A stretch of DNA of 32,705 bases from an uncultured Veillonellaceae bacterium (lineage in GTDB: Bacteria > Bacillota > Negativicutes > Selenomonadales > Selenomonadaceae). The notes under the pieces are model-generated. The model saw only the letters and a list, made by a program, of their open reading frames with translations. It was not told the origin of the DNA and searched no databases. The DNA lies in contig CACYDT010000058.1 in NCBI GenBank assembly GCA_902773295.1, positions 1 to 32,705 on the forward strand, given 5' to 3'. Of this stretch, positions 1 to 32,705 are shown piece after piece. Position numbers and translations under genes: made by a program. How positions within the stretch are numbered: position 1 is the first letter of the stretch; the number at the start of each line of letters is the position of its first letter.

Positions 1-22
1 AGTACAGTCCTCGTAGGTTCGC

Positions 23-58
23 TAAGTTCATTATAACATTGTTTTAAATAATTTTAAA
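23..58 (-). promoter_or_regulatory. Possible promoter facing out of the left edge
   Basis: On the minus strand an AT-rich stretch contains TATAAT (30-35) preceded by TGT (36-38), which is an extended -10. A weak TTTAAA (53-58) sits 17 bases upstream as a possible -35. It lies downstream of the VWA gene stop and would drive a gene to the left of the window. The rest of positions 1-92 is AT-rich with no supported gene. Confidence 0.4.
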
Positions 59-92
59 TAGTTTGATTATATTTATTTACTATATCCCTGCT

Positions 93-872
93 TCACTTGT
101 TCCAGTCCTCGCTGATGCTGCCTCTTTCCCGCACTTCGCTGGCCGCTGCCTCCATACGGGAGAACGATTCCCGGATGCCTGCTTTGTCATGCGTATAATT
201 CACAGCATGACCGGCGCTGATCCCTATGGAGGACGCTTCTTCCACAGAATCGATATTGGCTCCCATGAAGACGTAGTTCCAATGATATTTCTCGGTTGTT
301 TCCTGGATCAATGCCTTCACGGCTGCCTTGTCATATTCCTTGCTGTCGTTTTCCTTTCCGTCCGTCATGATCATGAACAGAACGCGCCGTTTTGCAGGAC
401 AGATTCCCTCCTTCTCCATCCTTCCGTTGACATCCATGACAGTCCTGCCCACGGCATCCAGCAATGCTGTCATGCCGCGTGCATAATATTCCTTCGATGT
501 CATTTCCGGCACCTTCCGGATGTCAACAGCATTCACGATTTTCTCGTACTTGTCGTCAAACAGCACCGTTGTTACCTCGGCAGTTCCTTCCTCCTTCTTC
601 TGTTTTTCCAGGAAGGAATTGTATCCGCCGATCGTATCGTCCGCGAGCGCGCTCATGGAACCTGAGCGGTCAAGAATGCAGATGATCTGCACAGGCTCAG
701 CCGTAGTTTCGTCGCAGCGTGCTGTGTGCTCATGCTGCAGGAGGACATGTTCCCTGACCTCCTTTGCGGGCGGCTTCTCCTGCGGAGGAGGCAATACATT
801 TGCAAGGCATGCCCAGCTGCCTGCCAGCAGGAGCATCATGGAAACCAAAAAGATCCGAAACATCCTCTTCAC
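93..872 (-). CDS. Secreted von Willebrand factor A (VWA) domain protein
   Basis: 259 aa. The N-terminus is a Sec signal peptide: a basic start, a hydrophobic core at residues 5-20, and a likely cleavage after the Ala near residue 24. After a Pro/charged linker a VWA domain starts near residue 60. The metal-ion site (MIDAS) looks complete: D68-x-S70-x-S72, T135 in a GMTALLDAVG segment, and D171 in an MTDGKEN segment. VWA domains of this kind bind protein partners through a divalent cation. The partner and role here cannot be read from the sequence. The chosen start is GTG; an ATG three codons later (863) is an alternative, with AGGTG seven bases upstream. The gene follows the two-component pair after about 100 bases, so co-regulation is possible but unproven. 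No lipobox or anchor was seen, so the product is probably periplasmic or exported. Confidence 0.8.
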   Translation of the reverse strand: MKRMFRIFLVSMMLLLAGSWACLANVLPPPQEKPPAKEVREHVLLQHEHTARCDETTAEPVQIICILDRSGSMSALADDTIGGYNSFLEKQKKEEGTAEVTTVLFDDKYEKIVNAVDIRKVPEMTSKEYYARGMTALLDAVGRTVMDVNGRMEKEGICPAKRRVLFMIMTDGKENDSKEYDKAAVKALIQETTEKYHWNYVFMGANIDSVEEASSIGISAGHAVNYTHDKAGIRESFSRMEAAASEVRERGSISEDWNK

Positions 873-975
873 CTGTCCTTTCTCGCAAATTCCCTTTCCT
901 ATTCGGATGATTCTACAAGAAGCGCCCGTTTTCCTTCCATTGTCCTGACGAATTTATACTCAATATCATGATTCC

Positions 976-1557
976 TTACTTCCCTGCTGCCCGCACTACG
1001 GCCTCCGCGATTTCCTTGATGGTCTTGCGCTTTGCCATGGCATACCTCTGGATGCGGCGATATGCCTCCACCTCGCTGATGCCATGCGCCTTCATGAGGA
1101 TTCCTTTGGCCCGGTCCAAAAGCTTGCGGGTTTCCAGGGAATCCTTGAGGCGATCCAGCTCATCTTCCAGCCCCATCCTCTCCTGCCAGCGGGACAGGGC
1201 AATCTCGATGGCAGGGAACAGATTGCTTTCCTGCACGGGCTTTACCAGATAGGCAAGCACACCGGAATCCTTTGCCCTCTCCACAATCTCCGGCTGGCTG
1301 AATGCTGTGAGAAGAAGAACCGGCGCAAGCTTTTCCTCGGAAATCCTTCTGGCTGCGGCAATGCCATCCATCTCCGGCATTTTAATATCCATGATGACAA
1401 GATCCGGATGGAACTTCCGCACGAGTTCCACTGCATGGTAGCCGTCAAATGCCTCACCTACGATTTCATGTCCTGCTTCTTCCAGCATTTCGCGCACATC
1501 CATTCGAATAATGGATTCATTGTCTGCGATAACGATCCGCAGAGATTTCTTATGCAT
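976..1557 (-). CDS. ANTAR-domain response regulator (PdtaR/EutV-like)
   Basis: 193 aa. Residues 5-120 form a receiver domain with phospho-acceptor D57 (in VIMDIKMPEMDG), T84 and K106 at the expected places. A short helical linker (120-145) leads to a C-terminal ANTAR domain (about 135-190), recognisable by LDRAKGILMKAHG, the following YRRIQRYAM helix and a final IKEIAEAV helix. ANTAR proteins of this family bind paired hexaloop hairpins in RNA and stop transcription terminators from forming, usually after phosphorylation-driven dimerisation. The gene overlaps the end of the upstream sensor kinase gene by 8 bases, so the two are translationally coupled and form a cognate pair. RNA targets are not evident in this window. 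The closest named relatives by architecture are mycobacterial PdtaR and EutV; no eut genes are present here. Confidence 0.93.
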   Translation of the reverse strand: MHKKSLRIVIADNESIIRMDVREMLEEAGHEIVGEAFDGYHAVELVRKFHPDLVIMDIKMPEMDGIAAARRISEEKLAPVLLLTAFSQPEIVERAKDSGVLAYLVKPVQESNLFPAIEIALSRWQERMGLEDELDRLKDSLETRKLLDRAKGILMKAHGISEVEAYRRIQRYAMAKRKTIKEIAEAVVRAAGK

Positions 1558-2974
1558 CCAGTTCCATTCCTTTCTTTCTGGGAATCATGATTTTCCCATG
1601 GGTACCATTCTCATTCACGAGCCTGAACGTTCCTCCCATATCCCCTTCCACCAGGGTCTGCACGATCTGCAGCCCGAGCGAGCGGCAATGCGACAGATGG
1701 AAATCCGGCGGCAGCCCATTCCCGTCGTCATGGAGGTCGAGAAGATAATATTCCTTTCCGGTTTCCATCATAAGCCCGACGGTGCCTTTGGAGCGTCCGG
1801 CAAAGGCATGCTCCATCGCATTGAGCACAAGCTCATTGAGGACAAGGGCAAGGGAACTGGCATAACGGGAAGGCAGTATAATGGGAGAACCGCACAGCTT
1901 TGTCTGCAGGCAGAAATCCTTGTCCTTCATATTTCCAGCCACAAGATCGAAAATGCTGCGCATCACCTCAGCTACATCAATTTCCTCCTTTCCCTGCTGC
2001 GATAAGAACTCATGCACCACGGAGAGGCTGAGAAGCCTGTCCACGCTTTCCTGCAAGGCCTCTTTTACCTCAGGGGAGGAGGACCTCCTTGCCTGAAGGC
2101 GAAGCAGGCTCGCCGCCATCTGGAGATTGTTCTTCACACGATGGTGGATTTCCTGGATGACAGCCGATTTGATCTGGAGCTCCCGGTCTTTCTTCCGTAT
2201 CTCTGTCACATCAGACAGGACAACGATCTGCCCCACAAGGCTGCCGCCTTCCATGATGGGAAGGTCGCGCTGCAGAAGGACAAGTCCTCCAGCCTCCAGT
2301 TCCTTTTCCCATGGACGGCTACTCTCAACACTTTCTTTTGTGATATGACGAAGAAGCTGCCGATCCATGAGATGGCAGCCCAGAAGATTTCCGACGCCCA
2401 GTACGCGATAGATGCGGACAGCGGCCGCATCCGCATAGATGATGCGCCGGTATTTGTCAGCAATGAGGATGCCGTCACTGGAAGAAATGTGCCGATAACG
2501 TTCCGGTTCCAATGTCCTTCGGGCATGCTCCAGAAGGATTCCCGCAGTCCTCATGATATGCGCATGCTCATCGCCCCGGAACTGCCCTTCCTCCGATTCA
2601 AGGCTCACGATGGCAAGAACGTGTCCCCCTTCTGATATGGGAATCGTATACATATTCCGCATCTTCCCGTAATACCACTCCCGTTTCCCTTGAAGAAGCT
2701 TCCCCTTTTCCAACGTCCTGCAAAGGAGCGGTTCTTCCTGTGCATTGATATAAGTCCCTGCCGCTTTTTCCATGCCGGGCAGGTATACCGTACATGGATG
2801 TTCCTTGGCAACGAGGATGAAGTACCGGCCATCCTGCGATGGTACATAAAGATGGATACAGGCGCGAGTGATATCTGCAAGAAGCGGAAAAGAAACGGAA
2901 ATACGCTTCAAAAGCTCAATCTGCATACTCGTCAAATCCGTATGGATACGGCAGTATTTCGACAAATCTTCCAT
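1550..2974 (-). CDS. Cytoplasmic sensor histidine kinase, PdtaS-like (HisKA_2 type)
   Basis: 474 aa with no transmembrane segment. Domain order: an N-terminal GAF-like sensor domain (about 5-150, histidine_kinase_N type), a PAS domain (about 160-260), a HisKA_2 dimerisation domain with EIHHRVKNNLQ (H277/H278; the second His is the usual phospho-acceptor), and a HATPase_c domain with N-box ELVLNAMEHA (381-390) and a G-box with DDGNGLP (416-422). This is the class that signals to ANTAR regulators, which matches the overlapping downstream gene. The signal is unknown; soluble sensors of this class detect intracellular ligands. GGGGAGGTG four bases before the ATG fixes the start. The gene stands apart from engB, which has its own terminator, so it needs its own promoter in the ~95 bases upstream. 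Confidence 0.93.
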   Translation of the reverse strand: MEDLSKYCRIHTDLTSMQIELLKRISVSFPLLADITRACIHLYVPSQDGRYFILVAKEHPCTVYLPGMEKAAGTYINAQEEPLLCRTLEKGKLLQGKREWYYGKMRNMYTIPISEGGHVLAIVSLESEEGQFRGDEHAHIMRTAGILLEHARRTLEPERYRHISSSDGILIADKYRRIIYADAAAVRIYRVLGVGNLLGCHLMDRQLLRHITKESVESSRPWEKELEAGGLVLLQRDLPIMEGGSLVGQIVVLSDVTEIRKKDRELQIKSAVIQEIHHRVKNNLQMAASLLRLQARRSSSPEVKEALQESVDRLLSLSVVHEFLSQQGKEEIDVAEVMRSIFDLVAGNMKDKDFCLQTKLCGSPIILPSRYASSLALVLNELVLNAMEHAFAGRSKGTVGLMMETGKEYYLLDLHDDGNGLPPDFHLSHCRSLGLQIVQTLVEGDMGGTFRLVNENGTHGKIMIPRKKGMELDA

Positions 2975-3015
2975 AAAGCACCTCCCCGCCTTTTTCTATT
3001 CCCCTTCAAACAGGA

Positions 3016-3067
3016 TTTTCCTGTCTCGTCTTGCAGATATACTGTATACATATCGATGAAACAAAAA
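3016..3067 (-). promoter_or_regulatory. Weak candidate promoter region of the kinase/ANTAR pair
   Basis: After the engB terminator the minus strand reads TTGTTT, a 17-base spacer, then TATATC, overlapping the symmetric stretch GATAT-N9-ATATC around 3036-3054. A small hairpin (ACAGGA-AAA-TCCTGT, 3010-3024) lies in the would-be leader. The match to a sigma-A promoter is poor, so the position is only a suggestion. A promoter is expected here because a terminator lies directly upstream. Confidence 0.3.
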
Positions 3068-3091
3068 ACCGTTGCAATTTTTCGCAACGGT
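3061..3091 (-). terminator. Intrinsic terminator after engB
   Basis: On the minus strand ACCGTTGC (3084-3091) and GCAACGGT (3068-3075) form an 8-bp perfect stem around an 8-base loop, followed at once by TTTTTTGTTT. It lies 12 bases past the engB stop and ends the tig-clpP-clpX-lon-engB region. Confidence 0.9.
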
Positions 3092-3103
3092 CTACTGACT
3101 TCA

Positions 3104-3739
3104 TCAGTCTTCCCCATCTTCCTTCAAAGCATCCGCAATGACATCAAGCAAGTCAGAACGCCCATCCCCACGGATAGAGGAATAGGGCAGGACAGAAAGC
3201 TCCCGGACCCCAAGGCATTTTCTGATCTGGGCAATCTGCTTTTGGCAGGCATTCTTTCCGACCTTGTCAGACTTTGTCGCCACAAGGAGTACGGGAATAT
3301 CGTGCTGCACGAGCCACTGGAACATCTCCACATCCGAAGCCATAGGCTCATGCCGGATATCGATGAGCTGGCAGACGAAGCGGAGATTGGAAGACCCCAA
3401 CAAATACTCCTCAATGAACTTCGACCATATCTTTCTCTGCTCCTTTCCGACCTTGGCATATCCATAACCCGGAAGATCCACCAGATAGAAGGATTTTCTC
3501 CTTTCCAGCCCTGCGATTTTCACCCCGGCTTCATAGAAATTGATGGTCTGTGTCTTGCCCGGCTGGGAGGAGACCCTTGCAAGATTCTTCACACGTGTCA
3601 GGGAATTGATCAGGGAAGACTTTCCCACATTTGACCGCCCGGCAAAACCAATCTCCGGCAGAGACTCCTCCGGATACTGCTCTTTCTTCACTGCGGAAGC
3701 GATGTATTTTCCACGGGTTATGATAACGCGTTCTTCCAT
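3104..3739 (-). CDS. engB: Ribosome biogenesis GTP-binding protein EngB (YsxC/YihA)
   Basis: 211 aa, usual family length. A TRAFAC GTPase of the EngB group with G1 GRSNVGKS (34-41), a G2 Thr in the GKTQTINFYE segment, G3 DLPGYG (88-93) and a TKSDK G4 motif. EngB acts in late assembly of the 50S ribosomal subunit and is essential in Bacillus and Escherichia coli. The order lon-engB is conserved across many Firmicutes. Here a terminator hairpin lies between the two genes (69-base gap), so engB is expressed by read-through or by a promoter not identified. The ATG is preceded by a purine-rich AAAGGATAGGAT stretch. Confidence 0.97.
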   Translation of the reverse strand: MEERVIITRGKYIASAVKKEQYPEESLPEIGFAGRSNVGKSSLINSLTRVKNLARVSSQPGKTQTINFYEAGVKIAGLERRKSFYLVDLPGYGYAKVGKEQRKIWSKFIEEYLLGSSNLRFVCQLIDIRHEPMASDVEMFQWLVQHDIPVLLVATKSDKVGKNACQKQIAQIRKCLGVRELSVLPYSSIRGDGRSDLLDVIADALKEDGED

Positions 3740-3759
3740 ATCCTATCCTTTCCAAAAAT

Positions 3760-3797
3760 CCAAAAAGAATGGAGCTACTTCTCATAGCTCCATTCTT
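3760..3797 (-). terminator. Hairpin terminator between lon and engB
   Basis: A 13-bp perfect inverted repeat (3765-3777 and 3785-3797) with a 7-base loop starts 11 bases past the lon stop. On the minus strand it is followed by TTTTTGGATTTTTGG, so it has the form of an intrinsic terminator. It probably lowers engB expression relative to lon. Confidence 0.8.
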
Positions 3798-3808
3798 GCT
3801 TGCAGGCA

Positions 3809-6118
3809 TCAATGCACCAATGCAATTTCCAGAACCTCATCCATATGTTCCACGGGAACAAATTCCAGCTTTTCCCGCACGAATTCCGGTATATCCTCGA
3901 TATCCCGCTCGTTTTCCTTGGGCAGGATAATGGTATGCATCCCCTCCCGATAAGCGGCAAGTACTTTTTCCTTCAGACCGCCGATGGGAAGTACATTGCC
4001 CCTGAGGGTGATTTCACCGGTCATAGCCACATCGCTGCGAACCTTTACTTTGGTCAGAGCAGAAATCATTGCCGTGGCCATGGTGATTCCGGCCGATGGC
4101 CCATCCTTGGGAATCGCGCCTTCCGGCAGGTGAATGTGGAGATCGTATTTCTCATAGAAATCATCCTCCAATTTCAAATCGTCTGCCCTGCTCCGCACGT
4201 AGGAAAGACCCGCCCGGGCGGATTCCTGCATGACATCCCCGAGATGCCCCGTGAGAATGAGCTTGCCCTTTCCCTTGAGAACGGTGGCTTCCGTGGGAAG
4301 GATATCGCCCCCCACTTCCGTCCAGGCCATGCCGGTTGCCACGCCGATCTGTGGCTTTTTCTCCGCCTTTTTGCTCAGGTATTTCGGTTTTTCCAGGAAA
4401 TCCGCAAGATTTTTCTTCGAAACCTTTACGTGCTCTGACTTTCCCTCCACAATCCGGCGGGCTCCTTTGCGGCATACATGGCCAATGGTGCGCTCCAATT
4501 CCCGGACACCGGCTTCCTTCGTGTATTCCGTAATGATTTTTTCCAGAACGCCTGTCCCAAAATGGATATCTTTTGCTTTGAGGCCATTTTTCTCCCTTTG
4601 GCGCGGCACAAGATAGCGTTTGGCAATCTCAAGCTTTTCTGTCTCAGTATAGCTGGAGAGTGTGATAATCTCCATCCGATCCCGCAAAGGTCTGGGAATC
4701 GTTCCCATATTGTTGGCCGTCACAATCCAGAGAACCTTGGACAAATCAAAGGGCAAATCAATATAATGGTCACTGAAGGTGGAATTCTGCGCCGGGTCGA
4801 GGACTTCCAGCAACGCTGCTGACGGATCCCCATGATAGGAGGCGGAAAGCTTGTCCACCTCATCGAGCAGGAACACAGGATTCTTCGTGCCGACATTGCG
4901 GATGCCTTCAATGATACGCCCCGGCATTGCGCCCACATAGGTACGGCGGTGCCCCCGGATCTCTGCTTCGTCCCGTATGCCGCCCAGGGAGGCACGGACG
5001 AATTTCCTGCCGATGGATCTCGCAACCGAACTGGCCAGGGAAGTCTTTCCCACACCGGGAGGCCCCACAAGGCACAGAATCGGTGCGCTCTTGTCCTTAG
5101 TGAGCTGATGCACTGCCAAAAAGTCCAGGATTCGATCCTTGACTTTTTTCAGTCCATAGTGATCCCGTTCCAGCACCCGTTCCGCTGCTACAATGTCCAA
5201 GTTGTCCTCCGACATCTTTTCCCAGGGCAGGCTGATGAGCCAATCCAGATAATTGCGGACAACGGTGAGTTCCGGCGACATGCCGGACATGAGCTCCATG
5301 CGATGAAGTTCCTTCTCGATGGCCTTGACGACATTCTCCGGATAACCGCCCTCCGAAAGACGCTTGCGGTATTCTTCAATCTCAGCCTCTTTGTCCTCAT
5401 CATCTCCCAATTCCTTGCGGATGGCCTTGATCTGCTCCCGCAGATAATATTCCTTCTGGATTTTCTCCATCTGCTTCCGTACGCGGTTGCCGATCTTGCG
5501 CTCGATTTCCAGAACTTCCAGTTCCCTGGTCAAAACCTCATACAGTTTCTCCATGCGCTCTTTCAAATCAATACTGGCCAGAAGCGACTGCTTCACTTCC
5601 AGTTTCAAATTCAAATGGCTCGCAATAAGGTCGCAGAGCCTCCCGGCATCATCGAGAATCGCAACGGAAACCAGTGCCTCTGCCGGAATCTTTTTGCTGA
5701 GACGCACCCATTCCTCAAACTGGTGGACCACAGCCCGCGTGAGTGCTTCCATCTGCATGGACTCATCGATAACATCATGATATTCCTGAACGTCAACTTC
5801 TGCATATCTTTCCAGATCGCGATAATCTGTGATGAGTGCCCGATGAAGCCCTTCCACGAGCACCCGGACGGTTCCGCCGGGCAGCTTGAGTATCTGGCGG
5901 ACTTCCACCACGGTGCCCACATCATAGAGCCCGTCCCTGTCCGGCTCGTCATTCTCAGCGTCCTTCTGTGCAACTACCATGATCTGACGATCCTGCACCA
6001 TGGCCTCTTCCAGGGCTGCTACCGATCGATCGCGCCCCACATCCAGATGAATGATCATATAAGGAAATACCATCATCCCGCGCAAGGGCAGGAGTGGCAA
6101 TGTACGGACATCTGCCAT
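3809..6118 (-). CDS. lon: ATP-dependent protease Lon (LonA)
   Basis: 769 aa from the chosen start. The LON substrate-binding domain covers about residues 5-200, followed by a coiled-coil region (200-270), an AAA+ module with Walker A GPPGVGKT (352-359) and Walker B FLLDE (Asp419/Glu420), and an S16 peptidase domain with the catalytic Ser-Lys dyad: Ser675 in PKDGPSAG and Lys716 in GGLKEK. Lon is a cytosolic hexamer that degrades misfolded and short-lived regulatory proteins. The open frame extends upstream to 6211, but AGGAGG lies six bases before the ATG at 6118 and the sequence after it ([14 protein letters not shown]) is the normal family N-terminus, so the upstream 31 codons are treated as untranslated. 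It follows clpX by 222 bases that hold a terminator-like element and a repeated GTGCAC motif. Confidence 0.97.
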
Positions 6119-6135
6119 CGTCATCCTCCTAAACG

Positions 6136-6188
6136 GTAGTGCACTAAGCTCAGACTGCGTCCTTTCGGACTTGCTTCGCCAAGTGCAC
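6136..6188. repeat. Repeated AGTGCAC motif upstream of lon
   Basis: AGTGCAC occurs twice in the same orientation (6138-6144 and 6182-6188), 44 bases apart, about four helical turns. The copy nearer lon is part of a 10-bp perfect palindrome TAGTGCACTA (6137-6146) that ends 19 bases before the lon start codon. A small GTCC-GAAA-GGAC hairpin (minus strand) lies between them. The arrangement resembles an operator pair. It is not a CIRCE element and not a CtsR box. Confidence 0.35.
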
Positions 6189-6259
6189 CTCGCATACATG
6201 AAAATTGCCAATCAGTCTGCATCTGCGGCTTGACTTCTTGGATTTTCATAGTAAAGATA

Positions 6260-6311
6260 AGGAACCTTCAAAAAACGCCCCGGCACTCCAGGTTGTTTCT
6301 CTCAGGTTCCT
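6260..6311 (-). terminator. Nested hairpin element after clpX
   Basis: On the minus strand an 8-bp outer stem AGGAACCT/AGGTTCCT (6304-6311 with 6260-6267) encloses a second hairpin (6274-6297) with a CCTGG-AGTG-CCGGG core and flanking AAC/GTT pairs, followed by six T (6270-6275). The inner hairpin plus T-run has terminator form. The outer stem would compete with or clamp it. A further short GC hairpin (6314-6330) lies between this element and the clpX stop. It separates clpX from lon. Confidence 0.6.
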
Positions 6312-6340
6312 AAGACGCGCATCACGGCGCGCCTTGAAAA

Positions 6341-7618
6341 TTATGCAGATACTTCCCTGCTGCTCATAATCTTTTTGGTCTTCTTCTTTTCCGCAGTGAG
6401 CACAGGATCCTTTTTCTCTGTAATGACCTCTTTCGTCACCGTACAGGAAGTGACATCCTCTGCCGAAGGAACATCATACATGACATTGCGCATGATCCCC
6501 TCAAGGATGGAACGAAGTCCCCTGGCTCCGGTCTTGCGCTTCAAGGCTTCTTTCGCAATAAGGCGGAGCGCCTCATCCTCAAAAGAAAGCTTGACGCCAT
6601 CCATTTCAAGAAGTTTCCGGTATTGTTTCACCAAAGCATTCTTCGGCTGCGTCAGGATATCCACCAATGCCTTCTCATCCAGGGCATCCAATGTGACGAC
6701 CACGGGAAGGCGTCCGATGAATTCCGGGATCAGGCCGTTTTTCAGCAGGTCTTCCGGCAATACTTGCCGCAAGATCTCGCCGATGTTCCGGTTCTTCCGT
6801 GATGTGACAGTCGCACCGAATCCCATCTGTTTCTCGCCCAGCCTGGCCTCAATGATTTTTTCGATGCCATCGAAAGCTCCTCCGCAGATGAAGAGGATAT
6901 TTGTCGTATCAATCTGTATCAGTTCCTGATGCGGATGCTTGCGCCCGCCTTGCGGCGGAACAGATGCCGTTGTTCCCTCCAGTATCTTGAGAAGTGCCTG
7001 CTGGACCCCCTCGCCGGAAACATCCCTCGTAATGGACGGGTTCTCCGTCTTTCGGGCAATCTTATCGATTTCATCAATATAGATGATCCCGCGTTCCGCT
7101 TTCTCCACGTCATAGTCCGATGCCTGAATAAGCTTCAGCAGGATATTCTCGACATCCTCGCCCACATAGCCGGCCTCTGTCAGGGAAGTCGCGTCAGCAA
7201 TGGCAAACGGGACATTGAGGATACGCGCCAGCGTTTGGGCAAGAAGGGTCTTGCCGCTGCCTGTCGGCCCGATCATGAGGATGTTCGACTTTTGAAGTTC
7301 CACATCATCGGATTTCGCAGTCCCTATATTGATGCGCTTGTAATGGTTGTAAACAGCCACTGCCAGGGTCTTCTTTGCCTCGTCCTGCCCAATGACATAC
7401 TGATCCAGGATTGCCCGGATGTCTTTCGGTTTTGGGACGTCTTTCAGCTCAACCTCAACATCCTCGCTGAACTCTTCTTCAATAATTTCATTGCAGAGCT
7501 CAATGCACTCATCGCAGATATAGACCCCGGGACCTGCAACGAGCTTGCGAACCTGTTCTTGCGTTTTCCCGCAGAAAGAACATTTCAGCTGACCTTTGTC
7601 ATCCCCAAACTTCAACAT
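6341..7618 (-). CDS. clpX: ATP-dependent Clp protease ATP-binding subunit ClpX
   Basis: 425 aa. An N-terminal zinc-binding domain with C13, C16, C35 and C38 is followed by an AAA+ domain with Walker A GPTGSGKT (117-124), pore loop GYVG (150-153), Walker B with Asp182/Glu183 and an RKH pore motif (226-228). ClpX unfolds tagged substrates and feeds them into ClpP. The ClpP-docking IGF-type tripeptide reads MGF (265-267) in this protein. The C-terminus is rich in Lys/Glu. clpX starts 14 bases after the clpP stop with GGGGGTGAG upstream of the ATG, so the two subunits are co-expressed. Confidence 0.98.
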
Positions 7619-7632
7619 GACATCTCACCCCC

Positions 7633-8244
7633 TCAATCCTTGGAGTCCGCTTTCTTGCTCTTCTTCGGACGGGTTATCACTTCATCGATCAATCCATAGG
7701 CTTTTGCATCTTCTGCCGTCATGAAATTATCGCGCTCCGTATCGGCAATGATAGTTTCCCTTGACTGCCCCGTATGCTTGACAAGGATATCATTGCCCAC
7801 TTCGCGCAGCCGGAGGATTTCCTTGGCCTGGATCTGGATATCCGTGGACTGCCCCTGAGCACCGCCCAAAGGCTGATGGATCATAATACGCGCCAGAGGA
7901 AGTGCAAAACGCTTGCCCTTGGCCCCTGCTGTCAGAAGCAGCGATCCCATGCTTGCAGCCTGGCCAATACAAATGGTGGAAACATCCGGCTTGATGTACT
8001 GCATCGTGTCATAAATGGCAAGACCGGCTGTCACCACTCCGCCCGGACTGTTGATGTAAAGATAGATATCCTTGTCAGGATCCTCGGATTCCAAAAAAAG
8101 CATCTGAGCCACAATGGAATTCGCTACACTATCGTCAATCGGCCCGCCGAGGATGATGATACGATCCTTCAGGAGGCGGGAATAGATATCATATGCTCGT
8201 TCCCCACGACTGGAACGCTCCACTACCATTGGTACATAATTCAT
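7633..8244 (-). CDS. clpP: ATP-dependent Clp protease proteolytic subunit ClpP
   Basis: 203 aa from the ATG at 8244 (MNYVPMVVE, the usual family N-terminus). A GTG three codons upstream (8253) is in frame, but GGGGTGG is spaced correctly for the ATG. Catalytic triad: Ser98 in GQAASMGS, His123 in MIHQP and Asp172 in TERDNFM. ClpP forms a tetradecameric serine-protease barrel that works with ClpX. It sits 23 bases after trigger factor and 14 bases before clpX, the classic tig-clpP-clpX order. Confidence 0.98.
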
Positions 8245-8267
8245 TGAAACCACCCCGCTGCAGTCGC

Positions 8268-9557
8268 TTAACCAGCAATATGGTCGATAATGAACTGCAT
8301 CGTTTTCTTATGAAGCACAGTATAGGTAAGATCTGTAAGACGCCCCTGCTCCTTGATGATCTTCCGTACTTGCTTCGGCGTAGCGCCATAGGATGCAGCC
8401 ATCATTTCGACTTCGGCATCAATATCCTCTGCCCCTACTTTGATTTCTTCCGCCTTGGCCACTTCTTCCAGCATGAGATCCGTCTTTACGTTCTTCTCCG
8501 CTGTCTCGCGATAATCCTCCCGAATCTTGGAAATATCCGTGCCGGCGTACTGGAGATACTGCTCCAGCTTCAGCCCCTGCTGCTCAAGGCGAAGCGCCAA
8601 TTCCTGAACCATGGAATCCACGCGGTCATCAATCATAACCTCCGGAATATCTACGGTAATATTGTCTGTCGCCATCTCAATAGCCTTATTCCTCTGTGCG
8701 TTTTCTGCTGCGCGCTCGGCATTTTCCTGCAGATTCTTGCGGATATCTGCCTTGAGCTCAGCAAGCGTCTGGAACGTGCTGACCTTCTTTGCAAGCTCGT
8801 CATCAATCGGAGGAAGTTCTTTATGCTTGATGCTGCGAACCGTGCATTTGAACATAGCAGGCTTTCCTGCCAGCTCTTCTGCCTGATAATCTTCAGGGAA
8901 TGTCACATGGAGTTCCCTTTCTTCACCGATTTTCGCACCAATGAGCTGATCCTCGAACCCGGGAATGAAGCGCTTCGATCCAATCTGCAGGGGATAGTCC
9001 TTGCCCGTCCCGCCATCGAAAGGCTCGCCGTCCACAAATCCTTCAAAGTCCAGCGTCGTAAAATCACCATCAGCAACAGCCGTATCTTCCGGCACATCCA
9101 CGAGCTTGCCCTGACGATCCTGGAAATTTGCGATCTGCTTGTCCACGTCTTCATCCGTGACCTCGGCAACTTCTTTCGGCACATTCAACCCCTTATACTC
9201 CCCGAGGGTCACCTCCGGATGATTTGTGAACGTAGCCTTGAAGACAAGATCCTTGCCGCTCTCAAGGGTAACGATATCAAGCTCCGGACGCGTCACCGGA
9301 ACCAGTTCCTGCTCCTTCAATGCATCGTTGAATGCCTTCGGATAGATAAGGTCAAACGCCTCGTCCAGAATGTATTCCTTGCCGACATGATTCTCTACAA
9401 TCTTCTTGGGAGCCTTCCCCTTGCGAAAACCGGGGATATTCACGCGGTTAGCGATGCGCTTGCATGCGCGATCCTGCGCCTTCGTGAGCTCTTCCGCTTC
9501 TACTTCGATCGTGAGAACAACCTTCTGATTTTCTATCTTTTCTGCCGAAACCTTCAT
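8268..9557 (-). CDS. tig: Trigger factor, ribosome-associated chaperone
   Basis: 429 aa from the ATG at 9557. The open frame runs further upstream, but the family N-terminus begins [13 protein letters not shown] and GGAGG lies 11 bases before this ATG. Domain order: ribosome-binding tail with the GFRKGKAP signature (43-50), an FKBP-type peptidyl-prolyl isomerase domain (about 155-240), and the helical C-terminal chaperone arms. The protein binds the ribosomal exit tunnel through L23 and shields nascent chains. It is the first gene of the proteostasis operon and has its own promoter just upstream. Confidence 0.97.
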
Positions 9558-9593
9558 TGTCTGCAATTCCTCCTGTTTTATCTCTTGCCATAC

Positions 9594-9629
9594 AAAGTTC
9601 ATCATACCACAAAACACAGCGAAGCACAA
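9594..9629 (-). promoter_or_regulatory. Promoter of the tig-clpP-clpX operon
   Basis: TTGTGC (9624-9629) and TATGAT (9601-9606) are separated by exactly 17 bases on the minus strand. This gives a leader of about 37 bases before the tig ATG. The -35 hexamer lies in the loop and descending arm of the terminator of the preceding operon, so termination and initiation signals overlap. No heat-shock operator (CIRCE or CtsR repeats) was seen nearby. Confidence 0.6.
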
Positions 9630-9645
9630 GGGCTTCGCTGTGTTT
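9612..9645 (-). terminator. Terminator of the envelope operon
   Basis: A 14-bp perfect inverted repeat (9612-9625 and 9632-9645) with a 6-base loop, eight bases past the stop of the GerMN gene. On the minus strand the stem ends in TTT and is followed by TGTGG, so the U-tract is short but the stem is very stable. Confidence 0.85.
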
Positions 9646-9652
9646 CTGATGT

Positions 9653-10270
9653 TTATTTCTGCACAATCGCATCCATGCGTTTGATGGGGACTGTGAGATC
9701 CATATGGCCGGCAAGCGTTTCAACGGCCTGCCCGTCGATGAGGATCTGCACTTCTTTTACTTCCGGGAATTCCGTCAACGTATTCACTACCGAGCCGACC
9801 AGCATCTCCTCGCCAGTGGAGCCCCCTACGAAATGTTTTATGAGATCGCCGGAAAAATCCACTCTGGCAACGCCGTCCTGCACCTTTACGCTTCTCAGTT
9901 TCGCCTGGCGCGGAAGGATGGTGATCTGCCCCTTTTCCTTCGTCCCCTGCATGAGAGATTGAATCGCCGCGGTATATTTATCCGCATCATCCGTCAGGAC
10001 GGCTTTGCGAGAAACAGCCACAAGCTTCGAACCATCGTCATTCGGGTAATATACTTTGACTGTCAGTTCCTTGGTCTCCTGCTTTTTCTGCAAAGCAACC
10101 GTACTGCTGCCGGATGAGGACACAGTAGAAGAAGATATCGAGGAAGATGCAGAGGCCGTGGATGATGAAGAAGATCCGGGATCCGGCTTCTCCCCTTGCG
10201 GATCGCAACCACCTGCCACAAGCGTTGCCGCCAGTGCCATCAGACAAAGAATATATTTTCTCGAGTTCAT
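9653..10270 (-). CDS. GerMN-domain lipoprotein
   Basis: 205 aa. A type II signal peptide ends in the lipobox-like LVAGGC with lipidated Cys22. A Ser-rich low-complexity linker (about 33-59) follows, then a GerMN domain (about 68-200) recognisable by VKVYYPNDDGSKLV, the central VDFSGDL segment and VQILIDGQ near the end. GerMN domains occur in the spore germination protein GerM and in many lipoproteins of non-sporulating bacteria, often with cell-wall amidases, which matches the amidase gene 24 bases upstream. The likely site is the periplasmic face of the membrane, and the role is probably in envelope or peptidoglycan metabolism. The exact function is unknown. Confidence 0.9.
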   Translation of the reverse strand: MNSRKYILCLMALAATLVAGGCDPQGEKPDPGSSSSSTASASSSISSSTVSSSGSSTVALQKKQETKELTVKVYYPNDDGSKLVAVSRKAVLTDDADKYTAAIQSLMQGTKEKGQITILPRQAKLRSVKVQDGVARVDFSGDLIKHFVGGSTGEEMLVGSVVNTLTEFPEVKEVQILIDGQAVETLAGHMDLTVPIKRMDAIVQK

Positions 10271-10294
10271 CTGCTTTTCATCTCCTATTGCCTG

Positions 10295-11341
10295 TCATTC
10301 CTTGAAATACCTGCCGATAGCCTTTGTTATGGCAGCAGCCAGTTTGTTCTGGTACGCATCATCATTCAGCAATGCTTCCTCCCGATAGTTCGTGATGAAT
10401 CCAAGCTCTATCAGGGAAGCAGGAACCTTGGAATGCCTTATCACATAGAAATTGGCGGTTTTCACTCCACGGTTCGTGAGCCCGCCGGCTTTTTCCAATT
10501 CCTCGTTCAAAAGAGTCGCCAAGCGTTCTCCCCGATAGGAGCCATCATAATGGTAGGTTTCCATGCCGTTGGCAGCAGGATTCGAAAATGCATTGCAATG
10601 GATGCTCAGGAAGATTTCTGCCTCCGGCGCATAGAGCCCGACATTGACCCGCGCCTGGAGTTCCTGGCGGTCTGTCGCATTGATGCCGTAAACATCCCGA
10701 TCCGTATCTCTTGTCATGATCACCCGTGCACCGGAATTCTGGAGGAGTGACTGGACTTTCTTTGTCACTGCCAAAGTGACGGCTTTCTCCGTCACCCCAT
10801 GCGGGCCGACAGCCCCGCTGTCACTGCCTCCATGGCCGGCATCCAGCACAACGGCATGTCCCTGGAGCCCGTCGATTCTGCTGCTTTTTTTATCCGGCTG
10901 GGCAATTTCGATCACAAGACGGTAAGGTTTTTTCGTTTTTTTCTCGGCAGGCACAGTATAGACCTTGTAGAGATCCTCGCTGACCTTCATGGAGAAATCA
11001 ATGGCCACCTGCGTGTGACGTGGCTCCAGCTCCCGAATCTTGAGGCTCTTTGCCAAACCGCTTTTCAGGGAGATACTCTCGTTGAGTTTTCCCGGCTCCG
11101 TATTCCAGAGATCGATGAGCAGTCTCTGGGGAATATACGGCTTCACACTTGCCTGGTAATCCAGATTGTCGCGATCCATGCCAATCTCAATGCGAAGGAC
11201 ATCCCGTCCATCCTGTTTGACCATATTCGTCTGAAAATAATTCAATTTATGCACCGGATTCCTTGCCGCAAAACCCGCCGAACTCAACAAACAGAGCAGC
11301 AATGCCACCAACGGCAACAATCGAAACAACCTACTTGCCAA
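10295..11341 (-). CDS. N-acetylmuramoyl-L-alanine amidase (AMIN + Amidase_3)
   Basis: About 348 aa. A hydrophobic signal segment ends near the Ala-Ala before the mature protein. An AMIN domain (about 35-150) targets envelope sites. An Amidase_3 catalytic domain (about 165-350) carries the zinc ligands of DAGHGG (H173), Glu188 and SIHCNA (H251), and the catalytic Glu315 in IELGF (numbers count from the TTG at 11350). It cuts the amide bond between MurNAc and L-Ala in peptidoglycan, as AmiC-type enzymes do at septation. No ATG is available: an in-frame stop lies just upstream, and GGGAG best fits the TTG at 11341, with the TTG at 11350 too close to that site. A non-ATG start is therefore likely. 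It lies inside the envelope operon before the GerMN lipoprotein. Confidence 0.93.
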   Translation of the reverse strand: MASRLFRLLPLVALLLCLLSSAGFAARNPVHKLNYFQTNMVKQDGRDVLRIEIGMDRDNLDYQASVKPYIPQRLLIDLWNTEPGKLNESISLKSGLAKSLKIRELEPRHTQVAIDFSMKVSEDLYKVYTVPAEKKTKKPYRLVIEIAQPDKKSSRIDGLQGHAVVLDAGHGGSDSGAVGPHGVTEKAVTLAVTKKVQSLLQNSGARVIMTRDTDRDVYGINATDRQELQARVNVGLYAPEAEIFLSIHCNAFSNPAANGMETYHYDGSYRGERLATLLNEELEKAGGLTNRGVKTANFYVIRHSKVPASLIELGFITNYREEALLNDDAYQNKLAAAITKAIGRYFKE

Positions 11342-11418
11342 AACAAACAACTCCCATCAAACACACTTCAATAAGGCTTCTCCTTTTATCATTGATGTAA
11401 CAGAAATTTTCTTTTTCC

Positions 11419-11616
11419 TCACGTGCTCTCCCGCCTTGTTCTCTGATAGACCAGGACAAGGCGCACCACAAACAGGACAATCCAGATGGTGAACGTGACA
11501 AGATAAACCTTATCAATGATTGACATGGCATCAAAGTCAATCCCCATCAGAATCCATATCGCCATTCCAAGAATCAGGCCATCCATCACCTTGATGGATT
11601 TCAGGGTTTCCTTCAT
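11419..11616 (-). CDS. Small two-TM membrane protein, unknown function
   Basis: 65 aa. Two predicted membrane segments: about residues 12-26 (GLILGMAIWILMGID) and 37-57 (VYLVTFTIWIVLFVVRLVLVY), with a basic C-terminal tail. Its ATG overlaps the stop of the preceding secreted-protein gene as ATGA, so translation is coupled, which is good evidence that the gene is real. I do not recognise a family. Its place between a secreted protein and a peptidoglycan amidase suggests a role at the cell envelope, but that is inference from position only. Confidence 0.7.
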   Translation of the reverse strand: MKETLKSIKVMDGLILGMAIWILMGIDFDAMSIIDKVYLVTFTIWIVLFVVRLVLVYQRTRREST

Positions 11617-12152
11617 TCTGCCACCGCCTCCATGAGGATAATCTGCATAGGTTGTTCCTCGACGACGCGCTTCACAAAGGTATAGTCACGCTGGATATCC
11701 GCTCGTTTCAGGCGCGCAGCCAGGATTTCCGGGGCAGAGACATCCAGCCTCTGGAATGCCTCCGCCAGATAGTCCATGCCATTCTCCGTTGCCGGGTAGC
11801 CAAAAGCAATGTTGATGCATGCGAAAATGGACATCATCTTCTTTCTGGCCTCCTCGGAAACATCCCCCCGATGAGCAAACACGAGATTGGATATCTTTCC
11901 CTCCCCATTCACATGGATCACCATCGAGGCCGTCGGATCTATCTCGGCAATGTATGCCTCATAGTCTCCCTTGGTGCTGTGCGTGGAATAATCGGCAATG
12001 GGGTATTCAGAAACGCCGTTATATGCTTCCACAAAAGAATCCAATGTCATCGTGTCATGCAACTGCACCTTGGTTTCCTGCGCATGCGCCGTCACAGCAA
12101 ACAAGCAGATTCCCATGAGCATCATGGAAAAAATCAAACGCATCCTTTTCAT
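11613..12152 (-). CDS. Secreted protein of unknown function
   Basis: 179 aa. A clear Sec signal peptide (basic MKRMR, hydrophobic core, cleavage after TAHA near residue 24). The mature part is a single mixed alpha/beta domain with no motif I recognise: an acidic/aromatic start (SFVEAYNGVSEYPI), a strand pair with MVIHVNGEGKISNLVFAHRG, and a helical second half. It probably acts in the periplasm. AGAGG lies nine bases before the ATG. The next gene overlaps its stop (ATGA). Operon partners are envelope proteins. Confidence 0.75.
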   Translation of the reverse strand: MKRMRLIFSMMLMGICLFAVTAHAQETKVQLHDTMTLDSFVEAYNGVSEYPIADYSTHSTKGDYEAYIAEIDPTASMVIHVNGEGKISNLVFAHRGDVSEEARKKMMSIFACINIAFGYPATENGMDYLAEAFQRLDVSAPEILAARLKRADIQRDYTFVKRVVEEQPMQIILMEAVAE

Positions 12153-12197
12153 TCAGAACAACCTCTTTTCCTTCCAAGCACATAAACCATCTATGAA

Positions 12198-12731
12198 TCA
12201 CCTTCCATCATCATAGAGCGACCGGCTCCAGCCCAAAGCCTCGGCCTCAGCCATCGCGCTTTGCCGGATTTCTTCCCGGTAGTCCCGGATATCCTGCTGC
12301 GCAGCCCGGAGATCCGCTGTCTCGCAACAGTAGCTTGCCCCACGCATATTGTAATCGTCCACAAGCTGCATGAATTCTCTTACGGCAGATTCATTGCCAT
12401 GATTGAGACATTCCTTCATAGCATCCATGCGGATTTCCTGCATGAAAATCCAACGCAGCTGATCCCGGTTCAAAATATGCCCGTTCCCGGACGGCGGCTT
12501 CGACACGGGAAACGGCAGACCGTAGGATTCTTGCCGATCCTGTTCTGTCATGCCGTGACGATTCCAAAGGTCAACCGCCCCTAGGGACAGCGGACGTACA
12601 ATGAGGACAAAAACGGAAAGAAACACAGCCACCACCGTCCATTGATAGGCACGATTGCCTCCCACATGGGACACCAGGAACTCCGATGCCCATTGGCGGA
12701 TCTTTTCCGCCTTCCCCTTCTTCGCCGCCAT
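12198..12731 (-). CDS. Single-TM protein of unknown function
   Basis: About 177 aa. A Lys-rich cytoplasmic N-terminus, one membrane segment (about residues 32-51, WTVVAVFLSVFVLIV), then an extracytoplasmic part with mostly helical, charged sequence and three Cys (one CC pair) that could form disulfides. No family recognised. Start uncertain: ATG at 12731 gives a natural N-terminus (MAAKKGKAEK), ATG at 12749 is also possible, and the TTG at 12773 is only about six bases from the predicted transcription start. It is the first gene of the envelope operon, directly behind a consensus promoter. Confidence 0.7.
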   Translation of the reverse strand: MAAKKGKAEKIRQWASEFLVSHVGGNRAYQWTVVAVFLSVFVLIVRPLSLGAVDLWNRHGMTEQDRQESYGLPFPVSKPPSGNGHILNRDQLRWIFMQEIRMDAMKECLNHGNESAVREFMQLVDDYNMRGASYCCETADLRAAQQDIRDYREEIRQSAMAEAEALGWSRSLYDDGR

Positions 12732-12778
12732 TCTCACGCCTACCACCATCCGCGCAAATCCACGCAAATTCAATCAAG

Positions 12779-12814
12779 CGCTCATATTATATCAAAGCTC
12801 TCCTGTTTTGCCAA
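12779..12814 (-). promoter_or_regulatory. Consensus promoter of the envelope operon
   Basis: TTGGCA (12809-12814), a 17-base spacer and TATAAT (12786-12791) with TGA directly before it on the minus strand. It is among the best sigma-A promoters in the window. Predicted start of transcription near 12779. It lies just past the terminator of the preceding gene, so the five-gene envelope operon is an independent unit. Confidence 0.85.
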
Positions 12815-12815
12815 C

Positions 12816-12854
12816 CAAAAAGAAGGCTCCAAGCAAGAAAACTTGAAGCCTCTT
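12816..12854 (-). terminator. Terminator of the hflX-ynbB unit
   Basis: On the minus strand AGAGGCTTCAAG and CTTGGAGCCTTCT (about 12842-12854 and 12821-12833) form a stem with one wobble pair around an 8-base loop, followed by TTTTTGG. It begins about eight bases past the stop of the PLP enzyme gene. Confidence 0.85.
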
Positions 12855-12861
12855 TCTCTCC

Positions 12862-14112
12862 TTATGTTTTATCGGAAATTTTTTCCATTTCCTGGGCCGC
12901 GCCCAAAATGCCGATCACGGCATGCTCCAAGGTCAATCCCCCCTGCAAATAAACGTGATAGGGAGGACGCAAGGGTCCGTCAGCACTGAATTCTATGGAT
13001 GCTCCCTGAACAAAAGTACCTGCCGCCATGATGACCTGGTCAGCATAGCCGGGCATATCCCATGCCTCCGGCGCAGCGAAGGAATCCACGGGGGAATACT
13101 TCTGTATGCCGCGGCAGAACGCCGTGAGCTTCTCCGCCGAACCCAGCTCTATGGCCTGGATGATGTCCCCTCGTTGTTCCTCCGGCAAAGGATTCGTCCG
13201 GTATCCCAGACGGGAAAAGAGGCCTGCGGCAAAAATTGCCCCCTTGATGGCCTGCGCCACCACATGCGGGGCAAGGAAAATCCCTTGGAACATCCAGCGG
13301 TTATTGGCAAGGCTGGCTCCCAGCTCATCCCCCATACCAGGAGCAGTCAGCCGATAAGATGCCAGCTCCACCAGATCCGTTCTTCCGACGATATAGCCGC
13401 CCGTCGGGGCGATGCCGCCGCCGGGGTTCTTGATGAGGGAACCTGCCATGAGATCCGCCCCTGCTTCCAGCGGCTCTTTCGTATCGACAAATTCCCCGTA
13501 GCAATTATCGACAAAGCAAACGCAGTCCGGCTTGACCCGCTTGACCTCTGCCACAATCTCCCCAATGTCGGAAACCGTAAGGGGCGGCCTCATGCTGTAG
13601 CCGCGGGAGCGCTGGATGAGCACGAGCTTCGTGGAAGGCTTCAGCACAGAGGAAATCCCCCCCATATCCACCCTGCCGTCCACCAGTGGAAGCTCATCAT
13701 AAAGAATCCCGAACTCCTTCAGGGAGCCGGGGCTTGGGTTATCATAACCGATTACGGTCTGCATCGTATCGTAAGGCTTTCCCGTCAGCGACACAAGCTC
13801 ATCCCCCGGCCGCAGAATGCCGAAAAGCGCCGTTGCAAGAGCATGCGTACCGGAAACGAACTGCGTGCGCACCAAGGCACGCTCCGCCCCAAAGATTTTG
13901 GCGTACAGCTCTTCGAGTTTCCCACGCCCGATATCGTCATAAGCGTAGCCGGAGGTTGTATTGAAATGAGCCTCCGATACTTTGCATTCCCTCATGGCAT
14001 TGAGTACCTTCAGAGTATTTGCTTCGGCAACTTCATCCACTTTGCGGAAAAAAGGTGCGGATTCCTCCCATATCTGCTGTTTCAAATCCATTAAATCCTT
14101 CGAGAATTCCAT
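12862..14112 (-). CDS. PLP-dependent YnbB-type protein (methionine gamma-lyase / aluminum resistance family)
   Basis: 416 aa. A fold-type I PLP enzyme of the Met_gamma_lyase / aluminum resistance protein family. Visible features are the phosphate-binding stretch SGTHALATALFG (88-99), Asp202 in FVDNCYGEF, which should contact the cofactor ring nitrogen, and the probable Schiff-base Lys228 in GSLIKNPGGG. The substrate is not established for this family; the names methionine gamma-lyase and aluminum resistance are inherited from distant or indirect evidence. The ATG follows directly after the hflX stop (TAGATG) with AAGGAG nine bases upstream. The hflX-ynbB pairing is also found in Bacillus subtilis (ynbA-ynbB). 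No glnR/glnA follows here; a terminator does. Confidence 0.9.
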   Translation of the reverse strand: MEFSKDLMDLKQQIWEESAPFFRKVDEVAEANTLKVLNAMRECKVSEAHFNTTSGYAYDDIGRGKLEELYAKIFGAERALVRTQFVSGTHALATALFGILRPGDELVSLTGKPYDTMQTVIGYDNPSPGSLKEFGILYDELPLVDGRVDMGGISSVLKPSTKLVLIQRSRGYSMRPPLTVSDIGEIVAEVKRVKPDCVCFVDNCYGEFVDTKEPLEAGADLMAGSLIKNPGGGIAPTGGYIVGRTDLVELASYRLTAPGMGDELGASLANNRWMFQGIFLAPHVVAQAIKGAIFAAGLFSRLGYRTNPLPEEQRGDIIQAIELGSAEKLTAFCRGIQKYSPVDSFAAPEAWDMPGYADQVIMAAGTFVQGASIEFSADGPLRPPYHVYLQGGLTLEHAVIGILGAAQEMEKISDKT

Positions 14113-15909
14113 CTAGCCCTGCTCCTTTATCCTATATTTCATGAATGCATCCTTCTTCGAATTGGGAAGGCAAACTTCCAGAAGCGTTCCCTGCTCTGTG
14201 TACTCCGTGGAACGAATCGCGTTCAGGTGATGGAGCGCTGTGACCATCCGCCCCTCGTGGAAGGGAACCAAAAGTGTCATGCATACCTGTCTATCCAAGA
14301 AAAATTCTTCCAAGCGCTTCTTCAGTCCATCCAGATTCCTTCCGTCACGCGCCGAGATGAAAATCCCGTCCCGATCGCGCAAAAGCTGCTCTTTCCGCTT
14401 TTCATCCTCGAGGCAGTCGGCTTTGTTGAATACATAGAGTGTCGGCTTTGCCTCTGCGTCCAGCTCTTTCAATACCTCAATAACAGAAGCGATCTGACGT
14501 TCCGCCTCTGCATTGCTGCAATCCACTACATGGAGGAGAAAGTCCGCCTCCTGCACATCCTCCAACGTGGCACGGAATGCCGTCACCAGCATATGGGGAA
14601 GCTTCTGGATAAATCCCACGGTGTCCGTCAGCAGGATCTCCTGTTTCTGCGGAAGGAAAAGATGGCGCGTTGTCGGGTCCAATGTGGCAAACAACTGATC
14701 TTCCACATAGACCTCCGACCCGGTCAGCGCATTCAGCAGCGTAGATTTCCCTGCATTCGTATACCCCACAAGAGCCGCCATCGGGATGCGGGATTCCCTG
14801 CGACGGGATCTATGCAATTTGCGCCTTTGGCGCATGCTTTCCATCTGTTCTTCAATGTCATGGATCCTGCTGTGAATGCGGCGGCGATCCACTTCCAATT
14901 TCGTCTCGCCCGGTCCTCGCGTGCCAATGCCTCCGCCCAAGCGGGAAAGCACAAGTCCCTGTCCGCCCAGGCGCGGCAATCGGTATTTCAGCTGCGCGAG
15001 CTCCACTTGGAGCTTGCCTTCCCGAGATCGTGCCCGTTGAGCAAAAATATCGAGAATCAATGCGGTCCTGTCAATGACCTTGATGCCCAATCCCTGTTCC
15101 AGATTGTTCTGTTGGGAAGGCGTGATTTCATCATCAAGAATCAGGAGATTGGCCTCCATGTTCTGCACTGCCATGCCGATTTCCTCTACCTTGCCCCTGC
15201 CAAGGAAAAAGGCAGTGTCAGGACGTTCCTTGCGCTGGGTAATCTGTCCAAGGACAATTGCGCCGGCGGTTTCTGCGAGTCGGGCCAGCTCCTCCATGGA
15301 AGCTTTTGCCGACCAAGACCCGCCAGACTCTATGCCCGCGAGGATCGCTCTTTCTTCCGTGATCCTCGTCTCTTTCATGGCATGACGTCCGAGTTTTTTG
15401 TTGATGACAGTGATAAGCCTGACCATATTGACGCTGTGAAGGACAGCCTCGCTTGCCGGGCCGAAACATTGCACCTCCGGCATCCCGTCCGGCTGCAATT
15501 CCCCGGAAAAGAACCCCATGCTGCCAACGATTTCCTTCCCGTCCCTGCCAATGGCGGCCATGACATCAAAGCGCATGTGCCGCAGGGAGGAAAGATCCGG
15601 ATCGCTCAGGACAGTATCCCCGCTGGGATGCGTGTGGACACAGCGAGTGCCGGAGAGCCGATGCTCCGATCGTGCCTTAAACTCCGGAAGATCCACCGTG
15701 CCGGCATCCCCTACCGACACAACCGAGATCCTGCCCTGTCGATTGATGTAGACCGCCACTTCACGCCCCAGCGCCTCAGTGATATCCAGCATGCGCCGGT
15801 TCAGCTCATGGGTGGAAAGCTGGGATGCCGGAACAGATAGCTCATACAGTGCCTGAAGCTGCTCCAGAAGCGGCCTCTTTATGTTGCCGAGTTCCCCATG
15901 TACCTCCAT
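14113..15909 (-). CDS. hflX: GTPase HflX with N-terminal RadC/JAMM-like domain
   Basis: 598 aa, about 170 longer than E. coli or Bacillus HflX. The C-terminal two thirds are a normal HflX: N-terminal subdomain (about 185-375, with GQITQRKERP and the GGGIGTRGPGE loop), G1 GYTNAGKS (382-389), G3 DTVG (429-432), G4 NKAD (495-498). HflX splits stalled or heat-damaged 70S ribosomes. The first ~165 residues resemble a JAB1/MPN metalloprotease fold: HTHPSGD at 92-98, followed by Ser102-x2-Asp105, the spacing of the RadC JAMM motif (H-x-H-P-S-G-D ... S-x2-D), and Glu50 on a preceding strand as the possible catalytic acid. Whether it binds zinc or cuts anything is unknown. GTGAGGA before the ATG supports the start, 12 bases after the NA37 gene. 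Confidence 0.95.
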   Translation of the reverse strand: MEVHGELGNIKRPLLEQLQALYELSVPASQLSTHELNRRMLDITEALGREVAVYINRQGRISVVSVGDAGTVDLPEFKARSEHRLSGTRCVHTHPSGDTVLSDPDLSSLRHMRFDVMAAIGRDGKEIVGSMGFFSGELQPDGMPEVQCFGPASEAVLHSVNMVRLITVINKKLGRHAMKETRITEERAILAGIESGGSWSAKASMEELARLAETAGAIVLGQITQRKERPDTAFFLGRGKVEEIGMAVQNMEANLLILDDEITPSQQNNLEQGLGIKVIDRTALILDIFAQRARSREGKLQVELAQLKYRLPRLGGQGLVLSRLGGGIGTRGPGETKLEVDRRRIHSRIHDIEEQMESMRQRRKLHRSRRRESRIPMAALVGYTNAGKSTLLNALTGSEVYVEDQLFATLDPTTRHLFLPQKQEILLTDTVGFIQKLPHMLVTAFRATLEDVQEADFLLHVVDCSNAEAERQIASVIEVLKELDAEAKPTLYVFNKADCLEDEKRKEQLLRDRDGIFISARDGRNLDGLKKRLEEFFLDRQVCMTLLVPFHEGRMVTALHHLNAIRSTEYTEQGTLLEVCLPNSKKDAFMKYRIKEQG

Positions 15910-15921
15910 GCTTCCTCACCC

Positions 15922-16923
15922 CTACGCACGATTGACAATATTGGAAATATGCTTCAATGTGATGGACAAGGTTCCATCCCCGTCGTTGTTGAATTCCACA
16001 TACTCTGTATTGTCAAAATAATCCGTCGGGATGGTAAGCTCGATTCCCGTATCCGTCTTGAGCTTGTGCCTTCCCACTTTTTTCAATGTGGCTTCCTTGT
16101 CCATGTGAACCGGCTCGGAACATCCGGCTTCCTGGAGCTCTGCCTCGTAATCCGCCTGCATGGAGGGATTGTCCCTGAAAATCTGCTTCCCTGCTCCCTG
16201 CATATCCAATGTATCTGAATGCTCCATCTGCTCGGCAATATAGTTTTTGGCTGCGGCAGCTGCAGCAACTTCGTCCTGTCCGTAGGCACAGGCGATTTTC
16301 GCAGCAGCTTTTGTGATATGTTTCATCGCCTCTTTCTGGGAAGGCGCCCGGCTGCATTCCAGCAGAATCTCGGAAAATACGCAAACGCTGTTCCCATCCA
16401 TGGTATAGCGTTTTCCCAGGAAAGAAATTTCCCCGCTCCCAACATCGACAAAAGCAAACTCATCCATTTTTTGGCCGGGATTCGGCATCATAGAAGCATG
16501 ATGGACGATTTCATTGCGGAACCCGGTTTCTGTCTGGCTGGCCTGATGCGCATATACCATATGGCTGTTGCATTTGAGAAGAGCGAGTTTCCGTGCATCA
16601 TCCACGCGCATATCGCAACAGATGAAATCTGCGGATGCCATCTCCTCGACATGCGCGTATGCATCTTCCAGTATATGGGCAAGCTCCTTGGAAAAAGAGA
16701 TGAAATCCACCTCTCCCCGAACATAACGATCCATGGATTCCTTGAAAGAACTGTCCTCATAAAAGACACCGGGACATGCGTCCTGGCTTGCCAAGGATTT
16801 CTCGATATGCTTCAGGAGAAATGTCTCGACACTGTCAGACAGCTCAAGCTCTGCATCAGAGTATACAGCCTGCCCGGAATTGAAATCCAGGATATGAAGA
16901 ACGGCCTTGTCAATTGCAATCAC
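15922..16923 (-). CDS. Nucleoid-associated protein, NA37/YejK family
   Basis: 333 aa from a GTG start. GGGGGAGG lies seven bases before this GTG and the GTG overlaps the upstream stop as GTGA, so longer in-frame starts (to 16980) are unlikely. The pattern fits the NA37 family: an N-terminal strand-helix unit (IDKAVLHILD), a helical middle with DFISFSKELAHIL, and a C-terminal beta part with KTDTGIELTIP and a final LSITLKHI. E. coli YejK binds DNA in the nucleoid. In Gram-positives the role is not settled. Ala-rich stretch about residues 230-240. Partner of the unrecognised gene upstream, to which it is translationally coupled. Confidence 0.8.
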   Translation of the reverse strand: MIAIDKAVLHILDFNSGQAVYSDAELELSDSVETFLLKHIEKSLASQDACPGVFYEDSSFKESMDRYVRGEVDFISFSKELAHILEDAYAHVEEMASADFICCDMRVDDARKLALLKCNSHMVYAHQASQTETGFRNEIVHHASMMPNPGQKMDEFAFVDVGSGEISFLGKRYTMDGNSVCVFSEILLECSRAPSQKEAMKHITKAAAKIACAYGQDEVAAAAAAKNYIAEQMEHSDTLDMQGAGKQIFRDNPSMQADYEAELQEAGCSEPVHMDKEATLKKVGRHKLKTDTGIELTIPTDYFDNTEYVEFNNDGDGTLSITLKHISNIVNRA

Positions 16924-17609
16924 TTCGTTTCCTCCCCCGCCTTCCGGCGAATCTCCTGCAAATAGGGCAGCATATGGCATTCCAGGTTCGCTTCCAGTTC
17001 CGAAAGCTCATTGGAATCGAAAGAATATGTGACCACTGGGATGTTTCTGATACGTGCCTCCCCGAAAAATTCATCACGGAAGATATTATAATAGATTGTG
17101 AAATTGCTGGCAATGCCGAAATCCACATAATCGAAGACAATATACGACCCGTTGTTGATGCGGACAGGCTCCGACGGACGGATGAAAAGCCGGAAGCCCT
17201 CTGCCTCCGAAGGAAGATTCTTTCCATACTCCCATTCCATGACCCCCTTTTCCAGAAGCAGGCTCGTCACTGTCTTAGGGTTGAATTCCGCCAGGTCGCG
17301 AAGCATCGGCTCAAAATGCTGGTGCAAGAGCTTCTCGAATTCCCGGAAATTTCCCGTGACGAACTCGATATGGCAGAACTCGATGAGCCCGATCTGCACC
17401 CTTACCTTGTATTCCTTGGTCTCTTCATGGAAATAGACGGTAGCGCTGCGGTGCGTATCCTCGTTCGCATAACCATAAAGATCATAGATATCTCCCTCAA
17501 CGCGCAGGATTTTCTGCAGATGGAACCCAAACCATTCCGAAGGCAGTTCCTCAAGGTATTTCCAAGCGGCAATCTCTTTCTCCACACGTTCTTTCGTTGC
17601 ATCTTTCAA
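16920..17609 (-). CDS. Conserved-looking protein of unknown function
   Basis: About 229 aa. I do not recognise a family. Sequence is soluble, rich in aromatic and acidic residues, without signal peptide or membrane segment: an N-terminal helix (KERVEKEIAAWKYLEEL), a beta-rich middle (SATVYFHEETKEYKVRVQIG) and a C-terminal half with YIVFDYVDFG. The open frame reaches 17738 inside pyrE, but no good start lies there. GGGAG lies nine bases before the TTG at 17609, which also clears the pyrE hairpin. Its stop overlaps the GTG of the NA37 gene, so the two are likely to work together or at least be co-expressed. It follows the pyr operon by 71 bases. Confidence 0.75.
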   Translation of the reverse strand: MKDATKERVEKEIAAWKYLEELPSEWFGFHLQKILRVEGDIYDLYGYANEDTHRSATVYFHEETKEYKVRVQIGLIEFCHIEFVTGNFREFEKLLHQHFEPMLRDLAEFNPKTVTSLLLEKGVMEWEYGKNLPSEAEGFRLFIRPSEPVRINNGSYIVFDYVDFGIASNFTIYYNIFRDEFFGEARIRNIPVVTYSFDSNELSELEANLECHMLPYLQEIRRKAGEETK

Positions 17610-17640
17610 GCCATGGATCTCCCTTCCCAGTGACAATTTG

Positions 17641-17665
17641 AAAGGGCGTCGCTTCCGCAACGCCC
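17641..17665 (-). terminator. Hairpin at the end of the pyr operon
   Basis: On the minus strand GGGCGTTGC-GGAA-GCGACGCCC (17644-17665) makes a 9-bp GC-rich stem with one wobble pair and a GGAA tetraloop. Only TTT follows directly, then CAAATTG, so it may be a leaky terminator or an RNA 3'-end stabiliser. It lies 15 bases past the pyrE stop and before the unknown gene. Confidence 0.6.
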
Positions 17666-17680
17666 GAAAACATCGGTTCC

Positions 17681-18256
17681 TTATTTTCCTGTCCGTCCCC
17701 TCTTGGTCATGGGGATGCCTTCTTTGCAAAGAGGACATTCCTCCGGGGCATACGTTTCCACATCCATGTGCAGGAGCGCAGTGCAGGGGATGTCCCCGAA
17801 CTTCGCCTTTCCTCCGCTTCGATCCACGAGCATGCTGACGGCCACGGGAATCCCCCCATGCTCCTTCACTACGTCGATGACCTCCTGGATAGAGCCGCCC
17901 GTGGTCACGACATCCTCCACAATGAGCACACGCTCCCCTTCATGGAGGCTGAACCCGCGGCGGAAGGTCATTTTTCCGTTTTCCCGCTCCGTGAAGATGG
18001 CACGGGTGCCGAGAGCCTTGCCCGTCTCATGGGCGAGAAGCACCCCGCCCGTAACAGGCCCCACCACGGTCTCGATGTCCGCATCCTTGAACTTCTCCGC
18101 CATGGCCTCGCAAAGGCGCTGGGTGTATTCCGGATGCTGCAATACATTGAACTTCTCCACATAATGCGGGCTGTGAAGCCCGGAGGTCAGGAGAAAATGA
18201 CCGTCCATGATAGCATTTGTCTTGATGAGCAAATCCTTGACTTCTTGTTCTGTCAT
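17681..18256 (-). CDS. pyrE: Orotate phosphoribosyltransferase
   Basis: 191 aa. Joins orotate to PRPP to give OMP, the fifth step of UMP synthesis. The PRPP-binding motif VLIVEDVVTTGGS spans about 110-122. The C-terminus carries the PEECPLCKEG segment typical of the longer Firmicutes/Thermus-type PyrE, a possible metal-binding CxxC. The ATG follows the pyrF stop immediately (TGAATG), with GGAGG spaced ahead of it. Last gene of the pyr operon; expression depends on the PyrR leader about 9 kb upstream. Confidence 0.98.
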   Translation of the reverse strand: MTEQEVKDLLIKTNAIMDGHFLLTSGLHSPHYVEKFNVLQHPEYTQRLCEAMAEKFKDADIETVVGPVTGGVLLAHETGKALGTRAIFTERENGKMTFRRGFSLHEGERVLIVEDVVTTGGSIQEVIDVVKEHGGIPVAVSMLVDRSGGKAKFGDIPCTALLHMDVETYAPEECPLCKEGIPMTKRGRTGK

Positions 18257-18970
18257 TCAGGCGTCCTCCATTTCCTTTATCATCTTCTCTGCCGCTTCCC
18301 TTGGATGCTCCGCAGCGCGGATGGGGCGCCCCACCACCAGATGGGTTGCGCCGTTCCTGAGCGCTGCCGCAGGTGTCGCGATGCGATTTTGGTCATCCAT
18401 GGATGCCCCTGCCGGTCGGATGCCAGGGGTCACGATGAGAAAATCCGCCCCGCATGCCTCCCGTATGGCGGCGGCTTCCTGCGGGGAAGCCACAACACCG
18501 TCCAGCCCTGCCTCCTTTGCCAGTCCGGCAAATCGCAGGACTTGATCCCCGATTTCCGACGTATGCCCCATCCTCCGCCATTCCTCCGGGCTGATGCTCG
18601 TGAGCACCGTGATGGCGATGAGCTTGGGGCATTCCATGCCCTGCTCTTCGGCGGCAGCATGGAGCGCCTCAGCGGATTTCTTCATCATGGCATAGCCGCC
18701 CCCGGCATGGACATTCAGGATGTCCGCCCCTAGCCCCATGAGGGAGCAGAGCCCTCCTGCCACGGTATTGGGAATATCGTGGAGCTTCAGATCGAGAAAG
18801 ACCTTTTTCCCCTTTTCCTTCAGATAGGAAACCACAGGTGCCCCCACGCTGTAGAAAAGCTCCATGCCCACCTTGTAGTAGCTCACACTTTCCCCGAGCT
18901 CATCCACGAGAGATTTAGCATCTTCCATGGTATGCACGTCCAATGCAACAATCAACCGATCATCATGCAC
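18257..18970 (-). CDS. pyrF: Orotidine 5'-phosphate decarboxylase
   Basis: About 238 aa. Decarboxylates OMP to UMP. A TIM-barrel enzyme with the catalytic Asp-Lys-Asp tetrad segment DLKLHDIPNTV (D60, K62, D65) and the phosphate-binding TPGIRP near the C-terminus. Start: GTG at 18970 has AAAGGGG in good position and gives the usual N-terminus (MHDDRLIVALDV). ATG at 18988, which overlaps the pyrD stop as ATGA, is a close alternative that adds six residues. The open frame extends to 19291 only because it runs through pyrD. Confidence 0.97.
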   Translation of the reverse strand: MHDDRLIVALDVHTMEDAKSLVDELGESVSYYKVGMELFYSVGAPVVSYLKEKGKKVFLDLKLHDIPNTVAGGLCSLMGLGADILNVHAGGGYAMMKKSAEALHAAAEEQGMECPKLIAITVLTSISPEEWRRMGHTSEIGDQVLRFAGLAKEAGLDGVVASPQEAAAIREACGADFLIVTPGIRPAGASMDDQNRIATPAAALRNGATHLVVGRPIRAAEHPREAAEKMIKEMEDA

Positions 18971-18984
18971 ATCTTCCACCCCTT

Positions 18985-19902
18985 TCATCCACAGTTCACT
19001 TTGCCGACCAATTCGCGGATATTCGAAAGCTTCTTCTCCTGCAAGTAGCTTTCCAGTCCTTCGATGATCTCCATCGTCACATGGGGATTGACGAAATTCG
19101 CTGTCCCCACGGCCACGGCGGAAGCGCCTGCCAAGAAGAACTCCACGGCATCCTGCCAGGAAGAAATCCCCCCCATGCCGATGATAGGAACCTTGACTGC
19201 CTGCGCAACCTGCCAGACCATCCGAAGAGCCACGGGCTTCACGCAAGGACCGGAAAGCCCTCCCGTGATATTGCCAAGAGTCGGCCTCCATGTATGGATG
19301 TCAATCTCCATGCCCATGAGGGTGTTGATGAGGGAAATCGCATCCGCGCCCGCATCTTCCACAGCCCTTGCCATGAGGACAATATCCGTGACATTTGGGG
19401 AAAGCTTCAGGATTACGGGTTTCTTCGTCCATTTCTTCGCCGCTCGCACCACAGCGGCAGCCGCCTTGGGATCCGTGCCGAAGACAATGCCCCCGTCCTT
19501 CACATTGGGACAGGACACATTGAGCTCGATAGCCGCCACACCGGGAACATCCAGCATTTCGGCAAGGAGGCCGTACTCCTCTACCGTCGTACCCGAGATA
19601 TTCACGATGACATTCATCCGGTACTTGGCAAGGCGCGGCAGGGTCTCCCGCAGGAAAACCTCTACCCCCGGATTCTCCAATCCAATGCAGTTGAGCATAC
19701 CGGACGGCGTTTCCGCAATGCGCACGCCGTCATTCCCGCGCCTGGGCTTCCAGGTGGTTCCCTTGACCATGACACCGCCCAAAAGGGAGAGATCCACGAA
19801 ATCGGCAAATTCCTCGCCGAAGCCGAAGGTTCCCGATGCCGTAAGAACAGGCGTGTTCATGGGAATGCCCATAAGCTCGGTTTTCAGCAGATTGCCGCTC
19901 AT
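18985..19902 (-). CDS. pyrD: Dihydroorotate dehydrogenase class 1B, catalytic subunit
   Basis: 305 aa. FMN-containing TIM barrel that oxidises dihydroorotate to orotate. The active-site base is Cys131 in [11 protein letters not shown], which marks class 1; Lys47 sits in the FMN-binding region. Class 1B enzymes pair with the iron-sulfur flavoprotein PyrK and use NAD+, and pyrK lies directly upstream, overlapping by four bases (ATGA). GGAGGTG five bases before the ATG fixes the start and excludes the upstream in-frame extension. Confidence 0.98.
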
Positions 19903-20666
19903 AAGAACACCTCCTCCGCCCAGAACACGGGACCGTCCTTGCAGACCTTCTTCCTCATTCCACCCGCTGTGTCGATAGAACAGGACAAGCATGCGCCAAG
20001 GCCGCAAGCCATGCGCTTTTCCAGAGAAACCTGGCAGGGAACTCCTGCTGCCTTGGAAAGCTCCGCAGTCTTTTGCATCATGATGTCCGGGCCGCAGGCC
20101 ATGACGGCATCATAGTTCTTCGTCTCCAGAAGCTCCGGAAGCAGGGACACAGCAAAACCTTTCGTTCCCATGGAACCGTCATCTGTCGTAACATAGATTT
20201 CCCGCGCATAAAGCTCAAACAGCTTCGTCCAGAACATTTCCGAAGCATGTTTGCCTCCCATGAGGACATCCGCTTTCTTCCCCATGGACTTCGCATAGAA
20301 AAGCAGCGGGGAAAGTCCCATGCCTCCTCCGACAATCAGAGGACGTTCCACATCCATGCAAAACCCCTTCCCCAAAGGGCCCAGAACATTCACCCTTTCC
20401 CCCGGGCGAAGGCAGGAAAAAGCTGCAGTTCCCCTGCCCAATACCCGATACATAAACGTGAGCGTTCCCTTCCCCGCATCCGCATCTGCAATGCCGAAGG
20501 GACGGCGCAGGAAAATCTCTCCCCCCAGGAGCCTCATCTGGACAAAATTGCCCGGCTGGGCCACTTCGGCGATTTCCGGGCAGTGCACCGTCATACGATA
20601 CACGGCCTCTGCCATCCGTTCCTGCCCCAGAATCTCTGCATCCAAGGAAAACTTAGGCAAGACCAT
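19899..20666 (-). CDS. pyrK: Dihydroorotate dehydrogenase electron-transfer subunit
   Basis: 255 aa from the ATG at 20666, which lies inside the end of carB (14-base overlap). A ferredoxin-reductase-like protein: FAD-binding RRPFGIAD (54-61), an NAD-binding region with [11 protein letters not shown] (112-122), and a C-terminal [2Fe-2S] cluster site with C221, C226, C229 and C242. It passes electrons from PyrD's FMN to NAD+. A GTG five codons upstream could also serve as start. Confidence 0.97.
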
Positions 20667-23600
20667 CACCACCGCCCACATAATCCTGAATTGCCAGGGA
20701 ATAAACCAAACGGCGCTCCCGCATGAAAGAAAGCACCCGGAGAACCTCCCATGCCGTGTCCAGGGAAGTCAGGCAGGCAATGCCATGCTCCACTGTGGCG
20801 CGGCGGATCTTGAACCCGTCCTTGGCGGAATGCCTTCCCTGAGTGAGCGTATTGATGACCATGTGGATTTTCCCTGTCTTGATCATCTGGATAATGTCCG
20901 TGCTGCGCTCATGCACTTTTCCCACCACATCGGCATCGATGCCCATGGACTGGATCGCCTTGGCCGTGCCGCTCGTAGCGACAAGGCGGAAACCCAGCTC
21001 AGCAAAAGCCTTGGCAAGCTGCTTCATCTCCTCCTTGTCCTTGTCCGCAACGGTGAAAAGGATGCACCCATGCGTGGGCACATTCGTGCCGGAACCGACA
21101 ATCGCCTTGTAAAGCGCCCTTGCGTAGTGATAGTCGATGCCCATGACCTCGCCCGTGGATTTCATCTCCGGCCCAAGGGCAATGTCCACATCCTGCATCT
21201 TCGCGAAGGAGAATACAGGAGCCTTTACCGCCACATAGGGTTTCGGCGGCACAAGCCCGGAATGATAGCCCATTTCCCTGAGCGTGCTGCCGAGAGCAAC
21301 GCGGGTCGCCACGTTAACCATCTTCACATCCGTGACCTTGGAGAGGAAAGGAACCGTACGGGAGGAACGCGGATTGACTTCGATGATGAACACCTCATCA
21401 TTTGCCACGACAAACTGGATATTGAGAAGCCCCTTGACATGGAGGGCAAGCGCCAGGCGCTTGGTATAGTCAATGATGGTGAAGATGATCTTCGAGGAAA
21501 GCGTCTGGGGCGGATAAACGGCAATGCTGTCGCCGGAATGGACACCGGCGCGCTCCACATGCTCCATGATGCCCGGAATCACCACATCCACGCCATCGGA
21601 AATGCCATCCACTTCCACTTCGGTTCCCTGCATGTAGCGGTCCACCAGAACGGGATGGTCAGGCGTGACCTTGACGGCGCGGCTCATATAGTCCCGAAGC
21701 TCGTCCTCGTTGTAGACAATCTCCATAGCCCTGCCGCCCAAGACATAGGAAGGACGCACCATGACGGGATAGCCGATGTCCGATGCCCCATGGATAGCAT
21801 CCTCAAGATTCGTGACACTGATTCCTCTGGGACGCGGGATTTTCGTCTGGGTCAGCACTTCGTCGAAGCGTTCCCTGTCCTCTGCCCTGTCGATATCGTC
21901 CACGGACGTCCCAAAGACCCTGACCCCTGCTTTCTGCAAGGATTCCGCAAGATTGATGGCCGTCTGCCCGCCGAACTGCACGATAACCCCTTCGGGCTTT
22001 TCCTTGTCGATGATATTGAGGACATCCTCCGTCGTCAATGGCTCGAAATACAGCCGGTCGGAAATATCGAAATCCGTAGAAACCGTCTCGGGATTGTTGT
22101 TGATGATGATGGCCTCGATGCCCATCTCCCTGAGCGCCCAGACAGAATGGACGGAGCAATAGTCGAATTCCACCCCCTGGCCGATGCGGATGGGGCCGGA
22201 ACCGAGAACCACCACCTTTCGGGCATGGGAGGTCTTCACCTCATCCTCCTGAGCATGGAAGGTGGAATAGTAATAAGGCGTTGCCGCCTCAAACTCTGCG
22301 GCGCAGGTGTCTACCATCTTGTAGCAGGGCAGGATATCCAGGGTCTTCCGGAGCGTGCGGATTTCATCGGCTGTCTTTCCGGAAAGCTCGGCAATGGAGC
22401 GGTCGGCAAGCCCCACGTCCTTAGCTGCCCGCAGGAGCTTCGGAGTCAGTTCCTCCTTCCCAATGCGAAGCTCGATGTCCGTGATGTTCTTGATTTTGCA
22501 GAGGAACCACTTGTCGATCTTCGTGATTTCGTGGATCTCGTCCACATCGGCAAGGCCACGGCGAAGTGCCTCGGCAATCACAAAAATGCGCTCGTCATTG
22601 ATACGGGCAAGGTTTTTCTTCACCCGCTCATCATCCCATGCATCCATTTTCTCCATGTGCAGGCGATGGACACCGATTTCCAGGGAGCGCAATGCTTTGA
22701 GAATCGCTCCTTCAAAATTCCTGTCGATGGACATGACCTCTCCCGTGGCCTTCATCTGGGTGCCAAGAGTATGATCGGCATAGATGAACTTGTCGAAAGG
22801 CCAGCGGGGGAACTTCACAACACAGTAATCAAGAGCAGGCTCGAAGCAGGCCTTTGTCTTCTGCGTCACGGCATTCGTGATCTCATCGAGAGAATATCCG
22901 ATGGCGATCTTCGCAGAAACCTTGGCAATGGGATAGCCTGTCGCCTTGGAAGCAAGAGCCGAGGAACGGCTCACGCGTGGATTGACCTCAATGACATAGT
23001 ATTGATTGCTGTTCGGGTCAAGGGCATACTGGGCATTGCAGCCTCCCTCAATGCCGAGCTCGCGGATGATGCGAAGGCTCGCGCTGCGGAGCATCTGGTA
23101 CTCATGGTCGGTAAGTGTCTGGGAAGGCGCCACGACAATGCTGTCCCCCGTATGGACACCCACGGGATCGAAATTCTCCATGTTGCAGACAGTGATACAA
23201 TTATCATTGCCGTCCCGCATAACCTCGTACTCGATTTCCTTCCATCCCGCCACACTGCGCTCGATGAGGACCTGGCCAATCATGCTGTACTTGAGCCCCT
23301 TGATGACAATCTCGATGAGCTCTTCCTCATTCTCCGCAATGCCGCCGCCCGTGCCTCCCATGGTATAGGCAGGGCGCACGATAATGGGGTAGCCGATCTC
23401 ATTGGCAAACGCCACAGCAGAGGGAACATCCTCCACGATAGTGCTCTCGGGAATCGGCTCCCCAAGTTTCTGCATGGTCTCTTTGAAAAGCTCCCTGTCC
23501 TCGGCCTTCTCGATGGCCTTTAGGGAAGTTCCCAAAAGCTCCACATGATATTTCTCCAGAATGCCCTTCTCCGCAAGCTGCACGGCGAGATTCAGCCCCG

Positions 23601-23880
23601 CCTGTCCTCCCAGTGTGGCCAGAAGCCCGTCGGGACGCTCCTTCGAAATAATCTCCTCCATGAATTCCACCGTCAGCGGCTCGATATAAACCCTATCGGC
23701 GATATGGGTATCCGTCATGATAGTGGCAGGATTGCTGTTCACCAGGACGACCTCAAGCCCCTCTTCCTTCAAGGCACGGCAGGCCTGGGAACCGGCGTAA
23801 TCGAACTCCGCCGCCTGCCCGATGATAATGGGGCCGGAGCCTATCACGATAACTTTTTGCAGATTTTCCTTCTTCGGCAC
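20653..23880 (-). CDS. carB: Carbamoyl-phosphate synthase large subunit
   Basis: 1075 aa, full length. Two homologous ATP-grasp halves: the first makes and uses carboxyphosphate (starts [22 protein letters not shown]), the second phosphorylates carbamate (starts around [20 protein letters not shown], about residue 555). A C-terminal MGS-like allosteric domain (from about residue 930) carries the usual UMP/effector site region. With CarA it makes carbamoyl phosphate from bicarbonate, glutamine and two ATP. GTG start with GGGGGAG ahead, three bases after the carA stop. Its place in the pyr operon suggests control by pyrimidines; whether a second, arginine-linked copy exists cannot be seen here. 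Confidence 0.99.
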
Positions 23881-23883
23881 GGA

Positions 23884-24957
23884 TTACTCCCCCTTCGTCA
23901 GCATTTCCCAGAATTCATCAAACAGGTACATATTGTCATCCGGCCCCGGTGATGCCTCCGGATGATACTGGACGGAGAAAATGGGAAGGCTGGTATGGCG
24001 CATGCCCTCCACCGTGCCATCATTGACAGAGATATGAGTGACTTCCAGCGGGAGGTCTGCCAAAGATCTCTCGTCTACGGCATAGCCGTGGTTCTGGGAG
24101 GAGATATGGACGCGCCCGGATTTCAGATTCTTCACGGGCTGATTGGAGCCGCGATGGCCGAACTTGAGTTTATAAGTATCCGCGCCAAACGCCAGTGCCA
24201 GGAGCTGATGTCCCAGGCAGATGCCAAACATCGGCTTCTTCCCGGCAAGTTTCCTGATTTCCTCCACAGCATCCATCACATCCTTCGGATCGCCGGGGCC
24301 GTTGGAGAGGAAAATCCCATCGGGATCCATTGCCAGGATTTCCTCTGCCTTTGTACGGGCCGGAACTACGGTGAGCCTGCACCCAAGCGCATGCAGGGAA
24401 TTCAGGATATTCTGCTTCACACCGAAATCCATGCAGACCACATGGGGGGCATGTTCCCTCTCGGATTCCATGGTATAGATTTCCGGCGTCGTGACCTCCT
24501 GCACCACATCCTTCTTGATGGGAACGGCAAAGAGCTCGTCGATTTCCGTCTGTGCCGCATCATCCGGGACAAGGATGCCCTTCATCGTTCCGGCAGAGCG
24601 GATCTTCCTCGTCACGGCACGGGTATCCACACCATAGAGACAGGGGATTCCCTGTTTCGTGAGGAAGTCCGCAAGGGAAGTCTCGTAATGCCAGTTGCTG
24701 CCTTCCTCGCAGAGCTCTCCGATGATGAACCCGTTCACGAAGGACTTGCGGGACTGCATGAACACGTCCGCAATGCCGTAGTTCCCTATCATCGGATAAG
24801 TGAGCGTTACAATCTGGCGGCAATAGGAAGGATCCGTGAGGATTTCCTGATAGCCCGTCATTCCCGTATTGAAAACCACTTCGCCCGTGGCCTTGATATT
24901 GTTCAGCAAAGTTCCATGGAACTCGCTGCCATCTTCCAAAATCAGCTTGCCTTTCAA
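23884..24957 (-). CDS. carA: Carbamoyl-phosphate synthase small (glutaminase) subunit
   Basis: 357 aa. An N-terminal CPSase_sm_chain domain (1-130) and a class I glutamine amidotransferase domain with nucleophile Cys247 in GICLGHQ and His332/Glu334 in QYHPEAS. It hydrolyses glutamine and channels ammonia to CarB. The start codon is TTG, supported by GGAGGTG five bases upstream; no better ATG exists. It lies 15 bases after pyrC and 3 bases before carB. Confidence 0.98.
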
Positions 24958-24972
24958 AATGACACCTCCGCT

Positions 24973-26262
24973 TTATTCCACAACTTTGCCATCCTTCATG
25001 ACAACGTGTCCGTCCACAATGGTCATGACCGCCTTTCCCTTGAGCTTGCGCCCATCGAAAGGAGAATGGGTGCCTCTTGTGTAGAACCTCTTGGCATCCA
25101 CCGTCCACTCCAGTTCCGTATCAATGACCGTCACATCTGCCGGCATGCCCGCCTCGATGCTCCCGGCAGGAAGAGAAAAAACCTTTGCCGGAGCATACGT
25201 CATTTTCTTAATCAGGAAGGGAAGCTCCACCTTGCCCGTATGATAAAGGTCGGTCAGGAGAACCCCCAAGGAAGTCTCCAGTCCCGGAAATCCGCTGGGC
25301 GCATAGATGTACTCCCGATCCTTCTCCTCCGGGGCATGAGGGGAATGATCGGTCACAATCATGTCGATGGTGCCATCCTCAAGCCCTTCCAGTACGGCTT
25401 CCACATCGGCTTTCGTGCGAAGGGGCGGATTGATTTTCGTCGAAGTGTCCGTGAAGTCCACGACATCCTCTGTCATCGTCAAATGCTGCGGCGTGACCTC
25501 CGCTGTGACCCTGACCCCTCGTTTTTTCGCCTGACGCACGATATCCACGGCGCGTCCGGAGCTGATATGCGCCACATGAACCCTTGCCCCTGCATACTCC
25601 GCCAGCATGATATCCCGCATGACGGCAATATCCTCCGCCACCGTCGGGCGCCCCTTCATGCCCAGCATAGCACTCCTGTGCCCTTCGTTCATCACGCCAT
25701 CCTCCACGAGCGTCGTCTCCTCATCGTGATTGATGATGATTTTGTCAAATCCACGGAGATAATCCAGACCGTTCAGGAGAAGTTTCGCCGAGTCCACATA
25801 ATGGCCGTCATCGGAAAAGGCAATGGCACCGGCCTCCGCCATATCACCCAATTCTGCCAGTTCCTCGCCCTTCTGTCCCTTGGAGAGGGCGCCGATGATC
25901 TCGATATGGACAACCCCTGCCTCTTTCGCTCTCTCCCGAAGGGAACGGACCAATGCGGCATTGTCCACCACAGGCTTCGTATTCGGCATGGTGGCAACCG
26001 TTGTATACCCGCCCGCAGCAGCGGCCCGGGAACCGGAAGAAAAATCCTCCTTTGCCTCCTGGCCGGGCTCCCGCAAATGTACATGCATATCGATGAATCC
26101 GGGCGTTACCACCTTACCGGACACATCAAAGACCTCTGCCCCGGTTCCGTTCAGATCCCTTCCAACTTCAGCAATCTTCCCATCCTCGATGAGAACATCC
26201 AGGCATTCGTCCATCCTGTTCTTCGGGTCGATCACCCTGCCATTCTTCAGCAAAATTCTCAT
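24973..26262 (-). CDS. pyrC: Dihydroorotase (class I)
   Basis: 429 aa from the ATG at 26262. An amidohydrolase-fold enzyme that cyclises carbamoyl aspartate to dihydroorotate. Metal ligands His60 and His62 lie in DMHVHLREPG, further His in INHDEE and VAHISS segments, and an Asp in TDHSPHAPEEK near residue 300. The length and motifs match the Firmicutes class I enzyme. The ATG overlaps the pyrB stop as ATGA, with GGGAGGCAGGA just ahead. The open frame continues upstream to 26382 only through pyrB sequence. Confidence 0.98.
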   Translation of the reverse strand: MRILLKNGRVIDPKNRMDECLDVLIEDGKIAEVGRDLNGTGAEVFDVSGKVVTPGFIDMHVHLREPGQEAKEDFSSGSRAAAAGGYTTVATMPNTKPVVDNAALVRSLRERAKEAGVVHIEIIGALSKGQKGEELAELGDMAEAGAIAFSDDGHYVDSAKLLLNGLDYLRGFDKIIINHDEETTLVEDGVMNEGHRSAMLGMKGRPTVAEDIAVMRDIMLAEYAGARVHVAHISSGRAVDIVRQAKKRGVRVTAEVTPQHLTMTEDVVDFTDTSTKINPPLRTKADVEAVLEGLEDGTIDMIVTDHSPHAPEEKDREYIYAPSGFPGLETSLGVLLTDLYHTGKVELPFLIKKMTYAPAKVFSLPAGSIEAGMPADVTVIDTELEWTVDAKRFYTRGTHSPFDGRKLKGKAVMTIVDGHVVMKDGKVVE

Positions 26263-27206
26263 TCCTGCCTGCCTCCCGTCAAAACCAAAGTGAAGAGCGC
26301 CATGCGGACTGCCACGCCGTTCTGTACTTCCTCCTGGATGGCGGAATTTCCGCCATAGGCAACTTCTGGGGAAATCTCCCATCCCTTGTTCATAGGGCCG
26401 GGATGCAGGACGAGAACATCCTTCTTCGCCAGCTGCAAACGCTTGGCGTTAAGACCAAAGATGCGTGCATATTCCCGCGTTGTGGGGAAGAGCCCTCCCT
26501 TCATGCGCTCCAACTGGATGCGAAGGACTTCGATGACATCGGCATTCTCAATGGCATCCTCCACCCTGTCATGAAGGATGACCCCCGGCTCTTCCGAGAG
26601 GAAGCGCGGCAGGAGCGTCCCCGGCCCTGCAATATGAAGTTCCATCCCCATCTTCCGCATCCCCTGGATATCCGAACGGGCCACGCGGCTGTGAAGCACA
26701 TCCCCCAGGATGGCAACCTTCAATCCCTCCAGATGTCCCTTGTGCTGCTGGATGGTGAAAAGGTTCAGAAGCCCCTGGGAGGGATGTGCATGGGCGCCGT
26801 CCCCGGCGTTGAGAATCACAGGCTTCACCACCCGGGAAGCATAGGCCGCAGCTCCCTCTGCCTGATGGCGCATCACAATGGCATCCACGCCCATCGCTTC
26901 CACCGTATAAAGAGTGTCCCGAAGGCTCTCCCCCTTCACAATGCTGCTGGTTCCCGCCGTGATGTTCACTACGTCCGCCCCCAGGTACTTCCCTGCCAGC
27001 TCGAAGGATGTACGGGTACGGGTGCTCGGCTCGTAGAAGAGCGTCACAATGGACTTGCCGCGAAGAGCCGGAACCTTCTTGATATCGCGATGGATGATGT
27101 CCTTCATCCCCCTTGCCGTTTCCAGCACCAGCCGGATCTCCTCCGCCGAGAAATCCTCCAGGGCAAGGACATTCCTGCCTCTCAGGGAAATACTGTTTTT
27201 ACCCAA
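26259..27206 (-). CDS. pyrB: Aspartate carbamoyltransferase catalytic subunit
   Basis: 315 aa. Joins carbamoyl phosphate and aspartate. The carbamoyl-phosphate site STRTRTSFE and the C-terminal HPGPMNKG segment are present. No pyrI regulatory gene follows, so the enzyme is likely the unregulated trimer seen in Bacillus. Start: TTG at 27206 is eight bases after AAGGAG and is preferred; the GTG at 27215 overlaps that ribosome-binding site. First gene of the pyr operon, directly behind the PyrR-type attenuator. Confidence 0.97.
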   Translation of the reverse strand: MGKNSISLRGRNVLALEDFSAEEIRLVLETARGMKDIIHRDIKKVPALRGKSIVTLFYEPSTRTRTSFELAGKYLGADVVNITAGTSSIVKGESLRDTLYTVEAMGVDAIVMRHQAEGAAAYASRVVKPVILNAGDGAHAHPSQGLLNLFTIQQHKGHLEGLKVAILGDVLHSRVARSDIQGMRKMGMELHIAGPGTLLPRFLSEEPGVILHDRVEDAIENADVIEVLRIQLERMKGGLFPTTREYARIFGLNAKRLQLAKKDVLVLHPGPMNKGWEISPEVAYGGNSAIQEEVQNGVAVRMALFTLVLTGGRQE

Positions 27207-27228
27207 GCCAACCACTCCTTACACATAC

Positions 27229-27265
27229 AAAAAGAGCCTCCTCATGCGCAGGCACAAGAAAGCTC
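27229..27265 (-). terminator. Intrinsic terminator of the pyr attenuator
   Basis: On the minus strand 27252-27265 pairs with 27234-27247 in a continuous 14-bp stem (several G-U pairs) around a CTGC loop, followed by five T (27229-27233). It lies 23 bases before the pyrB start and ends a leader of about 130 bases. In the PyrR model it forms when PyrR-UMP holds the upstream stem-loop. Confidence 0.88.
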
Positions 27266-27308
27266 CACTTATCCCATAGAATATGAAAAGCGTACATTCT
27301 CAAAAGTT

Positions 27309-27339
27309 CCTTTCAGCCTCGCAGGACTGTGATTAAAGG
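27309..27339 (-). promoter_or_regulatory. PyrR-binding stem-loop of the pyr leader
   Basis: The minus strand at 27315-27328 reads AGTCCTGCGAGGCT, an exact match to the PyrR-binding consensus ARUCCNGNGAGGYU. An outer stem CCTTT/AAAGG (27335-27339 with 27309-27313) closes it. AGGC plus GAAAG of this element can instead pair with CTTTC...GCCT in the terminator's rising arm (27258-27262 and 27250-27253), which gives a plausible antiterminator. PyrR bound to UMP would stabilise this loop, block the antiterminator and stop transcription. Confidence 0.9.
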
Positions 27340-27359
27340 CTATTCCAGTCTTCTCTTCT

Positions 27360-27395
27360 GATGCCTATCATACCACAAACCGGCCTGTCCGTCAA
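27360..27395 (-). promoter_or_regulatory. Promoter of the pyr operon
   Basis: TTGACG (27390-27395), a 17-base spacer and TATGAT (27367-27372) on the minus strand. It lies immediately after the rex stop codon. Predicted transcription start near 27360, giving a leader of about 155 bases before pyrB that contains the PyrR loop and terminator. Confidence 0.88.
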
Positions 27396-27401
27396 CGGCA
27401 A

Positions 27402-28031
27402 TCATCCATGCGTGATATGATAGGACAAGCTGCTCAATCCAACAGACAGATCCTCGTTCACAATATATATGCCATCCGGCACGCTCATCTTCACGGGAGC
27501 AAAGTTCCAGATTCCAAGGATCCCGGATTCTGCCAAGCAATCTGCTACCTCCTGAGCAAAAGCTGCAGGAACGGCAATGATGCCGATATGAATATCCCGT
27601 TCCCTAACAATGCGTCCAAGATCCTTTGCATCTTCTACTTTTACATGGTTTATCGTGGTTCCTATGACATGAGGATCCCGATCGAAGAGCGCCACCAGCC
27701 GAAAGCCCAATGCCACGAAGTTCTGATAATTCGCCAATGCAGATCCCAAATGACCAATGCCGATCACAGCCATATTCCAATGATGATCCAGCCCTAGGAT
27801 TTCCCCAATGTTCCTCTTGAGCTCATTCACATAATAGCCAACGCCTTTCTTCCCAAACTGCCCGAAGGCTGCCAGATCCTTCCGGAGCTGTTCCGGAGTG
27901 ATTCCCAAGCGCCCGCCCAGTTCATCAGAAGAAACAATATCAATCCCCTCGTCATGAATCGCCCGCAATGTGCGAAAATACAACGGCAATCTGTCAATGG
28001 TAGCATTGGATATACTGACCTGTCCCTTCAT
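27402..28031 (-). CDS. rex: Redox-sensing transcriptional repressor Rex
   Basis: 209 aa from the ATG at 28031. A winged-helix DNA-binding domain (about 1-75; ATIDRLPLYFRTL start, GITPEQLRKDLAAFG recognition region) and a Rossmann NAD(H)-binding domain with VIGIGHLGSAL (about 90-100). Rex senses the NADH/NAD+ ratio and represses fermentation and respiration genes when NADH is low. GGAGGTG six bases ahead fixes the start, which lies 18 bases before the end of the polymerase gene reading frame. No clear Rex operator was seen in the window. The pyr promoter follows directly. Confidence 0.97.
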   Translation of the reverse strand: MKGQVSISNATIDRLPLYFRTLRAIHDEGIDIVSSDELGGRLGITPEQLRKDLAAFGQFGKKGVGYYVNELKRNIGEILGLDHHWNMAVIGIGHLGSALANYQNFVALGFRLVALFDRDPHVIGTTINHVKVEDAKDLGRIVRERDIHIGIIAVPAAFAQEVADCLAESGILGIWNFAPVKMSVPDGIYIVNEDLSVGLSSLSYHITHG

Positions 28032-28048
28032 CCGGGGCACCTCCTGAA

Positions 28049-30178
28049 TCATGAATCCTCTCTGTCCTCTATCGCCGCAGTCACGGCAGCCAATGCCGCC
28101 AGCATCCAAAGGAGCATGGATGTAGGAATATTGAACAGGAGATCGTCTGTTATTCCATTGACGGCAACGGAAATGAATGCAAGGCCGATCCCTAGGGACA
28201 AACCTTCACAAACGCGCCGATCTTCCCATGTCTTGACTTCCTGCCAATAATCGTCAAGCCCCTTGGAAGGTTCCGCCTCTGCTTCATCCTGCAGTTCTTC
28301 TATGTCGTCCTCCTCTGTCTCTTTTTCCGTTCCTTCTTCCTCTTTTTTCTCCGTTCCTTCTTCCGCTGCTTTCTCCCCTTCTTTCTTTTCCTTCTCTTGC
28401 TTTTCTTCGTTTTCTTGCTCTTCTTCGTTCTCTTCCTCGACCGTATCTTCCTTGACTGCACCTTCCTTTGGCGTATCTTCTTCCGTTTCCTCCTTTTCCT
28501 CTTCCTTCACTGCTTTTCTCTTCGCCCTGGAACGAACTTCCCCCAGAGAAATCACCTTTGCAGTTTTCTTTTCGGCTTCATTTGATTTCTTGGCTTCTTC
28601 CTTCGCAATATCTTCGTCTTCTGTCCCATCCTCGGCATCGTCCTCTTGTTTCAGCAGGGCTGGCCTTTCATGATTACCTGTTTCATTATGTTCCGTTGTA
28701 TCGCTTTCCTCTTTCGTTTTATCTTCTTTGTCTTCTTCGTCTTCTTCTTTGTCTTCTTTTCCTTCTTCGGTTTCCGATTTCTTCCGCGCATCTGAATCTT
28801 CGATTCCTTCATGAAGGGGTGATGAAGCTTCGCTTTCTCTGGAATCACTGCCATCTTCCTGTGACGGCTCCCCGTTCTCCGTCTCTTTCTTCGATTCCGG
28901 AGCTTCTTCTGCAGAATCTCTGCCCGGCTTGTTCTCTGCTTCCACCGCAGCTTCCTTTTCTGCTTCTTTGGGCTTCTCGTTCCCCTGTGTGACAGCTGGT
29001 TCCGAACCGGCCTCTTCCTGCACCTTGGGAGTAACCGTTCCTGCATGAAGCAAGGACAGGAATCGATTGACGCCCCCCTCCTCCGGAACCATATCTTCCG
29101 TCTTCGCCTGTGACAAAAACTCCGAACGAAGACACATGGACATCGTACCGAAGAAATACCAGAAAAAAGCAATGGCACCGGCGATTCCGATTTCCGCCAT
29201 ATAATTCAAATAGATATTATGTGCATGGACAATTTTGATTGGCGCCCCCTGCATATAGAAATCGTATTCCGGGTAAACCATCCAGTAAGCGCCCCACCCG
29301 ATTCCCAGGAACGGATGATCCTGTATCATCGCAACCGTAGCTTCCCAAAAGGCCAGCCTCATCTCCGCGGACGTATCCATTTTCGTAAAAACGGAAGAAA
29401 TCCGTTCATACAGCGCCGGATCAGCCCAAAAAGCAATCCCAATGATGACAAGGCAGGCCAGAATGATGCGCCAATCCTTGAACAGTCCATAAAGCAGGAA
29501 TACAAAAGCAACCGCCAGACAGGCGCCCCGCGCATAGGTCATCGCGAGACACGCTGCCACGACAATCATACCAAAAACGAGAACCGCCTGCTGTAACTTG
29601 CTGCCGCTCTTCATGAAAAATCCCAAAAGAATACATAATACTGCATCCAGATATCCTGCCAAAATATTGGGATTCTCCCACGTAGAAAACACCCGCTTTG
29701 TCAGATCCGGAAAAGCCTCGCCATCCACCCACTTCATATCGCTGATATCAATTCCAAAAACATACTGGTAAAAACCGTAAAGCAGTACAAAAACTGCCGA
29801 TGCTCCCAAGGACAGGACAATTTTTTTCACCTGTTCCGCATTCGTCACATTCTGCCCAATCAACAGATAAGTAAAGACATATACCCCTACCAGATGATAG
29901 TAATTGTAAAAGCTGAATCCCTTGTCAGGCGACACCAGGACAGATGCCGCGCTGAGAACGACGAACAGGGCAATCGGCACATCATAGGGAAGATGGCGGA
30001 ACTCTTTCTTTTTCTCCATGCGGAATTTCCAGACAGTCAGAAGGATGCCTGCCATCAATGCAACCGTGGCAAGGCTCGGCGACAGGGCAACAAAAAACGC
30101 CTCTGCCATCATCGCCCACTGCACCCATTTTTCCAACTGCTTTTGGCGCCTTTTCTGCCGCAGCATATCAATGCTCAT
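28049..30178 (-). CDS. O-antigen ligase/polymerase-type membrane protein with large acidic insert
   Basis: 709 aa. A multi-spanning protein of the Wzy_C (O-antigen ligase, WaaL-like) family: about ten hydrophobic segments between residues 20 and 345, a Wzy_C core with TYARGACLAV (214-223), an extracytoplasmic loop with GWGAYW and the conserved HAHNIYLNYMAEIG (318-331, probable key His), and two last segments (about 659-702). Such proteins transfer or polymerise glycans on undecaprenyl carriers. Between the two last blocks lies a ~255-residue low-complexity insert (385-640), very rich in Glu, Lys, Asp and Ser, almost certainly disordered and probably cytoplasmic, with one distinct island (VISLGEVRSRAKRK, 542-555). 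Family members normally have 400-450 residues without it. The ATG overlaps the folC stop as ATGA. Confidence 0.88.
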   Translation of the reverse strand: MSIDMLRQKRRQKQLEKWVQWAMMAEAFFVALSPSLATVALMAGILLTVWKFRMEKKKEFRHLPYDVPIALFVVLSAASVLVSPDKGFSFYNYYHLVGVYVFTYLLIGQNVTNAEQVKKIVLSLGASAVFVLLYGFYQYVFGIDISDMKWVDGEAFPDLTKRVFSTWENPNILAGYLDAVLCILLGFFMKSGSKLQQAVLVFGMIVVAACLAMTYARGACLAVAFVFLLYGLFKDWRIILACLVIIGIAFWADPALYERISSVFTKMDTSAEMRLAFWEATVAMIQDHPFLGIGWGAYWMVYPEYDFYMQGAPIKIVHAHNIYLNYMAEIGIAGAIAFFWYFFGTMSMCLRSEFLSQAKTEDMVPEEGGVNRFLSLLHAGTVTPKVQEEAGSEPAVTQGNEKPKEAEKEAAVEAENKPGRDSAEEAPESKKETENGEPSQEDGSDSRESEASSPLHEGIEDSDARKKSETEEGKEDKEEDEEDKEDKTKEESDTTEHNETGNHERPALLKQEDDAEDGTEDEDIAKEEAKKSNEAEKKTAKVISLGEVRSRAKRKAVKEEEKEETEEDTPKEGAVKEDTVEEENEEEQENEEKQEKEKKEGEKAAEEGTEKKEEEGTEKETEEDDIEELQDEAEAEPSKGLDDYWQEVKTWEDRRVCEGLSLGIGLAFISVAVNGITDDLLFNIPTSMLLWMLAALAAVTAAIEDREDS
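28259..29026 (-). repeat. Low-complexity purine-rich tract encoding an acidic disordered insert
   Basis: The coding (minus) strand is strongly purine-rich, made of irregular GAA/GAG/AAG/GAT codons, so the plus strand is a long pyrimidine tract. It encodes residues 385-640 of the polymerase-like protein. Such tracts vary in length by slippage and recombination. The reading frame is intact through the whole tract. Confidence 0.75.
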
Positions 30179-31488
30179 AAATCCCCCCCCTTTCGGAGCA
30201 GTATATGCGCTCGAAGGCTTCCGATGAGATACAGGGAACCGGCAGCAACCAGAAGATAATTCCCTCCGGCCAATTCCATAGCCCGCTTCAATGCGTCCTC
30301 CATCCCTGCATATGCCTCCACATCATGCGACTGCCTTCTCGCCATGGCTGCCACATCCTCCACAGATGCAGCACGTTCCGAGAAAGGTTCCGTGACAATG
30401 ACCACATCCTCCTCACGGATCAGCGTTTCCAGCATCTTCCCGATTTCCTTGTCCCGCAAAATGCCCAGAAGGAACACCCGGGGCTTTGCCGGAAAATACC
30501 GGTCCAGACTGCGGCGCAGGGATTCCATCCCCGCCGGGTTGTGGGCACCGTCCAGAAGAATCTCCTGGCTTCCTGCCTTCACGAGCTCGAACCGCCCCGG
30601 CCAGGAGACCACCCGGAGGGCCTTCCGGATGGTCTCCGGCGTGACGCGCCGATCCTGGTGATGCAGCACTACCGCCGCCATGAGGGCGATGGCGCTGTTC
30701 TGCACCTGGTGCTCCCCCAGAAGGGAAAGCTCGTACTCCTTCCCTACCCTCCCAATCAGGTGGGAGGTGAATTCCAGCTTTTGCATACGGGAATCGAACG
30801 CGAGAACCTTCGACTGAAAGTCCTCGCCTTCCACGAAAATATCCGCATGATGCAGTTCCGCCTCCCTGCGGATGATGCCCAAGGCGTCGCCCCCGGCTCC
30901 CGTGACCACCGGCACGCCTTCCTTGATGATTCCTGCTTTGTGATGGGCGATTCCTTCCAAGGTTCCCCCGCACTTATCCGCATGTTCAAAGGCCACATTC
31001 GTAATGACGGAAACTTCCGGACGGATGACATTCGTCGAATCCAAAAGCCCCCCCAAGCCAACTTCAATCACTGCGTATTCCACATGGCGCATGGCAAAAT
31101 AGAGAAAAGCGACTGCCGTAAGGACTTCAAACTGTGTCGGGCACTCCGCGCCTTCTTCTTCCATTTGGTCCACATAAACCTTTACTTTGCCCAGGCAATC
31201 GGCAAACTCCTGCTCGCTGATCGGCTGGCCATCTACCTGTATGCGCTCCGTATAGCTCACAAGATGCGGTGATATATACAGTCCCGTGCGGATGGAGGAA
31301 TTCCGAAGAATTCCCGCCACCATCGCACAGACAGACCCCTTTCCGTTCGTTCCCGTCACATGCACGGTCCGATAACGATTCTGTGGCTCCTCCAGCAGGG
31401 ACAACAGCCTGCGGATTCGTTCCAGCCCAAGACGGATGCCAAAGACAGACAGGTTTTCCAGATAGGCAAGAGCCTCCTTGTAATCCAT
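30175..31488 (-). CDS. folC: Folylpolyglutamate synthase / dihydrofolate synthase
   Basis: 437 aa. A Mur-ligase-like enzyme that adds glutamate to folates (and often to dihydropteroate). ATP-binding P-loop TGTNGKGS (45-52), central GLGGLLDSTNVI segment, HHKAGIIKEG near residue 190, LDGAHNPAGM near 325, and a C-terminal ligase domain to LYLIGSLRA. ATG with AGGAG seven bases upstream, 13 bases after the valS stop; valS-folC is a common Firmicutes pair. The last codons contain a run of eight G that also forms the ribosome-binding site of the next gene. Confidence 0.97.
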   Translation of the reverse strand: MDYKEALAYLENLSVFGIRLGLERIRRLLSLLEEPQNRYRTVHVTGTNGKGSVCAMVAGILRNSSIRTGLYISPHLVSYTERIQVDGQPISEQEFADCLGKVKVYVDQMEEEGAECPTQFEVLTAVAFLYFAMRHVEYAVIEVGLGGLLDSTNVIRPEVSVITNVAFEHADKCGGTLEGIAHHKAGIIKEGVPVVTGAGGDALGIIRREAELHHADIFVEGEDFQSKVLAFDSRMQKLEFTSHLIGRVGKEYELSLLGEHQVQNSAIALMAAVVLHHQDRRVTPETIRKALRVVSWPGRFELVKAGSQEILLDGAHNPAGMESLRRSLDRYFPAKPRVFLLGILRDKEIGKMLETLIREEDVVIVTEPFSERAASVEDVAAMARRQSHDVEAYAGMEDALKRAMELAGGNYLLVAAGSLYLIGSLRAHILLRKGGDL

Positions 31489-31501
31489 TTCCGCTCTCCT
31501 G

Positions 31502-32705
31502 TCAAATCCCCGCCAGATATTCCAAACGCTCTTCTACCGACTTTTTCTTTTCCTCATAACCGGCCAGTTTTTCCCTCTCGCTGGAAACCACATGCTCCGG
31601 CGCTTTAGAAAGGAACCCCGGATTCGAAAGCTTGGCGGACAGACGCCCAATCTCCTTTTCCAGTTTTTCGGCATCCTTCTTCAAGCGTGCAGTTTCCTTT
31701 TCCACATCGATGAGCCCTTTCAAAGGGAGATAGATTTCCACGCCGTTTGCAACTCCGGCCATGGCATTTTCCGGCTTCGTTGCATCCACCCCAAGGATTG
31801 TGACGGGTTCCGCCGACGCCAGGGAAACCAGATATCCCTCGTTCTCCGAGAACACCTGACGCAGGGATTCATCGGGAAGATGAAGAATGACCTCGCTCTT
31901 CTTGCCCGGAACTGCATTCACCTCGGTACGCATATTGCGGATGGTCTTGATGGTTTCCATGATAGCCGTCATCTGCTTCTCCGCTTCATCATCCAGTTTG
32001 GCTTCCTCACCTTCGGGCCATGCCGCAATCATGATGCTCTTTCCCTCGTGAGGCAGCTTCTGCCAGATTTCTTCCGTGATGAAAGGCATGAATGGATGCA
32101 AAAGGCGCAAGGTGTGCTCCAGCACATAACCAAGGACATACAGAGCTGTCTGGCGGGGACGCTCATTTTCCTTGTCATAGAGACGCGACTTCGTGAGCTC
32201 AATATACCAGTCGCAGAACTCGCTCCAGATAAATTCATAAATCATGCGGCCTGCCTCGCCCAGCTCGAACTTCTCCAGGTTCTCCGTAACCTCCCTGGCC
32301 GTCCTCGCATAACGGGAAAGAATCCAGCGATCCGCCAGAGTATAGTCCTCCTCCTTCGGTACAAAGCTCCGGTCAAACCCCTCCAGATTCATGAGCATGT
32401 AACGGGAGGCATTCCATATCTTGTTGGCAAAATTGCGGGCGGATTCCACACGCTCCCAATAGAAACGCATATCATTGCCCGGCGTGTTGCCCGTAATGAG
32501 CATGAAGCGCAGGGTATCCGCGCCGTACTTGTCCACCACTTCCACGGGGTCGATGCCGTTCCCAAGGGACTTGGACATCTTGCGTCCCTGGCTGTCCCGC
32601 ACAAGACCGTGGATGAACACATGACGGAAGGGAATGTCCTTCCCGAACTCCAACCCCATCATGACCATGCGGGCCACCCAGAAGAAGATGATGTCATAGC
32701 CCGTG
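31502..32705 (-). CDS. valS: Valyl-tRNA synthetase, C-terminal part (5' end beyond the window)
   Basis: Only the C-terminal ~400 residues are in the window; the frame stays open to the right edge (FFWVARMVMMG), so the gene starts outside. Visible are the class I KMSKS motif in GRKMSKSLGNG (about 32567-32581), the anticodon-binding helical domain (with HPFMPFITEEIWQKLP), and the C-terminal coiled-coil arm (last ~65 residues, Lys/Glu-rich) specific to ValRS that contacts the tRNA. It charges tRNA-Val. Upstream regulation (for example a T-box) cannot be seen. Confidence 0.98.
   Translation of the reverse strand, partial: TGYDIIFFWVARMVMMGLEFGKDIPFRHVFIHGLVRDSQGRKMSKSLGNGIDPVEVVDKYGADTLRFMLITGNTPGNDMRFYWERVESARNFANKIWNASRYMLMNLEGFDRSFVPKEEDYTLADRWILSRYARTAREVTENLEKFELGEAGRMIYEFIWSEFCDWYIELTKSRLYDKENERPRQTALYVLGYVLEHTLRLLHPFMPFITEEIWQKLPHEGKSIMIAAWPEGEEAKLDDEAEKQMTAIMETIKTIRNMRTEVNAVPGKKSEVILHLPDESLRQVFSENEGYLVSLASAEPVTILGVDATKPENAMAGVANGVEIYLPLKGLIDVEKETARLKKDAEKLEKEIGRLSAKLSNPGFLSKAPEHVVSSEREKLAGYEEKKKSVEERLEYLAGI

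Follow-up and report, generated by a model that had tools for sequence, protein, structure and literature searches.

The hflX gene of an uncultured Veillonellaceae bacterium encodes a complete HflX preceded by an additional N-terminal domain that is predicted to belong to the JAMM/MPN fold. The protein, here called JAMM-HflX, is, as far as sequences can tell, a widespread variant of HflX that is unannotated in the libraries scanned (Pfam and NCBIfam) and possesses a conserved site of putative catalytic type. Chances are roughly even that the first ~160 residues form a true metallohydrolase domain of RadC-like JAMM type, which HflX brings to the 50S subunit and which cuts a peptide or isopeptide bond there.

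HflX is known to split ribosomes and to bind their 50S subunit. So far, it has been studied as a ribosome-splitting GTPase, and variation at its N-terminus as short extensions. No description of a JAMM domain in HflX was found among the open-access papers listed, as judged by titles and abstracts, and the word HflX is absent from the main text of a 2006 survey of prokaryotic JAB domains (PMC1779556). If the site is active, current models of HflX would miss an activity in the genomes that bear the domain (41 of 193 with an intact site in the phylum sample described below).

Architecture of the window HflX

The window, i.e., the whole stretch of DNA analysed, comprises 32,705 nucleotides and contains the following features of hflX:

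14113..15909, minus strand: hflX, 598 aa, a JAMM domain and then a complete HflX (ORF and translation, TIGR03156, Pfam)
15826..15909, minus strand: family-specific N-terminal strand and helix, residues 1–28, outside the JAMM core
15433..15825, minus strand: JAMM/MPN core, residues 29–159 (AlphaFold2, structure matches, hhalign)
15760..15762, minus strand: Glu50, predicted to act as the general acid/base, at the start of strand 50–56 (position, predicted strand, conservation)
15637..15687, minus strand: basic loop, residues 75–91, consensus GRRSxxRLSGIRC (pLDDT dip, conserved Arg)
15595..15636, minus strand: HTHPSGDTVLSDPD, residues 92–105, with the predicted metal ligands H92, H94 and D105, and Ser102
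15373..15426, minus strand: last helix of the domain, which connects it to HflX, residues 162–179 (predicted helix 162–179)
14305..15351, minus strand: HflX core (TIGR03156 match, E 2.0e-145)

The initial annotation had named this minus-strand open reading frame HflX and had placed its residues 1–165 at 15415–15909; the position is correct, and the identity is borne out by a TIGR03156 match at residues 187–535 in the NCBIfam scan, which scored 481.8 bits (cut-off 216.75). In Pfam, the usual HflX regions (PF13167, PF16360 and PF01926) were matched from residue 203 on. The HflX core is complete, with the N-terminal, middle and GTPase regions and the C-terminal part, and from its family membership the protein would be expected to bind and split ribosomes. 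The ~180 residues ahead of the core have no Pfam or NCBIfam annotation at curated thresholds. At their very beginning, AlphaFold2 predicts a strand (residues 3–5) and a helix (residues 12–23), and within this segment G5 and Y22 are present in at least 90% of the alignment A3, which consists of the window protein and 38 relatives.

The JAMM motif and its conservation

The JAMM motif has been defined as EXnHS/THX7SXXD (PMC300881), and it is matched in the window HflX by E50, H92-T-H94, seven further residues, S102 and D105, all located exactly where the initial annotation had put them. A motif of this length might also arise by coincidence, the HTHP stretch then lying in an unrelated domain, and the window protein alone gives only a Prok-JAB match at E 0.044 and no meaningful PDB sequence match. 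Such a chance resemblance is scarcely credible, as the pattern H[ST]H-x7-S-xx-D appeared in just 27 of 200,000 shuffles of residues 1–180, and conservation over the phylum sample as well as the fold and profile matches speak against it. The window has 127 stop-to-stop frames with a length of 100 aa or more, and the pattern occurs in one of them, the hflX frame itself. Across all loci up to L250, 180 of 2,867 such frames contain it, of which 173 also have the HflX P-loop; the remaining seven (L021, L053, L068, L157, L158, L159 and L173) are HflX frames as well, either truncated, frameshifted or with a P-loop that the P-loop pattern overlooked.

All five residues (E50, H92, H94, S102 and D105) are invariant in A3, the relatives of which came from short-pattern scans, one pattern including HTHP. 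A broader collection comprised 245 loci with an HflX core, 183 of them with a JAMM-bearing N-terminus, and 136 non-redundant domains were left after dropping entries identical over the last 150 residues. Leaving out the 49 that came from pattern scans (again with HTHP in one pattern) gave a set of 87 that had been recovered through searches with whole proteins, with profiles or for the HflX family. The five motif residues are retained in 129 of the 136 domains and in 80 of the 87; a loss of the His and Asp residues in most homologues, which the initial annotation had named as evidence against its proposal, is thus not what is seen. Loss of a single residue was found in none of the 136 domains, and each of the seven degenerate ones misses at least two of the five. 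Position 50 is Glu in 132 of the 136, including every one of the 129 domains with intact ligands. Since the corresponding Glu in AfJAMM is the acid/base residue and not a metal ligand (PMC300881), its persistence beside intact ligands favours hydrolysis over a purely structural metal.

Substitution rates were compared with four loci. Against L051 and L052, dN and dS (given as pairs) were 0.14/1.31 and 0.13/1.22 for the domain and 0.13/1.55 and 0.14/1.75 for the core. Against L066 they were 0.31/2.04 for the domain, dS of the core being saturated, and against L053, where a comparison was possible for the domain only, 0.26/1.62. These values point to purifying selection on the JAMM domain like that on the HflX core, and are rough with dS above 1.

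Predicted fold

The AlphaFold2 model of the JAMM domain, built from the window domain and 38 relatives, reached a pLDDT of 91.1 and a pTM of 0.88. In the full-length HflX model (pLDDT 81.8, pTM 0.65), the secondary structure of the domain is nearly unchanged. E50 opens strand 50–56, H92 lies near the end of strand 88–93, and D105 starts helix 103–112. In AfJAMM, beta2 bears the Glu, beta4 the two His and alpha2 the Asp (PMC300881). The layout of elements in the model is compatible with this arrangement.

The initial annotation had proposed a comparison with RadC and JAB1/MPN folds, and the predicted fold is indeed JAMM/MPN: 49 of the 50 PDB structure matches listed are JAMM/MPN proteins or chains of complexes holding them, RadC included. 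The remaining one, 2kks, is titled only 'protein DSY2949'. The best match among those listed was PfuJAMM1 (5ld9, Z 7.3, rmsd 3.4, 109 aligned residues), and Rpn11, RadC, Csn5, AMSH and Sst2 were further members of the list. Z values of the matches listed ranged from 5.4 to 7.3, which is middling by the tool's own note, with model ranges mostly 28/29..159/164 and 4–18% identity over the aligned residues. Foldseek gave RadC in its first row, as a weak hit (best E 3.6e-3, TM 0.28/0.38) with unrelated rows also present. Taken from the models, the fold and site of the JAMM domain are predicted with high confidence.

Relation to RadC and other JAMM families

Profile comparisons placed the domain closest to RadC. 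With hhalign, the alignment against 25 RadC JAB domains from the phylum sample yielded a probability of 92.35% and a score of 46.8 over 78 columns (residues 34–113), whereas 20 versions with shuffled columns scored 10.2–30.0 (0.08–34.8%) and the reversed alignment 13.2. A comparison with 11 Prok-JAB domains gave a score of 17.7 (0.9%), just over the shuffle range of 8.3–17.1; RadC against Prok-JAB itself gave 51.9%. A profile of alignment A2 also found a RadC protein in genome G406 (E 8.2e-6), which Pfam confirmed as RadC with UPF0758_N. When the 39 members of A3 were scanned one by one with Pfam at E up to 1, 35 touched Prok-JAB and 20 RadC.

Family cut-offs were not reached in these scans. 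For RadC (PF04002), the best of the 39 A3 members scored 21.9 against 22.1 bits, and the window protein had neither a RadC match nor a UPF0758_N/helix-hairpin-helix part at E up to 1. For Prok-JAB (PF14464), the domain alone scored 14.1 against 25 bits, and it had no match in NCBIfam, PHROGs or PADLOC. A PDB sequence search with the single sequence returned chance matches only, e.g., GroEL, and with the 39-row profile a BMC-H fusion came out on top (E 0.12), followed by AMSH/Sst2 (E 0.23–2), none of them significant. The profile kinship with RadC together with a score under the RadC cut-off leads us to class the domain as a putative RadC-like JAMM that does not pass as RadC. The window genome has a separate RadC gene and a separate Prok-JAB protein.

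The kinship with RadC also brings in one of the two main rival readings, in which the JAMM site would act, in the manner of RadC-like nucleic-acid processing, on RNA targets at the ribosome such as a tRNA end, mRNA or rRNA and not on protein. RadC is the nearest family, RadC-type JAB domains have been proposed as nucleic-acid processing enzymes, and RadC-clade JAB domains have been argued to lack the groove for the ubiquitin tail (both from sections of PMC5512222), which counts against a peptidase and is the reason for counting RNA processing among the main rivals. The conserved R80, R84 and R89 in the loop next to the site, found in 115, 102 and 125 of the 129 intact domains, might be taken in the same direction; block 71–80 of the model, which overlaps this basic loop, is of low confidence (pLDDT 56). 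However, the activity of RadC is itself a hypothesis, a nuclease JAMM is not established in the literature consulted, and if the domain is bound to the ribosome, its Arg residues could be there just for docking. Moreover, three degenerate domains (L162, L163 and L168) keep the RLSGLR stretch despite the loss of their site, so part of the loop may dock on the ribosome. Processing of RNA is regarded as unlikely.

Distribution of the domain

In the family sample, HflX scored over the cut-off in 53 of 111 genomes, and genomes without the domain were mostly without HflX. The HflX frame measures 460–671 aa in 51 of the 53, the domain being matched in 43 of these and indicated by length alone in eight. 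The other two HflX (G018 and G087, 442 and 448 aa) have just 23 and 30 residues before the core and no domain. Of the 121 genomes in the order sample, 54 had a profile match to the domain, and so had 150 of the 250 in the class sample, weak matches such as G232 and G285 included; the class-sample matches listed lie nearly all in frames of ~500–700 aa, apart from a few fragments. In one genome of the class sample (G125:C1:3554441-3554965 and 2319757-2320281), two HflX-length frames of 627 and 620 aa both match the JAMM profile.

In the phylum sample, HflX is present in 193 of 249 genomes, and at least 48 of these 193 have the domain, 41 with an intact and seven with a degenerate site. The number 48 is a lower bound made up of 47 found by profile and one strongly degenerate form (G455) noticed through its long frame; further degenerate domains may have escaped notice, in particular in HflX frames beyond those listed. 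Holders include records of Selenomonas, Mitsuokella, Megamonas, Propionispira, Anaerovibrio, Sporomusa, Pelosinus and Phascolarctobacterium, and a Fusobacterium HflX of 600 aa, annotated simply as GTPase HflX, has the JAMM domain as well. The assumption that long HflX forms exist elsewhere has therefore been confirmed across Negativicutes, other members of the phylum and Fusobacterium. The domain has probably been part of HflX in this phylum for a long time.

The initial annotation had also suggested a search for the domain outside HflX. Profile matches were found in 49 of the 249 phylum-sample genomes, of which two were not HflX: G406 contributed its RadC, and G504 a protein of response-regulator/HD type (E 8e-4). 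No free-standing copy was found in the phages searched. A plasmid search returned two records, both from Fusobacterium; in one of them the matched region is annotated as HflX, in the other it has no annotated feature. A search of viral contigs returned a single match, again HflX.

Some single records deserve mention. In a 218-kb record of Fusobacterium animalis deposited as a plasmid (L250, 4998-6800), JAMM-hflX adjoins shikimate kinase. The match among viral contigs (L249, 5001-6785) is a JAMM-HflX on a contig of a viral collection, probably cellular DNA filed as viral. A Selenomonas metagenome hflX (L053, near 4550 and 5663) is split over frames, its JAMM part forming a stretch of 185 aa. 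It was considered as a free-standing domain and rejected, as the HflX core continues in other frames; the split is most likely an assembly or sequencing frameshift in the record.

Degenerate and domain-less HflX

Related HflX proteins exist without the domain, so the JAMM domain is an accessory of HflX. Seven domains are degenerate (L162, L163, L165, L166, L167, L168 and L177; 7 of the 136 and 7 of the 87). L165–L167 retain E, S and D, and L168 and L177 retain one motif residue each. A tree of HflX cores was calculated from 13 chosen rows of L001–L130 and the cores of L131–L250, identical cores being merged, L173 and L186 being dropped for short cores and L243, which is cut by a contig end, being set as intact by hand. 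Its 126 cores comprise 60 with an intact domain, seven with a degenerate one and 59 without the domain. The tree is weakly supported, with 34 of 123 inner branches starred. The presence of the domain changes 16 times on it, in either gains or losses, four to five of the changes being forced by starred branches, and the state switches between intact and degenerate at least two times.

Two domain-less HflX (L220 and L237) cluster with the degenerate L168 (fork 95), and two others (L184 and L185) with the Anaerovibrio L094 (fork 100). The domain-less HflX of G018 and G087 sit beside the Anaerovibrio one as well. We read such nested cases as probable losses, which in one lineage presumably followed a decay of the site. 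In at least two lineages, a domain with a destroyed site has been retained, so that it either serves some non-catalytic purpose or is in decay.

This leads to a further explanation, a non-catalytic ribosome-contact domain that helps HflX to dock on or remodel the 50S subunit, any metal being structural or a stress sensor. The persistence of seven of the 136 non-redundant domains without a site fits such a role, and MPN chains of eIF3 and EMC, which are scaffolds, are among the structure matches listed. In mycobacterial HflX, the extension raises the efficiency of splitting and disorders rRNA (PMC12493154). On the other hand, the Glu is no metal ligand in AfJAMM (PMC300881), yet E50 accompanies all 129 sets of intact ligands, and the grouping of L220 and L237 with L168 would fit a course in which the site decays first and the whole domain disappears afterwards. 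A pure contact role is accordingly possible, if rather doubtful. The 'dead structural domain' that the initial annotation had offered as an alternative may hold for a minority (the 7 of 87 without a site), but 80 of the 87 keep the site.

Gene neighbourhood

The stretch immediately upstream of hflX (15922-17738, minus strand) encodes a nucleoid-associated protein of 37 kD (NA37/YejK-like; PF04245, E 1.2e-40) and, overlapping it, an ORF of 272 aa without a Pfam or NCBIfam match. Relatives of the former are found upstream of hflX in 37 of 80 named loci and relatives of the latter in 29 of 80. Directly after hflX follows a Met_gamma_lyase (PF06838) gene (12862-14112, minus strand), with relatives in 66 of the 80 loci. 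Two ORFs of 179 and 191 aa at 11613-12773 (minus strand) had no Pfam or NCBIfam match.

Proposed function on the ribosome

For the preferred reading, a RadC-like JAMM metallohydrolase carried by HflX, we infer the metal, the hydrolysis, the substrate and the position on the ribosome. HflX would bind a stalled or empty 70S ribosome, split it and stay on the 50S subunit. The active site of the JAMM domain would thereby come to the intersubunit face of the 50S, probably towards the A-site side. At this place, E50 would activate a water bound to a metal held by H92, H94 and D105, S102 would steady the intermediate, and the outcome would be hydrolysis of a peptide or isopeptide bond, either in a nascent chain or in a protein associated with the 50S subunit. 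The proposed position derives from the mycobacterial extension, which touches uL16 as well as helix 38 of the 23S rRNA and extends to the H69–H71 region (PMC12493154); as the JAMM domain is located at the same end of HflX, such a place between the subunits and towards the A-site side would be expected for it, too. No neighbouring gene hinted at a substrate in a context comparison limited to eight neighbours in the window.

A more specific proposal is that JAMM-HflX is a rescue factor with two activities, in which the GTPase splits the stalled ribosome and the JAMM site then releases or trims, by cutting a bond, what remains on the 50S subunit, e.g., a nascent chain or the tail of a ribosomal protein. 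In this specific form the proposal is rather improbable. If true, it would provide a bacterial JAMM hydrolase borne by the ribosome, much as Rpn11 is borne by the proteasome, and JAMM-HflX would be a candidate for the factors ending bacterial ribosome-associated quality control. It has been described as unclear which factors split stalled 70S ribosomes for quality control, end the addition of poly-alanine and release the polypeptide (PMC8373112), and JAMM-HflX is a testable candidate for this open step. From the same source, a deletion of hflX and ssrA in B. subtilis caused no synthetic growth defect, which argues against an essential role of B. subtilis HflX in quality control. Natural HflX proteins with an intact site, with a broken site and without the domain offer built-in controls for such work.

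Comparison with known systems

Ordinary HflX proteins of the E. coli, Listeria and Bacillus type have ~420–440 aa and are not known to carry a JAMM domain. They share with the window HflX the complete HflX core and differ in the N-terminal domain, which is absent from 59 of the 126 HflX chosen for the tree. Mycobacterial HflX resembles the window protein in having additional sequence at the same end, but its extension amounts to 39–58 residues as compared to ~180, and the parts of the 2025 review drawn on here mention no JAMM domain (PMC12493154). According to the same review, N-terminal extensions are also present in several Clostridium and Paenibacillus species.

With the JAMM/MPN+ peptidases (AfJAMM, PfuJAMM1, AMSH/Sst2, Rpn11 and Csn5), the HflX domain has the EXnHS/THX7SXXD motif and the predicted fold in common, whereas identity is only 4–18% over the aligned residues of the matches listed. 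To RadC, the likeness extends to the order of the motif elements, RE aligning on the RE of RadC and HTHPSGD on HNHPSGD in hhalign. In contrast to the scanned RadC, which has a UPF0758_N/helix-hairpin-helix part, the domain of HflX is joined to a GTPase.

Follow-up and report, generated by a model that had tools for sequence, protein, structure and literature searches.

The stretch of DNA analysed here (the window) comprises 32,705 nucleotides of contig CACYDT010000058.1 from an uncultured Veillonellaceae bacterium. Positions 28049..30178 of its minus strand encode a 709-aa Wzy_C / WaaL-fold membrane protein with 12 predicted membrane-spanning helices, as judged from the ORF, Pfam and AlphaFold. 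The ATG start of this ORF shares 4 bases with the stop codon of its upstream neighbour, folC (30175..31488, minus strand), and rex lies downstream (27402..28031, minus strand; the ATG start at 28031 is our call from the sequence). The gene order valS-folC-wzyC-rex defines a single orthologue locus across Negativicutes, and the enzyme gene is class-wide: among orthologue loci with enough flank, folC is retained in 116/143 and rex in 112/144. Among public sequences, the nearest relatives are metagenome assemblies of Selenomonadaceae/Veillonellaceae, including several from rumen.

A first-pass annotation of the sequence had taken the product for a Wzy_C membrane protein, and the Pfam search agrees: PF04932 matches residues 203-339 with E 2e-21 and 76.8 bits, against a gathering score of 31.7. 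An AlphaFold model built with 38 aligned sequences modelled twelve long membrane helices well. Alignment and model together delimit a mostly confident catalytic core, TM1-TM10 (residues 3-351; 29126..30172, minus strand), and a terminal pair, TM11-TM12 (residues 653-708; 28055..28222, minus strand), with a conserved G..TDD.LFN.P. The model matched WaaL (7tpg) with Z 27.2 over 372 residues, followed in rank by the SEDS proteins FtsW and RodA (Z 12-15); Foldseek gave 7tpg an E of 3.8e-05 and the profile search an E of 8.5e-09. In the profile alignment to 7tpg, R217 (29528-29530, minus strand) pairs with R191 and R274 (29357-29359, minus strand) with R265. H320, which belongs to a HAHN motif in invariant alignment columns (residues 318-321; 29216..29227, minus strand), pairs with H313. 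R217, R274 and H320 are all invariant in the 38 aligned sequences, and their partners are what we take to be the catalytic residues of WaaL. The fold and residue match thus identify the modelled protein as a WaaL-fold glycan transferase, presumably active, whose active site R217/R274/H320 would be periplasmic. Helix count, a basic N-terminus inside, HAHN outside and the distribution of basic residues predict that the C-terminus and the long insert described below are both cytoplasmic; the insert had already been placed on this side.

The first-pass annotation also spoke of a glycan polymerase. The transferase fold was borne out; the restriction to a polymerase was not, since ligase, polymerase and oligosaccharyltransferase all fit the fold and catalytic residues equally, and neither sequence nor fold tells a Wzy O-antigen polymerase from a ligase. 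With the O-antigen ligase WaaL (7tpg/7tpj) the protein shares the 12-helix fold, the three aligned residues and the HAHN motif. However, 7tpg has 413 aa and no space for such an insert, and the window gene sits in the folC-rex locus, not in an LPS core / O-antigen locus, which is the usual, though not strictly defining, setting of WaaL. The same genome carries a second Wzy_C protein (L174:7804-9066, 420 aa, Wzy_C E 1.3e-25) beside two heptosyltransferases, between one of their genes and a sugar transferase gene, with a Wzt_C ABC exporter nearby. It is too small for a long insert, and its counterparts in the congeners G001 and G002, read directly, have a short loop at the corresponding site. 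In contrast to the window gene, it combines the Wzy_C domain with an LPS-type locus, which would make it the likelier of the two to be the LPS O-antigen ligase. Membership of the IctB family is not indicated, as TIGR00947 (NCBIfam) gave 116.3 bits over residues 9-378 against a curated cut-off of 366.4, and the profile matched the oligosaccharyltransferase 9rmk only over a short stretch near HxHN (E 0.0036). A 2016 phylogenomic survey of diderm Firmicutes, Negativicutes included, could not assign O-antigen ligation (PMC5007114), and V. parvula LPS forms a ladder on gels (PMC5491611). Our literature search found no paper combining Negativicutes with O-antigen ligase.

Between TM10 and TM11 lies an acidic disordered insert, predicted to be cytoplasmic (residues ~355-640; 28259..29116, minus strand). 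It had been annotated as residues 385-640: the right end held, whereas alignment and AlphaFold move the left end to about 355. The disordered acidic character was real, with 52% charged residues and a pLDDT <50 over most of the stretch, the sole predicted secondary structure being a 7-residue helix at 371-377. The aligned loop, which counts the right juxtamembrane segment in, has 305 aa, of which 110 are D/E and 48 K/R; charged residues make up a fraction of 0.52 and hydrophobic ones 0.11, with a mean net charge of -0.20 per residue. Charge patterning in the window protein did not differ from shuffles (z 1.0), and tandem repeats are present in the insert DNA. The loop ends before TM11 in the right juxtamembrane segment DDYWQEVKTWEDRRVCEG (residues 642-659; 28202..28255, minus strand), seen in the alignment and the AlphaFold model, where W..e..kWedrR...G is conserved in most genera tested.

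Such stretches are not a habit of the genome, since in a background sample of 279 kb the next longest among 232 ORFs is 100 aa. The orthologue again ranked first in a congener sample of similar size, where the other matches >90 aa look like antisense frames. An assembly artefact was rejected because both congeners have a loop of similar length.

Orthologue comparison settled two questions that the first-pass annotation had raised: the position is fixed and the length varies. In all 118 distinct orthologues extracted, the insertion point is identical, after the helix that follows HAHN and ahead of the final two helices, and lengths run from 8 to 497. The TM10-TM11 loop has 8-9 residues in Pelosinus-type outgroups, Anaerovibrio and Megamonas, 29-67 in most Selenomonas and Mitsuokella, and 105-497 in several genera, among them the window's with 286, 295 and 305. 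Most living members of crown Selenomonadaceae have a loop of 29-67 residues (14 in one). Acidity is no requirement at this site, since many loops of genus g13 carry almost no net charge. The two loops of L087 and L004 (497 and 318 aa) show clear peptide tandem repeats, with TKDEPEEAAE-type units and a repeated KTEKQEADTxKTAKAEEEK block, which suggests that they grew by duplication.

Other lineages carry, instead of a long loop, a mostly acidic tail of 77-234 aa at the cytoplasmic C-terminus. Long loop and long tail never occurred together: 32 orthologues had the loop only, 25 the tail only and 59 neither (Fisher P 1e-4, a value that ignores kinship). On a core-only tree, quickly built and with several deep branches open, the loop state (>=25 aa) changes at least twice and tails (>=60) were gained about 8 times or more. 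Tail length differs among close relatives, 135 vs 77 aa in one close group and 128 vs 119 in another.

Selection on these parts was read from substitution rates. In close pairs, dN/dS was 0.02-0.08 for the core (0.12 in one g13 pair), mostly 0.02-0.25 for short loops (0.57 in one pair that differs little) and about 0.1-0.65 for tails. Among the window's congeners, where dS is saturated, an insert dN of 0.61-0.66 against a core dS of 1.7-2.4 gives a ratio of 0.26-0.40, so the insert would evolve more slowly than neutral. Composition points the same way. The inserts of the three congeners keep hydrophobic fractions of 0.10-0.12 and D/E fractions of 0.35-0.45 at 34-37% identity, whereas simulated neutral substitution, drifting from each congener down to about the observed identity, expects 0.15-0.17 and 0.25-0.31.

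The main and serious rival to a functional reading is a near-neutral low-complexity expansion, neutral or weakly deleterious. The TM10-TM11 loop and the C-terminus would be the two insertion-tolerant cytoplasmic places, in which GAA/GAG/AAG-rich DNA grows by slippage. The tandem repeats in the insert DNA, the unequal tails of close relatives and tail dN/dS values of up to 0.65 are what it expects, and because such repeats are present, repeat slippage could also replenish or mimic a stable composition without selection. The reading fits less well with a composition steadier than the neutral model, with an insert persisting over three congeners at saturated dS, and with a protein that is alone among the 232 sampled ORFs in having such a stretch >100 aa. 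We regard it as possible, though doubtful.

The insert had further been credited with one non-acidic island, put forward as a binding motif. The island, VISLGEVRSRAKRK (residues 542-555; 28514..28555, minus strand), is there; a second patch to its left, VNRFLSLLHAGTV (residues 370-382; 29033..29071, minus strand), had gone unmentioned. In one congener, KVVSISSARSKA occupies the corresponding relative position and aligns with VISLGEVRSRAKRK (P=0.003); the second congener lacks the island (P=0.98), and in most other long-loop relatives the match does not exceed chance. VNRFLSLLHAGTV behaves alike, with an echo, FLSLIQGG, in one congener (P=0.001) and none in the other. The first-pass annotation would have read a shifting position or a non-conserved island as neutral expansion, and the outcome was mixed: the position is conserved, whereas the island mostly is not.

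Sequence-specific docking, in which the islands recruit a cytoplasmic partner, can draw on the two patches kept in one congener and on recurrent patterns elsewhere. [KRN][VI][VI]x[LIF] occurs in 13/51 long loops or tails vs 2.5 expected, an enrichment we treat as a lead, the pattern having been picked post hoc and the rows being related. In g13 and kin, [VIL]H[HN][ED][ED][ML][KN] occurs in 16/23 TM10-TM11 loops (L020, L065, L068, L070, L076, L126, L128, L137-L140, L144-L148), often preceding D.QKFA or SEHTRKKF; it is the best docking-motif candidate seen, outside the window's genus. Two extra VHHEELK matches fell within what by eye looks like a sucrose-hydrolase-like enzyme, and were set aside as chance-like. 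Against docking stand the absence of the island from the third congener and its chance-level showing in most other relatives. The DNA pattern of VISLGEVRSRAKRK occurs once in its own genome, in this gene, an observation that says nothing on partners. A conserved docking motif is not supported, the binding-motif proposal is weakened, and we consider docking unlikely.

The reading we prefer, with a probability of about 0.5, is that of a fast-evolving cytoplasmic bristle on a periplasmic WaaL-fold glycan transferase, constrained in composition and hardly in sequence. It is suggested by the single insertion point, the few changes of loop state, the mutual exclusion of loop and tail, and a composition steadier than neutral drift. 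In the ancestor of crown Selenomonadaceae, the TM10-TM11 loop would have lengthened from 8-9 to tens of residues; growth to several hundred would have followed in a few genera, the window's among them. Being cytoplasmic, the loop would stand outside catalysis. It would most likely act as a bristle, a soluble polymer with negative charge, for which length and composition count and the exact sequence hardly does, and which may keep the enzyme clear on its cytoplasmic face, or set spacing or partners by charge. The folded edge that counts would be the W-rich juxtamembrane helix at the right end of the loop.

A broader version, to which we give a low probability, sees an acidic disordered module repeatedly fitted to this class-wide periplasmic transferase, in the loop or at the C-terminus and never both, and steering the site or partners of assembly by bulk electrostatics. 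We hold it very improbable that the insert senses ions, pH or crowding and uses the juxtamembrane helix to regulate the transferase. In favour, it is a suitable polyampholyte connected to a conserved helix ahead of TM11; against, the loop measures only 8-9 residues in many orthologues that keep the full catalytic set.

In the literature searched, we found nothing relevant on disorder in Wzy or WaaL and no description of a bacterial polytopic glycan transferase interrupted midway by a long acidic disordered loop. Graded loop lengths at one site, together with alternative tails in the same compartment, offer a handy natural test of action through composition only.

A minor observation concerns the end of the gene in tailed orthologues, where a shared C-terminal peptide, HIKGDH or VQGDH, was rejected as a protein motif. 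The end of wzyC overlaps the rex start out of frame in L007, L006, L045, L098, L117, L132 and others, so that the peptide is a second-frame reading of rex: read one frame on, its bases encode ISKATIDRLP, the N-terminus of rex, and wzyC stops at the TGA within ATTGAC.
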